Shown here: piece by piece, positions 1 to 64,000 of the stretch
Layout: every line of letters begins with the position of its first letter
Numbering within the stretch: position 1 is the first letter of the stretch
Source of the DNA: Bradyrhizobium lablabi
GTDB taxonomy: Bacteria; Pseudomonadota; Alphaproteobacteria; Rhizobiales; Xanthobacteraceae
Direction: 5' to 3'
NCBI RefSeq assembly: GCF_018131005.1
Contig: NZ_JAFCJK010000001.1
Location: forward strand, 620,001-684,000
DNA length: 64,000 bases
The notes under the pieces: generated by a model
The model's input: only the letters and a program-made list of their open reading frames with translations
Told to the model about the DNA's origin: nothing
Databases searched by the model: none
Made by a program: the position numbers and the translations under genes

Positions 1-560
1 GCCTGCACCATCTCGGTGTTGATGTAGCCAGGCGCGATCACGTTGACCGTGATGCCGCCCTTGGCGTTCTCCAGCGCCAAGGCCTTGGTAAAGCCGATGT
101 CGCCGGCCTTCGCCGCGGAGTAATTGACCTGACCGAACTGGCCCTTCTGGCCATTGATCGAGGAGATCGAGATGATGCGGCCGAACTTGCGGGAGCGCAT
201 GCCCTCGATCACCTGGCGCGTCATGTTGAACAGCGAGCCGAGATTGGTGTTGATCACGGCGTTCCACTGCTCGAGCGTCATCTTGTGGAAGGCGGTGTCG
301 CGGGTGATGCCGGCGTTGTTGACCAGCACGTCGACCGGGCCGAGATCAGCCTCGACCTTTTTTACGCCCGCCGCGCAGTCGTCGAACGAGGCGACGTCCC
401 ACTTGTAGACTGGAATGCCGGTCTCCGCCTTGAACTTCTCGGCGGCAGCGTCGTTGCCGCCGTAGGTCGCCGCAACCTTGTAGCCGGCCGCTTTCAGTCC
501 CTTGCTGATCGCAGCTCCGATACCTCGCGTTCCGCCAGTCACCAGTGCAACACGTGCCAT
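1..560 (-). CDS. phbB: Acetoacetyl-CoA reductase, C-terminus cut by window edge
   Basis: NADPH-dependent short-chain dehydrogenase reducing acetoacetyl-CoA to (R)-3-hydroxybutyryl-CoA, the second step of polyhydroxybutyrate (PHB) synthesis in the cytoplasm. The first 186 codons are visible and stay open to base 1. The start MARVALVTGGTRGIG carries the Rossmann TGxxxGIG motif at about 8-15; NNAG lies at 81-84. The catalytic Ser134, Tyr147 and Lys151 sit in a context (NGQKGQFGQVNYSAAK) typical of PhaB/PhbB rather than FabG. It is downstream of, and codirectional with, the phbA thiolase gene, separated by a hairpin terminator. PhbB over FabG rests on this motif context plus the neighbour. Confidence 0.9.
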   Translation of the reverse strand, partial: MARVALVTGGTRGIGAAISKGLKAAGYKVAATYGGNDAAAEKFKAETGIPVYKWDVASFDDCAAGVKKVEADLGPVDVLVNNAGITRDTAFHKMTLEQWNAVINTNLGSLFNMTRQVIEGMRSRKFGRIISISSINGQKGQFGQVNYSAAKAGDIGFTKALALENAKGGITVNVIAPGYINTEMVQ

Positions 561-630
561 GTCCGTCTCCTCCTTGGCCGTCTTCTACAAGCCGGAATTG
601 CTCCGCCTTTTACACCCGCTCACACGCCGA

Positions 631-660
631 AACAAAAATGCCCGGCGCGAGGCCGGGCAT
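631..660 (-). terminator. Rho-independent terminator between phbA and phbB
   Basis: Read on the minus strand, a perfect stem ATGCCCGGC/GCCGGGCAT with a five-base loop (638-660) is followed directly by a T tract (TTTTTGTT, 638 down to 631). It lies 72 bases past the phbA stop and 70 bases before the phbB start. It should terminate or attenuate phbA transcripts before phbB. Confidence 0.75.
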
Positions 661-731
661 CTTACTTATCAGCTCGCGCCGCGGTTGACAGATGTTGTTT
701 TCATCACTCAACCCGCCACGCCGCTGTTGGT

Positions 732-1910
732 TCAGTTGCGTTCAACGCACATGGCGATGCCCATGCCGCCGCCGATGCACAGGGTCGCGAGACCCTTCTT
801 GGCGTCGCGCTTCTGCATTTCATGCAGCAGCGTCACCAGCACGCGCGCACCCGACGCGCCGATCGGATGGCCGATCGCGATCGCGCCGCCGTTGACGTTG
901 ACCTTGGCCGGATCCCAGCCGAGATCCTTGTTGACGGCGCAAGCCTGCGCCGCGAAGGCCTCGTTGGCCTCGATCAGGTCGAGGTCGGCGATGTTCCAGC
1001 CGGCCTTCTTGAGCGCGGCGCGCGAGGCGGGGATCGGGCCGGTGCCCATGATCTTGGGATCGACGCCGGCCTGGCCCCACGACACGATGCGGGCGATCGG
1101 CTTCTTGCCCTGTCTGGCCGCTTCCTTGGCGGTCATCAGCACCACGGCAGCGGCGCCGTCATTGATGCCCGAGGCGTTGCCAGCAGTCACGGTGCCGTCC
1201 TTCTCAAAGGCCGCACGGAGCTTGCCCATTGCATCGAGCGTTGCGCCGTGGCGCGGATATTCGTCGGCATCGACCACGACGTCGCCTTTGCGGGTCTTGA
1301 TGGTGACCGGAACGATCTCGTCCTTGAACTTGCCGGCCTTCTGCGCGGCCTCAGCCTTGTTCTGCGAGCCGACGGCGAACTCATCCTGCTGCGCGCGGGT
1401 GATCTGGTACTGCTTGGCGACGTTCTCGGCGGTGTTGCCCATGTGGTAGCCGTTGAAAGCATCCCACAGGCCGTCCTTGATCATGGTGTCGACCAGCTCG
1501 AGGCCACCCATCTTGACGCCGCCGCGCAGATATTGCGCGTGCGGGGCCATGCTCATCGATTCCTGACCGCCGGCGACGACGACGGAGGAATCGCCGTTGA
1601 CGAGCGCCTGGTAGCCGAGCGCGACCGCGCGCAGGCCGCTCCCGCAAAGCTGGTTGACGCCCCAGGCCGGGCTCTCCACCGGGATGCCGGCGGCAATCGA
1701 GGCCTGGCGGGCCGGATTCTGGCCCTGCGCCGCGGTGAGGATCTGGCCCATAATGGTTTCGGAGATCTGGCCCGGCTCGACGCCCGCGCGCTCGAGCGCC
1801 GCACGGATGGCGATTGCGCCGAGGTCATGAGCCGGGGTGGTGGCGAACGCGCCGTTGAAGCTGCCGACGGGGGTGCGGGCGGCGCTGACGATGACGACAT
1901 CGTCTGACAT
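732..1910 (-). CDS. phbA: Acetyl-CoA acetyltransferase (beta-ketothiolase)
   Basis: Thiolase condensing two acetyl-CoA to acetoacetyl-CoA, the first step of PHB synthesis. It is 392 aa, the usual length for biosynthetic thiolases. The acyl-accepting Cys is about residue 89 ([10 protein letters not shown]), the His is in [11 protein letters not shown] near 349, and the second Cys is in LCIGGGMG near 379. I start at the ATG giving MSDDVVIV because AGGAG lies seven bases upstream; another ATG two codons earlier is only one base from that ribosome site. It is divergent from phaR and followed by phbB. A second thiolase at 28.2 kb sits with pca genes and is the degradative paralogue. Confidence 0.93.
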
Positions 1911-2063
1911 GGACATTCTCCTGTTGGTTATAGGCTTGGGTTTTCGACGGCGGGCGCCCGGTTGGCAAACCTGTCTCTTAACCACTCATCCTGTTAACCT
2001 GATTGAGGCATGTCAATCGGACAGTGGCTCAATTCCCGCCGCGGCGCACTCAAAATGGCGCGC

Positions 2064-2092
2064 TTGGCAGTTTCCTGAGCAATACCTATGCT
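2064..2092 (+). promoter_or_regulatory. Candidate sigma-70 promoter for phaR
   Basis: TTGGCA, 17 bases, TATGCT: one mismatch from the -35 consensus and two from the -10, with ideal spacing. It lies about 130 bases upstream of phaR in the roughly 310-base phbA-phaR divergent region. Assigned by pattern only. Confidence 0.35.
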
Positions 2093-2150
2093 TTGGAATT
2101 AACCGTGGCGCACAAAACGGTAGCCGAACCGCTTTGAAAATGCTTACCTT

Positions 2151-2180
2151 TGCTGCGATGCGTTGCATTTGGCCTGCGGC
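2151..2180 (+). promoter_or_regulatory. TGC-rich cluster, candidate PhaR operator
   Basis: Between the candidate phaR promoter and its start codon lies TGCTGCGATGCGTTGCA, followed by CCTGCGGCGATGCC. PhaR proteins of the PhaR/DUF1 family bind TGC-rich sites near pha/phasin promoters and repress their own gene. A site downstream of the promoter would suit autorepression. This is inferred from base composition and position. Confidence 0.3.
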
Positions 2181-2224
2181 GATGCCGTCAGGTTCCAGGG
2201 TCGTCAGTGTTGAAGTGAGAGCCC

Positions 2225-2818
2225 ATGGCAAAATCTGAACAACCGACCACGATCAAGAAATACGCGAACCGGCGGCTCTATAATACCGGTACGAGCACGT
2301 ACGTAACGCTCGAGGATCTCGCGGCGATGGTGAAGGAAGGCGAGGATTTCCTCGTCTATGACGCCAAGACGGGCGACGACATCACCCGCTCGGTACTGGC
2401 GCAAATCATCTTCGAACAGGAGAATAAGGCCGGCCAGAATCTGCTGCCGACCACATTCCTCCGCCAGTTGATCCGCTTCTACGGCGACAGCATGCAGATG
2501 GTGGTGCCAAAATATCTCGAGCAGTCGCTCGAGACGCTGACCAAAGAGCAGGAAAAATTCCGCAAGCAGATCGCAGGCGCGCTGAGCGGGACGCCCTTTG
2601 CTCCGCTCGAGGAGCAGGTTCGCCGCAATATGGAGCTGTTCCAGCAGACCTTCTCGATGTTCAAGCCGTTCGTGCCGCAGCGCGGCGGCGCCACGAGCGA
2701 ACCGGAAAAGGTGGCGGAGCCGGCGGCTGACAGCGACAATATCGATGATCTGCGCCGTCAGATGAAGGATATGCAGGAACGTCTCGAGCGCATGTCGCAG
2801 CCGAAGAAGGACGAGTAG
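2225..2818 (+). CDS. phaR: Polyhydroxyalkanoate synthesis regulator PhaR
   Basis: DNA-binding repressor that senses PHB granules and controls phasin and PHB genes. It is 197 aa. The N-terminal domain (about 10-70, IKKYANRRLYNTGTSTYVT) is the signature PHB/PHA accumulation regulator DNA-binding domain, followed by two PHB-associated segments (about 75-140). The C-terminal 40 residues are charged and look like a coiled coil (LRRQMKDMQERLERM). It is divergent from phbA, the usual arrangement in rhizobia. The start is the first ATG of the domain frame, with a GTGAGAG-like ribosome site just upstream. Confidence 0.93.
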   Translation: MAKSEQPTTIKKYANRRLYNTGTSTYVTLEDLAAMVKEGEDFLVYDAKTGDDITRSVLAQIIFEQENKAGQNLLPTTFLRQLIRFYGDSMQMVVPKYLEQSLETLTKEQEKFRKQIAGALSGTPFAPLEEQVRRNMELFQQTFSMFKPFVPQRGGATSEPEKVAEPAADSDNIDDLRRQMKDMQERLERMSQPKKDE

Positions 2819-2906
2819 GTTTTCGCCTTCGGCACTGCTGCGGACTCCCCACTCAAGTATTGTCGCGAACCGGCTTCGCTCGAAACGCGATGGGCTGACT
2901 CAGCAG

Positions 2907-4643
2907 TCAACCCGCGACCGGCACCATCGTCTCCGCCGACGCGCTCCACGGCCTGTCCGGTGATGCGAGCCCGATCAGGCGGCCCTGGATGAAATCGCAG
3001 CCCCATTCGCGCAGCATCACGGCGGCCTCTTCGTCCTGCACCCATTCGGCGACCGTCTTGATCTGAAGGCGTCGCGCCAGATCGATCAGGGTCTGCACAA
3101 ACGCACGGTCATCCGCCGAGTGCGCGATGTTTTGCACGAAGGCACCGTCGATCTTGACGATATCGACGCCGAGCTTGCGGAGGTTGCGGAACGAGGTGTA
3201 ACCGGCGCCGAAATCGTCGATCGCGATCCGGCTGCCGAAATTCTTCAGCCGCGTGACGAAGCCGCGGACATCATCAACGTCCTGGATCGCGACCGTCTCG
3301 GTGATCTCGACGATCAACCGCTCGCCGACTCCGGGATGCGCCCGCATCAGCGATTCAATCGTCGTCCACCAGTCCGGATCCATCGTGGTATCCGGCGAGA
3401 TGTTCAGGCTGAGCTGCACCCCCGGCGCGGCTGCGAGCTCTGCGAGCGCAAGCTCGAGCACGCGGTGATCAACCAGCCGGATCAGGCCGAGCCGCTCGGC
3501 GACCGGGACGATATCGGGCGCGAGCAGCGCTCGGCCGTCCTCCTGCTCCATGCGGACCAGGCATTCGTAGAACGCCGGCTGCCGGGAGCGCGCGTCGACG
3601 ACGGGCTCGAACCCGACCACGAGGCGCCGTTCGTTCAGCGCGGTGACGATCTCGTCGGTGACACGGATGTTGACGCGGCGCTGCGCGTCGCGTTCGACAT
3701 TCGGCTTCCACAGCGCGAACGATCCGGCGCGACGGCGCTTGGCGCCGTCCAGCGTCTCCTGGGCCCGGTTGACCGCCTCCTCGGCGGACCTCGCGTGCCG
3801 CGGGATGGTGACAGCACCGATCGAGACAGTGACCGACACCGGTCCCGATTTGGTGGGCACCACTTCATCGCGAACCGCTGCAAGGAAGCGCTCGGCCGCG
3901 ACATTGGTGTCGTCGACGGTGCAGTTGCGCAGGATCAGGCCAAACTTGTTGCCGGAGAAACGGCCGAGCATATCGCCGCCGCGCAGGCGCGCGCGGATCC
4001 GCTTCGCGACCTCTGCGATCACGGCGTCGGCGACGTCGAAGCCGAAGGCGTCGTTGACCCGCGCGAGATGGTCGATGCCGATCAGCATGAAGGCGCAGGA
4101 GACACGGAAGCGCGCGCACTCCTCGAGGGTCTCCGCGAGCGACGCGATCAGATGGGTACGGTTGAGCTCATTGGTCAGCGGATCGTGCCGCGACAGTTTC
4201 AGGAGCTGCTCATCGTGGGCATGGCGCTCATTGTTAATGCGGACAACACCTTGCGCGCGTGCCGGACGGCCGTCCGCGCCTGCAAACCAGCAGCCGGTCT
4301 CCTCGATCCAGATCACGGGAGCCGAACTGGCGGCACGCACGCCATATTCGAGCCGATAGGGAACCGACTCACCGCTCCGCGCCGGCATCGCATGGCTGAG
4401 CGCCTCCGCGCGCATCGAGCGCGATGGCTCGATCAGCTTGGCGAGTTCAGCACCGGTCGAAAGCGACGCCGCAGGGATGTCGGGAAATACCGCAAATGCG
4501 TTGTCGCTCCAGGCGATCGCATCGGTCGCGAGATCCCAGATAAATGTGGCCTGGCCGAGCGAGGCAAGTATACGGGCGGCTGGCGGGACAGGGGGCATCG
4601 AGCTTGCCTCGTTTTGGGACACCAGGGGTGTTGCTGTGCCCAA
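2907..4643 (-). CDS. Degenerate GGDEF plus EAL domain protein (probable c-di-GMP phosphodiesterase)
   Basis: A 578 aa cyclic-di-GMP protein without membrane segments. An N-terminal PAS-like region (about 28-140) precedes a GGDEF fold (about 150-305) whose signature is SGNKF (230-234), so the cyclase should be inactive. The EAL domain (about 325-565) keeps the residues expected for phosphodiesterase activity: Glu360 (YECLVR), the Asn of LNIS, the Glu of EITE, the Asp pair in DDFGAGYTSF, Lys in KIDGAFV, Glu in AEWV and Gln in IQGRL. Expected role: lowering c-di-GMP, with the GGDEF domain as a possible GTP sensor. It is downstream of, and convergent with, phaR, separated by 88 bases. Internal ATGs near residues 16 and 85 are alternative starts. 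Confidence 0.85.
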   Translation of the reverse strand: MGTATPLVSQNEASSMPPVPPAARILASLGQATFIWDLATDAIAWSDNAFAVFPDIPAASLSTGAELAKLIEPSRSMRAEALSHAMPARSGESVPYRLEYGVRAASSAPVIWIEETGCWFAGADGRPARAQGVVRINNERHAHDEQLLKLSRHDPLTNELNRTHLIASLAETLEECARFRVSCAFMLIGIDHLARVNDAFGFDVADAVIAEVAKRIRARLRGGDMLGRFSGNKFGLILRNCTVDDTNVAAERFLAAVRDEVVPTKSGPVSVTVSIGAVTIPRHARSAEEAVNRAQETLDGAKRRRAGSFALWKPNVERDAQRRVNIRVTDEIVTALNERRLVVGFEPVVDARSRQPAFYECLVRMEQEDGRALLAPDIVPVAERLGLIRLVDHRVLELALAELAAAPGVQLSLNISPDTTMDPDWWTTIESLMRAHPGVGERLIVEITETVAIQDVDDVRGFVTRLKNFGSRIAIDDFGAGYTSFRNLRKLGVDIVKIDGAFVQNIAHSADDRAFVQTLIDLARRLQIKTVAEWVQDEEAAVMLREWGCDFIQGRLIGLASPDRPWSASAETMVPVAG

Positions 4644-4815
4644 CGATCATGAGTCTATCGAATCGGACGCTAGGCGAGTCTGATAAATAATCTGGAAACC
4701 ACGTTTATCTGTGACAAGGAACGAAGTGCAGGCGGCCGGCATAACCTTTGCCATGATCCGGTCACGGAGGGACGTAACGTCCCAAAGTGTGACGGTTTGG
4801 CTGGGCTTGCTCGTG

Positions 4816-5100
4816 ATGCTGGATGTCAACCAATCAGAGTTTCTGGAGGGCGGGACCACGGATGATCGTGGGGCCGCCTGCACCGCCCTGGTCCCTCTGG
4901 CCGCGACGACGCATTGGGCACCCAAGATCCCGCTCACTCACGCCGATCCGTCCTTTATCGCCCACCTGATCGCCACCGCCGAGCACGTGCCGCAAACCCG
5001 CGATCTGCGGCGCGGTTCGTTGGCGGATGCGCAGATCGCCTACGGCCCGCACGTCTACGAGCGCCGCAGCGTCATGCGCCGGACCCGGCAGATTGTTTAG
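4816..5100 (+). CDS. Small conserved-looking hypothetical protein
   Basis: About 94 aa from the ATG giving MLDVNQSEFLEGG; the frame is open from 4711 and the start is unsure because no strong ribosome site is visible. The sequence looks like real protein: FLEGGTTDDRGAAC, then an alternating helical stretch (SFIAHLIATAEHVPQTRDLR) and a basic tail. I recall similar short proteins in Bradyrhizobium genomes but cannot name a domain. Its stop codon is the TAG of a TAGAGC boundary of an intergenic repeat. No function is assigned. Confidence 0.5.
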   Translation: MLDVNQSEFLEGGTTDDRGAACTALVPLAATTHWAPKIPLTHADPSFIAHLIATAEHVPQTRDLRRGSLADAQIAYGPHVYERRSVMRRTRQIV

Positions 5101-5135
5101 AGCATTAACGGTTCTGATTGAATCAGGACCGACAT
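5097..5135. repeat. Partial intergenic palindromic repeat (family B)
   Basis: TTTAGAGCATTAACGG followed by TTCTGATTGAATCAGGACCG, an imperfect palindrome matching the end of fuller copies at 55322-55418 and 58014-58125. The TAG at its left edge is the stop codon of the small ORF ending at 5100. Confidence 0.6.
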
Positions 5136-5167
5136 CCCCTTTGTCCGAAACGCCGTAGGACAGCGAG

Positions 5168-5770
5168 TCAGCGCGGCGGCGCGTCCGGCGAGGGGTGGGA
5201 GCCCGGCTGCAAGTCCGGCGACGCGACCGCAGGCTTCGGTTCGGCCTGATCCTGCAGAACGGATTCGGCGACCGAGGCCGCTGCCGGCACCGATGCGTCC
5301 GGCGACGCCGCGGACGCGGGCCGCGGATCGTCCGCGAGCACCGGTTCGGGCGTTTTCGTGCGCCTGCCCCGGGAAGCGCCCGGTGCGACCTGCGCCACCA
5401 GCGGACGGCGGCGCAGGTGGAGCGCAATCCCCGACAGGAAATCGACCAGGGCGAACAACACCAGAAGGAAATAGGTTGATGTGCCGAATTTCGGCCAAAG
5501 TACGAACTCGGCCGCCGCCGCGCCGAACAGGATCAGTGCCAGCAGATGATCCGTGAGATATTTCGCGCCGGGGCGCGCGCCCTTGATCACCTCGAGCAGC
5601 AGCAACAGCACGCCGACTGCCAGGAGTACGTCGCTAAGCGTCACCTGCCATTCCGCACCCGACATCAATGTCAGCGTGATCAGTGCGTCCGTGAAGGACA
5701 CGCCGGGCATCAGGAAGACGATGATGTTGTAGACCGCGAGCGGAATGAGCAGCAGCGGAAAACTGACCAT
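5168..5770 (-). CDS. Hypothetical membrane protein with proline/alanine-rich tail
   Basis: About 200 aa from MVSFPLLL (an upstream ATG at 5803 would add 11 residues; a GAAGG ribosome-like site favours 5770). Four hydrophobic segments fill the first 120 residues: a first one right at the N-terminus, then about 45-60, 75-95 and 100-117. A basic stretch (LHLRRRP) and a 75-residue low-complexity tail rich in Pro, Ala, Ser and Asp follow and are probably cytosolic. I do not recognise the family. It sits between the small ORF and rpmF, the latter codirectional. Confidence 0.7.
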   Translation of the reverse strand: MVSFPLLLIPLAVYNIIVFLMPGVSFTDALITLTLMSGAEWQVTLSDVLLAVGVLLLLLEVIKGARPGAKYLTDHLLALILFGAAAAEFVLWPKFGTSTYFLLVLFALVDFLSGIALHLRRRPLVAQVAPGASRGRRTKTPEPVLADDPRPASAASPDASVPAAASVAESVLQDQAEPKPAVASPDLQPGSHPSPDAPPR

Positions 5771-5872
5771 CAGGGCTGGGCCTTCATCAGGAGAACCGAG
5801 CATTGCAGCGATGCACTGGCTTCGCCGCAGACGCGCCCTTCTTATCGCACGCGCGGGCCGACTTCAGGCGTG

Positions 5873-5892
5873 GCGCCGCGAGGCCGCGGCGC
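5873..5892 (-). terminator. GC-rich hairpin downstream of rpmF
   Basis: Perfect 8-base stem GCGCCGCG/CGCGGCGC with an AGGC loop, 18 bases past the rpmF stop. No T tract follows, so it may be a pause or 3'-end-protecting hairpin rather than a strict intrinsic terminator. Confidence 0.3.
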
Positions 5893-5909
5893 GCAGGCCG
5901 AACGTCAGG

Positions 5910-6095
5910 TCAGGACTCTTTCTTGGCCTTCAGGACCTGGCGGCCCTTGTACATGCCGGTCTTCAGGTCGAGGTGGTGCGGGCGGCGCAGTTCGCCGGAA
6001 TCCTTGTCCTCGACATAGGTCGGGGTCTTGAGCGCATCGGCCGAACGGCGCATGCCACGGCGCGACGGCGAGGTTTTTCTTCTGGGAACGGCCAT
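5910..6095 (-). CDS. rpmF: 50S ribosomal protein bL32
   Basis: A 61 aa ribosomal protein of the large subunit. It begins [20 protein letters not shown], the diagnostic bL32 N-terminus, and continues with the [19 protein letters not shown] core typical of alphaproteobacteria. The zinc-binding Cys pairs of some bL32 forms are absent, so this is the zinc-independent type. The frame is open further upstream, but the family start is clear. It follows mtgA on the same strand. Confidence 0.97.
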
Positions 6096-6250
6096 AGCGG
6101 TGTCCTCTAGGGGTGTTGCGGAGGCATCGTCCGAAATACGGACGGCACAGCGCTGAGAGCGCAAGATGCGATGCCGGTAAGGCCGCGCTTATAGAGGAAG
6201 GGACCGCGCAAAGCTAGGGTCGGTTGCAGCAAAAAGCGCTCAAAATCGGC

Positions 6251-7000
6251 TCAGAAAGCCCGATTCTCACTCCAGCAGCGCTGAACTGCGCTGGCCCGGG
6301 CCATATAGATCGCAGACAGCCGACGCACCCCGGGACCGGGGCTGCGGGCGCTTCTCTTGATTGGATTGGGCAGGATCGCGGCCAGGAGCGCCGCCTCGCG
6401 CGGCGACAGTGTCGCGGCGGAGCGGCCGAAGGCGTATCGGGAACCGGCCTCGGCGCCGAACTGCCCCGACGGGCCCATTTCGGCGATGTTGAGGTAAATT
6501 TCCAGGATTCGCTGCTTCGGCAGCAGGAGGTCGATCCACAGCGCGAGCGGCAGTTCCAGGCCCTTGCGGATCATGCTGCGGCCGGGCCAGAGAAACAGGT
6601 TCTTGGCGACCTGCTGGGTGATGGTCGAGCCGCCGCGCGCCACCTCGCCATCCTCGGCGTCGTCGATCACTTCGCGCAACGCGCCCCAATCGATGCCGCG
6701 ATGGCTGCAGAACTTCGCATCCTCGGATCCGACCACCGAACGGGCGAGATAGGGCGATATCGCGCTGAAATCGACCCATTGCCGTGACACCGGCGCGCCC
6801 TTCAGGCTGCGCCATGCCATGAGCGCAGAGATCGGATGGCCGGTGCGGTAGAACGGTGTCACCAGATAGGGCAGCAACAGCAGGACGAGCAGGAACAGCA
6901 ATGAAATTCGGACGATGCGCAAAACGGCGTTTCCGGCTGGGACGCGGGTCGCAGCGGCAAAAAAGGGCCGGCCTTGACCGACGTCGACCGGATAATTCAC
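6251..7000 (-). CDS. mtgA: Monofunctional biosynthetic peptidoglycan transglycosylase
   Basis: Inner-membrane glycosyltransferase (family GT51) polymerising lipid II into glycan strands. It is 249 aa with one membrane anchor (about 30-48) and a periplasmic catalytic domain. GT51 motifs are present: [12 protein letters not shown] with the catalytic Glu93, [28 protein letters not shown], and [11 protein letters not shown] start at a GTG at 7000 because no ATG precedes the membrane segment; a TGGAAAAA ribosome-like site is just upstream. It lies upstream of rpmF and divergent from the prenyl synthase. The bifunctional PBP1A at 48.6 kb shares this fold. Confidence 0.93.
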
Positions 7001-7105
7001 GGTTTTTCCAGCAGTTTTAAGGCGTCATCTGCCCTCCAACTGGAATTGACGAAGCCGGTGTCATCAACGATTGTCCGGCCGAAAATCGATCTGGAGCAAT
7101 TCTTG

Positions 7106-8026
7106 ATGACGACCGGTACCGCAGAGTTTTCCAAGCGGCTCGACCAAACCGCTGAAGATACTGAGGCGATGCTTGCGAGACTGCTGTCTGGCGCGACGGT
7201 GACCGACGAGATCGTCCGCCCGAAGCGGCTGATCGAGGCGATGCGTTATTCGAGCCTCGGGGGCGGCAAAAGGCTGCGGCCGTTCCTGGTGGTCGAGAGC
7301 GCCGCGGTGTTCGGCGTGCCGCGCGAGGCCGCGCTGATGGCGGGTGCCGCGCTCGAATGCATCCACTGCTATTCGCTGATCCACGACGATCTGCCGGCGA
7401 TGGACAATTCCGACCTGCGCCGCGGCCGCCCGACCCTGCACAAGGCCTATGACGACGCGACCGCGATCCTCGCTGGCGACGCACTGCTCACGATCGCCTT
7501 CGACATCATCACCCGCGACGAGGTCCACAAGGACGCCAATGTCCGCCTGCTGTTGACGCGTGGACTGGCGCGGGCCGCCGGCATCGGCGGCATGGCCGGC
7601 GGCCAGATCCTCGACCTTGCCGGTGAAGGACGCTTCGGCGACCGCGAGCCGGTCGACGTCGCGCGACTGCAGCAGATGAAGACCGGCGCGCTGCTGCGCT
7701 ACGGCTGCATCGCCGGCGCGATCCTCGGCCAGTCCTCGCAGCAGCAATACCAGGCGCTGGACGATTTCGGCAAAGCGCTGGGCGAAGCCTTCCAGATCGC
7801 CGACGACCTGCTCGACGTCGAGGGCGATGCCGCAGCGCTCGGCAAGCCATCCGGGCAGGACGCCGCACTCGGCAAGACCACCTTCGTCACCCAGCTTGGC
7901 ATCGAGGGCGCGAAGCAGCGCGTGCGCGACCTGTTGGCACGCGCCGACGCCGCGCTGTCGATCTTCGGCGACAGGGGCGACGTTCTGCGCGCAGCCGCGC
8001 GCTTCGTCGCTGAGCGCAAGAACTAG
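7106..8026 (+). CDS. ispA: Short-chain polyprenyl (farnesyl/geranylgeranyl) diphosphate synthase
   Basis: Head-to-tail prenyltransferase building C15 or C20 diphosphates from IPP and DMAPP. From the ATG at 7106 (CTGGAG nine bases upstream) the protein is 306 aa, the IspA length. First Asp-rich motif DDLPAMD at 94-100, second DDLLD at 233-237; the GGKRLRPFL substrate motif lies near 51-59. The two residues between the Asp pair (LPAMD form) fit the bacterial type II farnesyl synthase. Chain length cannot be settled from sequence alone. No dxs gene follows; the DUF1345 gene begins 17 bases downstream. ispG of the same pathway lies at 13.8 kb. Confidence 0.88.
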   Translation: MTTGTAEFSKRLDQTAEDTEAMLARLLSGATVTDEIVRPKRLIEAMRYSSLGGGKRLRPFLVVESAAVFGVPREAALMAGAALECIHCYSLIHDDLPAMDNSDLRRGRPTLHKAYDDATAILAGDALLTIAFDIITRDEVHKDANVRLLLTRGLARAAGIGGMAGGQILDLAGEGRFGDREPVDVARLQQMKTGALLRYGCIAGAILGQSSQQQYQALDDFGKALGEAFQIADDLLDVEGDAAALGKPSGQDAALGKTTFVTQLGIEGAKQRVRDLLARADAALSIFGDRGDVLRAAARFVAERKN

Positions 8027-8043
8027 CGCGAGCCCCCGCAAAA

Positions 8044-8724
8044 ATGAGCAAGGATGTCGACGCCCACCTTGTTCGTTTCAGAAAGCTGCCGATGCCGGTC
8101 CGCTTCGTCGTGGGCCGGCCGCGCACCTTCGTCGCGGTTGCGTTCGGCATCGCCGTATGTCTGTTGCTGCCGGATTCGCGGCGGCCGGTGACGCGGCTTC
8201 TGATCGGCTGGGATGCGTTCGCCGCGCTCTACCTGCTGCTGGCCTATGTCATGATGCTGCGCTGTGGCATCGCCTATATCAAGCGCAGCGCCGTGATGCA
8301 GGACGACGGCCGCTTTCTGATCCTGCTGTTGACCGCCCTCGGCGCGCTGGCGAGCCTTGCGGCCATCCTGTTCGAACTCGGTGTATCCAAGCGCAGTCCG
8401 GCCGAGCTGGCGCTCGCGGTCGCTACCATCACGCTGTCGTGGGCTGCAGTCCACACCGCCTTTGCGCTGCACTACGCGCACGAATTCTACCGTGGCAAGA
8501 CGCCCGGCGGCCTGCAATTCCCGACTGGCGACGCCCATGTCGACGCCGACTATTGGGATTTCGTCTATTTCTCGTTCGTGATCGGCATGACCGCGCAGGT
8601 TTCCGATGTCGGCATCACCGACAAGATCATCCGCCGCACCGCCACCGTGCACGGCATCATCTCCTTCGTGTTCAACACCGCGCTGCTGGCGCTGATGGTG
8701 AATATCGCCGCAAGCGCGATCTAG
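8044..8724 (+). CDS. DUF1345 family membrane protein
   Basis: A 226 aa integral membrane protein with about five hydrophobic segments (25-42, 53-72, 90-110, 125-145, 200-222). The family hallmark is the segment around SWAAVHTAFALHYAHEFY and the following YWDFVYFSFVIGMTAQVSDV. Function of DUF1345 is unknown. It starts 17 bases after the prenyl synthase stop and is probably cotranscribed with it. Confidence 0.85.
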   Translation: MSKDVDAHLVRFRKLPMPVRFVVGRPRTFVAVAFGIAVCLLLPDSRRPVTRLLIGWDAFAALYLLLAYVMMLRCGIAYIKRSAVMQDDGRFLILLLTALGALASLAAILFELGVSKRSPAELALAVATITLSWAAVHTAFALHYAHEFYRGKTPGGLQFPTGDAHVDADYWDFVYFSFVIGMTAQVSDVGITDKIIRRTATVHGIISFVFNTALLALMVNIAASAI

Positions 8725-8737
8725 CCGGGGCGCCGAC

Positions 8738-9172
8738 TTATCCCGCGTCGCGCGTGACATGCTCGCGATACTGCGGCAGGTCGTCGGTGATTGCATACCA
8801 AGGGGCCTTTGAGCCGACGAAGATATGCGCGGTCGGGCGGATTGACGGCGCGTCAAGCAGCGTCCCCATCGCGACATGGACGAAGGCGCCGTCGCGCACG
8901 ACGGAATAGAGCAGCGAACCGCAATGGCGGCAATGCGCGTCGTGGGCCTTGCCATCGCCGTAAACCAAGAGGTCATCAACGCCGCTGACGACAGAAAATT
9001 TCTCGCGCCCGATTGCGGCGAACGGCTTGAATGCCGCCCCTGTGGCCCGCCGGCAGTTCGAGCAATGGCAATTGAGTGCATAGGAAAACACGTCGGCGAC
9101 CTGATAGCGCACGGCGCGGCAAAAACACTCGCCTGCAAGATAACGAGCGCTTGAATTTGCTGATGCGGTCAC
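8738..9172 (-). CDS. GFA family zinc-binding protein
   Basis: A 144 aa protein of the GFA/CENP-V fold, originally described as glutathione-dependent formaldehyde-activating enzyme. Zinc-binding cysteines occur in the expected pairs: GECFCRAV, CHCSNCRR and CRHCGSLL. A role in adduct metabolism is only family-level; the members are functionally diverse. It is convergent with the DUF1345 gene, 13 bases apart, and divergent from the NTF2-like gene. Confidence 0.85.
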   Translation of the reverse strand: MTASANSSARYLAGECFCRAVRYQVADVFSYALNCHCSNCRRATGAAFKPFAAIGREKFSVVSGVDDLLVYGDGKAHDAHCRHCGSLLYSVVRDGAFVHVAMGTLLDAPSIRPTAHIFVGSKAPWYAITDDLPQYREHVTRDAG

Positions 9173-9268
9173 AGCTCACCTCTCACGCGGATGCCGACAT
9201 CGCCATGGCGCGATCCGGCGGTTCATGGCTTAATCCTATCAGAACAGATCCTGACGGGAGGACAACCC

Positions 9269-9643
9269 ATGAGCAACGATCGAGCGAGCGTCGAGGCCGT
9301 CGTGCAAACCTATTTCGATGGCCTCTATGAAGGCAACGCCGACAAGCTCGGCGCGGTCTTCCACCCCTCCGCCGACCTGCGTTGGGTCGAGAAGGGCGAA
9401 TTGCAGGTGCTGACCGTGCCGGATTGGCTCGATCGCGTGCGCAAGCGGCCATCGGCGAAGGCGGAGGGCAAGCCGCGCGAGGACTTCATCGTCACCATCG
9501 ACCGCTCCGACGACAAGACCGCTTTCATCAAGGTGCGATGCCAGTTGCCGCCGCGCTACTTCACCGACTATCTGGTGGCGATGAAGCTCGCGGACGGCTG
9601 GCAGATCGTCTCGAAATCCTATCGATATGACCTGCACGAGTGA
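9269..9643 (+). CDS. NTF2-like nuclear transport factor 2 / putative lumazine-binding family protein
   Basis: A 124 aa single-domain protein beginning MSNDRASVEAVVQTYFDGLY after a GGGAGGAC ribosome site at 9257-9264. The N-terminal helix, the FHPSADLRWVEKGEL strand and the terminal DGWQIVSKSYRYD are typical of the SnoaL-like/Lumazine_bd_2 branch of the NTF2 fold. Ligand and reaction are unknown. It stands alone between the divergent GFA gene and the antiporter gene. Confidence 0.8.
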   Translation: MSNDRASVEAVVQTYFDGLYEGNADKLGAVFHPSADLRWVEKGELQVLTVPDWLDRVRKRPSAKAEGKPREDFIVTIDRSDDKTAFIKVRCQLPPRYFTDYLVAMKLADGWQIVSKSYRYDLHE

Positions 9644-9707
9644 CGGGGCGCAATCGCCGCCGTCCTCGCCATCGCGGTCGTTCCGGCCACCGACATTTCG
9701 CGGAGGT

Positions 9708-9735
9708 ATGATCAGGCCGCGGCCCGACTGATCAT
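9708..9735. repeat. Inverted repeat upstream of the antiporter gene
   Basis: Perfect arms ATGATCAG/CTGATCAT separated by 12 bases, 64 bases past the NTF2-like stop and 86 bases before the antiporter start. No T tract follows. It could be a terminator-like hairpin or an operator. A tandem 11-base repeat (GCCGGGCCGCA twice, 9762-9784) follows. Confidence 0.35.
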
Positions 9736-9820
9736 GCGGCTCTCGTGACGCGGTTGCGCACGCCGGGCCGCAGGCCGGGCCGCATTGACTGGCGATGGCT
9801 TTCCGGGCGAATTGACCGTC

Positions 9821-11428
9821 ATGGAAGCCACGTTTCAGATCTTTCTGATCCTGCTGGGGCTGCTCGCGGGAACCGCCCTGTTGGCGCGCCGTATCGCCGT
9901 CGCACCAGCTATCCTTCTCCTCCTCGTCGGCGTCGCGCTCGCCTTCGTGCCGGGCATGCCGTCGCTCGAACTGCCCCCCGAGCTCGTGCTCCTGGTGGTG
10001 CTGCCACCGCTGATCTATTCGGCGAGCGTCGCGATGAGCTGGCGCGAGTTCAAGGCGAACCTGCGGCCCATCATTCTGCTGTCGGTCGGCTGTGTGATCT
10101 TCACCGCCTTCATGGTCGCAGCCGCGACCCACTATTTGATCGGCCTGCCCTGGAGCGTCGGCTTCCTGCTCGGCGCAATCGTCGCGCCACCCGACGTGGT
10201 GGCGCCGCTTGCGATTGCCCGCAAGCTGGGCATGCCCCGCCGGATCCTGGTTGTGCTCGAAGGCGAGGGCCTCGCCAATGACGCGACCGCGCTGATCCTC
10301 TATCGCTTCGCAGTGGTCGCGATCACGACCGGGCTGTTCTCGCTGCCGAAGGCGACCGCCACCTTCTTGGTCATCGTGGCCGTCGAGGTCCTGTTCGGCT
10401 CGGCGGTCGGCTGGCTCAGCCTGCGCGCACGCCGCCGTGCCCGCGATCCGCAGGTCGAGATCACGCTGTCGCTCATCACGCCCTATCTCGCCTACTGGAT
10501 CCCCGAACATCTCGGCGGCAGCGGCGTGATCGCGACCGTCGCCTGCGGGCTCTACATGAGCTGGAACGGACCGCTTCTGATCTCAGCCGCGACGCGCCTG
10601 CAGGGCATTTTCTTCTGGGACCTCATCATCTTCCTGATCGAGGGCCTGCTGTTTCTCCTGACCGGGTTCGAGATGCGCGCGTTGTTCGAGAAATCGAAGG
10701 CGTTCCCGCTGCACGACATCCTCTCGGCCACGGCACTGGTCGCCGTCATCGTCATCATCGCGCGGTTCCTCTGGGTCTTTCCGGCCACCTATCTGCCGCG
10801 CTGGTTCAACAAGCGGTTGCGCGAGCGGGACCCGTTGCCGTCGTGGCGGGCGGTTTTCGTGATCGCCTTCACCGGCGTGCGCGGCGCGGTTTCACTTGCC
10901 GCCGCGCTGGCCCTGCCTTTGGCGCTGCCGAACGGCGATCCGTTCCCCCATCGTGACCTGATCCTGTTCGTCGCCTTCGGCGTGATCTTCGTGACCCTGG
11001 TCGGAATTGGCCTCGGATTACCGCTGATGGTGCGTTGGCTCGGCGTCGCCAAGGACGGTCGCAGCGAGCATATCGCCGAGCATGAACAGGAAATCGCGGC
11101 GCGACGCGAGGCGCTGGCGGAGGCGCTGAAATCGCTCGACGCCATCACCGACGACCGCGAATTGTCAGACGAGGTGCTGAAGCTGCTGCGGTCGCGACAC
11201 GAGATCCGCACCAACCAGTTGCCGGATTCGCTTGATCCCGACAAGCACGACGTGTCCGCGGCCGGCACCGAGCTGACGCGCGAGTTGATCGCTTCCGAGC
11301 GAAAATTCATCCACGCGCTGTTGCGCGACGGCAAGATCACCGACGAGACACGGCGGCGGATCGAGCGCGATCTCGATCTGGAGGAAGCGAGCCTGAGCAA
11401 TCGCGAGTATCGGCGGATTCCGTTGTAA
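9821..11428 (+). CDS. CPA1-family Na+/H+ antiporter
   Basis: A 535 aa monovalent cation/proton antiporter of the inner membrane. About 12 hydrophobic segments span residues 1-410, followed by a 125-residue charged cytosolic tail. Transport motifs: LPPLIYSAS, the TM5-like GAIVAPPDVVAPLAIARKLG with the ion-binding Asp, EGEGLANDATALILYR, and TGVRGAVSLAAALALP. The tail contains helical acidic/basic stretches that may be regulatory. Start chosen at ATG 9821; an in-frame start at 9785 is less likely because it adds a non-hydrophobic leader. It converges on the Rieske oxygenase gene. Confidence 0.9.
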   Translation: MEATFQIFLILLGLLAGTALLARRIAVAPAILLLLVGVALAFVPGMPSLELPPELVLLVVLPPLIYSASVAMSWREFKANLRPIILLSVGCVIFTAFMVAAATHYLIGLPWSVGFLLGAIVAPPDVVAPLAIARKLGMPRRILVVLEGEGLANDATALILYRFAVVAITTGLFSLPKATATFLVIVAVEVLFGSAVGWLSLRARRRARDPQVEITLSLITPYLAYWIPEHLGGSGVIATVACGLYMSWNGPLLISAATRLQGIFFWDLIIFLIEGLLFLLTGFEMRALFEKSKAFPLHDILSATALVAVIVIIARFLWVFPATYLPRWFNKRLRERDPLPSWRAVFVIAFTGVRGAVSLAAALALPLALPNGDPFPHRDLILFVAFGVIFVTLVGIGLGLPLMVRWLGVAKDGRSEHIAEHEQEIAARREALAEALKSLDAITDDRELSDEVLKLLRSRHEIRTNQLPDSLDPDKHDVSAAGTELTRELIASERKFIHALLRDGKITDETRRRIERDLDLEEASLSNREYRRIPL

Positions 11429-11449
11429 CCGCCCGTCATCGTGGTGCGC

Positions 11450-12790
11450 CTACTCCGCGGCGGCGTCCTGCCCTGGCCCGCCCACAAGCCCAGCCGGATC
11501 GCCGAACCGCTCGATCATGACGGCGGTTAAATCCTTGCTCTTGCTGGTCACGCAGGCGCCGGAACGCACGGTGTAGCGGTCCTGATGCTTCAGATGCGGC
11601 GGCGCCTCGCCCCGCTGCAGCGCGCGGGCCGCCTCCATCACCAATTTCCGGAAATGCATGATGCCGAGATCGGTGAGCCCAAGATGCTCGCGGGTGCGGT
11701 CGGCGATCGGGCCCTGGCTGTCCTGCACGGCGGCATCCTGTTCGGACACGCCCTTGATGCCGGTATAGCTTCTGGTCTTCTGCAGCTTGCGGTCGATCAG
11801 ATAGTCGTTTCGCTTGTTGCGCAGGGGCACGTAGTTCTCGTCGACCTCCGACATCACGCCATTGCCGTGGGCGTAGCCATCGCGCTCGGCTTCCGTCAGG
11901 GGGCGGTGCGGATTCCAAGCATAGGTAAAGATCCAGCAATTGGTGTCAGTGACCGGCACGAAACTCTGGCCGAAAATGTTCTCGCCCGGCATCGAACTCG
12001 GAGCGTAGGTATGAACCGGCATCAGAAACTGTGCGATGCGCCAGTAGATATTGTCGGTCCCCGTAAGCCGCCCACCTGCGATCGTCAGCCCTGCATCATG
12101 CGGGTTGATTTTGATGACGGGCCGCGGGTCTTCGGCGATCCATCGCATGTGCTCGGTCGCGACCCGCGTCAGCGGATTGACGAAATGCCTCTTGATGTCG
12201 AGGATCTCGTTCTCCTCCTTTTCGAACGAGAGATGGGCGAAGGTGAAATGCGCAGTGTCGATCGAGCCCTCCAGCGCCTGCACCCAGTTGCAGTCCTGCC
12301 ATTTCTTCGTGACGTAGCGGTGTGATGGCGGCAGCAACGCCATCTCCAGCGCGGGCAATTCCGGCATCTCGCCGGCCGGGCCCATATACGCCCAGATCAT
12401 GTCGCCCCATTCGCGCACCGGATAGGACTTGATGCGGATCAGGTCCTTGGCGTTGAGATCGGGATAGGAAGTCGGCATGTCGACGCAGGCGCCGTCGGTA
12501 TCGAACTTCCAGCCGTGATAGACGCAGCGGATGCCGCATTCCTCGTTGCGGCCGAGCCAGAGATTGGCGCCGCGATGCGGACAATACTGATCGATGAGGC
12601 CAACCACGCCGCGTGTGTCTCGGAAGGCGAGCAGTTCCTCCCCGAGGACTGTGATCTTCTTCGGCTCGCCGTCCGGCTCCGGCAATTCTTCCGGCAGCAG
12701 CACCGGAATCCAGAACCGGCGCAACAGTTCGCCCATCCCCGTTCCCGGACCTGCCTCGGTGAGGAACCTGTTGTCTTCGGCGCGGAGCAT
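11450..12790 (-). CDS. Rieske-type aromatic ring-hydroxylating oxygenase (phthalate 4,5-dioxygenase-like)
   Basis: A 446 aa oxygenase subunit. The Rieske [2Fe-2S] ligands are Cys70/His72 (QYCPHRGANL) and Cys89/His92 (CVYHGWKFD). The mononuclear iron site follows the bridging pattern EGSIDTAHFTFAH, giving Asp178, His181 and His186. Overall length and the GTGMGELLRRFWIPVLLPEE opening match the phthalate 4,5-dioxygenase/LigXa group of single-component-alpha oxygenases that also attack methoxyaromatics. A ferredoxin reductase partner is not in the window. It lies 63 bases after a codirectional TauD-type gene, so both probably form one transcript. The substrate is unknown. Confidence 0.88.
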   Translation of the reverse strand: MLRAEDNRFLTEAGPGTGMGELLRRFWIPVLLPEELPEPDGEPKKITVLGEELLAFRDTRGVVGLIDQYCPHRGANLWLGRNEECGIRCVYHGWKFDTDGACVDMPTSYPDLNAKDLIRIKSYPVREWGDMIWAYMGPAGEMPELPALEMALLPPSHRYVTKKWQDCNWVQALEGSIDTAHFTFAHLSFEKEENEILDIKRHFVNPLTRVATEHMRWIAEDPRPVIKINPHDAGLTIAGGRLTGTDNIYWRIAQFLMPVHTYAPSSMPGENIFGQSFVPVTDTNCWIFTYAWNPHRPLTEAERDGYAHGNGVMSEVDENYVPLRNKRNDYLIDRKLQKTRSYTGIKGVSEQDAAVQDSQGPIADRTREHLGLTDLGIMHFRKLVMEAARALQRGEAPPHLKHQDRYTVRSGACVTSKSKDLTAVMIERFGDPAGLVGGPGQDAAAE

Positions 12791-12853
12791 GGGCGACCTC
12801 CGAATATCATTCTAGATTTTGGCGCGCTTGGTAGCGCGCCGGCGCTGCCGTCC

Positions 12854-13747
12854 TCACACCGGCCGCTCTCCCTTCACCGTTACGCGCGTGCCCGATCGCG
12901 TGTGCGGCCAGTAGTCCCACATCGCGCGATGCTGGGCGCAGCGGTTGTCCCAGAACGCGATTGCGTTCTCGGTCCAGCGGAAGCGACACTGGAACAGCGG
13001 GTTCTCCGCGTGCTGGTAGAGATAGGCCAGCATCGCGTCGCTTTCGTCGCGGGGGATGCCGACGATGTGGCGGGTGAAGCCGCGATTGACGTAGAGCGCC
13101 TTCTTGCCCGTGACCGGATGCGTGCGGATCACCGGATGCTCGGCGCGCGGGTAGATCTGCTTGTCGGCGACGCCGTAATTGGCATAGAGCCCGCGATAGG
13201 TCTGCTCGCCGTCATGCATCGCAGTCAGCCCGTCGAGATAGGCCTTCATCCGGTCGGACAGCGCCTCATAGGCCGCGTACATGTTGGCGAACAGCGTGTC
13301 GCCGCCGCGCGGCGGGCACTGCTTGATGTAGAGGATCGAGCCCATCGGCGGCTCGAGGTCGCAGGACACGTCGGTGTGCCAGCCTTCGCCATTGGCGCGC
13401 GGCGAATCCTTGTCCGCGTGGATCTTCATCAGCGCCGGATCGCCCTCGTTCGGCGCCGCCGGGTGCACGTGCAATTCGCCGAACTTGCGGCCGAAGGCGA
13501 GATGTTGCTGCGGGGAGATGTGCTGGTCGCGGAAGAAGATAACGAGGTTTTCGGCAAGCGCGCGGTGGATCTCGTCCATCTGACGGTTGGAGCGCGCATC
13601 GTCCGAGACGAGTTTGCCAATGTCGACGCCGGAGATTTCCGCGCCGATGATCGGCGTCAGCTTCTCGACAGCGATGGTCTCATAGGGCTCTGATTCATCG
13701 GCAACGTGCCGATAGCGCGGGCCCTGCTTGCCGGACAATGAACTCAT
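12854..13747 (-). CDS. TauD/TfdA-type 2-oxoglutarate-dependent dioxygenase
   Basis: A 297 aa non-haem Fe(II) oxygenase. Iron ligands: His124 and Asp126 in GEGWHTDVSCD, and distal His273 in RCAQHRAMWDYW; the 2-oxoglutarate-binding Arg is in RSGTRVTV near 284-288. I start at MSSLSGK because GGGAGAACAGG lies just upstream; an upstream in-frame ATG adds 20 unrelated residues. Members cleave taurine, sulfonates, 2,4-D or related compounds. Linked to the following Rieske oxygenase gene, it suggests a two-oxygenase catabolic step. The ssu-like transporter at 40 kb is not adjacent. Confidence 0.88.
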   Translation of the reverse strand: MSSLSGKQGPRYRHVADESEPYETIAVEKLTPIIGAEISGVDIGKLVSDDARSNRQMDEIHRALAENLVIFFRDQHISPQQHLAFGRKFGELHVHPAAPNEGDPALMKIHADKDSPRANGEGWHTDVSCDLEPPMGSILYIKQCPPRGGDTLFANMYAAYEALSDRMKAYLDGLTAMHDGEQTYRGLYANYGVADKQIYPRAEHPVIRTHPVTGKKALYVNRGFTRHIVGIPRDESDAMLAYLYQHAENPLFQCRFRWTENAIAFWDNRCAQHRAMWDYWPHTRSGTRVTVKGERPV

Positions 13748-13782
13748 CCTGTTCTCCCGATCGTTCTTGATTGGGAGACATC

Positions 13783-13814
13783 GTAGCCCGGATCGCGCGA
13801 AGCGCAATCCGGCT
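13783..13814. repeat. Short palindromic intergenic repeat (TAGCCCGGAT type)
   Basis: TAGCCCGGATCGCGCGAAGC followed by GCAATCCGGCT: arms AGCCCGGAT and ATCCGGCT around GCGCGAAGCGC. This is a form often met in Bradyrhizobium intergenic DNA. It lies between ispG and the tauD-like gene. Confidence 0.5.
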
Positions 13815-13824
13815 CATGACACTG

Positions 13825-15114
<1,290 letters not shown>

Positions 15115-15349
15115 GGCGTCTCGAATATCAGATTCTGGTGACATTCACCAACGGGCGGTGAACGGCGCGTCCGCGCGGCGGGGCGGTTAAGTTTCCGTTG
15201 TTGATTCAATACCTTATTGCGCCGATCGAGACCGAAAGCAAGCCATGCGGCGGCGCCCTGCATGACCGCTATATTGGAGCGGAATTGGATGATTCAAAGG
15301 GCAAAGTGACCGCTTTTCATGTGATCCGGGTACCTCCGATCGCCTCGAT

Positions 15350-15539
15350 CGAGCATGATCCTGTCGCAAGAACCGAGTCCACTTTTCCGGATAACGCCCT
15401 AGAAGCGCGATGAGATTAGGGTGAATCGTCATCGCGCTTCAGGTCCTTGCTTGAGCATGATCTCCGCGCAAACGCTCCGCGTTTGTCGCGAGGGAAAACC
15501 GCTACACACTTTTCCGGATCATGCTCTAGCATCCGGCTT
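15350..15539. repeat. Two tandem intergenic repeats (family A)
   Basis: First unit 15350-15402 runs GAGCATGATCC to TTTTCCGGATAACGCCCTAG. The second, 15402-15539, begins with a stem AAGCGCGATGA/TCATCGCGCTT and ends TTTTCCGGATCATGCTCTAG. The same unit recurs at 28051, 40443, 48441, 50879 and 59946. The rest of the 15115-15562 gap shows only unassigned sequence upstream of ispG and the sulfurtransferase gene; the latter starts 23 bases after the repeat. Confidence 0.7.
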
Positions 15540-15562
15540 GAGATGATATCGGGAGAGAGCCC

Positions 15563-16438
15563 ATGGCTGACCACAGCGAGCTGATCACTACCGCGGAACT
15601 CGCCGACATCCTCATGCGACCGGATCTGCGCCTGTTCGACTGTACGACCTATCTCGAGCCGGTACCTCCGGGTAGCCGAGTTCCCTATCTTGCGGTCTCG
15701 GGGCGGCAGACGTTCGAAGCCGGTCACATTCCCGGTGCGAATTTCCTCGACCTGCAGGGCGAATTCTCAGATCCGCACACCGAACTTCGCTTCATGATGC
15801 CGCCGGTGGCGCAGCTCGAGGCCGCGTTTGGCCGCCACGGCATCTCGGCGAACAGCCGGGTCGTTCTCTACTCGATCGGCACGATGATGTGGGCGACGCG
15901 CTTCTGGTGGATGCTGCGCTCGCTCGGCTTCGAAGGCGCTTCCCTACTCGACGGCGGCATCGACAAATGGACCGCCGAGGGCCGCGACATTGAGACCGGC
16001 CTTGCCGGCGGCTATCCGCTGGCAAGGTTCACGGCGAGGCCGGTGCCCGGCCTGTTCGTCGGCAAGCATGACGTGCTGGCCGCGACGGCCGATCGCAACA
16101 CCGTCATCGTCAATGCGCTCGGCCCGCAATTCTACAAGGGCCTGGAGCCTAGCCGTTATGGTCGTGCCGGACGCATCCCAGGCAGCGTCAGCGTGCCGGC
16201 GGCAACCCTGATTGACCCGAAGAGCAAGGCGTTCGTGCCGCTTGCCGAGGCCGAGCAGGTGTTCGCCGCGCAGGGCATCACCCGCGACAAACGCGTGATC
16301 GCCTATTGCGGCGGCGGCATCTCCGCAACCATCGACCTGCTCCAGCTGCATCGGCTCGGCTACGACAATCTCACGCTTTATGACGGCTCGATGGGCGAAT
16401 GGGCCAAGGACGAGTCGCTGCCGATCGAGACGGGGTAG
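15563..16438 (+). CDS. sseA: Thiosulfate/3-mercaptopyruvate sulfurtransferase (tandem rhodanese)
   Basis: A 291 aa two-domain rhodanese transferring sulfane sulfur to cyanide or thiols. The N-terminal domain (about 8-145) has Ser104 where a catalytic Cys would be (VLYSIGTMM) and is structural. The C-terminal domain (165-288) carries the active Cys249 in AYCGGGISAT. The CGGGIS loop differs from the CGSGVTA of classical mercaptopyruvate sulfurtransferase, so substrate preference is open. A GGGAGAGAGCC ribosome site precedes ATG 15563. Its upstream DNA consists of repeats. Confidence 0.87.
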   Translation: MADHSELITTAELADILMRPDLRLFDCTTYLEPVPPGSRVPYLAVSGRQTFEAGHIPGANFLDLQGEFSDPHTELRFMMPPVAQLEAAFGRHGISANSRVVLYSIGTMMWATRFWWMLRSLGFEGASLLDGGIDKWTAEGRDIETGLAGGYPLARFTARPVPGLFVGKHDVLAATADRNTVIVNALGPQFYKGLEPSRYGRAGRIPGSVSVPAATLIDPKSKAFVPLAEAEQVFAAQGITRDKRVIAYCGGGISATIDLLQLHRLGYDNLTLYDGSMGEWAKDESLPIETG

Positions 16439-16550
16439 CGCCGTACTCGCCTCGCCCCGTCCTGGCGAAAGCCGAGACGACCGTGAATTCATGGCGGTTC
16501 AATCCCAGAGAGCTAACAGGTCCGCAGGTCGGATTGGCCGCTTGGCAGCA

Positions 16551-17507
16551 TCACGCCGGAACGTTCGGATCGGGCGTCACCTTCGGATCGGGCTTGTTGA
16601 CCAGATAGAGCCCAACGATCACGAGCAGCGCTGCGGCGCCGAACACCGGCGTCAGCGTGTCGTGCATGATGAAGTAGGCGGCGACCACGCCGAACAGCGG
16701 CGTGATGAAGGTGAAGGCCGAAAGCCTGCTCGCCGAATAGCTCTTTACCATCGCAAACCAGATCACGAAGGTGCACCCCACGACCCAGACCGCCTGATAG
16801 GCGAGCAGCGAGATCGACAGCGCGCTCGGCATATGGGTGATCCTCTCGCCGAACAGCCATGACGCAAGCCCTAGGATCGGAATCGAGACCGCGACCTGAT
16901 AGCCCAGAGCCTTTTCCGGCGCCGCCTTGCGCAAGTTGGTCCCCTTGGCGACCAGCGTGGTCGCCGCCCACAGCGCGCCGCCGCCGACCACCATGAGGTC
17001 GCCGAGCAGGACCTTTGCATCGACATCCGGTTGCGGCACGCCGATCGCCAGCGCGACGCCGGCAAAGCTCAGCGCCAGCCCGCTCCACTGCATCGCGCTC
17101 AAGCGCTCGCCAAGGAACTGATGCGAGCCGAGCGCGACGAAGAACGGCGCGGTGTAGAGGAACACCGCCGCACGCGAGGCCGAGGTGAAGACAAGGCCGG
17201 AAAAGATCAGCACGAATTCGACACCGAACATCAGCCCCGCGACCAGCCCGGGGCCGAGGGTGCCGTCCCGCACGACGAATTTCACGCCGCGCAGCCAGCC
17301 GACGATGATCATGACCGGCAACGCGCCGGCGGAACGGATCATCGCCTGCAGCATGGGCGGCACGTCGGGCAAGGCGAGCTTGACCGCGATCTGGTTGAAG
17401 CCCCAGCTCAGGCATAGCATCAGCATCAGCGCGATGGCGCGCGGGGGCAGTCCATGCCCGACGCTGACGGGCGGTGCTGAGTTGGTGGAGATTGCCTGGG
17501 TGGACAT
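16551..17507 (-). CDS. DMT superfamily transporter (EamA domains)
   Basis: A 318 aa inner-membrane exporter with ten predicted helices in two EamA repeats (about 25-155 and 168-302). The hallmarks are LCLSWGFNQIAVKLAL in the first helix, FTSASRAAVFLYTAPFFVALG in the middle, and TFITPLFGVVAAYFIM near the end. Likely exports amino acids or metabolites; substrate unknown. It is convergent with the sulfurtransferase gene. A repeat of another family separates it from the zur-like gene on the same strand. Confidence 0.88.
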   Translation of the reverse strand: MSTQAISTNSAPPVSVGHGLPPRAIALMLMLCLSWGFNQIAVKLALPDVPPMLQAMIRSAGALPVMIIVGWLRGVKFVVRDGTLGPGLVAGLMFGVEFVLIFSGLVFTSASRAAVFLYTAPFFVALGSHQFLGERLSAMQWSGLALSFAGVALAIGVPQPDVDAKVLLGDLMVVGGGALWAATTLVAKGTNLRKAAPEKALGYQVAVSIPILGLASWLFGERITHMPSALSISLLAYQAVWVVGCTFVIWFAMVKSYSASRLSAFTFITPLFGVVAAYFIMHDTLTPVFGAAALLVIVGLYLVNKPDPKVTPDPNVPA

Positions 17508-17562
17508 GTTTCCTCGCGGCCGGCTTGGCGCCGTGTTGCTCGTTATGGTTCGACTAGATTGA

Positions 17563-17652
17563 CCCGTGATTGCGAGGGGCCAAGCGACGAAGCGATCTGC
17601 GTTTCAGCAAATGGCGAAATGGATTGCTTCGCTCCGCTCGCAACGACGGGGT
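17563..17652. repeat. Intergenic repeat (family D, GCGAAGCGATC type)
   Basis: CCGTGATTGCGAGGGGCCAA leading to GGATTGCTTCGCTCCGCTCG and CAACGACGGGG: the two ends are inverted (TTGCGAG and CTCGCAA). A common form in Bradyrhizobium noncoding DNA. Only one copy lies here, in the zur-DMT gap. Confidence 0.55.
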
Positions 17653-17676
17653 GAGGATCTCGCATTCTTTTCCACA

Positions 17677-18162
17677 TCATTTGCGACAATGGGCGCAGGT
17701 GCCCGCGATCTCGACGACGGAGAGTTTTGGGACGAAGCCCGACGCCCGCGCCGCCGCCGTCAGGCTTTGCGCGACGGGCGCCGCCGGAATCTCGCCGACC
17801 GAGCCGCAATGGTCGCAAATCAGGAACGCCACCATCGAGGTCTCGTCGTGATCGTGCGCACAGGCAAGGAAGGCGTTGCGGCTCTCGATGCGGTGGACGA
17901 GGCCGTTCGCCATCAGGAAGTCGAGCGCGCGGTAGACCGTGATCGGCGCCGGCCGCGGCATCGACTTGGCAAGCTCGTCGATCACTTCATAGGCGCCGAG
18001 CGGACGGTGACTGGACAACAGCGCCTGCAGCACCTGGCGGCGGATCGGGGTGAATTTCTGCGCCCGGCGCGCGCAGACCTGCTCGGCATGCGTCATCGCC
18101 TCGGCGGTGCAGCGCCCATGGTCGTGATCGGGGGCCGGAAATGTCGGCTTGGCCAAGCTCAT
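17677..18162 (-). CDS. zur: Fur family transcriptional repressor, Zur-like
   Basis: A 161 aa metalloregulator. A winged-helix domain (about 30-100, FTPIRRQVLQALLSSHRPLGAYEVID and TVYRALDFLMANGLVHRI) is followed by the dimerisation domain with structural zinc Cys pairs CDHCGS and CAHCRK at the very end. Metal-site residues HDHDETSMVAF with His and Cys (LACAHDHD) resemble Zur more than Fur or Irr. Start set at MSLAKPTF, where GCGGGA is near; an in-frame upstream ATG adds 12 residues. No znuABC genes are adjacent, so the zinc assignment rests on sequence. Confidence 0.8.
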   Translation of the reverse strand: MSLAKPTFPAPDHDHGRCTAEAMTHAEQVCARRAQKFTPIRRQVLQALLSSHRPLGAYEVIDELAKSMPRPAPITVYRALDFLMANGLVHRIESRNAFLACAHDHDETSMVAFLICDHCGSVGEIPAAPVAQSLTAAARASGFVPKLSVVEIAGTCAHCRK

Positions 18163-18267
18163 TTGTCCCGCTTTTAGCACCTTGGCGTGGGTTCCCAAAG
18201 CCCGCCTCCAGCCATGTGCTCAATGCGGGGCTGCCTCCCGTTAATCTGCGGTGCGGAATTCGTAAGC

Positions 18268-18292
18268 AAGCTTATTATATCCCAAGCTTATT
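18268..18292 (+). promoter_or_regulatory. Direct repeat AAGCTTATT, candidate MarR operator and promoter
   Basis: AAGCTTATT occurs at 18268-18276 and 18284-18292, 16 bases apart, within TAAGC...GCTTA inverted ends. A TTATTATAT stretch resembling a -10 element lies between. It is the only A/T-rich patch upstream of the marR-emrAB operon and lies 20 bases before the marR start. MarR repressors typically bind such sites over their own promoters. Confidence 0.45.
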
Positions 18293-18311
18293 GAAAGGGG
18301 CTCGATTGGCC

Positions 18312-18791
18312 ATGCGCGGTTCGGTGGATATGAACTTCCTGTTCACGCTCGGCGAGGTGTTCCGCCTGCTCCGCGTCTATGCGGACAAAGAGGCGGCGCG
18401 TTACGGCATAACCCGTGCGCAATGGGCTGTTCTCGCCAAGGTCGAACGTGCCGAAGGGTTGAAGCAGTCGGAACTCGCAGAGCAGATGGAGATGCAGCCG
18501 ATCACACTGACGCGGCTGATCGACAAGCTCTGCGACAATGACTGGATCGAACGCCGCGGCGACGAGACCGACCGCCGCGTCAACCGCCTTTATCTGACGA
18601 AGGCCGCGCGACCGTTGCTCGGCAAGCTCGCCGGGCTTCGTTCCGAACTCACCGCGACCGCACTCGAGGGCATCAGTCCGGCCGATGCCCATCGCATGCT
18701 CTCGCAACTGGATTCGATCAAGGAAAACATTCGCAATGCCATCCAAGCTCCAGCTGGCCAATCTCTCCGAAAAGAGCAGCGCTATGGCTGA
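18312..18791 (+). CDS. MarR family regulator of the adjacent efflux operon
   Basis: A 159 aa winged-helix repressor. The fold is seen in YGITRAQWAVLAKVERAEG, the recognition segment LKQSELAEQMEMQPITLTRL and the wing DWIERRGDETDRRVNRLYLT, whose DxRxxR motif is typical. It starts at ATG 18312 (GAAAGGGG upstream) and its stop overlaps the emrA-like start, so the two are translationally linked. It probably represses the operon and is released by the exported compound. Confidence 0.88.
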   Translation: MRGSVDMNFLFTLGEVFRLLRVYADKEAARYGITRAQWAVLAKVERAEGLKQSELAEQMEMQPITLTRLIDKLCDNDWIERRGDETDRRVNRLYLTKAARPLLGKLAGLRSELTATALEGISPADAHRMLSQLDSIKENIRNAIQAPAGQSLRKEQRYG

Positions 18792-19950
18792 TCCTGTCCT
18801 CAGATTCCCGCCCGAGCAGAAGGGCAATCAGGCGGCACCCGAGAAGCACGCTGCCGCGCCGCGCCGCCGCCTGATGGCGGGCATGCGGCGCTATCGCCGC
18901 GTTCTGTTGCTCGTCGTGTTGCCGCTGGTCGCGGCGGTCGCCGGCGTCGCGTTCTACGTGAACGGAGGCCGCTACGTGACCACCGACGATGCCTATGTCG
19001 GCGCTCAGAAGGTGATGGTCACGCCCGACATCTCCGGCAAGATCACCAAGGTCGTGGTCAAGGAGGGGCAACGGGTCAAGGAAGGCGACGAGCTGTTCGA
19101 GATCGATTCCGAGCCTTTCCAGCTCGCGCTCGATCAGGCCAGGGCCAACCTCGCACAGGCCAAGACGAGCTACGAGCAGCTCGTCGATAACATCAAGATT
19201 TACGGCCAGATGCTCGATCTCGCCAAGCAGGCCGTCGATCTGAAGCAACGGGACGTCGAGCGCAAGACCGCACTCGTCAACCAGAGGGTCGGCTCGCAGC
19301 TCGATCTCGACAACGCCTCGACCAGCTTCGTTACCGCCGGAGCGCAGGCACAATTCGTCAAGCAGCAGCTTTCAACCGCGAAGGCCCAACTGCTCGGCGA
19401 TCCCGATCTGCCGCTTGAGAAATTCCCGCCCTACGCCCAGGCCAAGGCGGCCCTTGGCATTGCCCAGCGCAACCTCGACCACACCGTGCTGCGCGCGCCG
19501 ATGGCCGGCGTCGCCACGCAGGTCGAGCAGATCCAGCTCGGCCGCTTCGTCGCGGCCGGTACGCCGGTGTTTTCGATCATCGATGTCGCCAGCCCGTGGG
19601 TCGACGCCAATCCGAAGGAAAGCGACTTCACTTACGTCGCGGTCGGCCAGCCGGTCGAGCTCGACGTCGACGCCTTCCCCAACCACGTATTCAAGGGCAC
19701 GGTCGGTTCGCTCTCGCCCGGCACCGGCGCGCAATTCGCGATCCTGCCGCCGCAGAACGCCACCGGCAATTTCGTCAAGGTGGTTCAGCGGGTGCCGGTC
19801 CGCATCTACTTCGACAAGGACGACAAGTTCGTCTCCAAGCTGAAGGCCGGTATGAGCGTCTATGTGACCATTGACACCAACCACCGGCGCACGCTGGCCG
19901 GTCTGCTCGGGCTGGGCCCGGCCGCCGCCGCGGGCCAGGCCCAGGACTGA
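18784..19950 (+). CDS. emrA: HlyD/EmrA-type membrane fusion protein
   Basis: A 388 aa periplasmic adaptor of a tripartite efflux pump. One N-terminal membrane anchor (about 38-58) is followed by a lipoyl/barrel-sandwich half (TPDISGKITKVVVKEGQRV), a coiled-coil hairpin (about 115-210) and the second lipoyl half (LRAPMAGVATQVEQIQLGRF). The start overlaps the marR stop by eight bases; an earlier ATG at 18736 with AAGGA is an alternative. It works with the MFS permease encoded five bases downstream. Confidence 0.88.
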   Translation: MADPVLRFPPEQKGNQAAPEKHAAAPRRRLMAGMRRYRRVLLLVVLPLVAAVAGVAFYVNGGRYVTTDDAYVGAQKVMVTPDISGKITKVVVKEGQRVKEGDELFEIDSEPFQLALDQARANLAQAKTSYEQLVDNIKIYGQMLDLAKQAVDLKQRDVERKTALVNQRVGSQLDLDNASTSFVTAGAQAQFVKQQLSTAKAQLLGDPDLPLEKFPPYAQAKAALGIAQRNLDHTVLRAPMAGVATQVEQIQLGRFVAAGTPVFSIIDVASPWVDANPKESDFTYVAVGQPVELDVDAFPNHVFKGTVGSLSPGTGAQFAILPPQNATGNFVKVVQRVPVRIYFDKDDKFVSKLKAGMSVYVTIDTNHRRTLAGLLGLGPAAAAGQAQD

Positions 19951-19955
19951 GCCTG

Positions 19956-21515
19956 ATGACCGCTACGTCGCCAGCCGCCGTTCCCGGCCTGCGCCGGAAC
20001 ATGGTGACGATCTGCGCCATGACGGCGACGATCATGCAGGCGCTGGACACTACCATCGCCAACGTCGCACTGCCCTATATGCAGGGCTCGCTGTCGGCCT
20101 CGCAGGACCAGATCAACTGGGTCTTGACCTCCTACATCGTCGCGGCCGCGATCATGACCGCGCCCGTGGGCTGGATCGCCAACCGCTACGGCCGCAAGCG
20201 CGTCTTCATCATCTGTTCGGCCGGCTTCACCGTCGCCTCGGTGCTGTGCGGGCTCGCGCAGGACATCAACCAGATGGTGTTGTTTCGCCTGCTGCAGGGC
20301 GTGTTCGGCGCGGCGCTCGTGCCGCTATCGCAGGCCGTGATGCTCGACTCCTATGCACTGCACGAGCGCGCGAAAGCCATGTCGATCTGGGGCATGGGCG
20401 TGATGATGGGCCCGATCATGGGCCCCTCGCTCGGCGCCTGGCTGACCGAAACTTATTCCTGGCACTGGGTGTTCTTCGTCAATCTGCCGTTCGGCGCCAT
20501 CACGGTCCTCGGCCTGATGATCTTCATGGACGAGACCAAGCCCAACCTCGAACTTCGCTTCGACTGGTTCGGCTTCACGGCGCTTGCGGTCGCGATCGGC
20601 TCGCTGCAGCTCGCGCTCGACCGCGGCGAGCAGCTCGGCTGGCTTGAGTCGAACGAGATCATCGCCGAATTCATCGTTTCGGCGATCGGTTTCTACTATT
20701 TCTTCGCCCATTCGCTGACGACGACGAAGCCGTTCATCCAGTTCGCACTGTTCAAGGACAAGAACTTCCTTGGCGGCTGCGTGTTCATGACTGTCATGGG
20801 CCTCGTACTGTACTCGACGATGGCGCTGTCCTCGCCTTATTTGCAGAACGTGATCGGCTATCCGATCATTACTGCCGGCCTGCTCTTGGCCGCCCGCGGC
20901 GTCGGCACCTTCGTCGCGATGATGCTGGTCGGTCGCTTGATGCGCTACATCGAGGCGCGGACGCTGATCATCGCAGGCCTCGCGCTGACCGCGGCATCGC
21001 TGTTCCAGATGACCGGCTGGACCGACATGACCCAGGCGCCGGAAATCATCGTCGTCAGCATCATCCAGGGCTTCGGCTTCGGCCTCGTCTTCGTGCCGCT
21101 GTCGACCGTAGCGTTCCTGACGCTGCCGAATCATCTGCGTACCGACGGCACCGCGATGCTGACCCTGATGCGCAACGTGGCAAGCTCGGTCGGCATCTCG
21201 ATCGTGATCGCACAGCTCACCGAAGGATCGCGGCGCATCTACGCCAAGCTGTCGGAGCACATCAATCCGTTCAACCACGCGCTGCAGATGCCCGACGTTG
21301 CCGGGATGGTGAACCTCAACAGCGATGCCGGTCGCGCCATCGCCGACAAAATGGTGGCCGCCCAGTCGCAAATCATCGCGTTCGCGCACGACTACCAGCT
21401 CGTGATGCTGTTCATCGTCGCCTCGATCCCGCTTGCGATCATGATCGGCTCGACCAAGGCAACGCTGCGCGCCCAGGCCGCCGGGCCATCCGATCATGCG
21501 GCGGCGATCGAGTGA
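19956..21515 (+). CDS. emrB: DHA2-family (EmrB-type) drug efflux MFS transporter
   Basis: A 519 aa, 14-helix proton-driven exporter. Motif C-type GPxxGPxxGGxxx is present as MGPIMGPSLGAWL, motif A-like GWIANRYGRKRVF after helix 2, and the opening LDTTIANVALPYMQGS with the conserved Asp is diagnostic of the EmrB/QacA family. It begins five bases after the emrA-like stop. With its fusion protein and MarR regulator it forms a complete multidrug-efflux operon except for an outer-membrane TolC-type protein, which is not in the window. Confidence 0.92.
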   Translation: MTATSPAAVPGLRRNMVTICAMTATIMQALDTTIANVALPYMQGSLSASQDQINWVLTSYIVAAAIMTAPVGWIANRYGRKRVFIICSAGFTVASVLCGLAQDINQMVLFRLLQGVFGAALVPLSQAVMLDSYALHERAKAMSIWGMGVMMGPIMGPSLGAWLTETYSWHWVFFVNLPFGAITVLGLMIFMDETKPNLELRFDWFGFTALAVAIGSLQLALDRGEQLGWLESNEIIAEFIVSAIGFYYFFAHSLTTTKPFIQFALFKDKNFLGGCVFMTVMGLVLYSTMALSSPYLQNVIGYPIITAGLLLAARGVGTFVAMMLVGRLMRYIEARTLIIAGLALTAASLFQMTGWTDMTQAPEIIVVSIIQGFGFGLVFVPLSTVAFLTLPNHLRTDGTAMLTLMRNVASSVGISIVIAQLTEGSRRIYAKLSEHINPFNHALQMPDVAGMVNLNSDAGRAIADKMVAAQSQIIAFAHDYQLVMLFIVASIPLAIMIGSTKATLRAQAAGPSDHAAAIE

Positions 21516-21560
21516 ACCGCGGCCGATGCCGTCGCCCTCTTGCAAACGATCACTGGACCC

Positions 21561-21668
21561 GTCCTCCTGAGGAGCCTGCCGAGAGCAGGCGCCTCGAAGG
21601 ACGCGCGGCCTCGCTGGTGGCCGTCGTGCTTCGAGACGGCCGCTCTGCGGCCTCCTCAGCATGACGGG
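21561..21668. repeat. Intergenic repeat (family C)
   Basis: GTCCTCCTGAGGAGCCTGCC ... GCGCCTCGAAGGACG ... GTGCTTCGAGAC ... GCCTCCTCAGCATGACGGGG. The same order of blocks occurs at 45472-45574 and 47851-47957, with a short version at 57450. The ends are inverted. It fills the gap after emrB. Confidence 0.65.
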
Positions 21669-21836
21669 GATGGATTTGATCGCGCGCCCCAAGGGCCGGG
21701 TCACTAGGATACACCCCCTACCAACGAGCGAGACGCCGCAGTCCCGTCCGCGTTGACTTTCCAGCCCCTTCTCCCCAATACTTGGCAAAAAAACAGAAAG
21801 ATCGTCGCAAACGACGGATCACATGGGGAGGACGCG

Positions 21837-23147
21837 ATGCCGACTTCACGCAGAACGCTGCTGAAGACTTCTGCGGCTGCCGCCGCTGCATTCAGCCTCG
21901 ATTGGACACGCGCGCAGGCACAGGCCGAAACCGTGCGCATCGGCGTGATCTACGACCTGACCGGCCCATTTGCTGCGGGCGGTTCGGTTGCCTCGTCGAT
22001 CGGCGCGCAGATCGCGATCGATCTCGTCAACGAGAAGGGCGGCATCGCCGGCAAGTACAAGATTGCCCCTGTCAACGCCGATTCCCAGAGCAAGCCCGAC
22101 GTTGCCATCAACGAGGCCAATCGCCTGATCGACCAGGAAAAGATCGACATCATCAACGGCGTTTATGCGAGTTCGCACGCGGTCCCGCTGGCGGCCAAAG
22201 TCGAGCAGCAGAAGAAGATTCTCTGGATCACGACCGCGGTTTCCACGGCGGTGTTCAAGGACAAGAATCTGCAATACGTCTTCCGCGCGCAAATCCATTC
22301 CGACCAGTATGGCCAGGCCTTCGCAAGCTTCATCGCCGAACACGCCAAGGCCAAGCTTGGCATGGAGCCAAAAGACGTCAAGGTCGCGATCATCCACGAA
22401 GACGGCCCCTACGGGGTCGGCGTCGCTGCCGCCGACGAGGCTTATGCCAAGGAGGCTGGGCTGCAGGTCGTGTTCAAGGAGGGCTACTCGGCCTCCGCAC
22501 CGGACCTTTCGGTGCTGGTGACCAAGCTCAAGCGCGCGAAGGCCGACGTGATCTCGCATGCCGGTTACAATCCTGACATCACCCTGTTCCTTCGCCAGGC
22601 GCGAGAGAGCGGGCTGAAATTCAAGATGCTGTTTGGCGCCGGCGCGGGCTACAGCCAGCTCGACAAGCTGCGCGCGACTTTTGGTCCCGACATCGACAAT
22701 TTCTGCAACATCGATCCGGTCCCCGCACAACTGCTCGATCCCACCAAGCTCGCACCGGGGATCGGCGATCTCACCAAGACCATGGTCTCGCGCTATCAGG
22801 CCAAGACCAACGCGACCGACGTTCCGCCGCATTGCTCGATGGGCTTCAACCAGACATGGGTGCTGCTCAATAACGTGTTGCCGGTTGCCAAGGAAAAATA
22901 CGGCGGCTTCGACCCCGAGGCCGTCCGCAAGGCCGCGCTCGACGTCGACATCCCGCCGGGCGGCACGATCCAGGGCTATGGCGTGAAGTTCTTCCGGCCG
23001 GGCACGCCGCTCTCCGGCCAGAACGAACGCTCGACCCCGGTCGTGATGCAGAACGCCGGCGAACACATCTCGGTGGTCTGGCCGACCAATATCAGAACGC
23101 AGGATCCGGTCTTCCCACTGCCGAAGGGCTCGACCTACGGGGCGTAG
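21837..23147 (+). CDS. Branched-chain-type ABC transporter substrate-binding protein (Tat signal)
   Basis: A 436 aa periplasmic type I binding protein (Peripla_BP_6, LivJ-like). The start follows GGGGAGG at 21825-21831. The N-terminus PTSRRTLLKTSAAAAAAFS has the twin-arginine motif, with cleavage expected after AQA near 29. The mature part begins ETVRIGVIYDLTGPFAAGG, typical of the family. No permease or ATPase gene is nearby, so it is an orphan that may serve a distant transporter. Downstream lies only the decayed dehydrogenase fragment. Ligand unknown; such proteins in rhizobia often bind aromatic acids. Confidence 0.88.
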   Translation: MPTSRRTLLKTSAAAAAAFSLDWTRAQAQAETVRIGVIYDLTGPFAAGGSVASSIGAQIAIDLVNEKGGIAGKYKIAPVNADSQSKPDVAINEANRLIDQEKIDIINGVYASSHAVPLAAKVEQQKKILWITTAVSTAVFKDKNLQYVFRAQIHSDQYGQAFASFIAEHAKAKLGMEPKDVKVAIIHEDGPYGVGVAAADEAYAKEAGLQVVFKEGYSASAPDLSVLVTKLKRAKADVISHAGYNPDITLFLRQARESGLKFKMLFGAGAGYSQLDKLRATFGPDIDNFCNIDPVPAQLLDPTKLAPGIGDLTKTMVSRYQAKTNATDVPPHCSMGFNQTWVLLNNVLPVAKEKYGGFDPEAVRKAALDVDIPPGGTIQGYGVKFFRPGTPLSGQNERSTPVVMQNAGEHISVVWPTNIRTQDPVFPLPKGSTYGA

Positions 23148-23251
23148 TTGCGCCGCATCGGGATAATGCTTCCTCACGCCGCTGTTGCAGGAAGAAAGGC
23201 TGGATTGCATCTGACGATGCAATCCAACCTCTCCGCGCAAGCGCGTTGCAG

Positions 23252-23352
23252 CGTCACCTGCCCGCCCCCGTCCGTCGCCCAATAGCTTGCGTAGTTCACG
23301 TTGGTCTTCTCGAAGGCATCGGCTGAAGCGTGCGTCAAGCGGATCCACGCGG
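23252..23352 (-). pseudogene. Remnant 3' end of a Gfo/Idh/MocA dehydrogenase gene
   Basis: Reverse translation gives ADAFEKTNVNYASYWATDGG, matching the last residues of the intact gene at 25.4 kb (LAFETTKVNYAGYWSADEG). The frame is closed by a TGA shortly upstream, and nothing else of the gene is present. It is on the same strand as the intact paralogue, about 2.1 kb away, and the acyltransferase gene lies between them. The remaining bases of the 23148-23467 gap show nothing further. Confidence 0.7.
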
Positions 23353-23467
23353 ATCAGACGACCAGCAATGCTGGCTTTGACTTTCGGCGACGGCTGGTTA
23401 TACCCGCGGGGTCGCACCGAAAATCTCCAATCGAAGCAAATTGCCTGGAACAACCTGCAGGAACGCA

Positions 23468-25291
23468 ATGCGTTTGCGCTACCGACCCGACATTGACGGC
23501 CTGAGAGCCGTCGCGGTGCTCGCAGTTATTGTCTTTCACACATTCCCCAAAGTGCTGCCGGGCGGGTTCGTCGGTGTCGACATATTTTTCGTCATCTCGG
23601 GATATCTCATCACTCAAATTATCCTTGAAGGGATGGATTCTGGCAGCTTCACTGCCTCGTCGTTCTACGCTCGGCGCGTGCGACGCATTTTCCCGGCATT
23701 GATCGTTGTTCTGATTGCGACGTTTGTCCTCGGCTGGAATTACCTTTTGCCCTTGGAGCTCACGTCACTTGGAAAGAACATCGTTGCGAGCGCAGCGTTT
23801 TCCGCAAACCTGATGTTGCTTTCGGAGGTCGGCTATTTCGATGTGGCCGCGCATTTGAAACCGCTCCTGCACCTTTGGTCGCTTGGCATCGAGGAACAGT
23901 TTTACCTCGCTTGGCCGATCCTGCTTTGGCTGTTGCCGCGCAACCGTCTCCTGCTGTCAACTGCGATCATTCTCGGTGCGTCGTTTCTGCTCAATGTCGC
24001 GATGCTTCCGCACTATCCATCCGCGACCTTCTATCTTCCCTTCACGCGGGCATGGGAATTGATGACCGGTGCAGCGATCGCGCAAGCTGCGATCAAGGAT
24101 CCGCGTCACGATGACCTGTTCGCCGCTGTCGGAATCGCCGCCATCGCTCTATCGCTGTTCTTGATAAACGAAAAAACGCCGTTTCCCGGATGGGCTGCGG
24201 CTGTTCCGGTGGCCGGGACGGCACTGCTTATTATGGCCGAGGGCAGCTTTCTCAATCGCTGGGTGCTATCAAGCCACGCCGCAGTCAATGTTGGCGTCAT
24301 CAGCTATCCCCTCTACCTTTGGCACTGGCCATTGCTGGTGTTTGCCGAATTGATCAAATTCAAGCGGCTCACCGACCTGGAACGCGGACTGGTCATTGCG
24401 CTCACGTTTTTCTTGGCGTGGCTGACATACAAATTCGTTGAGCGGCCGATCAGATTCGGTCGCATTCGGTTTACGAAGCCATTGATTGCCGGCATGGCTG
24501 CGCTTGGGGCAGCGGCCTTGGTACCTGCCCTAGGGCATGGTCCGGCTCTTCCTGACCGCATCAGCAAAATGATAACGGTGCTCGATCCGACCGAAGGATT
24601 GCGCGTAGGGGAATGCATGCTCTTGGATGGTGCTAAAGTCGGTTTCTCTCCGAATTGCGTCGATGAAAAACGTCCACTCATAGCGATATGGGGCGATTCG
24701 ACCGCCTCTACCCTTGTCCCGGGCTTTCGCGATCTTCAAGCCACGCGGAATTTCGGGATTGCCCAATTCACCGTGAGCTCTTGTCCTCCACTTCTAATTC
24801 GGTCCGGTTCGATGACCGAGTTTTGCCTGGAGGAAAATCGGAAAATTGTTGATCTAATACGTAGCAATTCTCCGGATATCGTGGTGCTCCACGCTTTTTG
24901 GGATGCGAATGACAGGATCGAAAATCTGAGGCCAACCATCGAAGCGCTTCGCGCCCTGAATATTGGACGCATCGTCATTCTGGGTCCCGTCCCGGTTTGG
25001 ACAGGCGGTTTGCCGGCCGTCGTTGCGACCTACTTTCGCCGGTCGGGCGAAGTCATACCCGAGAGAACTTGGCAATACGTGGATAAGGCTTCAGGCGACT
25101 CCAATATGCGCAATATAGCCTCGTCCCTGGGAGTCGACTACATTTCAGCGCGCGATGCGCTTTGTGACAATCGCGGCTGCGTTACTCGGATAGGCGAGTC
25201 GTTGGCCGCAAGAGACATCATCCATTTGACACCAACCGGATCGAACTTTCTCATAAAGGCAATTGCGCCAGAGCTGGGCATTGCACATTGA
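23468..25291 (+). CDS. OafA/YrhL-type membrane acyltransferase with SGNH domain
   Basis: A 607 aa protein that O-acylates cell-surface sugars. The N-terminal acyltransferase-3 domain (1-340) opens RYRPDIDGLRAVAVLAVIVF with the catalytic His in VFHTFPKV, then GGFVGVDIFFVISGYLIT, and has about ten helices. A periplasmic SGNH hydrolase-like domain (about 390-605) shows the GDS block (IWGDSTAST) and a terminal DxxH block (DIIHLTPTG). Start at ATG 23468 with AGGAA upstream. The gene is visibly more A/T-rich than its neighbours and sits between two copies of a dehydrogenase 3' end, signs of acquisition by transfer. No polysaccharide genes flank it. Confidence 0.88.
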   Translation: MRLRYRPDIDGLRAVAVLAVIVFHTFPKVLPGGFVGVDIFFVISGYLITQIILEGMDSGSFTASSFYARRVRRIFPALIVVLIATFVLGWNYLLPLELTSLGKNIVASAAFSANLMLLSEVGYFDVAAHLKPLLHLWSLGIEEQFYLAWPILLWLLPRNRLLLSTAIILGASFLLNVAMLPHYPSATFYLPFTRAWELMTGAAIAQAAIKDPRHDDLFAAVGIAAIALSLFLINEKTPFPGWAAAVPVAGTALLIMAEGSFLNRWVLSSHAAVNVGVISYPLYLWHWPLLVFAELIKFKRLTDLERGLVIALTFFLAWLTYKFVERPIRFGRIRFTKPLIAGMAALGAAALVPALGHGPALPDRISKMITVLDPTEGLRVGECMLLDGAKVGFSPNCVDEKRPLIAIWGDSTASTLVPGFRDLQATRNFGIAQFTVSSCPPLLIRSGSMTEFCLEENRKIVDLIRSNSPDIVVLHAFWDANDRIENLRPTIEALRALNIGRIVILGPVPVWTGGLPAVVATYFRRSGEVIPERTWQYVDKASGDSNMRNIASSLGVDYISARDALCDNRGCVTRIGESLAARDIIHLTPTGSNFLIKAIAPELGIAH

Positions 25292-25376
25292 TTATTTGGC
25301 AAAAACGGATCGACGGCGCTTGGCGATCTTATGGACTTTCCGAAGTCGCTCCGGCAGGCGAGCAATGGGTTCGCGG

Positions 25377-26546
25377 TTAGAACATCACCCGCCGGCCCTC
25401 GTCCGCTGACCAATAGCCGGCGTAATTCACCTTCGTCGTCTCGAAGGCGAGCGCGAGATCGGCGAGCGGCTGGCGGCCGGTTGCGACGCATTCCATGAAA
25501 TCCTGGATCTCCTGCAGGTAGCCGCGCGTCCATTCCTCCTCGAGACAGACATACTGCCAGCCGGTTTTGCGATCGACCTTCTCGGTGATGTAGATGGAAG
25601 CGAGCTTCTCCTCGCTGGTTTGGTAGCTCATCAGGTGCGTGTTCGGCGTGATGTTGGCAAACAGCGATCCGCCGCTGGTGTACGCCTCGATCAGATTGCG
25701 CACGCCGCCCATGATCATGTCGCCCGAAAACACCGTCGCTTTGGTGCCGTCGGAGAAGGTCATGGTCAGTGTGCCCCAATCTTCGACATCGATCGGATTG
25801 GCCTTGATATAGGCGCGCTCCTCCGGCCCGAGAGTTGCCGTGACATTGCCGACATCGCAGGTCACGCTCGCAACAGCGATGGTTTCGCCGCGCGCGCGGG
25901 CCTCGACCTGCTTGAGATAGAGCACCGCCGACAGCGGATGGCAGCCCATCCGGATCAGCGAGCCGCCGCCGGTCATCGCCCATTGCGCGGCATGAGCCGC
26001 ATGCGAGCCCGAATGGCTCTCCTCGCCCTTCATGAACAGGATCTTGTCTTTGGTGGTGCGAATGATCTCCGCGGTCTTCGTCACCGCCGGCGCGTAGATC
26101 CAGTCCTCGGCATACATGAAGAGCCGGCCGGTCGTCTCCATGGCCGCACGGGACTTTTCCATCTCCTCCATCACGCGCCGATACATCAGCGCCTTCGGCA
26201 CGTGCCTGCCGATCGGCTGCTTGTCGCCGTCGCGGCCGAAATAGCCGGTGAACGGCTTCTCGCAGATTACGTGCTTGCCGGCCTGCATTGCCTCGACGAT
26301 CATCACGGCATGGAGATTGGGCGGCGTGCAGATGTCGATGACATCGAGCTCACGATCGGCGATCAGTTCGGCAAAGCTGCGATAGGCGTTCGGGATCGCG
26401 TGCCTGCGGGCGAATTCGATGACGTGATCGCCTCGCGCCGCGACCGCGCGGACTTCGACATCGACGCCATAGACGCGCCTGTAGGCATACATGTGCAGCT
26501 CCGCCACGAAGCCGCAGCCTGCCAGGCCGACCCTGATTTTCGCCAT
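25377..26546 (-). CDS. Gfo/Idh/MocA family NAD(P)-dependent oxidoreductase
   Basis: A 389 aa dehydrogenase. The Rossmann motif GLAGCGFVAELHMYAY lies at 7-22, the family catalytic Lys in HVICEKPFTG near 95-104, and a C-terminal alpha/beta domain follows. Substrates in the family are sugars, inositols, or semialdehydes of aromatic acids such as LigC; none can be chosen here. It is convergent with the acyltransferase gene and upstream-codirectional genes are pcaHG, with 131 bases between it and pcaG, so it may belong to an aromatic-acid operon. A degraded relative of its 3' end is at 23.3 kb. Confidence 0.85.
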   Translation of the reverse strand: MAKIRVGLAGCGFVAELHMYAYRRVYGVDVEVRAVAARGDHVIEFARRHAIPNAYRSFAELIADRELDVIDICTPPNLHAVMIVEAMQAGKHVICEKPFTGYFGRDGDKQPIGRHVPKALMYRRVMEEMEKSRAAMETTGRLFMYAEDWIYAPAVTKTAEIIRTTKDKILFMKGEESHSGSHAAHAAQWAMTGGGSLIRMGCHPLSAVLYLKQVEARARGETIAVASVTCDVGNVTATLGPEERAYIKANPIDVEDWGTLTMTFSDGTKATVFSGDMIMGGVRNLIEAYTSGGSLFANITPNTHLMSYQTSEEKLASIYITEKVDRKTGWQYVCLEEEWTRGYLQEIQDFMECVATGRQPLADLALAFETTKVNYAGYWSADEGRRVMF

Positions 26547-26677
26547 TGTGGATGTCTCCGCACCTCAGGCCGGCGCAGCGTAACGCTTCGCCATGACACC
26601 GTCGAATGCATTTCCCACGGCCGCCGGCGGCGATGCCGCCGGTGAGGAAACACTCGCTCGTCATTCCTCAACGTACG

Positions 26678-27283
26678 TCAAACGTCGAAGAACACCGTCT
26701 CGTTGTCGCCCTGCAGATGGATGTCGAGCGTATAGACCGCGTTGCCCGAGTCCGCCTTGCGCCTGGCGATCAGGGTCGCGCGGCGATCGGCCGGCACCAG
26801 CGCCAACACGGGATCGCTGGCATTCGACGCCTCGTCGTCGAAATAGATCCGCGTGTAGAGGTGCAGCAGCATGCCGCGCGCGAACACCGCGAGCACGATA
26901 TGCGGCGCCTGCGGCTTGCCGTCGGGGTCCGCGACCTGGCCCGGCTTGATGGTGTCGAAGGCGTAGCCGCCGCCTGCATCGGTGCCGACGCGGCCGAACC
27001 CCTTGAACGAGCTGTTGGGCAGCGCACGCTTGTCCTGCGGATCGCAGAAGCGGCCCTGAGCGTCCGCCTGCCAGATCTCCAACATGCTGTCGGGGACCAC
27101 GGCGCCGTCGCCGTCATAAACCTTGCCTTCGACGCGGATGCGCTCACCCGAAGTATCCGGCGTGACCAAATTGTTGGTGAAGGCGTCGTTCCAGGCGTAT
27201 TCGCCATTCGGCGTCAGGCCGTATTTGAAATAGGGACCGACGGTCTGCGACGGCGTTACTCCATCAGGACGTTGGTGCGACAC
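26678..27283 (-). CDS. pcaG: Protocatechuate 3,4-dioxygenase alpha subunit
   Basis: A 201 aa subunit of the intradiol ring-cleaving enzyme converting protocatechuate to 3-carboxy-cis,cis-muconate. It begins SHQRPDGVTPSQTVGPYFKY, the usual PcaG opening, and has DSMLEIWQADAQGRF and the GFGRVGTDAGGGYAF segment. The iron ligands belong to the beta subunit, as expected. The start is GTG, whose first base follows directly on the pcaH stop TAA, implying coupled translation and equal amounts of the two subunits. Confidence 0.93.
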   Translation of the reverse strand: MSHQRPDGVTPSQTVGPYFKYGLTPNGEYAWNDAFTNNLVTPDTSGERIRVEGKVYDGDGAVVPDSMLEIWQADAQGRFCDPQDKRALPNSSFKGFGRVGTDAGGGYAFDTIKPGQVADPDGKPQAPHIVLAVFARGMLLHLYTRIYFDDEASNASDPVLALVPADRRATLIARRKADSGNAVYTLDIHLQGDNETVFFDV

Positions 27284-27985
27284 TTACTTGGTCTCCATCG
27301 GCGTGGCGTAGCGCCCGCGCAGCACGATATCAAAGCGGTAGCAGAGCGCCCATTCCGGCTTGGTGTTCTCGAGATCAAAGGACGAGATCATCCGCGCGCG
27401 CGCCTTCTCGTCCGTCACCGAGTTGAAGATCGGATCGAACGGAAACAGCGGATCGCCCGGGAAATACATCTGCGTGACAAGACGCGAGATGAAGGAGTGG
27501 CCGAACACCGAGAAGTGGATGTGCGCGGGCCGCCAGGCGTTGTGGTGATTGCCCCACGGATAGGCGCCCGGCTTGATGGTGATGAACTTGTAATAGCCCG
27601 TGGCATCGCTCTGGGTGCGGCCGGCGCCGGTGAAGTTCGGATCGAGCGGCGCAGGATGCTGGTCGACGACATGGATGTAGCGGCCGCAGGCATTGGCCTG
27701 CCACAACTCGACCAGCACGTTCGGCACGCCGCGGCCGTCCTCATCCAGCACATGGCCGTGCACGATGATGCGCTCGCCGAGGGGCTCGCTCTTGTGCTGG
27801 ATGGTGAGATCGTTGTCGTGCTCGCGCACGGTCTCATGACCATAGACCGGACCGGTGAGTTCGGAGAGCGTGTGCCGCATCGGGATCAGGGGCTTGGTCG
27901 GCGCCCGCTTCAGCGTCGAGCGATAGGCCGGCGAGAGCCGCGCCGGATGCGCCGCAAGCGACTGCAGCGGATATTGCAAGGTCAT
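27284..27985 (-). CDS. pcaH: Protocatechuate 3,4-dioxygenase beta subunit
   Basis: A 233 aa catalytic subunit carrying the non-haem Fe(III). Start at MTLQYPLQS because GAGGAGG lies eight bases upstream. The dioxygenase motif region includes NVLVELWQANACGRYIH and GAYPWGNHHNAWRPAHIHFS, which hold the iron-binding Tyr and His residues, and QMYFPGD downstream. With pcaG it starts the beta-ketoadipate pathway; pcaF for the last step is next to it. Upstream lies a family A repeat and then a TATAAT element. Confidence 0.93.
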   Translation of the reverse strand: MTLQYPLQSLAAHPARLSPAYRSTLKRAPTKPLIPMRHTLSELTGPVYGHETVREHDNDLTIQHKSEPLGERIIVHGHVLDEDGRGVPNVLVELWQANACGRYIHVVDQHPAPLDPNFTGAGRTQSDATGYYKFITIKPGAYPWGNHHNAWRPAHIHFSVFGHSFISRLVTQMYFPGDPLFPFDPIFNSVTDEKARARMISSFDLENTKPEWALCYRFDIVLRGRYATPMETK

Positions 27986-28050
27986 GGCGAATTCCTCCTC
28001 GATCATGATGCGGTTGGAGGCAATCGCATCATGATCTCATCTCTTTGACT

Positions 28051-28124
28051 GAGCATGATCTCAGCGCAAACGCTACGCGCTTGTCGCGCGGGAAAACCCG
28101 CTTCCATTTTTCCGGATCATGCTC
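28051..28124. repeat. Intergenic repeat (family A) upstream of pcaH
   Basis: GAGCATGATCTCAGCGCAAA to TTTTTCCGGATCATGCTC, with inverted ends GAGCATGATC/GATCATGCTC. It lies 65 bases before the pcaH start, inside its probable leader. Confidence 0.65.
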
Positions 28125-28153
28125 GGCCACGCGCCGGTCAGCCGTCGCAGATC

Positions 28154-28182
28154 ATTATAGGACATAACTAATCCGGGGAAGG
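28154..28182 (-). promoter_or_regulatory. Candidate -10 element for pcaHG
   Basis: On the minus strand an exact TATAAT sits at 28159-28154, preceded 17 bases upstream by CCTTCC, a poor -35. It would drive pcaH, with transcription passing through the family A repeat. An activator-dependent promoter fits a weak -35, but no pcaQ gene is present. Confidence 0.25.
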
Positions 28183-28200
28183 GCTGTTTTCAGCCCTTCC
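28177..28200. terminator. Perfect hairpin downstream of pcaF
   Basis: GGAAGGGCTG/CAGCCCTTCC with a TTTT loop, a perfect 10-base stem 11 bases past the pcaF stop. No T run follows on the minus strand. It likely marks the 3' end of pcaF transcripts. It also overlaps the weak -35 region of the pcaH promoter candidate. Confidence 0.55.
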
Positions 28201-28211
28201 AGGTTATTGTT

Positions 28212-29420
<1,209 letters not shown>

Positions 29421-29633
29421 TGAATCTCTCCCTGAATGCCGTGCTTTAGGCGCTGGATGGCTGAACTTGGCGTGAGTTTTAGGAGCGTGCCTGTCACAGG
29501 TCAATCGACGGTAACACGCGCCAAGCGCGCGTTACGGGGAGGTCTTGTCCTATCTTGAGGCCGTGGAGAGGGTGGAAAACCCCGCGCACTTGGATAGGAC
29601 CGGGCGGCGAAATTCTGTAGTTTCCGCCACCTG

Positions 29634-32360
29634 ATGACCATCCAGCAATCCATCCCTGTTCCGCCTGAACCTGCCTCCGCTGCCGAGACGCCGTCGCGCG
29701 TCACGCCGATGATGGAACAGTACCTCGAAATAAAGGCGGCCCACCCCGGCCTCCTGCTGTTCTACCGGATGGGTGATTTCTACGAGCTGTTCTTCGAGGA
29801 TGCCGAGATCGCCTCGAAAGCGCTCGGCATCGTGCTCACCAAGCGCGGCAAGCATCAGGGCATGGACATCCCGATGTGCGGCGTACCGGTCGAGCGGTCG
29901 GAGGATTACCTGCACCGCCTGATCGGCGCCGGCCATCGTGTCGCGGTGTGCGAGCAGACCGAGGATCCGGCCGCGGCGCGCGCCCGCGGCAACAAGAGCG
30001 TGGTCCGCCGAGGTGTGGTGCGGCTGGTGACGCCGGGCACGCTGACCGAAGATACGCTCCTTGACGCCCGCACCAACAATTATCTGCTGGCGATCGCGCG
30101 CGCGCGGGGCTCGGCCGGCGCCGACCGGCTCGGCCTTGCCTGGATCGACATCTCGACCTCCGAATTCATGGTAACGGAGTGCTCGACCGCGGAGCTCGCG
30201 GCGACGCTTGCCCGCATCAATCCGAACGAGGCCATCGTCACCGATGCGCTCTATGGCGACGGCGAACTCGCGCCCATCCTGCGCGAATTGCCGGCGGTGA
30301 CGCCGCTGACCCGCGACGTGTTCGACAGCGCCACGGCCGAACGGCGGCTGTGCGATTATTTCGCGGTTGCGACCATGGACGGCCTGTCGGCGATGTCGCG
30401 GCTGGAAGCAACCGCCGCTGCCGCCGCGGTGACCTATATCGACCGCACCCAGGTCGGCAAACGTCCGCCCCTGTCACCGCCGGCGCGCGAGGCAGCCGGC
30501 ACCACGATGGCGATCGATCCGGCGACCCGCGCCAATCTCGAACTGACGCGCACCCTCGCCGGCGAGCGCCGCGGCTCGCTGCTCGATGCGATCGATTGCA
30601 CGGTCACCGCCGCGGGCTCGCGGCTGCTGGCGCAGCGTCTCGCCGCACCGCTGACCGATAGCGCGGCGATCGCGCGACGGCTCGATGCAGTCTCGGCCTT
30701 CGTCGGCGACAGCGCCGCACGCGAGGACATCCGCACCGTGCTGCGCGCCGCACCCGACATGTCGCGGGCGCTGGCGCGGTTGTCGGTCGGCCGCGGCGGC
30801 CCGCGCGACCTCGCAGGATTACGCGACGGCATCCTTGCCGCCGACCAGGCGCTCGACCTGCTGGCGCAGCTCGAAAGCCCGCCGGCGGAAGTCATGGCCG
30901 TCATGGCGGCACTGCGCCGGCCATCGCGCGATCTGGCGCGCGAATTCGCCCGCGCGCTGTCCGAGCAACTGCCGCTGATCAAGCGCGACGGCGGCTTCGT
31001 CCGCGAAGGCTATGAAGCCGCGCTCGACGAGAGCCGCAATTTGCGCGACGCCTCGCGCCTCGTCGTCGCCGCGATGCAGGCGCGCTATGCCGAGGACACC
31101 GGCATCAAATCCCTGAAGATCCGGCACAACAATGTGCTCGGCTATTTCGTCGAGGTGACTGCGCAGCACGGCGACAAATTGATGGCGCCGCCGCTGAATG
31201 CGACCTTCATCCATCGCCAGACGCTTGCCGGGCAAATCCGCTTCACCACCGCGGAACTCGGCGAGATCGAGGCCAAGATTGCCAACGCCGGCGAGCGCGC
31301 GCTCAACCTCGAGATCGAGATCTTCGAGCGGCTGAGCGCGATGGCGCTTGCCGCCGGCGACGATTTGCGTAACGCCGCGCATGCATTTGCGATGCTCGAT
31401 GTCGCGACCGCTCTGGCGAAGCTTGCGGTCGACGACCATTACGCGCGACCCGAGGTCGATAGCTCGCTCGGCTTTGCGATCGAGGGCGGGCGGCATCCGG
31501 TGGTCGAGCAGGCGCTAAGGCGGGACGGGCAACCGTTCATCGCCAATGCCTGCGATCTCTCTCCGACGCCCGGGCAGAAATCCGGCCAGCTCTGGCTGAT
31601 CACCGGCCCCAACATGGCCGGCAAATCGACCTTCCTGCGCCAGAACGCACTGATCGCGCTGCTGGCGCAGATCGGCTCCTACGTGCCGGCATCGCGCGCA
31701 CGGCTCGGCATCGTCGACCGCCTGTTCTCGCGCGTCGGCGCAGCCGATGATCTCGCACGGGGGCGCTCGACGTTCATGGTCGAGATGGTCGAAACCGCTG
31801 TCATCCTGAATCAGGCGAGCGAGCGGTCGCTCGTCATCCTCGACGAGATTGGACGAGGCACGGCAACCTTCGATGGCCTCTCGATCGCCTGGGCCGCGAT
31901 CGAGCATCTGCATGAAAACAACCGCTGCCGCACCCTGTTCGCCACCCACTATCATGAGCTGACCGCGCTTTCCGCAAAACTGGCACGGATGTTCAACGCC
32001 ACCGTGCGCGTGAAGGAATGGCAGGGCGACGTCGTGTTCCTGCACGAGGTGCTGCCGGGTTCGGCCGACCGCTCCTATGGCATCCAGGTCGCGAAGCTCG
32101 CGGGGCTGCCACCCGCCGTCATCGCGCGCGCCAAATCCGTGCTGGCCAAACTGGAAGCACAAGACCGCGGCCAGACCGCACGCGCGCTGGTCGATGATCT
32201 CCCGCTCTTCGCCGTCCCCTCCCGCGCGACGGCGGACGCCCCGCCGAGCGAGACCGAGCTGTTGATGGAAGCGGTGAAAGCGCTGCATCCGGACGAAATG
32301 TCGCCGCGCGAAGCGCTGGAGGCGCTTTATGCGCTGAAGGCGAAGCTGCCGAAGCAGTGA
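29634..32360 (+). CDS. mutS: DNA mismatch repair protein MutS
   Basis: A 908 aa mismatch-recognition ATPase. The mismatch-binding Phe-x-Glu motif is in DFYELFFED (Phe49, Glu51). Clamp and lever domains fill 270-560. ATPase motifs: Walker [10 protein letters not shown] near 658-666, [15 protein letters not shown] near 736, and the HYHELTAL loop. Start at ATG 29634 in agreement with the family. A small stem CCTGCC/GGCAGG at 32366-32380 lies just past the stop but lacks a T tract. It is divergent from pcaF. In many relatives glnD is next to mutS; here it lies 10.3 kb away. Confidence 0.97.
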
Positions 32361-32517
32361 GAGTGCCTGCCGTCGGCAGGATGCGGCAGCGAGTGCAACC
32401 CACCACCTCTTTCTCTACGTCGATGTGATGGTTTGCGCCTTGTCAACCCACTTTACGCTTTCTGCTTCTCCGCTTCTGATTCTCAAGAGCGGCAAGTCAT
32501 CCCGATATCGCGACCTT

Positions 32518-32532
32518 CTCGTTTCGAACGAG
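32518..32532 (+). promoter_or_regulatory. Palindrome upstream of the cupin gene
   Basis: CTCGTTTCGAACGAG, arms CTCGTT/AACGAG with a TCG centre, 95 bases before the cupin start in a relatively A/T-rich 270-base gap. It could be a regulator site. No other element is seen in 32361-32626. Confidence 0.3.
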
Positions 32533-32626
32533 TGCCGAGTTTCGTTTGTAACCAAAAATCCAAAATCTGAAACTGTTATGCAGCGGAACTTTGCAATGCA
32601 GGAAAGTTGAAGAAAGGTGGATTGCG

Positions 32627-33175
32627 ATGAGCGACGCGGCGAGACGGCAACAGCCACGGGCCTACAAGAGGGCGCCCGCGTTGAGCAATTCGACGTGGTA
32701 CAAGGGCATTCTCATAAGCCAGTTAGCCGGAACCGCAGACAACAACGGGGCATTCGATATCAGTCTTGGCAGGATGAGGCGAGGTACCGAGCCGCCGCCT
32801 CATGTCCACTCGCGAGAAGACGAGTTCTTCTACCTGCTCGCGGGTGAAATGAACGTTTATGCAGACGGCGAAGTCTTTCATATGACCGCCGGAGAATGCA
32901 TGTTTCTTCCGCGTCTAAAGCCGCATGCGTTTTTAGTTGTGTCTGAGGAAATACACATCATCGTCCTCCTTACGCCCGGTGGCTTCCTGGACGCCGTCAA
33001 CAAGATGAATGCGCCGGCCGAGCGGATGGAGGTGCCCAACGATTCCGATGTTGCTACCTATGCGAATGTCGACCTCACAGAAACGATCAAGATATTTAAG
33101 CGGATTGGACTGCGATTACTGACTCCGGACGAGATCCACGCCGAAATGCCCGAATATCCCACCTCGCACGGCTAG
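32627..33175 (+). CDS. Cupin domain protein
   Basis: A 182 aa single-cupin protein. Metal motif 1 reads PPHVHSREDEFFYLLAGEM (two His and Glu) and motif 2 GECMFLPRLKPHAF (His). It could be a dioxygenase, isomerase or sugar-binding protein; nothing narrows it down. Start at ATG 32627 with GAAAGGTGG upstream. It is less G+C-rich than mutS before it and stands alone, which suggests acquisition. The downstream membrane-protein gene converges on it. Confidence 0.8.
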   Translation: MSDAARRQQPRAYKRAPALSNSTWYKGILISQLAGTADNNGAFDISLGRMRRGTEPPPHVHSREDEFFYLLAGEMNVYADGEVFHMTAGECMFLPRLKPHAFLVVSEEIHIIVLLTPGGFLDAVNKMNAPAERMEVPNDSDVATYANVDLTETIKIFKRIGLRLLTPDEIHAEMPEYPTSHG

Positions 33176-33224
33176 CCAGACCTATCTCTCACGAAGTTGG
33201 CCTCACCCCAGATCTCGACGCGAC

Positions 33225-33273
33225 AACAAAACACTTCCCGGAAACCAGATCCCGCTTTTTGGTTCATGCTCTA
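33225..33273. repeat. Diverged intergenic repeat (family A end)
   Basis: AACAAAACACTTCCCGGAAA through GGTTCATGCTCTAAG. It matches the TTCCGGATCATGCTCTAG end of family A. The TTAGAGCATGA read on the minus strand forms the last codons and stop of the following gene (33264). Confidence 0.5.
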
Positions 33274-34070
33274 AGTCCGCGTCGCTTCCTTCTTCCGTTC
33301 CACCACAGCGTCAGATTCCAGCAGATGCAGGTGGCGAGCGCCAGGCTCAGGCCGATCGCCGAGCCGAATTGCAGCACCGCGATGTGCATGACTGCGATCG
33401 CAAGCCCAAATCCCATCAGGCCCCAGGCACCGTTGGCGATGACGGCCGCGGTCGGCGGCCCGCCAATGCGCGGATGCAGAATGAGCATCATCGAGGTGAA
33501 CACGATCGGAAACAGCGCCATCACGCCACTGACGCGCGGGCCGACCCAGCCCGACGTCGTCACCACGACTGCAACCAGCGTCGCGACGAGCGAAGCGCGC
33601 AGCGGGATGTCGTACCAGCGGCGGGTAATCAGCGGCATCTTTGCGACGTGCCGATACGGCCTGAGCAGCGGGATGCAGATCGCGAAGGTGATGGCGTTGA
33701 CGATCAACCCCGCGATGAGCGTCCACTGGAACTGGCGCATGATGGAGGCGATCACGAGCCATGCCGCAATCGCCGATCCGGCACTTACCAATCCGCTGAA
33801 TCGTTGTGCCAGCACGGCATAGGTGAGGCCCATATAAATCGTCGCAGCGTTGACCGGCAGGCTCGCCAGCGCGCCCTCCGCGATGAAGGCGGCGTCATGA
33901 TCGAGCGCCAAGAATGTGTAGGATGGCCCCGCCGAGATCGGCAGCGTGGCGACCAGCGCGCCGATCACCGGGCCTGAACGCTCCGTAATGATCGATGCAC
34001 TCACCACGAACGCCGCCGTGATGGCCATGCGTAGCACGAGCGTGAGAAGAAAGATGAGTTCGGGGGACAT
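33264..34070 (-). CDS. Hypothetical polytopic membrane protein
   Basis: A 268 aa protein starting MSPELIFLLTLVLRM (AAGGCAACG upstream); a longer frame to 34289 is probably noncoding. Eight or nine hydrophobic segments cover nearly the whole length, with short charged loops (RPYRHVAKMP, HPRIGGPP) and a basic C-terminus. I do not recognise a family. The last three codons and stop are contributed by a repeat. It is codirectional with the LysR gene upstream but 323 bases away. Confidence 0.7.
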   Translation of the reverse strand: MSPELIFLLTLVLRMAITAAFVVSASIITERSGPVIGALVATLPISAGPSYTFLALDHDAAFIAEGALASLPVNAATIYMGLTYAVLAQRFSGLVSAGSAIAAWLVIASIMRQFQWTLIAGLIVNAITFAICIPLLRPYRHVAKMPLITRRWYDIPLRASLVATLVAVVVTTSGWVGPRVSGVMALFPIVFTSMMLILHPRIGGPPTAAVIANGAWGLMGFGLAIAVMHIAVLQFGSAIGLSLALATCICWNLTLWWNGRRKRRGLRA

Positions 34071-34393
34071 CGTTGCCTTGTAACTTTCCCCTGAAGGGGG
34101 ACATTTTGCAATAGGCGATATCGCTTCGATGCTCGTAAGCCGCTGAAACTGCAAAACGATTATCTGTGACCTTCTCAGGTCGGTTGTGATAGTACGCGGC
34201 CGCCTCCGGAGTTCTAGGATCTCTCGTCGGCGAGACGGGACTTCCGATTCTCGCGCTTGATTTCGCTGGCGTCGCACGGTGGTGGACACCCCTCACAGCA
34301 GAGAGTGCGTTCGAGCGACAGCCGAATGCGGGTTGTCGCAATCAACAAAGCGCCGACGGCCGCGTTTGCGAATCGCTTGCGGCAAGTCAATCG
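34071..34393. other. 323-base gap with one half of a flanking direct repeat
   Basis: No credible gene. It holds CCCCTGAAGGGGG (a short stem, 34087-34099), a palindrome TCTCGTCGGCGAGA at 34222-34235 resembling the LysR boxes at 35308, and at 34275-34307 a 33-base sequence that recurs imperfectly at 38883-38915. Confidence 0.5.
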
Positions 34394-35287
34394 TCACGCC
34401 TGATGACTTACGTTCCCATAACCCCGGCAAACCTCGATGAAGGCCTGTACGACCGGTGAGTTGCGCGCTGAGCGATAGGCCAGGGCGAGTTCGACCTTGC
34501 GGTCGTAGTTCGAAATCTCGCTGTAACGGACATTGGGCATGGCGAGCGCGCGCAACGATTCGGGCACGAGCGCGATCCCGCAACCTGCGCCGACCAGAGT
34601 GATGGCCGACAGGAAGTCGCGCACCTGGACGACCCGCTCGGGTGTGGGACCGCCGGCTGCAACGAAGTCGGCGGCATGCTCGGCGAAGCCGCCGGACTTC
34701 GGCACCACAAAGGTCTCGTCGGCGAGCGCGCGGATCTCGGGGTCGGCCGACCGCGGATGCCCGACCGGCAGCGCCAACAGCAGCTTTTCGGTGCGCAGCA
34801 CCTCGACCACGACGCCCTCGGGATAATTCGGACGCGGCCTGATGAAGCCCACGTCCAGCTTGCCCTCCGCGATGGCCGCGAGCTGCTGAAACGTTTCCAT
34901 CTCAGAGATCCGCAGGACGATGCCAGGGCGCTCCTCGCGGAAGGTCAACATCGCGAGCGAGAGCAGGCCGGAGAAAGCGACCGAGGCGACGTAGCCGATC
35001 TCGACGTGGCCGAGCATGCCGCGCCCGGCGAGGCGGCCGACGGATTCTGCGATATCAATTTGCCGCAGCGCATTTCGCGCCTCGGTCAGGAAGAGCTGAC
35101 CGGCGTCGGTCAGAGTCACTGAGGACCGCTTGCTTCGGCCCAGCAGCCTTACGCCTAACTGGGCTTCAAGTTGCTTTACTTGAGTGCTGAGGGCCGACTG
35201 GGCGACGTGCAGGTGGTCTGCCGCCTTCGTGAAATGCAGATATTCCGCGACAGCCACGAAATAGCGAAGTTGCCGGACATCGAGCAT
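34394..35287 (-). CDS. LysR-type transcriptional regulator of the aae-like efflux cassette
   Basis: A 297 aa regulator. The helix-turn-helix spans MLDVRQLRYFVAVAEYLHFT through AADHLHVAQSALSTQVKQLE; an effector-binding domain of the LysR type covers about 90-290. It is divergently placed from the FUSC-DUF1656-HlyD cassette across a 209-base region holding LysR-type palindromes. This is the arrangement of AaeR and AaeXAB, suggesting activation by an aromatic carboxylic acid. Confidence 0.88.
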   Translation of the reverse strand: MLDVRQLRYFVAVAEYLHFTKAADHLHVAQSALSTQVKQLEAQLGVRLLGRSKRSSVTLTDAGQLFLTEARNALRQIDIAESVGRLAGRGMLGHVEIGYVASVAFSGLLSLAMLTFREERPGIVLRISEMETFQQLAAIAEGKLDVGFIRPRPNYPEGVVVEVLRTEKLLLALPVGHPRSADPEIRALADETFVVPKSGGFAEHAADFVAAGGPTPERVVQVRDFLSAITLVGAGCGIALVPESLRALAMPNVRYSEISNYDRKVELALAYRSARNSPVVQAFIEVCRGYGNVSHQA

Positions 35288-35307
35288 TCCAAGGATCTCC
35301 GGATTTT

Positions 35308-35352
35308 ATCTCGGCTCGAGATTAAACGATATCGTCTCGCTATTGGACGAGA
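35308..35352. promoter_or_regulatory. LysR-type operator pair between regulator and efflux cassette
   Basis: ATCTCGGCTCGAGAT at 35308-35322 is a perfect palindrome with the T-N11-A form of LysR recognition sites. A second, looser copy, TCTCG-N8-CGAGA, lies at 35335-35352 next to a palindrome ACGATATCGT (35326-35335). The layout, one strong and one weak site just upstream of the lysR start, matches recognition and activation sites of an autoregulated LysR system. Confidence 0.55.
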
Positions 35353-35496
35353 TCAATGGGCGAGCGCACCTTTCATCCGTGAGGGAACGCGCCTGGACGA
35401 AGTCAGCGCTTTGTCGAGCAATCGGCGCGGAAGAGATGGCGCCGTCCAGTTGAGGTTCCGGCTCCGCTAGATGGCGCGTCCGATGGAAAACACTCA

Positions 35497-37561
35497 ATGA
35501 CTACCGATGAGCCCAGCCGAATGTCCTTGCCCAGGTTCCCGGAGCGACAGGTCCGTGTGCTCGATTTGGAACGTCTGAACAGGATGGCCGCAGGCACGGT
35601 TCCCGCGCTTCTCTTCGGCTTGCGGCTTTGGGCTTCTGTTTGCCTCGCGCTCTATATCGCTTTCTGGCTCGAACTCGACAGCCCGTTTTGGGCCGGCACC
35701 TCGGCGGCGATCGTCTGTCAGCCGCAGCTCGGCGCAGCACTGCGCAAGGGGTGGTTCCGCATGATCGGCACGCTGGTCGGCGCTATCGCGATCGTTGTGC
35801 TGACCGCATGCTTTCCGCAGGATCGTGCATCGTTTCTCCTTGGGCTCGCCCTGTGGGGAGCGGCATGTGCATTCGTCGCGACGTTAGTCCGCAACTTTGC
35901 AGGCTATGGCGCAGCGCTGGCCGGCTATACGGCGGCAATTATTGCCAGCGATCAGCTCGGCGCAATCGGCGGCGTACACGGTGACGTCTTCATGCTGGCT
36001 GTCACCCGTGCAAGCGAGACTTCCATTGGCATCGTCTGCGCCGGCGTCGTTCTCGCTGGAACCGATCTCGGCAGCGCCCGCAGGCGGCTAGCCACGCTCT
36101 TTGCAGACCTGGAGGCACGAATCGCAGCGGGACTTACCGGCACATTCGCGCCGACCGGGCCTGAACCATCTACCACGCGATCGATGCGGCGTGCACTCGT
36201 GCAGAGAGCTATTGCCCTCGACCCGATGATCGACGAAACGCTCGGGGAATCGGCTCAAATCCGTTATCATTCGTCGGTCTTGGAGAGGGCGGTGGAAGGC
36301 TTGTTCGCCGCCCTGGCCGGCTGGCGTACGGCGGCAAATCACCTTGTCGAGCTGCCCAGCGCGGAGTCCCGGCAAGACGCGGCAATCATCCTGCAAATCC
36401 TGCCGCTCGAGCTGCGATCCACAAACGCCGAGCCGTCGCGGTGGATCGCTGATCCGACCGGCCTGGGCAGGCTCTGTGAGACGACCGCGCGCCGGCTAAT
36501 CGAGCTGCCCTCTCGCACCCCATCGCTCCGCCTGCTCGCCGACCAGACCGCCGAAGCGCTGGTCGGCATGTCGCTTGCGGCGAAGGGCCTGGCTTTGCTT
36601 GTCGCCGCCCCCCGCTCGACCTGTCCCGCGCCGCCACAATGTCATCCGCCTGCACGTCGCGGACTGGCTGCCAGCTCTGGTCAATGCAGCGCGCGCATTC
36701 GTTACGGTCTGCTCCGTCGCGTTGTTTTGGATCGTCACCGCCTGGCCGGGCGGCGCTGAGGCCATCACCTTCGCAGCCATCTCCGTCATTCTGTTCGCGC
36801 CGCGAGCGGATCAGGCTCACGCGGGGGCCATGGGCTTCATGGTGGGTACCGGAATCGCAGCTGTTGCCGCGTCGATCATCAGGTTCGCGGTGCTGCCGCA
36901 CCTGGAGACCTTTGCCGCCTTCAGCCTCGCGATCGGCCTTTGGCTGGTCCCCGCCGGTGCCGCGGCGGGGAATTGGAGAAGCGGCGCGCTCACCTATATG
37001 GCGGCGTATTTTGTACCGTTGCTCGCGCCCGAGAACCAGATGAGCTACGACGCAGCGCAATTCTACAACGCGGCGCTCGCGATCCTCGCCGGCATCGGCG
37101 CCGCGGCACTGTCGTTTCGCCTGCTGCCACCACTGTCGCCGGAATTCTGCGCCCGACGGTTGCTGGCCTTGACCTTGCGCGACCTGCGCCGTCTCGCGAT
37201 GGGGCGGACGTTCGGCGACTGGATGGGCCACATCCATGGCCGGCTCTCGGCCATGCCGCGAGGAGCGATCCCTCTACAGCGCGCTCAACTGTTGGCGTCG
37301 CTCTCAGTGGGATCCGAGATAGTCGGGCTGCGCCCTCTGGCTCGACGGCTCGGCGTCGGCACCGATTTCGAACACGCTCTCGCCGCTCTGGCGGAAGGCG
37401 AGAGTTCGATCGCCATTGAGCACCTCACTCGCCTCGACGCGGCGCTCGCCGGTAACAGATTTGCCCAACGCGAGGTGGTGCAGGCGCGCGCTCGCATTCT
37501 CACCCTATCGGAGGTGTTGCTTGAGCACGCCGATTACTTCGATTCAGGAGCACTAACATGA
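35497..37561 (+). pseudogene. aaeB: FUSC-family aromatic-acid exporter gene (AaeB-like) split by a frameshift
   Basis: Two frames together encode one protein. The first (from 35497) gives a FUSC domain with LRLWASVCLALYIAFWLELD and FWAGTSAAIVCQPQLGAAL; it is correct up to about GLALLVAAP, then runs out of frame to 36759. The second frame, read through about 36610, continues ARPVPRR then WLPALVNAARAFVTVCSVAL, a second set of membrane helices, and ends at 37561 overlapping the next start. Removing one base from the run of six C at 36608-36613 restores a 687 aa protein of normal family length. It may be a recent mutation, a sequencing error in the run, or a recoding site. The product would export aromatic acids with the two downstream proteins. 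Confidence 0.8.
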
Positions 37562-37776
37562 GGTTTGTCGAGGTCAACCTGTTCGGTGTGTATGTTGCAC
37601 CCATTTCGCTCATGATGGTCGGCGCCTGGCGCGTCACGATTGCGCTGCGCCGGGTCCTCAGCCGCTTTGGTTTGCTCCGATACGTCTGGCATCCAGCCCT
37701 GTTCGTGTTTGCCACGTACATCATCGTTCTTTCGTCCTGGGTTCTGATCGTGGCCCACTGGAGTTCGCCATTATGA
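37558..37776 (+). CDS. aaeX: DUF1656 small membrane protein (AaeX-like)
   Basis: A 72 aa protein with two membrane segments (about 7-27 and 43-67), the DUF1656 pattern (EVNLFGVYVAPISLMMVGAW). Its start ATGA overlaps the FUSC gene stop and its stop overlaps the next start, so the three are translationally coupled. DUF1656 proteins are constant companions of FUSC pumps; their role is not settled. Confidence 0.88.
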   Translation: MRFVEVNLFGVYVAPISLMMVGAWRVTIALRRVLSRFGLLRYVWHPALFVFATYIIVLSSWVLIVAHWSSPL

Positions 37777-38750
37777 CCGTTACTGAAATCATATCGAAGC
37801 AAGGCAAGAGGCCCGATCATCGTGAGCAGAGCCCGTTCCTTGCGCCGGAAACGGATGAGTTCGCCAGACGTCGTATCAAGGTAATTCCGTTCCTGATCAC
37901 CCTGGCAACCGTCGCGCTTGCCGGGCTGCTCGGCTGGGCGATGTGGCGCGTCTATATGGAGGCACCGTGGACGCGCGACGCTACCGTGCGCGCCTATGTC
38001 GTCACGATCGCGCCCGAGGTGTCGGGCCGGATTGTGGAACTGCCGGTCGCCGACAATCAATTCGTCCACAAGGGCGACCTGCTCATGGTCGTTGATCCCA
38101 CGAACTTCGCGATTGCCGCCCGGCTCGCAGATGCCGCCGTCGACCAGGCGCAGGCCCTCGCGCAGAATGCGCGGGCCCAGTCGGAGCGCCGGCAGAAGCT
38201 GACTGATCTGGCGATCTCGCAGGAAGAGCAGCAGACGTTCTCCAGCAACTCGCTGAGCGCCGATGCGGCCTATCAGCAGGCGCTTGCGAAACGCGACCAG
38301 GCGCATGTCGACCTCGAGCGCACCCGCATCGTCTCTCCGGTCAACGGGTATGTGACGAACTTGCAGGTGCAACTTGGCGATTTCGTCACTGTCGGGCAGA
38401 GGAGCATCTCGCTCGTCAACACCGATTCCTTTTGGGTCGACGCATATTTCGAGGAGACCAATCTGCGAGGGATTCGCGAAGGAGACCTCGCTTCGATCAA
38501 ATTGATGGGCCACGGCGAAGTCGTTCGTGGGCATGTCGAGAGCGTCGCCCGCGGCATCGATATACCAAACACTCAGCCGGACACGTCCGGTCTCGCCTCG
38601 GTAAATCCGATCTTCACCTGGGTCCGCCTCGCGCAGCGCATTCCGGTGCGCATCCATCTCGATGACGTGCCAAGCGACGTGCGGCTGGTGGCCGGATTGA
38701 CCGCCACGGTACAGATTGAGCCAGGATCAGCGAAGCGGTCGCATCATTGA
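37773..38750 (+). CDS. aaeA: HlyD-family membrane fusion protein (AaeA-like)
   Basis: A 325 aa periplasmic adaptor for the FUSC pump. One anchor helix (about 40-60) precedes the lipoyl half APEVSGRIVELPVADNQFV, a short coiled coil (about 115-175) and the second lipoyl half SPVNGYVTNLQVQLGDFV. The shorter hairpin distinguishes it from the EmrA-like protein at 18.8 kb and matches AaeA. The start overlaps the DUF1656 stop by four bases (ATGA). Confidence 0.87.
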   Translation: MTVTEIISKQGKRPDHREQSPFLAPETDEFARRRIKVIPFLITLATVALAGLLGWAMWRVYMEAPWTRDATVRAYVVTIAPEVSGRIVELPVADNQFVHKGDLLMVVDPTNFAIAARLADAAVDQAQALAQNARAQSERRQKLTDLAISQEEQQTFSSNSLSADAAYQQALAKRDQAHVDLERTRIVSPVNGYVTNLQVQLGDFVTVGQRSISLVNTDSFWVDAYFEETNLRGIREGDLASIKLMGHGEVVRGHVESVARGIDIPNTQPDTSGLASVNPIFTWVRLAQRIPVRIHLDDVPSDVRLVAGLTATVQIEPGSAKRSHH

Positions 38751-38882
38751 TCGCTGCTCATGTACGGAACCCGCTTTAGGCCGCGAGGCGTCGGCATCGA
38801 AGGGGCATCCGTGCCTTGCCACTCGCGATAGCGGCGCCACTCGGCGCGCCGCCGCTGCCGCGTCTTGGCGGCTGACGGCGAG

Positions 38883-38915
38883 CACGATGGTTGACGACCC
38901 CTCCAGCAGAGAGTG
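38883..38915. repeat. Right copy of a 33-base direct repeat flanking the aae-like region
   Basis: CACGATGGTTGACGACCCCT continuing CCAGCAGAGAGTG; it agrees with 34275-34307 at 26 of 33 positions by my hand alignment, with the last 11 bases identical. The two copies bracket the lysR-aaeBXA segment. They may be ends of an ancient insertion or just another dispersed repeat. Confidence 0.4.
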
Positions 38916-38922
38916 AAGATCA

Positions 38923-39432
38923 TCACACCCGTTGCATCGATACCGACACCTTCGGGCCATTTTTGATGGTCTGATAGACCACGCAATAGCGCTCAGTCAG
39001 CCTCAGAAGCGAATCAAGCTTCTCCTGCGGAGCGTCGGTGCCGACCTCGAAACGCAAGCGGATTTCACGAAAGCCGACCGGGGCTTCCTTGTCGACACCG
39101 AGCGTGCCGCGGAAATCGAGGTCGCCCTCGGCAAAGACGTTACCGCTCTTGAGTGGCACTTCGACGGCGGTCGCGACCGATTTCAGCGTCACGCCGGCGC
39201 AGGCGACCAGCGCCTCCAGGAGCATGTCGCCGGAACAGAGCTCGAGACCGGAGCCGCCGGTTGCGGGGTGGAGGCCGGCGACCGCGAGCGCGCGGCCGGT
39301 CTCGATCTTGCAGGAAATGCCTTCGCGTTCGATCGAGCCCTTGGCCTTCAGCGTGACCACGGCGGCCGAGGGATCGGCCTTGTAGCGCTCCTTGATCGGG
39401 GCCTGCATTGCGCGGAGTTCGGCGGCGTCCAT
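38923..39432 (-). CDS. OsmC family protein
   Basis: A 169 aa OsmC/Ohr-fold protein. Two redox Cys are in the family positions: LEALVACAGVTL and LTERYCVVYQTI. OsmC/Ohr members reduce organic hydroperoxides; this branch lacks the MDATGGRNG opening of Ohr and could be YhfA-like. Start at ATG 39432 with GGGAGATG upstream. It is the last gene of a codirectional series beginning with the ssu-like transporter genes, 58 bases after the ATPase gene. Confidence 0.85.
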   Translation of the reverse strand: MDAAELRAMQAPIKERYKADPSAAVVTLKAKGSIEREGISCKIETGRALAVAGLHPATGGSGLELCSGDMLLEALVACAGVTLKSVATAVEVPLKSGNVFAEGDLDFRGTLGVDKEAPVGFREIRLRFEVGTDAPQEKLDSLLRLTERYCVVYQTIKNGPKVSVSMQRV

Positions 39433-39490
39433 AGTTTCATCTCCCGACGTTCGTTGTTATCTGCCGATGTAAGGCTTTAATGCGCGGATG

Positions 39491-40276
39491 TCACCACCAC
39501 ATCGCTTCGCCGGCGCTTGATTTGGCCGTGAGATCACGCACCGAACGGTCCAGTGAGCGGTCGAGCGCGGTCAGAACACGGCGCTTGAAGTTGTCGAACA
39601 GCTCCGATTTGCGGTCGCGGGGACGCGCCAGGTTGATGGTGATCTCCTCGAACAGCCGGCCCGGCCGCGGCCGCATCACCAGCACGCGATCGGCCAGCGT
39701 CACCGCCTCGTCGACGTCGTGGGTCACCAGGATGAGGGTCGGCCGCGTGTCGGCCCAGAGGTTGAGCAGATGGTCCTGCAGGTCGCGCCGGGTGAAAGCG
39801 TCGAGCGCGGAGAACGGCTCGTCGAGCAACAGCACCTCCGGCTGTGGCACCAGGGCGCGAGCAATCGCTACCCGCTGCGCCTGCCCGCCGGAGAGTTCGC
39901 GCGGCCAGGCCTCGGCCTTGTCGGCAAGGCCGACACGGGCGAGCGCCGCCGCAATGCGCTTGCGTCTGACGTCAGCGGGCAGTTCCGACAGGCCGAAGCC
40001 GACATTGTCGGCGACGCTGAGCCAGGGCAGCAGCCGCGGCTCCTGGAAGATGATGCCGATCTTGGCATGCGGCGAGGTGATCGTGGCATTATCCAACGTC
40101 ACGGCGCCCGAGGTCGCGCGGTCGAGGCCGGCGATGGCACGCAACAGCGTCGACTTGCCGCAGCCGGAGCCGCCGATGATGGCGACGATCTCGCCGGGCT
40201 TGATCGCGGCCGAGAAGCGCTCCAGCGCGTGCACGCCGTTGGGATAGGTCTTGCCGACCTCCTTCAGTGCGAGCAT
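39491..40276 (-). CDS. ssuB: ABC transporter ATPase (SsuB/TauB/NrtD type)
   Basis: A 261 aa nucleotide-binding subunit. Walker A GGSGCGKST (35-43), Q-loop FQEPRLLPW, signature LSGGQAQRVAIARAL, Walker B VLLLDEPFSALD and the His switch THDVDEA are all present. The EPRLLPWLSVADNV form is typical of sulfonate, taurine and nitrate importers. Start at ATG 40276 because GGAGGG lies just upstream. Permease and binding-protein genes lie upstream on the same strand, but 287 bases of repeats separate it from the permease gene. Confidence 0.88.
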   Translation of the reverse strand: MLALKEVGKTYPNGVHALERFSAAIKPGEIVAIIGGSGCGKSTLLRAIAGLDRATSGAVTLDNATITSPHAKIGIIFQEPRLLPWLSVADNVGFGLSELPADVRRKRIAAALARVGLADKAEAWPRELSGGQAQRVAIARALVPQPEVLLLDEPFSALDAFTRRDLQDHLLNLWADTRPTLILVTHDVDEAVTLADRVLVMRPRPGRLFEEITINLARPRDRKSELFDNFKRRVLTALDRSLDRSVRDLTAKSSAGEAMWW

Positions 40277-40287
40277 CAGTGCCCTCC

Positions 40288-40335
40288 TTCCGAAGTTCGT
40301 CATCTTTCGGTCCACCCTCTGCCCGAACTTCGGAA
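40288..40335 (-). promoter_or_regulatory. Perfect inverted repeat abutting the ribosome site of the ATPase gene
   Basis: TTCCGAAGTTCG at 40288-40299 and CGAACTTCGGAA at 40324-40335: 12-base perfect arms, 24-base loop. In the transcript, the 3' arm ends directly at the GGAGGG ribosome site. It could sequester or expose that site, or be an operator. Confidence 0.4.
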
Positions 40336-40365
40336 AGCAAGAGGGCGCTGACAAAATGACTATTC

Positions 40366-40441
40366 TAGTGCCGCCGATCGATTTGAAATTCCTGTTCGGA
40401 CTCGCGGCTTGCACCGCAGGAACTTCAAATCGGCGGCACTA
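40366..40441. repeat. Long imperfect palindrome (family E)
   Basis: Left arm TAGTGCCGCCGATCGATTTG with AAATTCCTG (40366-40394); right arm CAGGAACTTCAAATCGGCGG with CACTA (40417-40441). The arms match except for a four-base GATC insertion and one base, around a 22-base centre. It directly precedes a family A unit. The whole 40277-40563 gap is made of such elements. Confidence 0.55.
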
Positions 40442-40442
40442 A

Positions 40443-40567
40443 GGCGCGATGAGATCAGAATGAGCCATCATCGCGCTGTAGCTGTTGTTTGCGGATGATC
40501 TCCGCGCAAACGCTACGCGTTTGTCGCGAGGGAAAACCGCTACGCACTTTTCCGGATCATGCTTTAG
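40443..40567. repeat. Intergenic repeat (family A) inside the transporter operon
   Basis: Begins GGCGCGATGAGATCAGAATG with an inverted CATCATCGCGC, then the GATCTCCGCGCAAACGC core, ending TTTTCCGGATCATGCTTTAG. The TTTAG read on the minus strand is the stop codon (TAA) of the permease gene. Confidence 0.7.
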
Positions 40568-41412
40568 TACCCTCCCCGCGCGCCGAACGCGTCCTGCCAG
40601 CGCAATAGCGGCGAGGCCGCGACCTCGATGAGCCAGTCGGTGAGCTTGCCGAGGATCGCGAAGATCACGATCGCTGCGAGGATCTGCGCGGGCTTGCCAA
40701 GCTGCTGGCCGTCGAGCAGCAAATAGCCCAGTCCCTCGGAGGCCCCTATCAGCTCGGCCGCCACCACGAACATCCACCCAAGGCCAAGGCCGACCCGGAG
40801 CGCCACCACATAGGCCGGCAGCACTGCAGGCAAAAGAATGCGGCGGATCATGGCGGCCCCGGAGAGGCGGAAGACGCGCCCGACCTCGACGATCTTGCGA
40901 TCGACCGAGAGGATCGCGCCCATCACGCCGAGATAGATCGGAAAGAACACGCCGACCGCGATCAGCACGATCTTCGAGGTCTCGAAAATGCCGAGCCAGA
41001 GCACGAACAGCGGCACCCAAGCGAGCGAGGGGATCGCGCGAAGCGCTTGCACCGTGGGATCCAGCAGCCGGCGCGCGAGGCCCCAATAGCCCGAGATCGC
41101 GCCGAGGATCGTGCCGGAGATCACGCCAAGCACGAAGCCCGCACCGACGCGCGTCACTGTCGCGAGGATGTGCCGCGAAAGCTCGCCGCTTTTCGCGAGT
41201 TCAGCGATGGTCGCGAACAGCCGCGACGGCGGCGGCACGAGTCGGCCATTGGACCAGCCGAGGAACACCACGAGCTCCCAGCCAAGCGCGAGCGCGGCCG
41301 GCAACGCCAGCCCGAGCGCCGGCCGCGCATAGCGCGACCAGCGCGCCGATGCCACATGCGGCACCGCCGCATCGGTCTGTTCCAGCGCCGGCAGGTCAAC
41401 GGTCATGGCCAT
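40564..41412 (-). CDS. ssuC: ABC transporter permease (SsuC/TauC type)
   Basis: A 282 aa inner-membrane subunit with about six helices. The EAA motif facing the ATPase is in AMIRRILLPAVLPAYVVALR. Family segments ALRAIPSLAWVPLFVLWLGI and VAAELIGASEGLGYLLLDG are typical of sulfonate/nitrate/taurine systems. It lies 73 bases after the binding-protein gene; a short inverted repeat (CACCCTC/GAGGGTG, 41453-41476) lies between them. Its stop codon is part of a repeat. Confidence 0.9.
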   Translation of the reverse strand: MAMTVDLPALEQTDAAVPHVASARWSRYARPALGLALPAALALGWELVVFLGWSNGRLVPPPSRLFATIAELAKSGELSRHILATVTRVGAGFVLGVISGTILGAISGYWGLARRLLDPTVQALRAIPSLAWVPLFVLWLGIFETSKIVLIAVGVFFPIYLGVMGAILSVDRKIVEVGRVFRLSGAAMIRRILLPAVLPAYVVALRVGLGLGWMFVVAAELIGASEGLGYLLLDGQQLGKPAQILAAIVIFAILGKLTDWLIEVAASPLLRWQDAFGARGGY

Positions 41413-41485
41413 AGCAAAGAACGCGTCTGGCGAGGGATTGCAAGGAGGCGAACACCCTCCCCCGAAGGAGAGGGTGAGAACCGCG

Positions 41486-42460
41486 CTAATTCGTCGGCAA
41501 AGGAACCTGGTCGTCGACCAGCGCGTCCAGCGTCGCCTTCACGTCGACCTTGGCGTCGACGACGCCGGCCTGCTGTAGCGCCAGGCCGGCCGCGAGGATG
41601 GATTCGCGCTGCGGAGCGCCGATGTGGCTGTGGGTCAGCTCGGTGCGCTCCTTCAGCTGCTTGTCGACCACCGCCTCCGGCAATTTTGTGACACCGATGA
41701 AGGTCTTCTTCAGATCATCGTAGTTCGCCAGCGAGTATTTGCGCGCCTCTTCGTAAGTCGCGAGCACGCGGCGGACGACATCCGGATAATCCTTCAAGAA
41801 CTGCTCCCGCACATTGAGGATGCCCCAGGTGTTGGCGTCGGCCTTGCGATAGAACAGCTTGGCGCCCTCCTCGACTTCCGCCTGTGCCATCATCGGGTCG
41901 AGGCCGGCCCAGGCGTCGACGTCGCCGCGGATCAAGGCAGTCTTGCCGTCGGCGTGCTGCAGCAGCACGGGGGTGATGTCCTTCTCGCCCAAGCCGGCGC
42001 TGAGCAGTGCGCGGACCAGGAAGATGTGCGGGTCGGTGCCACGGGTGACCGCGACGCGCTTGCCCTTGAGGTCAGCGACGGAAACGATTTTGGAATCCTT
42101 GGTCGTGACCAGTGCGGTCCATTCGGGGCGCGAATAAACATAGATCGACTTGATCGGGTTGCCGTTGATCCTCGCGACCAGCGCGGCCGAACCCGCGGTC
42201 GAGCCGAAATCGATAGAGCCGGCGTTGAGGAATTCGAGCGCCTTGTTGGACCCCGCCGACTGCACCCAGACGATGCTGATGCCGTCCTTGGCGAACTCCT
42301 TCTCCAGGAGGCCCTTCTGCTTCAAGACCAGCGACACCGGATTATAGGTCGCCCAGTCGATGCGGATCTCCTTCAGCGCGTCAGCCGCAAAGGCCGCGCC
42401 GGGAAACAGGGTAGAGACCGCGACCAGAGCGGCCAGAGTGCGCCGTGAAAAAATTGGCAT
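41486..42460 (-). CDS. ssuA: ABC transporter periplasmic binding protein (aliphatic sulfonate/nitrate type)
   Basis: A 324 aa type II binding protein. The signal peptide (1-25, MPIFSRRTLAALVAVSTLF, cleavage after AFA) precedes EIRIDWATYNPVSLVLKQKG, followed by the WVQSAGSNKALEFLNAGSID segment typical of SsuA-like proteins. Start with GGGAG eight bases upstream. First gene of the ABC operon. No desulfonating monooxygenase (ssuD) is beside it; the TauD-type enzyme at 12.9 kb is far away, so the ligand could be a sulfonate, taurine or another small anion. Confidence 0.88.
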   Translation of the reverse strand: MPIFSRRTLAALVAVSTLFPGAAFAADALKEIRIDWATYNPVSLVLKQKGLLEKEFAKDGISIVWVQSAGSNKALEFLNAGSIDFGSTAGSAALVARINGNPIKSIYVYSRPEWTALVTTKDSKIVSVADLKGKRVAVTRGTDPHIFLVRALLSAGLGEKDITPVLLQHADGKTALIRGDVDAWAGLDPMMAQAEVEEGAKLFYRKADANTWGILNVREQFLKDYPDVVRRVLATYEEARKYSLANYDDLKKTFIGVTKLPEAVVDKQLKERTELTHSHIGAPQRESILAAGLALQQAGVVDAKVDVKATLDALVDDQVPLPTN

Positions 42461-42657
42461 CGTCGATCTCCCGAATGTGATTTTGAAACACCTTTTTAAT
42501 TCAATGAGTTAGGCCTACCGTCAACGAGAAAATTTGTCCCTTCGTCACGACAGCACGAGAACAGGCTTGCTCAGAACCCCGCTGAGACAGCATGGAGCTG
42601 TTGCCCACATACTTTGGTCAGTGACAGCAAAGACGCTGTCCGTTATCGGATGAATGC

Positions 42658-45447
42658 ATGGACAGCGTCGTAGCAGAGGTCCGCCCCCCAGCGGACAATC
42701 GTTTCGAAACCGCGCGCGTTACCGCCGCGATCAATGCACTCGCCGAAAAGCATTCCGGCCGCGAGGATCAATTCCGCGCAGCAATGGCGCAACTGCTCAA
42801 GGCCGAGCTCATCACGGCGCGCGCCACCGCGCAGGCGCTGCTCTTGAAGGACCGTCACGGCCGCCGCTGCGCCGAGCGGCTCTGCTTCGTGCAGGACGAG
42901 ATCATCCGCATCCTCTATGCGGCTGCGACCAGGCATCTATATCACTCGCCGATCCCGTCAGGTGCCGAGCGCATGGCCGTGGTCGCGACCGGCGGCTACG
43001 GCCGCGGGCTGATGGCGCCGGAATCCGACATCGATCTGCTGTTCATCCTGCCCTACAAGCAGACCGCCTGGGGCGAGCAGGTCGCCGAAGCCATACTCTA
43101 TTGCCTGTGGGACATGGGGCTGAAGGTAGGCCACGCCACCCGTTCGGTCGATGAATCGATCCGCCAGGCGCGCGGCGACATGACGATCCGCACCGCGATC
43201 CTTGAGACACGGTTCCTCGCCGGCGACCAGCCGCTCTATGACGAACTGGTCGAGCGCTTCGACAAGGATGTGGTGCAGGGAACGGCGTCTGAATTCGTTA
43301 CCGCCAAGCTCGCCGAGCGCGAGGAGCGGCATCGCCGCGCAGGCCAATCGCGCTATCTGGTCGAGCCCAATGTGAAGGACGGCAAGGGCGGCTTGCGCGA
43401 CCTGCACACGTTGTTCTGGATCGCCAAATACGTCTACCGCGTGCGCGAGACGGACGAGTTGCTCGAGCGCGGCGTGTTCGACGCCCAGGAGTACCGCACC
43501 TTCCGCCGCTGCGCCGATTTCCTCTGGTCGGTCCGCTGCAATCTGCACTTCTTCGCAGGGCGGCCCGAGGAGCGGCTGTCGTTCGACATGCAGCGCGAGA
43601 TCGCCGTCAGGCTCGGCTATACCTCACATCCGGGCATGCAGGATGTCGAGCGCTTCATGAAGCACTACTTCCTGATCGCCAAGGACGTCGGCGACCTCAC
43701 CGCGATCCTGTGCGCCAAGCTCGAGGAGGAACAGAAAAAGCCTGCGCCGGTGCTGAGCCGCATGGTGGCGCGCTTCCGCCCGGGCACCAAACGGCGCGTG
43801 CCGAACAGCGACGACTTCATCGTCGACAACAACCGCATCAACCTCGCCGCGCCCGACGTATTCAAGCATGACCCGGTCAATCTCATCCGGATCTTCCGCC
43901 TGGCGCAGGTGAACAATCTCGCCTTCCATCCCGACGCGATGCGCACGGTGACGCGTTCGCTGAAGCTCGTCAACACGCAACTCCGCGAGAACGAGGAAGC
44001 CAATCGCCTGTTCATGGAGATCCTGACCTCCGACAACGCGGAGATCGTGTTGCGGCGAATGAACGAGACCGGCGTGCTCGGCCATTTCATCCGCGCCTTC
44101 GGCAAGATCGTGTCGATGATGCAGTTCAACATGTACCATCACTACACGGTGGACGAGCATCTGATCCGCTGCATCGGCTTTCTGCAGGACATCGAGCGCG
44201 GCGGCCACGAGGAGTTCGTGGTCGCAAGCGACCTGTTCCGCAAGATCCGGCCCGAGCACCGCCCGGTGATCTACATCGCAACGCTATTGCATGACATCGC
44301 CAAGGGCCGCCCCGAGGATCACTCGATCGCCGGCGCCAAGGTGGCACGGCGGCTGTGCCCGCGACTCGGCTTCTCGGCCGCCGACACCGAACTGGTGGCA
44401 TGGCTGATCGAGGTGCACCTCACGATGTCCACGGTCGCGCAGTCGCGCGACCTGTCGGATCGCAAGACCATCGAGAATTTCGCCGCCGTGGTGCAATCGG
44501 TCGAGCAGATGAAGCTGCTCACGATCCTGACCACCGCCGACATCCGCGGCGTCGGCCCGGGGGTGTGGAACGGCTGGAAGGCGCAGCTCCTGCGCACGCT
44601 GTACTACGAGACCGAGCCGGTGCTGACCGGCGGCTTCTCGGAGGTGAACCGCGCCCAGCGCATCGCAGTGGCGCAGGCCGAATTCCGCCAGGCCTTCACC
44701 GAATGGCCGGAACAGGAGCTCAACACCTATATCGGCCGGCACTATCCGGCCTACTGGCTCAAGGTCGAGTTGCCGCGCAAGATCCGGCAGGCGCGCTTCA
44801 TCCGCGCCAGCGAACAGGCGGACCACAAGCTCGCGATCAATGTCGGCTTCGATGAGATGCGCGGCGTCACCGAGCTGACCATTTTTGCGATGGACCATCC
44901 CTGGCTGCTGTCGATCATCGCGGGCGCCTGCGCGTCGGCCGGCGCCAACATCGTCGACGCGCAGATCTACACCACGACCGACGGCCGCGCGCTCGACACA
45001 ATCTCGATCTCCAGGGAGTACGACCGCGACGAGGACGAGGGCCGCCGCGCGACGCGGATCGGCGAGATGATCGAGGACGTGCTGGAAGGCAAGCTGCGCT
45101 TGCCCGAAGCGGTGGCGCGCCGCACCCTGCGCAGCAAGACGCGCCCCTTCACCGTCGAGCCCGAGGTCATCATCAACAACCAGTGGTCGGACCGCTACAC
45201 CGTGATCGAGGTCTCCGGCCTCGACCGGCCAGGGCTGCTCTACCAGCTCACCACGGCGATCTCGAAGCTCAATCTCAACATCGCCTCCGCGCATGTCGCG
45301 ACCTTCGGCGAACGCGCCCGCGACGTATTCTACGTCACAGACTTGCTCGGCGCCCAGATCATCGCGCCGACCCGGCAGGCCGCGATCAAGAGCGCGCTAC
45401 TGCATCTGCTGTCAAGCGAGGACACCGCGGCGAAGCCGGCGGCCTAG
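42658..45447 (+). CDS. glnD: Bifunctional [protein-PII] uridylyltransferase/uridylyl-removing enzyme
   Basis: A 929 aa nitrogen sensor that uridylylates PII (GlnB/GlnK) when glutamine is low and removes UMP when it is high. The nucleotidyltransferase site is GGYGRG (112-117) with SDID (123-126). An HD domain for removal has LLHDIAKGRPEDHS near 540-553. Two ACT domains that bind glutamine follow (about 745-825 and 855-925; HPWLLSIIAGACASAGANIV and DRPGLLYQLTTAISK). A glnB gene is not in the window. Confidence 0.96.
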   Translation: MDSVVAEVRPPADNRFETARVTAAINALAEKHSGREDQFRAAMAQLLKAELITARATAQALLLKDRHGRRCAERLCFVQDEIIRILYAAATRHLYHSPIPSGAERMAVVATGGYGRGLMAPESDIDLLFILPYKQTAWGEQVAEAILYCLWDMGLKVGHATRSVDESIRQARGDMTIRTAILETRFLAGDQPLYDELVERFDKDVVQGTASEFVTAKLAEREERHRRAGQSRYLVEPNVKDGKGGLRDLHTLFWIAKYVYRVRETDELLERGVFDAQEYRTFRRCADFLWSVRCNLHFFAGRPEERLSFDMQREIAVRLGYTSHPGMQDVERFMKHYFLIAKDVGDLTAILCAKLEEEQKKPAPVLSRMVARFRPGTKRRVPNSDDFIVDNNRINLAAPDVFKHDPVNLIRIFRLAQVNNLAFHPDAMRTVTRSLKLVNTQLRENEEANRLFMEILTSDNAEIVLRRMNETGVLGHFIRAFGKIVSMMQFNMYHHYTVDEHLIRCIGFLQDIERGGHEEFVVASDLFRKIRPEHRPVIYIATLLHDIAKGRPEDHSIAGAKVARRLCPRLGFSAADTELVAWLIEVHLTMSTVAQSRDLSDRKTIENFAAVVQSVEQMKLLTILTTADIRGVGPGVWNGWKAQLLRTLYYETEPVLTGGFSEVNRAQRIAVAQAEFRQAFTEWPEQELNTYIGRHYPAYWLKVELPRKIRQARFIRASEQADHKLAINVGFDEMRGVTELTIFAMDHPWLLSIIAGACASAGANIVDAQIYTTTDGRALDTISISREYDRDEDEGRRATRIGEMIEDVLEGKLRLPEAVARRTLRSKTRPFTVEPEVIINNQWSDRYTVIEVSGLDRPGLLYQLTTAISKLNLNIASAHVATFGERARDVFYVTDLLGAQIIAPTRQAAIKSALLHLLSSEDTAAKPAA

Positions 45448-45471
45448 AGTGCCCCGCTGCACTGACAACTG

Positions 45472-45574
45472 TCCCCTCATCCTGAGGAGCGCGCAGCGCG
45501 TCTCGAAGGATGTACGCCCCCGTCCGTGGCCGTCATGCTTCGAGACGCGCGTTCCGCGCTCCTCGGCATGACGG
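45472..45574. repeat. Intergenic repeat (family C)
   Basis: CCCCTCATCCTGAGGAGCGC, then GTCTCGAAGGATG, GCCGTCATGCTTCGAGACGC, and CGCTCCTCGGCATGACGG. Ends are inverted; stem arms GCGTCTCGAAG/CTTCGAGACGC fold. It occupies the glnD-ogt gap. Confidence 0.65.
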
Positions 45575-45597
45575 AATTTGTAGCAGGGTGCATTCCG

Positions 45598-46128
45598 TTA
45601 CGAATCGATTGTCACGCCCTCGTGCCGCAGCAACCAACGCTTTCTGTCGAGCCCGCCGCCATATTTCACCAGCGATCCGTTGGCGCCGATCAGGCGGTGG
45701 CAGGGCACGACGACGCTGATCGGATTGGAGCCGTTGGCGTGTCCGACCGCGCGCATCGCGTTCGGCGCCTTTAGTTTCGCGGCCAGCGCGCCATAGCTCA
45801 TGGTTGTGCCAGCCGGAATTTTCGGGAGCGCGGTCCAGACCTTCTTCTGGAACGGCGTGCCGGCCACGCACCATTCGATAGTTGCGAGCCGGTCGAGATC
45901 GCCCTTGAAATAACCGCCGAGCGCTCTCGACAGGGAGCGCGGCGCGCGGCCCTGCTGCAATGTCACCGCGCCGTATTGGAGACGCAGCAGCTCCAGCATC
46001 CGTCCCTCGTAATCCTCCCAGTCGAGCGCACGCAGCATGCCCTCGTCATCGGTCACCAGCAGCGCGACGCCGATCGGCGTCCCGAGGCGGTCGAGCGTGA
46101 AGGTCTGGGACATCTTGCGATCGGCCAT
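45598..46128 (-). CDS. ogt: Methylated-DNA--[protein]-cysteine S-methyltransferase
   Basis: A 176 aa suicide repair enzyme moving alkyl groups from O6-alkylguanine to its own Cys. The active motif is VVPCHRLIGANG with Cys143; the DNA-binding helix and Arg finger lie in SYGALAAKLKAPNAMRAVGH. The N-terminal ribonuclease-like domain occupies 1-80. Start at MADRKMSQ, with an alternative two codons upstream. It is a stand-alone transferase without an Ada regulatory domain. It is convergent with glnD. Confidence 0.92.
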   Translation of the reverse strand: MADRKMSQTFTLDRLGTPIGVALLVTDDEGMLRALDWEDYEGRMLELLRLQYGAVTLQQGRAPRSLSRALGGYFKGDLDRLATIEWCVAGTPFQKKVWTALPKIPAGTTMSYGALAAKLKAPNAMRAVGHANGSNPISVVVPCHRLIGANGSLVKYGGGLDRKRWLLRHEGVTIDS

Positions 46129-46549
46129 CGTCATCTCACGGGATTGCGGCACCATCCGTGTACTTTTCGCGACGCCCATGGTGGCGTCCACCCGAATTCC
46201 GGCGTGCCGGTTGGAGGACCGAATCATTGCCAAGATTCTGGTCGGCGCATCCTTTATGTGCGGGCAGCCCCAGCGGCGCTAGCTGATCTTGCTCTTGACG
46301 GCCCAAGGCGCCGATCTCACCGCGCTTGAGACACCATAAACCAGCTCCCTTGCTGCTCGCGACAAGGGGAATCAGGAGGGAGCGCCCCCTACTTTCGTTG
46401 GCGGCCACCGGTCACCTTTTCGTCACCGTTCATCTTGCGTTGCAGCAAGGCTTCCGCCAGTATCCCGCCGCAAGCGATGGCACCCCGCTGCAATCTGAGC
46501 TCGGGGGCAAGATCATCGGTCAACACCAGCCACGGGAGAGAACAGCACT
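46129..46549. other. 421-base gap between ogt and a substrate-binding-protein gene
   Basis: No believable gene, repeat copy or strong promoter. The upstream regions of both divergent genes must lie here. A GGGAGAG ribosome site for the next gene lies at 46532-46538. Confidence 0.5.
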
Positions 46550-47776
46550 ATGAGGAATGGGATTTTCCACTTGGTCACGGGAACAGCGCTGGCGATCGCG
46601 CTGTCGGCGTCGCCGGCCTCCGCGCAGAAGAAGTACGATTCCGGCGCGACCGACACCGAGATCAAGATCGGCCAGACCGTCCCCTTCTCCGGACCGGCCT
46701 CTGCCTATGCCAGCATCGGCAAGACGCAGGCGGCGTATTTCAAGATGATCAACGACCAGGGCGGCGTGAACGGCCGCAAGATCAACCTGATCCAGTATGA
46801 TGATGCCTATTCGCCGCCGAAGGCCGTCGAGCAGGTGCGCAAGCTCGTCGAGAGCGACGAAGTGCTGCTGACCTTCCAGATCGTCGGTACGCCGTCGAAC
46901 GCCGCCGTGCAGAAATATCTCAACGCCAAGAAAGTGCCGCAGCTGTTCGCGGCAACCGGCGCCTCGAAGTTCACCGACCCGAAGAACTTCCCCTGGACGC
47001 TCGGTTTCAACCCGAACTATTTCGTCGAAGGCCGCATCTACGGCCAGTACATCCTGAAGGAGCATCCGAACGCCAAGATCGGCATCCTCTACCAGAATGA
47101 CGACCTCGGAAAAGATTATCTGAACGGAATCAAAGCAGGCCTCGGCGACAAAGCGGCCAAGATGATCGTGGCCGAAGCCTCCTACGAAGTTTCCGACCCG
47201 ACCATCGATTCACAGGTGCTCAAGATCAAGGATGCCGGCGCCGATCTGTTCTTCTCGGCCTCGACGCCGAAACAGGCCGCTCAGGCAATCAAGAAGATCG
47301 CCGAGCTTGGCTGGAAGCCGGTACACATCGTCGACATCAACGCCACCTCGGTTGGCGCGGTGCTGCAACCGGCGGGCCTCGATGCATCGAAGGGCCTGAT
47401 CAGCACCAATTACGGCAAGGACCCGAGCGACCCGCAGTGGAAGGATGATCCCGGCATGAAGCGGTATTTCGACTTCATGGCCAAGTATTATCCCGACGGC
47501 GACAAGAACTCGAATTTCAACACCTACGGCTTCTCGACGGCCCAGCTGATGGTGCATGTACTCAAGCAGTGCGGCGACGATCTCACCCGCGAGAACGTGC
47601 TCAAGCAGGCGACCAACCTGAAGAACGTGGAACTCGACCTGTCGCTGCCCGGCATCAAGGGCAACACCGCGCCGAACGACTATCGCGTCAACAAGCAGCT
47701 CCAGATGATGAAGTTCAACGGCGAGCGCTGGGAGCTGTTCGGCCCGATCCTCGAGGACGCCGGTCCCGCGGGCTAG
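46550..47776 (+). CDS. Branched-chain-type ABC transporter substrate-binding protein
   Basis: A 408 aa type I binding protein with a Sec signal peptide (1-25; SASPASAQ cleavage). The mature start TDTEIKIGQTVPFSGPASAY and GVNGRKINLIQYDDAYSPPK are typical of the Peripla_BP_6 family. Unlike the protein at 21.8 kb it has no twin-arginine motif. It too lacks permease and ATPase neighbours. Ligand unknown. Confidence 0.88.
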   Translation: MRNGIFHLVTGTALAIALSASPASAQKKYDSGATDTEIKIGQTVPFSGPASAYASIGKTQAAYFKMINDQGGVNGRKINLIQYDDAYSPPKAVEQVRKLVESDEVLLTFQIVGTPSNAAVQKYLNAKKVPQLFAATGASKFTDPKNFPWTLGFNPNYFVEGRIYGQYILKEHPNAKIGILYQNDDLGKDYLNGIKAGLGDKAAKMIVAEASYEVSDPTIDSQVLKIKDAGADLFFSASTPKQAAQAIKKIAELGWKPVHIVDINATSVGAVLQPAGLDASKGLISTNYGKDPSDPQWKDDPGMKRYFDFMAKYYPDGDKNSNFNTYGFSTAQLMVHVLKQCGDDLTRENVLKQATNLKNVELDLSLPGIKGNTAPNDYRVNKQLQMMKFNGERWELFGPILEDAGPAG

Positions 47777-47850
47777 CGGCATCGCAGTTTCGACAAACGA
47801 TCGGTGGCCTCATGGGCCGCCGATCTGCTTTGGCGACGCGCGCACTCCAT

Positions 47851-47957
47851 CCCCGTCATGCAGGGGCGGCCGCAGCGCGGCCGTCTCGAAGCACGGCAGC
47901 CTGCCTGGGGCCGTGTATGCTTCGAGGCTCGCTCCGCGAGCGCCTCAGCATGACGGG
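47851..47957. repeat. Intergenic repeat (family C)
   Basis: CCCCGTCATGCAGGGGCGGC, GCGCGGCCGTCTCGAAGCAC, GTGTATGCTTCGAGGCTCGC and CGCCTCAGCATGACGGG. It has the family C block order with more change in the left part. It fills the gap after the binding-protein gene. Confidence 0.6.
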
Positions 47958-47990
47958 CCAGCAACGAGTACGCCGAACGCGAACACGCTG

Positions 47991-48416
47991 TCACTTCGGA
48001 ATTTCCCCGAATGTTTTCCCCACCGGCAGAACCGCGTGCCGGATCAGCCGGGAATCCTCCACCGCGGCCTGGCGATGCTTCACGGCTTCGCGATAGACGG
48101 GATCGCGGATCATCGCGACGAAAGCGTCAACGCTCGGATATTCGGCGATGAAGCAATGGTCCCAGCGCTCATCCTGCGGACCGATCAACATCAGCTCGAA
48201 GCGGCCCTGCCAGACGATCCGCCCGCCGAGCCGCTCGAATACCGGACCGCTTTCGCGGCCATAGGCAGCGTAGGCCTCCGCGCCCGTCGCCTTGCGGCCA
48301 TCGGGATAGGCGGCCTGCGCGCGCAATCGGACCAGATTGAGCATATGGATTGGGCCGGGCCGGTTGTTGTCCCGGAACTGCGCGAAGATCTCCTTGGTCG
48401 GATCGATATGGCCCAT
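47991..48416 (-). CDS. DUF1330 family protein
   Basis: A 141 aa dimeric ferredoxin-like-fold protein. It starts MGHIDPTKEIFAQF (AAGGGAGCG upstream), with PIHMLNLVRLRAQA and FIAEYPSVDAFVAMIRDPVY, the repeated features of DUF1330. The function is unknown. It is divergent from PBP1A, with a family A repeat between. Confidence 0.85.
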   Translation of the reverse strand: MGHIDPTKEIFAQFRDNNRPGPIHMLNLVRLRAQAAYPDGRKATGAEAYAAYGRESGPVFERLGGRIVWQGRFELMLIGPQDERWDHCFIAEYPSVDAFVAMIRDPVYREAVKHRQAAVEDSRLIRHAVLPVGKTFGEIPK

Positions 48417-48440
48417 GCGGCGCTCCCTTTGTCGTAGCCC

Positions 48441-48530
48441 AGAGCGTGATAACATCATCAGGCTCCAGCCTCTTGTTCGAACATGATTTTTTTCGAAAAA
48501 CCGGCATCCGAGTTTCGCATCATGCTCCGT
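48441..48530. repeat. Intergenic repeat (family A, diverged)
   Basis: AGAGCGTGATAACATCATCA, then CTTGTTCGAACATGAT, TTTCGAAAAACCGG and GCATCATGCTCCG. The same layout as other family A copies, with changes. It lies in the divergent region before the PBP1A gene. Confidence 0.5.
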
Positions 48531-48634
48531 CATTTGCACGCGCTGCCTCACCTCCTAATGGCGCGTTAAGCTTTGCGTAACCGCGCCTTAAACCGGGAAC
48601 GCTAGCGTGCGTCCCGGATCGGTGAGAGTCGCGT

Positions 48635-50845
48635 ATGGCGTGGGGACGAAAAAAAAGCGGTGGGCGCAAGGAACCGCTGTTCGGGCTTCCGGCCGCGCTT
48701 GCCGACCTGCGGCTGTCCCCCGAAGACCGCGTTCCCGGCGGCGGCGGCGACAAGCCGGCAAAGCCCAAGCGCAAGAGTGACGTTTCCGCCGACGAGAAAC
48801 CGCGTCCCTCGCGCAGCGCAAGCAGGCGCCGTGGCAAATCAGGCCGCTTCGGCATCGGCCGTCTGTTCTATTGGGCCGTGGTGCTCGGTCTCTGGTCCGG
48901 CATCGCGGTCATCGGTGTCGTGGTTTGGGTCGGCGCACATCTGCCACCAATCCAGTCTCTGGAGATTCCGAAGCGGCCGCCGACGATCCAGATCGTCGGC
49001 CTGGACGGCAGCGTGCTGGCGCAGCGCGGCGAAATGGCTGGTGCCAACGTCGCGCTCAAAGATTTGCCGCCCTATCTGCCGAAGGCATTCATCGCCATCG
49101 AAGACCGCCGCTTCTATTCGCATTATGGTGTTGACCCGATCGGCATCGGGCGCGCGTTGGTCGCCAACATCCTGCATCGCAGCGTATCGCAGGGTGGCTC
49201 GACGCTGACGCAACAGCTCGCGAAGAATCTGTTTCTGACCCAGGAGCGCACCGTGCAGCGCAAGCTGCAGGAGGTCGAGCTAGCGCTGTGGCTCGAGCGC
49301 AAGCATTCCAAGAACGAAATCCTCGAACTTTATTTGAACCGCGTCTATTTCGGCTCCGGCGCCTATGGCGTCGAGGCGGCGGCGCAACGCTATTTCGGCA
49401 AGTCGGCGAAGAACGTGACGGTGGCGGAGGCTGCAATGCTCGCGGGCCTCGTCAAATCGCCGTCGCGGCTCGCGCCGAACCGCAACCCGGAAGGCGCCGA
49501 GCAGCGCGCGCAAATCGTGCTCGCCGCGATGGCGGACGCCAAGTTCATCACGGAAGCGCAGGCCAAGACCTCGATCGGCCAGCCCTGGGTCAGTGTGAAG
49601 CCGGCCGGCGCCGGCACCGTCAATTATGTCGCCGACTGGATCGGTGAAGTGCTCGACGACCTCGTCGGCCAGATCGATCAGGACATTGTGGTGCAGACCA
49701 CCATCGATCCGAAGCTGCAGGGCGTTGCGGAGGCCGCGATCATCGACGAGCTCGCCGCCAAGAGCGTGAAATTCAACGTCAGCCAGGGCGCACTGGTGGC
49801 GATGACGCCTGATGGTGCGGTGCGCGCCCTGGTTGGCGGCCGGAACTACGCAGATAGCCAGTATAACCGCGCGGTGACCGCGAAGCGCCAACCCGGCTCG
49901 GCCTTCAAGCCGTTCGTCTATCTGACCGCGATGGAGTCGGGCCTGACGCCGGAGACCATCCGCACAGACGCGCCGCTCGACGTCAAAGGCTGGAAGCCTG
50001 AGAACTACACCCACGAGTATTTCGGCTCGGTGACGCTGACCCAGGCACTCGCGATGTCGCTGAATACGGTCGCGGTGCGGCTCGGCCTCGAGGTCGGCCC
50101 AAAAAACGTGGTGCGCACCGCGCACCGACTCGGCATCTCCTCCAAGCTCGACGCCAACGCCTCGATCGCGCTCGGTACCTCCGAGGTCTCCGTGATCGAG
50201 CTGGTCGGCGCCTACGCGCCCTTTGCCAATGGCGGGCTCGGCGTGTCGCCGCATGTGGTAACCAGGATTCGCACCAGCGGCGGCAAAATCCTCTACGACC
50301 GGCCCTCCGATCAACTGGGCCGGGTGATCGAGCCGCGCTTTGTCGCGATGATGAACGCCATGATGCGTGAAACGCTGATCTCGGGCACCGCGCGCAAGGC
50401 GGAAATCCCGGGCTGGACCGCCGCGGGCAAGACCGGCACCAGCCAGGATTTCCGCGACGCCTGGTTCATCGGCTACACCGCCAGTCTCGTGACAGGCGTC
50501 TGGCTCGGCAATGACGACAACTCGCCGACCAAGAAGGCAACCGGCGGCGGTCTGCCGGTGGAAGTGTGGACGCGCTTCATGAAGACCGCGCATCAGGGCG
50601 TGCCAGTGGCCAATTTGCCGAACTCGCAGGGAGGCTGGGCGCTGTCGAACCTGGTGCAGGCATCGTCGCAGGTCACCGCGCCCAGCTATCCCGCGCAGCC
50701 GCAGATGCCACCTTCGCCGGTCCCCCCTGCCGGCGCCTACCGTCCGTCGCCAACCCGTGCTTCAGCGTCGCCGAACCCGAACGCACGGCCGGAGGCCGCC
50801 GCAGGACTGGACGGCTGGCTGGTGGATCGATTGTTCGGAAGGTAG
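48635..50845 (+). CDS. Bifunctional penicillin-binding protein 1A family
   Basis: A 736 aa class A PBP making and cross-linking peptidoglycan. An unusually long, basic cytosolic head (1-75) precedes one membrane helix (78-100). The GT51 transglycosylase follows with catalytic Glu156 in IEDRRFYSHYGVD and GGSTLTQQLAKNLFL. The transpeptidase has SAFK at 422-425, SLN in AMSLNTVAV, and KTG at 599-601. A Pro/Ala-rich C-terminal tail (680-720) resembles other rhizobial PBP1 enzymes. Two repeats follow its stop. Confidence 0.93.
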   Translation: MAWGRKKSGGRKEPLFGLPAALADLRLSPEDRVPGGGGDKPAKPKRKSDVSADEKPRPSRSASRRRGKSGRFGIGRLFYWAVVLGLWSGIAVIGVVVWVGAHLPPIQSLEIPKRPPTIQIVGLDGSVLAQRGEMAGANVALKDLPPYLPKAFIAIEDRRFYSHYGVDPIGIGRALVANILHRSVSQGGSTLTQQLAKNLFLTQERTVQRKLQEVELALWLERKHSKNEILELYLNRVYFGSGAYGVEAAAQRYFGKSAKNVTVAEAAMLAGLVKSPSRLAPNRNPEGAEQRAQIVLAAMADAKFITEAQAKTSIGQPWVSVKPAGAGTVNYVADWIGEVLDDLVGQIDQDIVVQTTIDPKLQGVAEAAIIDELAAKSVKFNVSQGALVAMTPDGAVRALVGGRNYADSQYNRAVTAKRQPGSAFKPFVYLTAMESGLTPETIRTDAPLDVKGWKPENYTHEYFGSVTLTQALAMSLNTVAVRLGLEVGPKNVVRTAHRLGISSKLDANASIALGTSEVSVIELVGAYAPFANGGLGVSPHVVTRIRTSGGKILYDRPSDQLGRVIEPRFVAMMNAMMRETLISGTARKAEIPGWTAAGKTGTSQDFRDAWFIGYTASLVTGVWLGNDDNSPTKKATGGGLPVEVWTRFMKTAHQGVPVANLPNSQGGWALSNLVQASSQVTAPSYPAQPQMPPSPVPPAGAYRPSPTRASASPNPNARPEAAAGLDGWLVDRLFGR

Positions 50846-50878
50846 AGGCGAATGCCGTGGCCTCGGCGGAACGCTGCA

Positions 50879-50992
50879 GCTTGATCCTGAAAAGTGTAGC
50901 GGTTTTCCCCCGCGACAACGCATAGCGTTTTCGCGGAGATCGCGCTGAAGCCGAGGACCTAAAAGCGCGATGACGATTCAGCCTGATCGTAT
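50879..50992. repeat. Intergenic repeat (family A, inverted)
   Basis: Reverse orientation: CTTGATCCTGAAAAGTGTAG, then GGTTTTCCCCCGCGAC, GCGGAGATC, AAAAGCGCGATGACGATTC. It lies downstream of PBP1A and next to a family B unit. Confidence 0.6.
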
Positions 50993-50998
50993 CAAGGT

Positions 50999-51104
50999 TT
51001 AGAGCGTTTTCGAGCGAAGTGGAAACCGGTTCGCGTGAAGAAAACGCGTCAAAACAAGAATCTAGAGCCTCGTTCCGATTCCATCGGAACGAAAAGGGCT
51101 CTAG
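50999..51104. repeat. Intergenic repeat (family B) with a nested hairpin
   Basis: TTAGAGCGTTTTCGAGCGAA through TTCGCGTGAAGAAAACGCGT, then two nested stems: CTAGAGCC/GGCTCTAG (51062-51069/51097-51104) around CGTTCCGAT/ATCGGAACG (51071-51079/51083-51091). The outer CTAG read on the minus strand is the stop codon of the WrpM-like gene. Confidence 0.7.
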
Positions 51105-51856
51105 TCCTCGATCCCGTAGCGATGCAGGTCGTTACCGTGCGTGTCGAGCCAGGTCTTGGCGCGGTTGACCGACGCGCAGACCTTGCCAACAACCCTCCAG
51201 AACCGCGGCGAGTGGTTCATCTCGACGAGATGCGCAACTTCATGAGCGGCGAGGTAATCGAGCACGAAGGGCGGCGCGAGAATCAGTCGCCATGAGAACG
51301 AGAGCGAGCCGGCCGAGGTGCAGGACCCCCAGCGGCTGGATTGATCCCGGATCGAAATCCGCCGCACCCGCACGCCGAGTTCTGCGGCATAGAGTTGTGC
51401 CGACTTCTGCAAATCCTTCCGCGCCTCGCGCTTGAGGAAGTCGTGTACGCGGCGGTCCATGTGCTCGACGCCACCCGCCACGCACAACACCTTCTCGCCG
51501 CTGTCGCGCGTCTCGGTCCATACCGTGCCGCGCTCGCCGGCGCGGTGAACGAGGCGATGCGGCATGCCGCGCAGCGGCACCACTGTACCCGGTTGAAACG
51601 GAGCCGCTTTCGGCAAGCGGCCAAGACGCGCGGCGATCCACCCGCCATGGAGCTGCGCGAACTCCCTGGCTTCGATGATGGTGCCGCGCGGCGGCATCGT
51701 CAGGATCGCCTCTCTGTCGGTGGGATGGATTCTCAGCGTGTAGCGGCGCGCGCGCCTGTGTCTGCGAAGCCTGATGGCGAAGAATTGGGAGCCGTGTCTG
51801 ACCAAAACAGTCGCGGGTTCGGCCGGCCGCCGATAGAGGAGCGCGCGAGTAGCCAT
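51101..51856 (-). CDS. WrpM/YgjP-like metal-dependent hydrolase (DUF45)
   Basis: A 251 aa SprT/M48-like zinc protein. The metal site is AAHEVAHLVEMNHS: HExxH at 205-209. The DUF45 conserved segment DQSSRWGSCTSAGSLSFSWR precedes it (171-190). An N-terminal beta region (18-60) is strongly basic. Function is poorly known in the family. Start set at MATRALLY; the open frame allows 28 more residues but without a good ribosome site. Its stop TAG is in a repeat. No link to neighbours is visible. Confidence 0.83.
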   Translation of the reverse strand: MATRALLYRRPAEPATVLVRHGSQFFAIRLRRHRRARRYTLRIHPTDREAILTMPPRGTIIEAREFAQLHGGWIAARLGRLPKAAPFQPGTVVPLRGMPHRLVHRAGERGTVWTETRDSGEKVLCVAGGVEHMDRRVHDFLKREARKDLQKSAQLYAAELGVRVRRISIRDQSSRWGSCTSAGSLSFSWRLILAPPFVLDYLAAHEVAHLVEMNHSPRFWRVVGKVCASVNRAKTWLDTHGNDLHRYGIED

Positions 51857-51950
51857 TTCTGAGAGTCCGGGGAGCAGGAGTTCACCCGGACTTTGCCATA
51901 TCCGGCGCCAGGGAAAGCGCTCGGCGCAAAAACAAATCATTTGCCCAATA

Positions 51951-51991
51951 TACAGGGGCTGATCGGTGTTTGACCCCTACCTACAGGGGCT
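51951..51991. repeat. Direct repeat TACAGGGGCT upstream of the WrpM-like gene
   Basis: Identical ten-base units at 51951-51960 and 51982-51991, exactly 31 bases apart (about three helical turns), with CCCCTAC between forming an alternative stem with the second unit. On the minus strand a TATATT stretch follows. It could be an operator or the decayed end of an insertion element with multiple terminal repeats. Confidence 0.4.
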
Positions 51992-52032
51992 GGAACCCAT
52001 TTTTTTACGGTGAACCGGCCTCGCAAACATGA

Positions 52033-52064
52033 TTCAAGGAATGAGGCCACACTCATTCCTTGAA
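52033..52064. terminator. Perfect 13-base hairpin downstream of phaZ
   Basis: TTCAAGGAATGAG / CTCATTCCTTGAA with loop GCCACA; 75 bases past the phaZ stop on the minus strand. No T run follows on that strand; on the plus strand TTTTTTT occurs 15 bases later. It is probably the phaZ transcript end or a processing signal. Confidence 0.5.
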
Positions 52065-52138
52065 CTGTCCTCGAATCTGGATTTTTTTAATCGATTCAGA
52101 GGTTTATCCGGCCGCTCGAATCGAGACCAAAACGATGA

Positions 52139-53467
52139 CTATTCGGCCGCTGCGACGAGCGAAAGCCTCGTATTGGCCGCTGAAACCATGAAATCGGAGA
52201 TGCGCGGCACGATTTCGGAGCGAAAGCGCGATCCATTGAAGACGCCGTAATGCCCGACGCCTTTTTGCACATAGTGCACCCGGCGATGATTGGGAATGGC
52301 GGTGCAGAGCGCGTGCGTCGCTTCGGTCTGACCGAGGCCGGAGATGTCGTCCTTCTCGCCTTCCACGGTCATCAGCGCGACGCGACGGATCTTCGACGGA
52401 TCGACCGGCTTTCCGCGATGGGTCATCTCGCCCCTGGGCAGTGCATGCTTGACGAACACGAGGTCGACGGTCTGCAGATAATACTCGGCGGTGAGGTCCA
52501 TCACCGCGAGATACTCGTCATAGAATTCACGATGCTTGTCGACGAGATCGCCGTCACCCTTCACCAGATTGCCAAACAGCGCCTTGTGCGCGTCCATGTG
52601 CCGATCGAGGTTCATGCTGATGAAGCCGTTGAGCTGTAGGAAGCCCGGATAGACATCGCGCATCACGCCGGGATGCGGAAACGGCACCTTGGTGATGACG
52701 TTGTTGCGGAACCACTCAATGCCGCGTTGCTCCGCGAGTTGGTTGACCGCGGTCGGATTGCGGCGGGTGTCGATCGGGCCGCCCATCAACGTCATCGACA
52801 GCGGCACGAACGGATCCTTGTTCGCCTCCATCAGGGATACCGCGGCCACCACCGGCACCGACGGCTGGCACACCGCGACGACATGCGTGTTGCCGCCCAG
52901 AACCTGCAGCATCTCGATCACGTAATCGACGTAGTCATCGAGATCGAACCGGCCGGCCGCCACCGGGACCATGCGTGCGTCCATCCAGTCGGTGATGTAG
53001 ACCTCATGCGTCGGTAGAAAGGCCTCGACGGTGCCGCGCAGCAGCGTCGCATAGTGACCCGACATCGGCGCGACAATGAGGACGCGCGGCTGGGGACTGC
53101 GCAATGGCCGCGTCAGCTTGCGATCAAAATGCAGCAGACGGCAGAACGGCTTTTCCCAGATCGAACGCACTTCGACGGGCGTCCGGATGCCGTTGACCTC
53201 GGTCGTCGGCAAGTTCCATTCAGGCTTGCCGTAACGGCGGGTGGTGCGTTCGAACAGCTCGCAGGCCGCGGCGAGAGATTTGCCGAACTCGGTGTGCGAC
53301 CACGGATTAAGCGGATTCTGAAACAGGATCTTGGTGGCGTCGGTGACTGCGCGCGCCGGATTGAGCGAGGCATGCGCCATCTCGTACATCCAGTACAGTG
53401 GCGTCGTGAGTGCGGCACTGCCTCCCACCGCCAGGGGCGGGGCACCACCAAATTCACCAATCGGCAT
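52139..53467 (-). CDS. phaZ: Intracellular polyhydroxybutyrate depolymerase
   Basis: A 442 aa granule-associated depolymerase degrading PHB. The family has a Cys nucleophile in a lipase-like box, seen here as AVCQPSVP (Cys200), and a late His in GVGHYGVFNG near 415. PHB_depo_C-like segments (GGPIDTRRNPTAVN, FWRN-like WFRNNV) and the opening YWMYEMAHASLNPARA are typical. There is no signal peptide, in line with an intracellular role. Start at MPIGEFGG. It completes a PHB cycle with phbA, phbB and phaR, though 50 kb away. Confidence 0.92.
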   Translation of the reverse strand: MPIGEFGGAPPLAVGGSAALTTPLYWMYEMAHASLNPARAVTDATKILFQNPLNPWSHTEFGKSLAAACELFERTTRRYGKPEWNLPTTEVNGIRTPVEVRSIWEKPFCRLLHFDRKLTRPLRSPQPRVLIVAPMSGHYATLLRGTVEAFLPTHEVYITDWMDARMVPVAAGRFDLDDYVDYVIEMLQVLGGNTHVVAVCQPSVPVVAAVSLMEANKDPFVPLSMTLMGGPIDTRRNPTAVNQLAEQRGIEWFRNNVITKVPFPHPGVMRDVYPGFLQLNGFISMNLDRHMDAHKALFGNLVKGDGDLVDKHREFYDEYLAVMDLTAEYYLQTVDLVFVKHALPRGEMTHRGKPVDPSKIRRVALMTVEGEKDDISGLGQTEATHALCTAIPNHRRVHYVQKGVGHYGVFNGSRFRSEIVPRISDFMVSAANTRLSLVAAAE

Positions 53468-53603
53468 GGTTTCTCGGATCCTTGTTTTGCGCCGCAACAT
53501 ACTGACGGACCTGACATATTGCGTCAATGCAGCAATCTATAAATTGCGGTCCGGAACCAGCCAAAACAACGGAAATCCACGGGAAATTGAGGGAATGTGA
53601 AAC

Positions 53604-54428
53604 TTATTCGCCCCCGCCGAGCAGCGAGCCGTTCCGTTTGGCACTGCGCAAGAGGACCATGAAGGTCGCAAAGGACGCAACGAACAGGAGCGCGTTGATG
53701 AGAAACGCCTCAATCATCAGATCGGCGCGGAAGACGTGGTCGATCAACAACGTGCGCATGCCCTCGAACACGTAGGTCGGCGGCAGCATCCAGGCGACGT
53801 ATTGCAGCCAGGCCGGCAGCACGTCGACCGGATAGTAGATGCAGGCGAGTGGCATCACCGCAAACATCAGCGTCCAGACGATGCTCTCCGCGCCGAGGCC
53901 ATTGCGCAGGACGAGGCCTGAGGCGAACACGCCGACCGACCAGCTCGTAAAGATCAGGTTGCAGAAGAACGCGATCAACGGCAGCCCGATGGCGTAAAAA
54001 TTGAAGCCGAAAAAGAACAGCGCCATCAACGTCATCGGAATGACGCCGATGGCGAGCCGGATCAGGCTCATGATCATCATCGAGAGCAGGAATTCGATCG
54101 GCCTCAGCGGGCTCATCATCAGGTTGCCGAGATTGCGCGCCCACATTTCCTCCAGGAACGAGATGGAGAAACCGAGCTGGCCACGGAACAGGATGTCCCA
54201 CAGGATGACCGCGCCGATCAGCGCGCCGCCCGCCTTGGCGAAAAACCCCGAGGTTTGCGCAATATAGGTCTGCAGGAAGCCCCAGGTGACGATCTGCAAC
54301 GCCGGCCAATAGACCAGCTCGAGTAGCCGCGGCCATGACGATACCAGCAGATACCAATAGCGCAGCACCATCGCGTTGATGCGATGCAACGAGATCGTGC
54401 GCTGATGCGGGCTGGCGATCTCACTCAC
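53604..54428 (-). CDS. ABC-2 type transporter permease
   Basis: A 274 aa permease with six hydrophobic segments (about 25-45, 60-80, 110-135, 140-165, 175-200, 240-262) and the ABC-2 signature region near FEGMRTLLIDHVF. The start overlaps the stop of the ATPase gene by four bases (ATGA), so both form an exporter. The substrate is unknown; such pairs export lipids, glycans or drugs. Confidence 0.87.
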   Translation of the reverse strand: MSEIASPHQRTISLHRINAMVLRYWYLLVSSWPRLLELVYWPALQIVTWGFLQTYIAQTSGFFAKAGGALIGAVILWDILFRGQLGFSISFLEEMWARNLGNLMMSPLRPIEFLLSMMIMSLIRLAIGVIPMTLMALFFFGFNFYAIGLPLIAFFCNLIFTSWSVGVFASGLVLRNGLGAESIVWTLMFAVMPLACIYYPVDVLPAWLQYVAWMLPPTYVFEGMRTLLIDHVFRADLMIEAFLINALLFVASFATFMVLLRSAKRNGSLLGGGE

Positions 54429-55231
54429 GGCGCACCCTCCCGGAGTCGGCCGCGTGCGACGTCGAGAAACACCTCCTCCAGCGTATCGCGGTTGTAACGC
54501 GCCATGATCCGGTCAGGACTGTCGTCATCCTGGATCGTGCCGCGCTTCAGGATGATGATGCGATCGCATAGCCTCTCCACCTCCAGCATGTTGTGCGATG
54601 CAAGCAGGATGGTGGCGTTGTGCGTCTTGCGGTAGGTCTCAAGGTGCTGCCGCACCCAGTCGGCGGTATCGGGGTCGAGCGAGGCGGTCGGCTCGTCGAG
54701 CAGCAAAAGTTCCGGCTCGTTGATCAACGCCTTCGCCAGCGCGACGCGCGTCTTCTGTCCCGAGGACAGTTTCCTGTTGGCACGGTCGAGCAAGTCCCTG
54801 AGGTCGAGGTCGGCGGCAAGCTGATCGATCCGCTCGCGCAGATGCTTCACCGCGTAGAGCCGGCCGAACACGGTGAGATTCTGCCGCACCGTCAGCCGCA
54901 TTGGCATGTCGACATAAGGACTTTCGAAATTCATCCGCCCGAGCACGTCATAGCTCTGGTCCGGAATGGATGCGCCCAGCACCTGGATGCGGCCGGAGGT
55001 CGGCAGCACCAGGCCCATGATCATCGCGATTGTCGTGGTCTTGCCGGCTCCATTGCCGCCGAGCAGGCCGGTGATGCTGCCGCGAGCCACGCGAAACGTG
55101 ACACCGTCGACCGCGCGGGTGGTCTTGTAGACCTTGACCAGATGCGCGACGTCGATCGCCGCCGATCCGCTCGCATCGGCGGCGGGCGATTTCCCCTGGC
55201 CTGTCTCGCTTTGCTGCATTTGCCCGTTCAT
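54425..55231 (-). CDS. ABC transporter ATPase (export type)
   Basis: A 268 aa subunit. Walker A GGNGAGKTT (58-66), Q-loop MNFESPYVDMPMRL, signature LSSGQKTRVALAKAL, Walker B LLLLDEPTASLDPDT and ASHNMLEVERL. The LSSGQKT variant and DPDTADWVR tail occur in ABC-2 daunorubicin/NodI-like exporters. Start at MNGQMQQS; a second ATG lies four codons on. It is cotranscribed with the permease and divergent from regS. Confidence 0.88.
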   Translation of the reverse strand: MNGQMQQSETGQGKSPAADASGSAAIDVAHLVKVYKTTRAVDGVTFRVARGSITGLLGGNGAGKTTTIAMIMGLVLPTSGRIQVLGASIPDQSYDVLGRMNFESPYVDMPMRLTVRQNLTVFGRLYAVKHLRERIDQLAADLDLRDLLDRANRKLSSGQKTRVALAKALINEPELLLLDEPTASLDPDTADWVRQHLETYRKTHNATILLASHNMLEVERLCDRIIILKRGTIQDDDSPDRIMARYNRDTLEEVFLDVARGRLREGAP

Positions 55232-55321
55232 TGGGCCATTGCGGCAGCAAGCGCAAGGGTCGCGCCGGCGCCATGGAGACAATCGCGAATTTGTGCGCCG
55301 GCCGCGGCACAGCTGAAGCAT

Positions 55322-55418
55322 CATCGGTTCTGATTGAATCAGAACCGATGCTTCAGATCCTTGTTTTGACGCGTTTTCTTCACGCGAACCGGTGGCCACT
55401 CCGCTCGAAAACGCTATA
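55322..55418. repeat. Intergenic repeat (family B) with a 29-base perfect palindrome
   Basis: CATCGGTTCTGATT G AATCAGAACCGATG at 55322-55350 (14-base arms), followed by CTTGTTTTGACGCGTTTTCT, CACGCGAACCGGT and TCGAAAACGCTATAGAG. It lies between the divergent ATPase gene and regS and ends about 10 bases before the regS start codon. Confidence 0.7.
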
Positions 55419-55428
55419 GAGTCCGGAT

Positions 55429-56763
55429 ATGACCGACGTTGCAGCCTCCGATTTCCGCCAACCGCGCCGCTATGTCCGTCTCGATACGATTTTGCGGCTG
55501 CGCTGGCTGGCGGCGTTGGGTCAGCTCGTCGCGATTTTCATCGTCGCCCAGGGGCTGGAATTTGACCTTCCGATCATCCCCTGCGTCAGCATCGTCACGT
55601 TCTCGGCGCTGCTTAATCTGGTGCTTCAGATTATCTTCAACCCGATGCAGCGGCTGGAGCCGGCCTATGCCGCCGCACTGCTCGCGCTCAACATCGTCGA
55701 GCTTGCCGGGCTGCTCTATTTCACTGGCGGCCTGCAGAACCCGTTCTCGTTCCTGTTTCTCGCCCCTGTGCTGATCTCGGCCACGGTGCTGCCGATCCGG
55801 CTGACCTTCGCCCTCGGCTGCCTTGCGGTTGCCTGCGCCTCGGCGCTGTTCTTCTTCCATCTGCCGCTGCCATGGGATGGCGACGACCCGCTCGTGCTGC
55901 CGCCGATCTATCTGCTCGGCGTCTGGCTTTCGATCCTGCTCGCAATCGGCGTCACAAGCCTTTACGCGTTTCAGGTGACGGAGGAGGCACGCCAGCTTTC
56001 CGACGCGCTTGCAGCGACCGAGCTGGTGTTGACGCGGGAGCAGCACCTGACCCAGCTCGATGGCCTGGCCGCCGCAGCCGCCCATGAGCTAGGCACCCCG
56101 CTCGCGACCATCTTTCTGATCGCGCGCGAGCTTGAGAAAACGGTCAAGGATCCTCAGCTGACAGGCGACCTGAAAACCCTGCATGAGCAGGCGCAGCGTT
56201 GCCGCGACATCTTGGGCAAGATCACCCAGCTCTCCTCGCGAGGCGCGCCATTCGACCAGATGAAGCTGTCGACACTGATCGAGGAGGCCGTCGCGCCGCA
56301 TCGCGATTTCGGGGTCAATATCAAGGTGCGGCTTGCTGTCGCACCTACACAAGAACCGGTAGGCGCCCGCAACCCCGGGATCCTTTACGGCGTCGGCAAC
56401 ATTCTGGAGAATGCCGTCGATTTCGCCCATCAGACCGTTGAGGTTAACGCGTGGTGGAATGCCGAGACTGTCGAGATCGTCATCTCCGACGACGGCCCGG
56501 GAATCGCACCGGATATGCTGAAACGGATCGGGGAACCCTATCTATCGCGCCGTCGCGGTGCGGATGAGGCCCAAAACGCGCATGGCGGCCTCGGTCTCGG
56601 CGTTTTCATCGCGCGTACGCTGCTGGAGCGCACGGGAGCCAAGGTCTCGTTCTCCAACCGTGTCTTCCCGGATCACGGCGCGGTCGTTCAGATTGTATGG
56701 CCTCGCGAACGTTTCGAGGCTGTCGAAACACAGCCCGAACTGGTGTCCTGGAATGGTTCGTAA
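55429..56763 (+). CDS. regS: RegB/PrrB/ActS family redox-sensing histidine kinase
   Basis: A 444 aa membrane kinase. Six helices span about 25-180. The quinone-linked heptapeptide GGLQNPF lies at 100-106. The phosphoacceptor His219 is in AAHELGTPLATI, the exact RegB H-box. The redox-box Cys258 is in QAQRCRDILGKI. ATPase N and G boxes are ILENAVDFA, DDGPGI and GGLGLGVFIART. It senses the quinone pool and oxygen and phosphorylates RegR encoded downstream. Its leader is almost wholly a repeat. Confidence 0.93.
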   Translation: MTDVAASDFRQPRRYVRLDTILRLRWLAALGQLVAIFIVAQGLEFDLPIIPCVSIVTFSALLNLVLQIIFNPMQRLEPAYAAALLALNIVELAGLLYFTGGLQNPFSFLFLAPVLISATVLPIRLTFALGCLAVACASALFFFHLPLPWDGDDPLVLPPIYLLGVWLSILLAIGVTSLYAFQVTEEARQLSDALAATELVLTREQHLTQLDGLAAAAAHELGTPLATIFLIARELEKTVKDPQLTGDLKTLHEQAQRCRDILGKITQLSSRGAPFDQMKLSTLIEEAVAPHRDFGVNIKVRLAVAPTQEPVGARNPGILYGVGNILENAVDFAHQTVEVNAWWNAETVEIVISDDGPGIAPDMLKRIGEPYLSRRRGADEAQNAHGGLGLGVFIARTLLERTGAKVSFSNRVFPDHGAVVQIVWPRERFEAVETQPELVSWNGS

Positions 56764-56809
56764 CAAGCCGGCTGGCATTACGCATGCAGCGATCGCGACG
56801 TTGTGTGCC

Positions 56810-56838
56810 TTGGCAGCGCCGCAGTGCCGCGCCATATA
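56810..56838 (+). promoter_or_regulatory. Candidate regR promoter
   Basis: TTGGCA, 17 bases, CATATA in the 104-base regS-regR gap, about 30 bases before the GTG start of regR. It would allow regR expression apart from regS. Pattern only. Confidence 0.25.
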
Positions 56839-56867
56839 TCTGGCATTGAACACAGGGAAACTGGATC

Positions 56868-57422
56868 GTGAACGCCATTGCCGAACTTGATGAACTCACC
56901 GATCGCTCGCTTCTCATCGTCGAGGATGACAAGCCTTTTCTGGAGCGTTTGTCCCGCGCCATGGAGACACGCGGCTTTGCGGTAAAGTCATGCGATACTG
57001 TGTCCGACGGTCTGGCCGAAATCGGCCGCGCTGCGCCCGCATTCGCAGTCGTCGATCTGCGGCTCGGTGACGGCAACGGGCTCGATGTCGTGTCGGCGTT
57101 GAAGCGCAAGCGCCCCGATGCGCGCGCAATAGTGCTCACTGGCTACGGCAACATCGCCACCGCCGTAACCGCGGTGAAGATGGGCGCCATTGACTATCTC
57201 TCCAAGCCGGCCGATGCGGATGACGTCGTCGCCGCGTTGCTTGCGAGCGGCACCGAGAAATCCGAGTTGCCCACTAATCCAATGTCGGCGGACCGCGTGC
57301 GCTGGGAGCACATCCAGCGCATCTACGAGATGTGCAACCGCAACGTCTCGGAAACCGCGCGCCGGCTCAACATGCACCGCCGCACCCTGCAGCGTATTCT
57401 CGCCAAGCGCGCGCCGCGGTAA
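56868..57422 (+). CDS. regR: RegA/PrrA/ActR family response regulator
   Basis: A 184 aa regulator. The receiver domain has acidic pocket Asp20/Asp21 (IVEDDKPF), phosphoacceptor Asp63 (VVDLRLGDG), Thr in LTGYGN and Lys in YLSKPAD. The Fis-type HTH at the C-terminus (MCNRNVSETARRLNMHRRTL) is nearly unchanged throughout the family. Start is GTG at 56868 with GGATC just upstream. In bradyrhizobia RegR controls nifA-fixR and respiratory and denitrification genes; none of those targets are here. Confidence 0.94.
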   Translation: MNAIAELDELTDRSLLIVEDDKPFLERLSRAMETRGFAVKSCDTVSDGLAEIGRAAPAFAVVDLRLGDGNGLDVVSALKRKRPDARAIVLTGYGNIATAVTAVKMGAIDYLSKPADADDVVAALLASGTEKSELPTNPMSADRVRWEHIQRIYEMCNRNVSETARRLNMHRRTLQRILAKRAPR

Positions 57423-57449
57423 TAGTCGCGGATTGCTCCGACCCATCTC

Positions 57450-57492
57450 CGTCATCCTGGGGAGCGCGCCTTCGCGCGTCTCAGGATGGCGG
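57450..57492. repeat. Short intergenic hairpin repeat (family C, compact)
   Basis: CCGTCATCCTGGGGAGCGCG, CCTTCGCGCG and TCTCAGGATGGCGG: inverted ends around a GCGCGCCTTCGCGCG stem. It is downstream of regR, in the convergent gap with mmcB, and may act as a bidirectional terminator. Confidence 0.5.
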
Positions 57493-57511
57493 ACGACAAT
57501 CGCGCTCGCTT

Positions 57512-58000
57512 CTAGAATTCCCCATGCCCTCCCTGGGGATCGACCAGCCGATTGATCCGCTGCGCTGCGGCCATCGCGAAGCGCACCGTCATCGCCTTGC
57601 GCGTCGGGGCCGGCAAACGATGCTCCGGCGCTTCGCACTGGAGATGCGCGCCATAAGCGTCCGCGATGATCAGCCCGGTATCCGCCGGAAATAATTCACA
57701 CGGCAGATCCTGCGTGAAGGCAAAGAACAGCCGGTCACAATGCATCCGGTAGTCCTGCCATTTCTGATCGGCGCGCAAATCCTCGACTGACGACTTGACC
57801 TCGACGATCCAGATCTCGCCGCGCTCGTTCAGGGCCACCAGATCGGCGCGCCGGCCGGACGGCAGCGGCAATTCGCTGATGCAGGAAAACCCCAGCGACC
57901 TCAGAAGCCTCGCAGTACCGCGCGCAATCGCGAGCGCGGTTTCCGACTGGCGTCTGTCAGGTGCAGGCACGAGCGCGATCTGGCGGGCGGGCGATTCCAT
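57512..58000 (-). CDS. mmcB: MmcB family DNA repair protein
   Basis: A 162 aa PD-(D/E)XK-like nuclease-fold protein. The conserved features are RRADLVALNERGEIWIVEVK (Asp, Glu-Val-Lys triad), then SSVEDLRADQKWQDYRMHCD. In Caulobacter MmcB belongs to the DNA-damage response. It is convergent with regR and begins just before a family B repeat. Confidence 0.9.
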   Translation of the reverse strand: MESPARQIALVPAPDRRQSETALAIARGTARLLRSLGFSCISELPLPSGRRADLVALNERGEIWIVEVKSSVEDLRADQKWQDYRMHCDRLFFAFTQDLPCELFPADTGLIIADAYGAHLQCEAPEHRLPAPTRKAMTVRFAMAAAQRINRLVDPQGGHGEF

Positions 58001-58013
58001 GGCGCCGAGACTA

Positions 58014-58125
58014 TATAGCGTTTTCGAGCGAAGTGGATGCCGGTTCGCGTGAAGAAAACGCGTCAGACAAGCATCTGGAGCTTCGGTTCTGATTCAACTA
58101 GGACCGACGATGCTCTGGCCGATTT
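58014..58125. repeat. Intergenic repeat (family B)
   Basis: TATAGCGTTTTCGAGCGAAG, GGATGCCGGTTCGCGTGAAG, AAAACGCGTCAG, then CTTCGGTTCTGATTCAACTA with GGACCGACGATGCTCT, a decayed form of the 29-base palindrome. It fills most of the mmcB-GH13 divergent gap. Confidence 0.65.
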
Positions 58126-58250
58126 CAGACCGGGCGCCCATCACGAGAGGCCGTCCACGCGATTTTCCTGGCGTCCGCGAGAGGGAACCCGCAGCCCCTT
58201 CACAGCTTATCCATCGGCCGCTGCAACGGGCGGACCGATGAGGCTGCGCT

Positions 58251-59957
58251 GTGATAGACGACCTCTGGTACAAGAATGGCGTGATCTACTGCCTCTCCGT
58301 CGGCACCTACATGGATGCCAACGGCGACGGTGTCGGCGACTTCCGCGGGCTGTTGCGGCGTCTGGATTACCTGCACGGCCTCGGCATCACCACGATCTGG
58401 CTGATGCCGTTTCAACCCTCACCGTGCAAGGACGACGGTTACGACATCTCGGACTATTACAGCGTCGACCCGCGCTACGGCACTCTGGGCGACTTCGTCG
58501 AATTTACGCATGGATGCCGGCAGCGCGGCATCCGCGTCATCATCGACCTCGTCATCAATCACACTTCCGACCAACACGCCTGGTTTCAGTCGGCACGAAC
58601 CTCGAAGGACTCGCCCTATCGCGACTGGTATGTCTGGTCCGACAGGCGACCTGCGAATGCCAACACGGGGATGGTGTTTCCCGGCGTGCAGAAGTCGACC
58701 TGGACGCGCGACAAAAAAGCTGGCGCCTGGTACTTTCATCGTTTCTACGATTTCCAGCCCGATCTCAACACGTCAAACCCGCATGTGCAGGCTGAGATCC
58801 TCAAGATCATGGGGTTCTGGATTCAGCTCGGCGTCTCCGGCTTCCGCATGGATGCGGTCCCCTTCGTGATCGCGACCAAGGGCGCCACCGTGCGCAAGCC
58901 AGTCGAGCAGTATGACATGCTGCGCTCGTTCCGCGAATTCCTGCAATGGCGTCAGGGTAACGCGATCATTCTCGCCGAAGCCAATGTGCTGCCCGAAACC
59001 GACATGGAGTATTTCGGCCGCGACGGCGACCGGATGCACATGATGTTCAACTTCCACGTCAATCAGCATCTGTTCTATGCGCTGGCATCAGCCGACTCGC
59101 GACCACTCGCGAAGGCACTCGCCGCGACCAGGCCGCGGCCGGTGACGGCGCAATGGGGCCTGTTCCTGCGCAACCATGACGAGCTCGACCTCGGCCGCCT
59201 CACCAAGGCGCAGCGCGACACCGTCTTCAAGGCCTTCGGTCCGGACAAGAGCATGCAGCTCTATGACCGCGGCATCCGCCGGCGGTTCGCGCCAATGCTT
59301 GGCGGCAACCGCCGGCGGCTGGAGCTTGCGTACAGCCTGATGTGCACCCTGCCCGGAACGCCCGTGATCCGTTACGGCGACGAACTCGGCATGGGCGACA
59401 ATCTCGACCTGCCCGAGCGCAATTGCGCACGCACGCCGATGCAATGGTCCACCGAGCCGCACGCGGGCTTCACCGAGAGCGACCGGCCGTGCTCGCCGGT
59501 GATCGACCAGGGTGCCTACGGTTACGAGCACGTCAACGCCGCCAAGCAGCGGCGCGATCCCAACTCAATGCTGAACTGGACCGAGCGCATCATTCGGATG
59601 CGCAAGGAGGTCCCTGAAGTCGGCTGGGGCGATTTCAAGGTGATCGCGACGCGCGATCCTGCGGTGCTGGTGATCCGCTACGACTGGCGCAACAACTCGG
59701 TGCTGTTCATACACAACCTCGCAGAACAGCCCCGCGAGGTCTCATTTGCCGTCGGGCTTCCGGATGACGCGGGGGACCTGCTGGTCAATCTGTTGACGGA
59801 AGATCACAACCGCGCCGACGAGCGCGGCCGTCACAAGCTCCTGATCGAGGGTTACGGTTACCGCTGGTATCGGGTCGGCGGGCTCGATTACCTGCTGAAG
59901 CGCAGCGACATCGATACCGAAAGCCCGCGGGCATCGCGCCAGAGAGCGATGAGATGA
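58251..59957 (+). CDS. GH13 alpha-amylase family protein (trehalose synthase-like)
   Basis: A 568 aa enzyme with a (beta/alpha)8 barrel. Catalytic residues: nucleophile Asp201 (FRMDAV), acid Glu243 (LAEANV), Asp310 (RNHDELD). The opening LWYKNGVIYCLSVGTYMDAN and GDFRGLLRRLDYL resemble the trehalose synthase/GH13_16 branch, but substrate is not certain. Start is GTG 58251 after GAGGCTGCGC. Its last six codons and stop lie in a family A repeat. It is convergent with a second GH13 gene. Confidence 0.83.
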   Translation: MIDDLWYKNGVIYCLSVGTYMDANGDGVGDFRGLLRRLDYLHGLGITTIWLMPFQPSPCKDDGYDISDYYSVDPRYGTLGDFVEFTHGCRQRGIRVIIDLVINHTSDQHAWFQSARTSKDSPYRDWYVWSDRRPANANTGMVFPGVQKSTWTRDKKAGAWYFHRFYDFQPDLNTSNPHVQAEILKIMGFWIQLGVSGFRMDAVPFVIATKGATVRKPVEQYDMLRSFREFLQWRQGNAIILAEANVLPETDMEYFGRDGDRMHMMFNFHVNQHLFYALASADSRPLAKALAATRPRPVTAQWGLFLRNHDELDLGRLTKAQRDTVFKAFGPDKSMQLYDRGIRRRFAPMLGGNRRRLELAYSLMCTLPGTPVIRYGDELGMGDNLDLPERNCARTPMQWSTEPHAGFTESDRPCSPVIDQGAYGYEHVNAAKQRRDPNSMLNWTERIIRMRKEVPEVGWGDFKVIATRDPAVLVIRYDWRNNSVLFIHNLAEQPREVSFAVGLPDDAGDLLVNLLTEDHNRADERGRHKLLIEGYGYRWYRVGGLDYLLKRSDIDTESPRASRQRAMR

Positions 59958-60032
59958 GGATGAATCATCATCGCGCTCAAGCCTTCTCTTTGAGCATGGT
60001 CCTTTCGGAAGGTCGATACACGGCTTTCCGGT

Positions 60033-60040
<8 letters not shown>
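59946..60040. repeat. Intergenic repeat (family A) joining two convergent GH13 genes
   Basis: AGCGATGAGATGAGGATGAA, CATCATCGCGCTC, TTTGAGCATGGTCC, TTTCGGAAGG and GGCTTTCCGGTTCATACC. It holds the stop codons of both convergent genes: TGA at 59955-59957 on the plus strand and TGA at 60035-60033 on the minus strand. Confidence 0.7.
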
Positions 60041-61637
<1,597 letters not shown>

Positions 61638-61737
61638 CCCAAAGCCCCTCATGATCCGGCCCAAGCGAGCTAACGCCCGCGATGCCGCCTGGTTCACGGC
61701 CCAAGCACGATACTTGGGAAGGAAAATGACGGCCGCG

Positions 61738-62550
61738 TCAGTGCCGGCCCACTGCAATCTGATAGATCGTGATCAGGACCTCGAACAGGATCAGGAAGAC
61801 GATGATCAACTCCAGTCGCAGGGAGCGGCTGGTGTCGATGATATCGGTGAGGACCTGCGCGGTTTCAGCAATGACGGCGAGTTTTCGGTTCAGCGATTCC
61901 GCCCGCTCCTTCAATTCATACTCATCCTCAAGCCGGGAGTAGAGTCGCTCGAGCTGCGGCTTGTCCCAGAGGATGTCCGGCTTTTCCCCGATCTCGACCG
62001 GGCCAGCCACGCGGTGGCGCACCAACAGCGCGTTGCCAATATGCTTGAGGATCGCGGCGCGGCCGCCGCGCGGACGCCCGCCCTTGGCTAATTCGCGCGC
62101 GAACGGCTCGGTGAGATCGAACACAGCCGCAACCTCGCGCTCGTGCCGGGCCAGCACCACGCTCTTGGCGAGTGCCTCGCCGACCAGGATCAGCCGCTCG
62201 GGCGACAGGCTTTGCAGATAGATCGGGCCGCCCGGCGGGATCTGGTCTTCCTTCTCCGACGCGAGCTCGATAATCGCGATCTCCTCCTCACGCCGCGTGA
62301 ACGGGCCGGTCATGCGCGATTGCAGCCCGCGCAGAAATTCGTCTTCCTCCAGCGCATTGAGCCCAATCAGGACCACCACGCCGTAACGGAACAGGATGGC
62401 GACGCCGTTTTCGTTGACGCGGAACGCGAGCGGGGTGGTCGCCAGCACATCGCCACGTTCCAGGCCGGATGTATTGATGCGGTCGGCGACGAAAAATGCG
62501 CGGGCGGTGGTCCGCGGTCCGCCGAGCGGCGATTTGGAGGCCTGGGTCAT
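61738..62550 (-). CDS. RMD1/DUF155 family membrane protein
   Basis: A 270 aa protein related to yeast Rmd1 and human RMND1, found in proteobacteria without known function. An N-terminal soluble part (1-180) has AFFVADRINTSGLERGDVL and VAILFRYGVVVLIGLNALEE. A helical stretch (195-240) with LYSRLEDEYELKERAESLNR follows and a single C-terminal membrane anchor (about 247-265). It is divergent from the MBL gene. No operon partner. Confidence 0.82.
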   Translation of the reverse strand: MTQASKSPLGGPRTTARAFFVADRINTSGLERGDVLATTPLAFRVNENGVAILFRYGVVVLIGLNALEEDEFLRGLQSRMTGPFTRREEEIAIIELASEKEDQIPPGGPIYLQSLSPERLILVGEALAKSVVLARHEREVAAVFDLTEPFARELAKGGRPRGGRAAILKHIGNALLVRHRVAGPVEIGEKPDILWDKPQLERLYSRLEDEYELKERAESLNRKLAVIAETAQVLTDIIDTSRSLRLELIIVFLILFEVLITIYQIAVGRH

Positions 62551-62720
62551 GGAAATTCGGACTGCGGGGACCTAGATCATCGTCGATAGCACGGGCAGAT
62601 CGATCTGTTCGGGCATACTCAGTCGGCCGAGCCTATCACGGTCTGTTTTGGATCACACGCCGGGTGAGGCGCGTATACTGTCCGTGTTGACGGCTTCCCC
62701 GCGATGCCTATGGTGAATCC

Positions 62721-63389
62721 ATGGATGACAAGACCGAGACCAAACCGAAAGCCGGCGCGATCATCGTGCCGGTGACGTTGTTCGAACAGAACTGCACCAT
62801 TATCTGGCACGAGCCGACCAAGAAGGCGGTGGTGATCGACCCCGGCGGGGACGTGCAGAAGATCCAGGCCGCGATCAAACAGACCGGCGTTACGGTCGAG
62901 AAGATCTGGCTGACCCACGGCCATATCGACCATGTCGGTGGTGCCGCCGAACTGCGCGACGCGCTACAGGTGAAGATCGAGGGGCCGCATATCGCCGACA
63001 AGTTTCTGCTCGACAACGTCGTATCGAGCGGCGAACGCTTCGGCATGACCGGGGTGCGCAACTTCGGGCCCGACCGCTGGCTCGACGAGGGCGACCAGGT
63101 TTCGATCGGCGATCTCACCTTCGACATCCTGCATTGCCCCGGCCATTCGCCTGGCAGCGTGGTGTTCTTCAACAAGGAGATGCGCTTCGCCCATGTCGGC
63201 GACGTCCTGTTCGCCGGCTCGGTCGGGCGAACCGATCTGCCCGGAGGCAGCCACCCGACGCTGATCCAGTCGATCAAGGACAAGCTGCTGCCGCTCGGCG
63301 ACGATGTCGGCTTCATCTGCGGCCACGGCGCGGGCTCGAGCATCGGCCAGGAGCGGATGACGAATCCGTTCCTGACCGGCGAGTTGTAG
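62721..63389 (+). CDS. Metallo-beta-lactamase-fold hydrolase (glyoxalase II-like)
   Basis: A 222 aa two-metal hydrolase. The HxHxDH motif is THGHIDH (His66, His68, Asp70, His71); further ligands follow in HCPGHSPGSVVFF and the terminal FICGHGAGSSIGQE. A YcbL/GloB-type enzyme that could cleave S-lactoylglutathione or a similar thioester; short length without the C-terminal glutathione domain argues for the YcbL-like group. Convergent with the PHB-type esterase gene, eight bases apart. Confidence 0.88.
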   Translation: MDDKTETKPKAGAIIVPVTLFEQNCTIIWHEPTKKAVVIDPGGDVQKIQAAIKQTGVTVEKIWLTHGHIDHVGGAAELRDALQVKIEGPHIADKFLLDNVVSSGERFGMTGVRNFGPDRWLDEGDQVSIGDLTFDILHCPGHSPGSVVFFNKEMRFAHVGDVLFAGSVGRTDLPGGSHPTLIQSIKDKLLPLGDDVGFICGHGAGSSIGQERMTNPFLTGEL

Positions 63390-63396
63390 GCCCGCG

Positions 63397-64000
63397 TTAC
63401 TTCATCAATCCCGCTGCCGTGAGCGCGCGTGTGATGACGCTGCCGACGTCGATGCCACGGCGGCGCGCCGCGCGCGACGGCCTGCCGCTCCGCGCTGGCG
63501 AAACGGCGCTTTTGGCTTCTTTGTTATTGGTGTCTTTTGCGATCCGCTTTACGGCCGATCTCGCCGTTTCGTCGGCGACGATCTCATTTGCAGCCTGTAC
63601 CTCATTGGATTGATGGACACGGCCGGTCAGGCCAAAGAACGTCGCGATATGATAGGACGAGGAAATCCCGGCCTCGATGAGGAACGCGCCTTCCACGCCG
63701 TACCGCTCGTCATTGTCAGCGAGGCCGAGCGGCGCGCCATGGGCCATGTCGTTGATGGTGTAGGACTCGACCAGCGTCTCGCCATCGGCATTCCACCAGA
63801 CCTCCCGGGGATGGCCGTCGACATCAGCCTTCGACATCGCCGTAAGCGGCAGGCCGTGGACATCAAGCCACTGCCTGATGATGGCATCCGCATTGCCGGG
63901 ATGGACGGTGCGGTCGGCACTGCCGTGCCACACGGAAATTCTCGGCCAGGTGCCCTTGTGCTTGGATGCCTTGCGAACGAATTCGCCCAGGCTGGCCTCG
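63397..64000 (-). CDS. PHB depolymerase-type esterase, N-terminus cut by window edge
   Basis: The C-terminal 200 residues are visible, open to base 64000. SVWHGSADRTVHPGNAD carries the catalytic Asp and INDMAHGAPLG the His of the short-chain-length PHA depolymerase/feruloyl esterase family; the nucleophile Ser would be outside. After the hydrolase fold it has a basic Ala/Lys-rich tail of about 60 residues (DTNNKEAKSAV, GRPSRAARRRGID), unusual for an esterase. Whether it acts on extracellular PHB needs the missing signal peptide. Confidence 0.85.
   Translation of the reverse strand, partial: EASLGEFVRKASKHKGTWPRISVWHGSADRTVHPGNADAIIRQWLDVHGLPLTAMSKADVDGHPREVWWNADGETLVESYTINDMAHGAPLGLADNDERYGVEGAFLIEAGISSSYHIATFFGLTGRVHQSNEVQAANEIVADETARSAVKRIAKDTNNKEAKSAVSPARSGRPSRAARRRGIDVGSVITRALTAAGLMK

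Follow-up and report, generated by a model that had tools for sequence, protein, structure and literature searches.

A frame break near a C6 run divides the FUSC pump gene of a putative fusCDE-like efflux islet in Bradyrhizobium lablabi

RESULTS

The FUSC pump gene lies in two reading frames

In the 64,000-nt stretch of Bradyrhizobium lablabi DNA analysed here (hereafter the window; contig NZ_JAFCJK010000001.1, positions 620,001 to 684,000), the gene of a FUSC-family efflux pump is divided between two reading frames, which we read with moderate confidence as a recent null allele of an acquired, partly redundant fusCDE-like pump, probably arisen by a single-nucleotide change at or next to a run of six C. 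The features concerned are the following, in window coordinates.

34100–38895 (approximate, borders inexact), no strand: islet of ~4.8 kb, absent from the same site in relatives
34394–35287, minus strand: divergent LysR-type regulator, intact (PF00126 and PF03466)
35304–35326, no strand: inverted repeat of the T-N11-A form in the lysR/pump intergenic region, candidate operator
35497–36759, plus strand: FUSC pump gene, first part, ORF of 420 aa (PF04632, E 3.4e-64, profile positions 2–292)
36575–37561, plus strand: FUSC pump, second-part open frame, ORF of 328 aa (PF04632, E 6.8e-44, profile positions 340–635)
36608–36613, plus strand: C6 run at the frame break (codon-HMM switch zone 36610–36624)
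37558–37776, plus strand: DUF1656 small membrane protein, AaeX/FusD-like (PF07869, E 4.3e-19)
37773–38750, plus strand: HlyD-type periplasmic adaptor, AaeA/FusE-like (PF13437, E 1.1e-16)

Both pump pieces belong to the FUSC family, scoring 218.1 and 151 bits with PF04632, a profile of 660 positions and a curated cut-off of 30.9 bits; the uninterrupted ORF of ~690 aa that the subfamily has is replaced here by two frames. The frame-1 product (35497–36759) follows the family for ~372 residues and then runs on through 48 foreign residues, and the second frame becomes family-like from ~36614. The length of the two halves, their open frames and their likeness to the family show that chance does not account for the break. 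A sequence-only reading of this DNA had proposed a frame break in the C6 run that splits the FUSC pump; the break as such is borne out by the ORFs, the two PF04632 halves and the codon HMM, and the arithmetic of that reading, namely that dropping one C gives a protein of 687 aa, is correct.

The position of the frame change was approached in two ways. A seven-state codon-usage HMM, blind to homology and trained on the source contig, assigned frame 1 up to 36609, a neutral stretch at 36610–36624 and frame 2 from 36625, with mean codon log-odds in the expected frames of +0.141 before and +0.179 after the shift versus −0.154 (frame-1 tail) and −0.237 (frame 2 just upstream) in the wrong frames. 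By protein alignment with 20 full-length relatives, the frame changes in the short linker between 'LVAA' and 'RLHVADWLPAL'. CCCCCC occupies exactly 36608–36613, where frame 1 reads GCC CCC CGC, and the HMM and the alignment are both consistent with a lesion in this run while neither pins it there; the run is a natural place for the lesion, and another small indel in the linker would look alike.

As a motif the run is unremarkable, and the idea of a surprising C6 was discarded: the window holds four on both strands, against 32 expected in dinucleotide shuffles. This rarity of C6/G6 suggests an avoidance of long C/G runs in the genome.

Related pump genes keep one frame

Among the 21 subfamily pump genes seen whole, 20 are single ORFs, with open frames of 669–749 aa, and the exception, in genome G031, has a break of its own. 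The 20 aligned relatives, i.e. those with the ORF whole in the locus, include the paralog on contig C36 of the source genome itself (L004) and three near-identical genes (L041–L043). Left out were the distant matches L018 and L022 and the pieces cut by locus ends, namely L002 and L003 (the C36 paralog), L044 (the gene of L049), L047 (the gene of L038) and L008, a part of the split G031 gene that is whole as L106 and was counted as the 21st. A break conserved in relatives was rejected, all 20 aligned genes having one frame. Orthologues with the same six C and a functional shorter protein, which the sequence-only reading had set as the observation to speak against it, were not encountered: none of the 20 unbroken relatives is short, and the gene at L052, with six C in its linker in frame, is full-length. 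Searches of the genus (265 genomes), of 397 genomes sampled from the order and 385 from the class, and of plasmids and contigs yielded no closer orthologues, the best whole-cassette matches reaching 68–69% DNA identity, so that no close comparison of run length is possible.

Slippage and a pump in two pieces

Ribosomes slipping by +1 at CCC-C, where frame 1 reads CCC CGC, could yield some full-length pump. The site is the CCC-CG context on which tRNA-Pro is slip-prone in E. coli, with +1 errors of up to ~1% at the second codon in the excerpted text of PMC4519876, so trace leak-through is conceivable. According to the same excerpts, however, the UGG tRNA on CCC-CG goes more to +2 than to +1, and an internal, unstimulated event should occur at well below 1%. 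The site is moreover unconserved (each of the 20 aligned relatives is in one frame) and is preceded by no Shine-Dalgarno-like stimulator (−1.5 kcal/mol); the downstream RNA folds worse than shuffles (z = +1.42, 188 of 200 shuffles folding at least as well), and there is no stop at the shift site, frame 1 continuing for 48 codons. Programmed ribosomal frameshifting is marked by a conserved slip site with stimulators, neither of which is found here, and we consider +1 slippage very unlikely. Of the three causes offered in the sequence-only reading, slippage on the run is accordingly disfavoured, its site being unconserved and without a stimulator, and recent loss and an error in the data both stay in play. 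Even less probable is that the C run serves as a leaky +1 slip site (CCC-CGC) setting a low dose of pump, with DUF1656 and adaptor at normal levels; were this true, the pump would be costly at full dose, the cassette would be tuned by a savior frameshift and not dead, and the independent break in the sister cassette of G031 would be a second case of pump down and adaptor on.

The homopolymer at the break could also speak for transcriptional slippage there or for a reversible phase variation of the run. Six C is short, though, since selection against slippery A/T runs becomes evident at ~nine, in a large share of genomes (PMC1088944, as excerpted), and the long homopolymer of a transcriptional slippage site, ~nine A/T, is represented here by a C6 only. 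In 864 kb of the source contig, moreover, 62 further C or G runs have a length of exactly six, and none of the 20 relatives is off-frame at the linker, where L052 carries its C6 in frame. The titles and abstract openings among the matches listed from the phase-variation literature name no FUSC pump. We find this explanation scarcely credible.

The last of these alternatives is a true two-piece pump, the halves of which would be made separately and then assemble. FusC-type proteins of ~350 aa are reported from Burkholderia in the excerpts of PMC7682875, and frame-2 TTG codons at 36575 and 36599 precede the second half, the Shine-Dalgarno energy of the latter (−5.5 kcal/mol) being near that of the adaptor (−5.9) and better than that of the pump start (−3.3). 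Yet neither TTG beats the background, the 10th percentile of random sites lying at −6.3; the starts that do beat it (36839 and 36842, −8.6) would remove the first membrane region of the second half, and among the 21 subfamily genes seen whole that of G031 alone is also two-framed, with the break ~20 residues earlier. The second part is thus without a convincing independent start, though the Shine-Dalgarno energies leave room for one, and the two-piece pump deserves hardly any credence.

A lone clear break in 864 kb: data fault or real change

Across 864 kb of the source contig, the codon HMM reported 152 adjacent frame changes on the same strand, six of which leave the first frame open for >40 nt past the switch; five of the six have a new-frame ATG within ~31 nt of the switch, as judged by the codon model alone, and only the pump has none. 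The pump break is the only clear break that the codon model shows in the 864 kb, a model that old, decayed pseudogenes would escape. In a sensitivity control, simulated single-base indels shifted the model's frame in 200 of 200 genes, which is a best case because the indels were placed in the middle third of genes of ≥900 nt and were judged by a criterion simpler than the 864-kb filter. Beside the pump's run, 28 C6/G6 runs (17 C, 11 G) are set within a single coding segment, ≥60 nt from its ends, and all keep their frame, while 37 runs of six or more are not so placed, i.e. the pump's plus 36 uninformative ones between segments or near their ends. A general sequencing fault at C runs was thereby rejected: with 28 such runs in frame, the assembly is not generally bad at them.

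An isolated assembly or base-calling error, with the pump gene intact in the living strain, is a realistic if rather unlikely explanation. The gene and the operon are otherwise normal, and one break per 864 kb is a rate that assembly error alone could reach; in the GeneTack survey of Antonov et al., moreover, homology-validated singleton frameshifts are expected to be sequencing errors and not genuine indels (PMC3711429, as excerpted). The frame kept at the 28 runs weighs on the other side, as do the lack of a second clear break in 864 kb under a model that caught every simulated indel, the quality of the assembly (rated 100% complete, in 39 contigs) and the position of the break in an accessory islet, where real loss would be expected. 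In the excerpts of a study of young Salmonella pseudogenes (PMC2916853), 346 of 378 carry a single lesion, which favours a real loss, whereas it counts against one that only 17% of the 346 arose from an insertion.

State of the pump gene and its neighbours

When conserved columns were compared with 18 relatives (L041 and L043 omitted), no decay was seen in the pump gene beyond the frame break. Of the invariant and near-invariant columns, the first part retains 67/69 and 93/96, respectively, and the second part 28/29 and 51/54; for the second part, relatives scored against one another range from 49/60 to 54/54 near-invariant columns; GC at third positions is 0.722 in the first part and 0.759 in the second. 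The pump gene thus presents a single inactivating lesion alongside intact homologues, as a young pseudogene does, and a lone lesion without further decay is also the look of an intact gene carrying a sequence error.

The start of the DUF1656 gene overlaps the pump stop by ATGA, and so does the adaptor start the DUF1656 gene. Both frames are open, in keeping with the earlier statement that the aaeX- and aaeA-like genes downstream are intact, and a translational coupling to the pump gene is plausible because of the ATGA overlaps. The Shine-Dalgarno energies do not settle the coupling (DUF1656 −6.6, adaptor −5.9 and pump −3.3 kcal/mol, with the 10th percentile of random sites at −6.3). Upstream, the regulator is intact, and the inverted repeat at 35304–35326 holds a LysR-box-like dyad, ATCTCG-GCT-CGAGAT, the arms of which are 90% complementary with the inner six bases perfect. 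The sequence-only claim of an intact lysR operator stands as to the LysR gene and the presence of the dyad, which itself is a candidate operator by its form; a scan of the whole window for the T-N11-A pattern was too unspecific for use.

The divergent LysR gene, the order FUSC-DUF1656-HlyD and the ATGA overlap of pump and DUF1656 are those of a fusCDE-type operon, and the cassette fits a fusCDE-like efflux islet with a putative exporter. The label 'aromatic-acid efflux' given earlier did not hold up: all NCBIfam equivalog cut-offs for AaeB, AaeA and AaeX are missed widely, with 63.5 and 39.2 bits for the separately scored pump pieces against 870 (AaeB), 30.3 against 82 (AaeX) and 251.6 against 400 (AaeA), and the gene order is that of fusCDE. 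As no subunit reaches the AaeXAB level, the label is only an unproven guess about the putative substrate.

An accessory islet, probably acquired

In relatives, the gene matching ~33285–34071 directly adjoins the OsmC gene (38923 in the window), with gaps of 8–207 nt (median 166) at the site, where the window has 4,851 nt counted from 34071. Of 24 genomes of the same genus that were searched, 23 could be assessed (all but G016), and none of these 23 has the cassette at the site; the junctions could be aligned at nine of 11 flank loci, the flanks of L112 and L113 being too short. Matches to the pump-to-adaptor DNA at E ≤ 1e-100 were found in 10 of the 264 other genomes of the genus, at 66–73% identity, and in two of 396 other sampled genomes of the order, and the cassette including lysR had none at this threshold in 384 other sampled genomes of the class. 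For the lysR gene with the intergenic DNA, the other 264 genomes of the genus gave nothing at E ≤ 1e-30; at the protein level, the start of a LysR beside a FUSC cassette in G065 (L040) is 69% identical over 67 residues. Given that the site is empty in all 23 relatives and that cassette matches are rare, the cassette is an accessory islet, probably acquired.

The empty site in L115, L116, L117, L120 and L121 carries inverted intergenic repeats of the CCCTCC/GGAGGG type, and the islet (window ~34100 and 38890–38922) may adjoin a possible palindromic element of this type.

Other FUSC cassettes in the source genome and the genus

The source genome holds a related, unbroken cassette on C36, where the pump is one frame of 689 aa and DUF1656 and adaptor are each matched in one stretch. 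It also holds a remnant on C35 (G000:C35:2772-3657, L102), in which a deletion has fused a frame-broken FUSC start to the last part of a HlyD-type adaptor gene, and a weak, partial FUSC match of 50.1 bits within a 927 aa frame at C1:797400.

In 117 sampled genomes of the genus, FUSC genes in two frames were found in at least three other genomes, G171 (L104), G267 (L105) and G031 (L106), with the breaks at other mid-gene places than the window's. The second FUSC stretch of G267 contains one in-frame TGA. The G031 gene is of the same subfamily as the window's pump; its adaptor frame is open, and its DUF1656 region gave both a match and a coding score. Here too, either real loss or error could be the cause; the assemblies of G267 and G031 consist of one contig each, that of G171 of ~1000. 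Four further loci (L107–L110) gave short or partial FUSC matches. The order pump-DUF1656-adaptor was found at 19 of the 23 loci compared (17 distinct cassettes). The three near-identical cassettes L041–L043, from other genomes of the genus, have pump and DUF1656 with no adaptor match beside them; G152, one of the genomes concerned, has an adaptor-like match ~30 kb away.

DISCUSSION

The best reading of the divided pump gene is a recent null allele, followed by an assembly error; both are ordinary, neither points to a new mechanism, and a null allele and one wrong base in the assembly give the same picture. For the null allele, the course of events may be reconstructed as follows. The islet would have been acquired and inserted where related species have an empty site, and replication slippage on the C run would then have changed the frame by a single nucleotide in the linker between the pump halves. 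Beyond residue 372, ribosomes in frame 1 would incorporate 48 foreign residues before terminating at 36757–36759, by which the second membrane half, and so the pump, would be lost. Synthesis of DUF1656 and adaptor may continue, as their Shine-Dalgarno energies allow, with some polarity from ~0.8 kb of untranslated message. The strain would presumably bear the loss, the cassette being accessory and a related one being present. The two-framed FUSC genes of G171, G267 and G031 provide a precedent for this reading.

The finding matters mainly for annotation, in which one frameshifted gene, and not two genes, should be entered. As an example it is a clean one: the efflux islet is accessory, and its pump seems to be on the way out while the genome retains a paralog. 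Should the break be real, the strain is predicted to depend on the C36 cassette for the export of the pump's substrates; if it is an error, it amounts to a single wrong call in the assembly.

Among known systems, E. coli aaeXAB, which effluxes p-hydroxybenzoic acid, draws on the same three families (FUSC, DUF1656/AaeX and HlyD/AaeA). Its genes stand in the order X-A-B, whereas the order here is B-X-A, and the three NCBIfam equivalog cut-offs are missed. The other FUSC cassettes, in the genus and beyond, share the order pump-DUF1656-adaptor, with 66–73% DNA identity within the genus; they differ in that their pump is in one piece except in G031, that L041–L043 lack an adaptor match and that L102 is a remnant. 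Closest in layout is Burkholderia fusR-bucl8-fusCDE, described for fusaric-acid efflux in the excerpts of PMC7682875, which has the same order of divergent LysR, FUSC pump, small DUF protein and periplasmic adaptor, and in which, as here, the ATG of the small DUF gene overlaps the TGA of the pump; in contrast to that operon, the 209-nt lysR-pump gap here leaves no room for an outer-membrane factor gene, and the pump is frame-broken. As for the break itself, it resembles both the GeneTack singletons (PMC3711429) and the young Salmonella pseudogenes (PMC2916853), as far as the excerpts of the two papers describe them, in being one lesion, unconserved in relatives, in a gene otherwise normal, and it differs from neither in kind.
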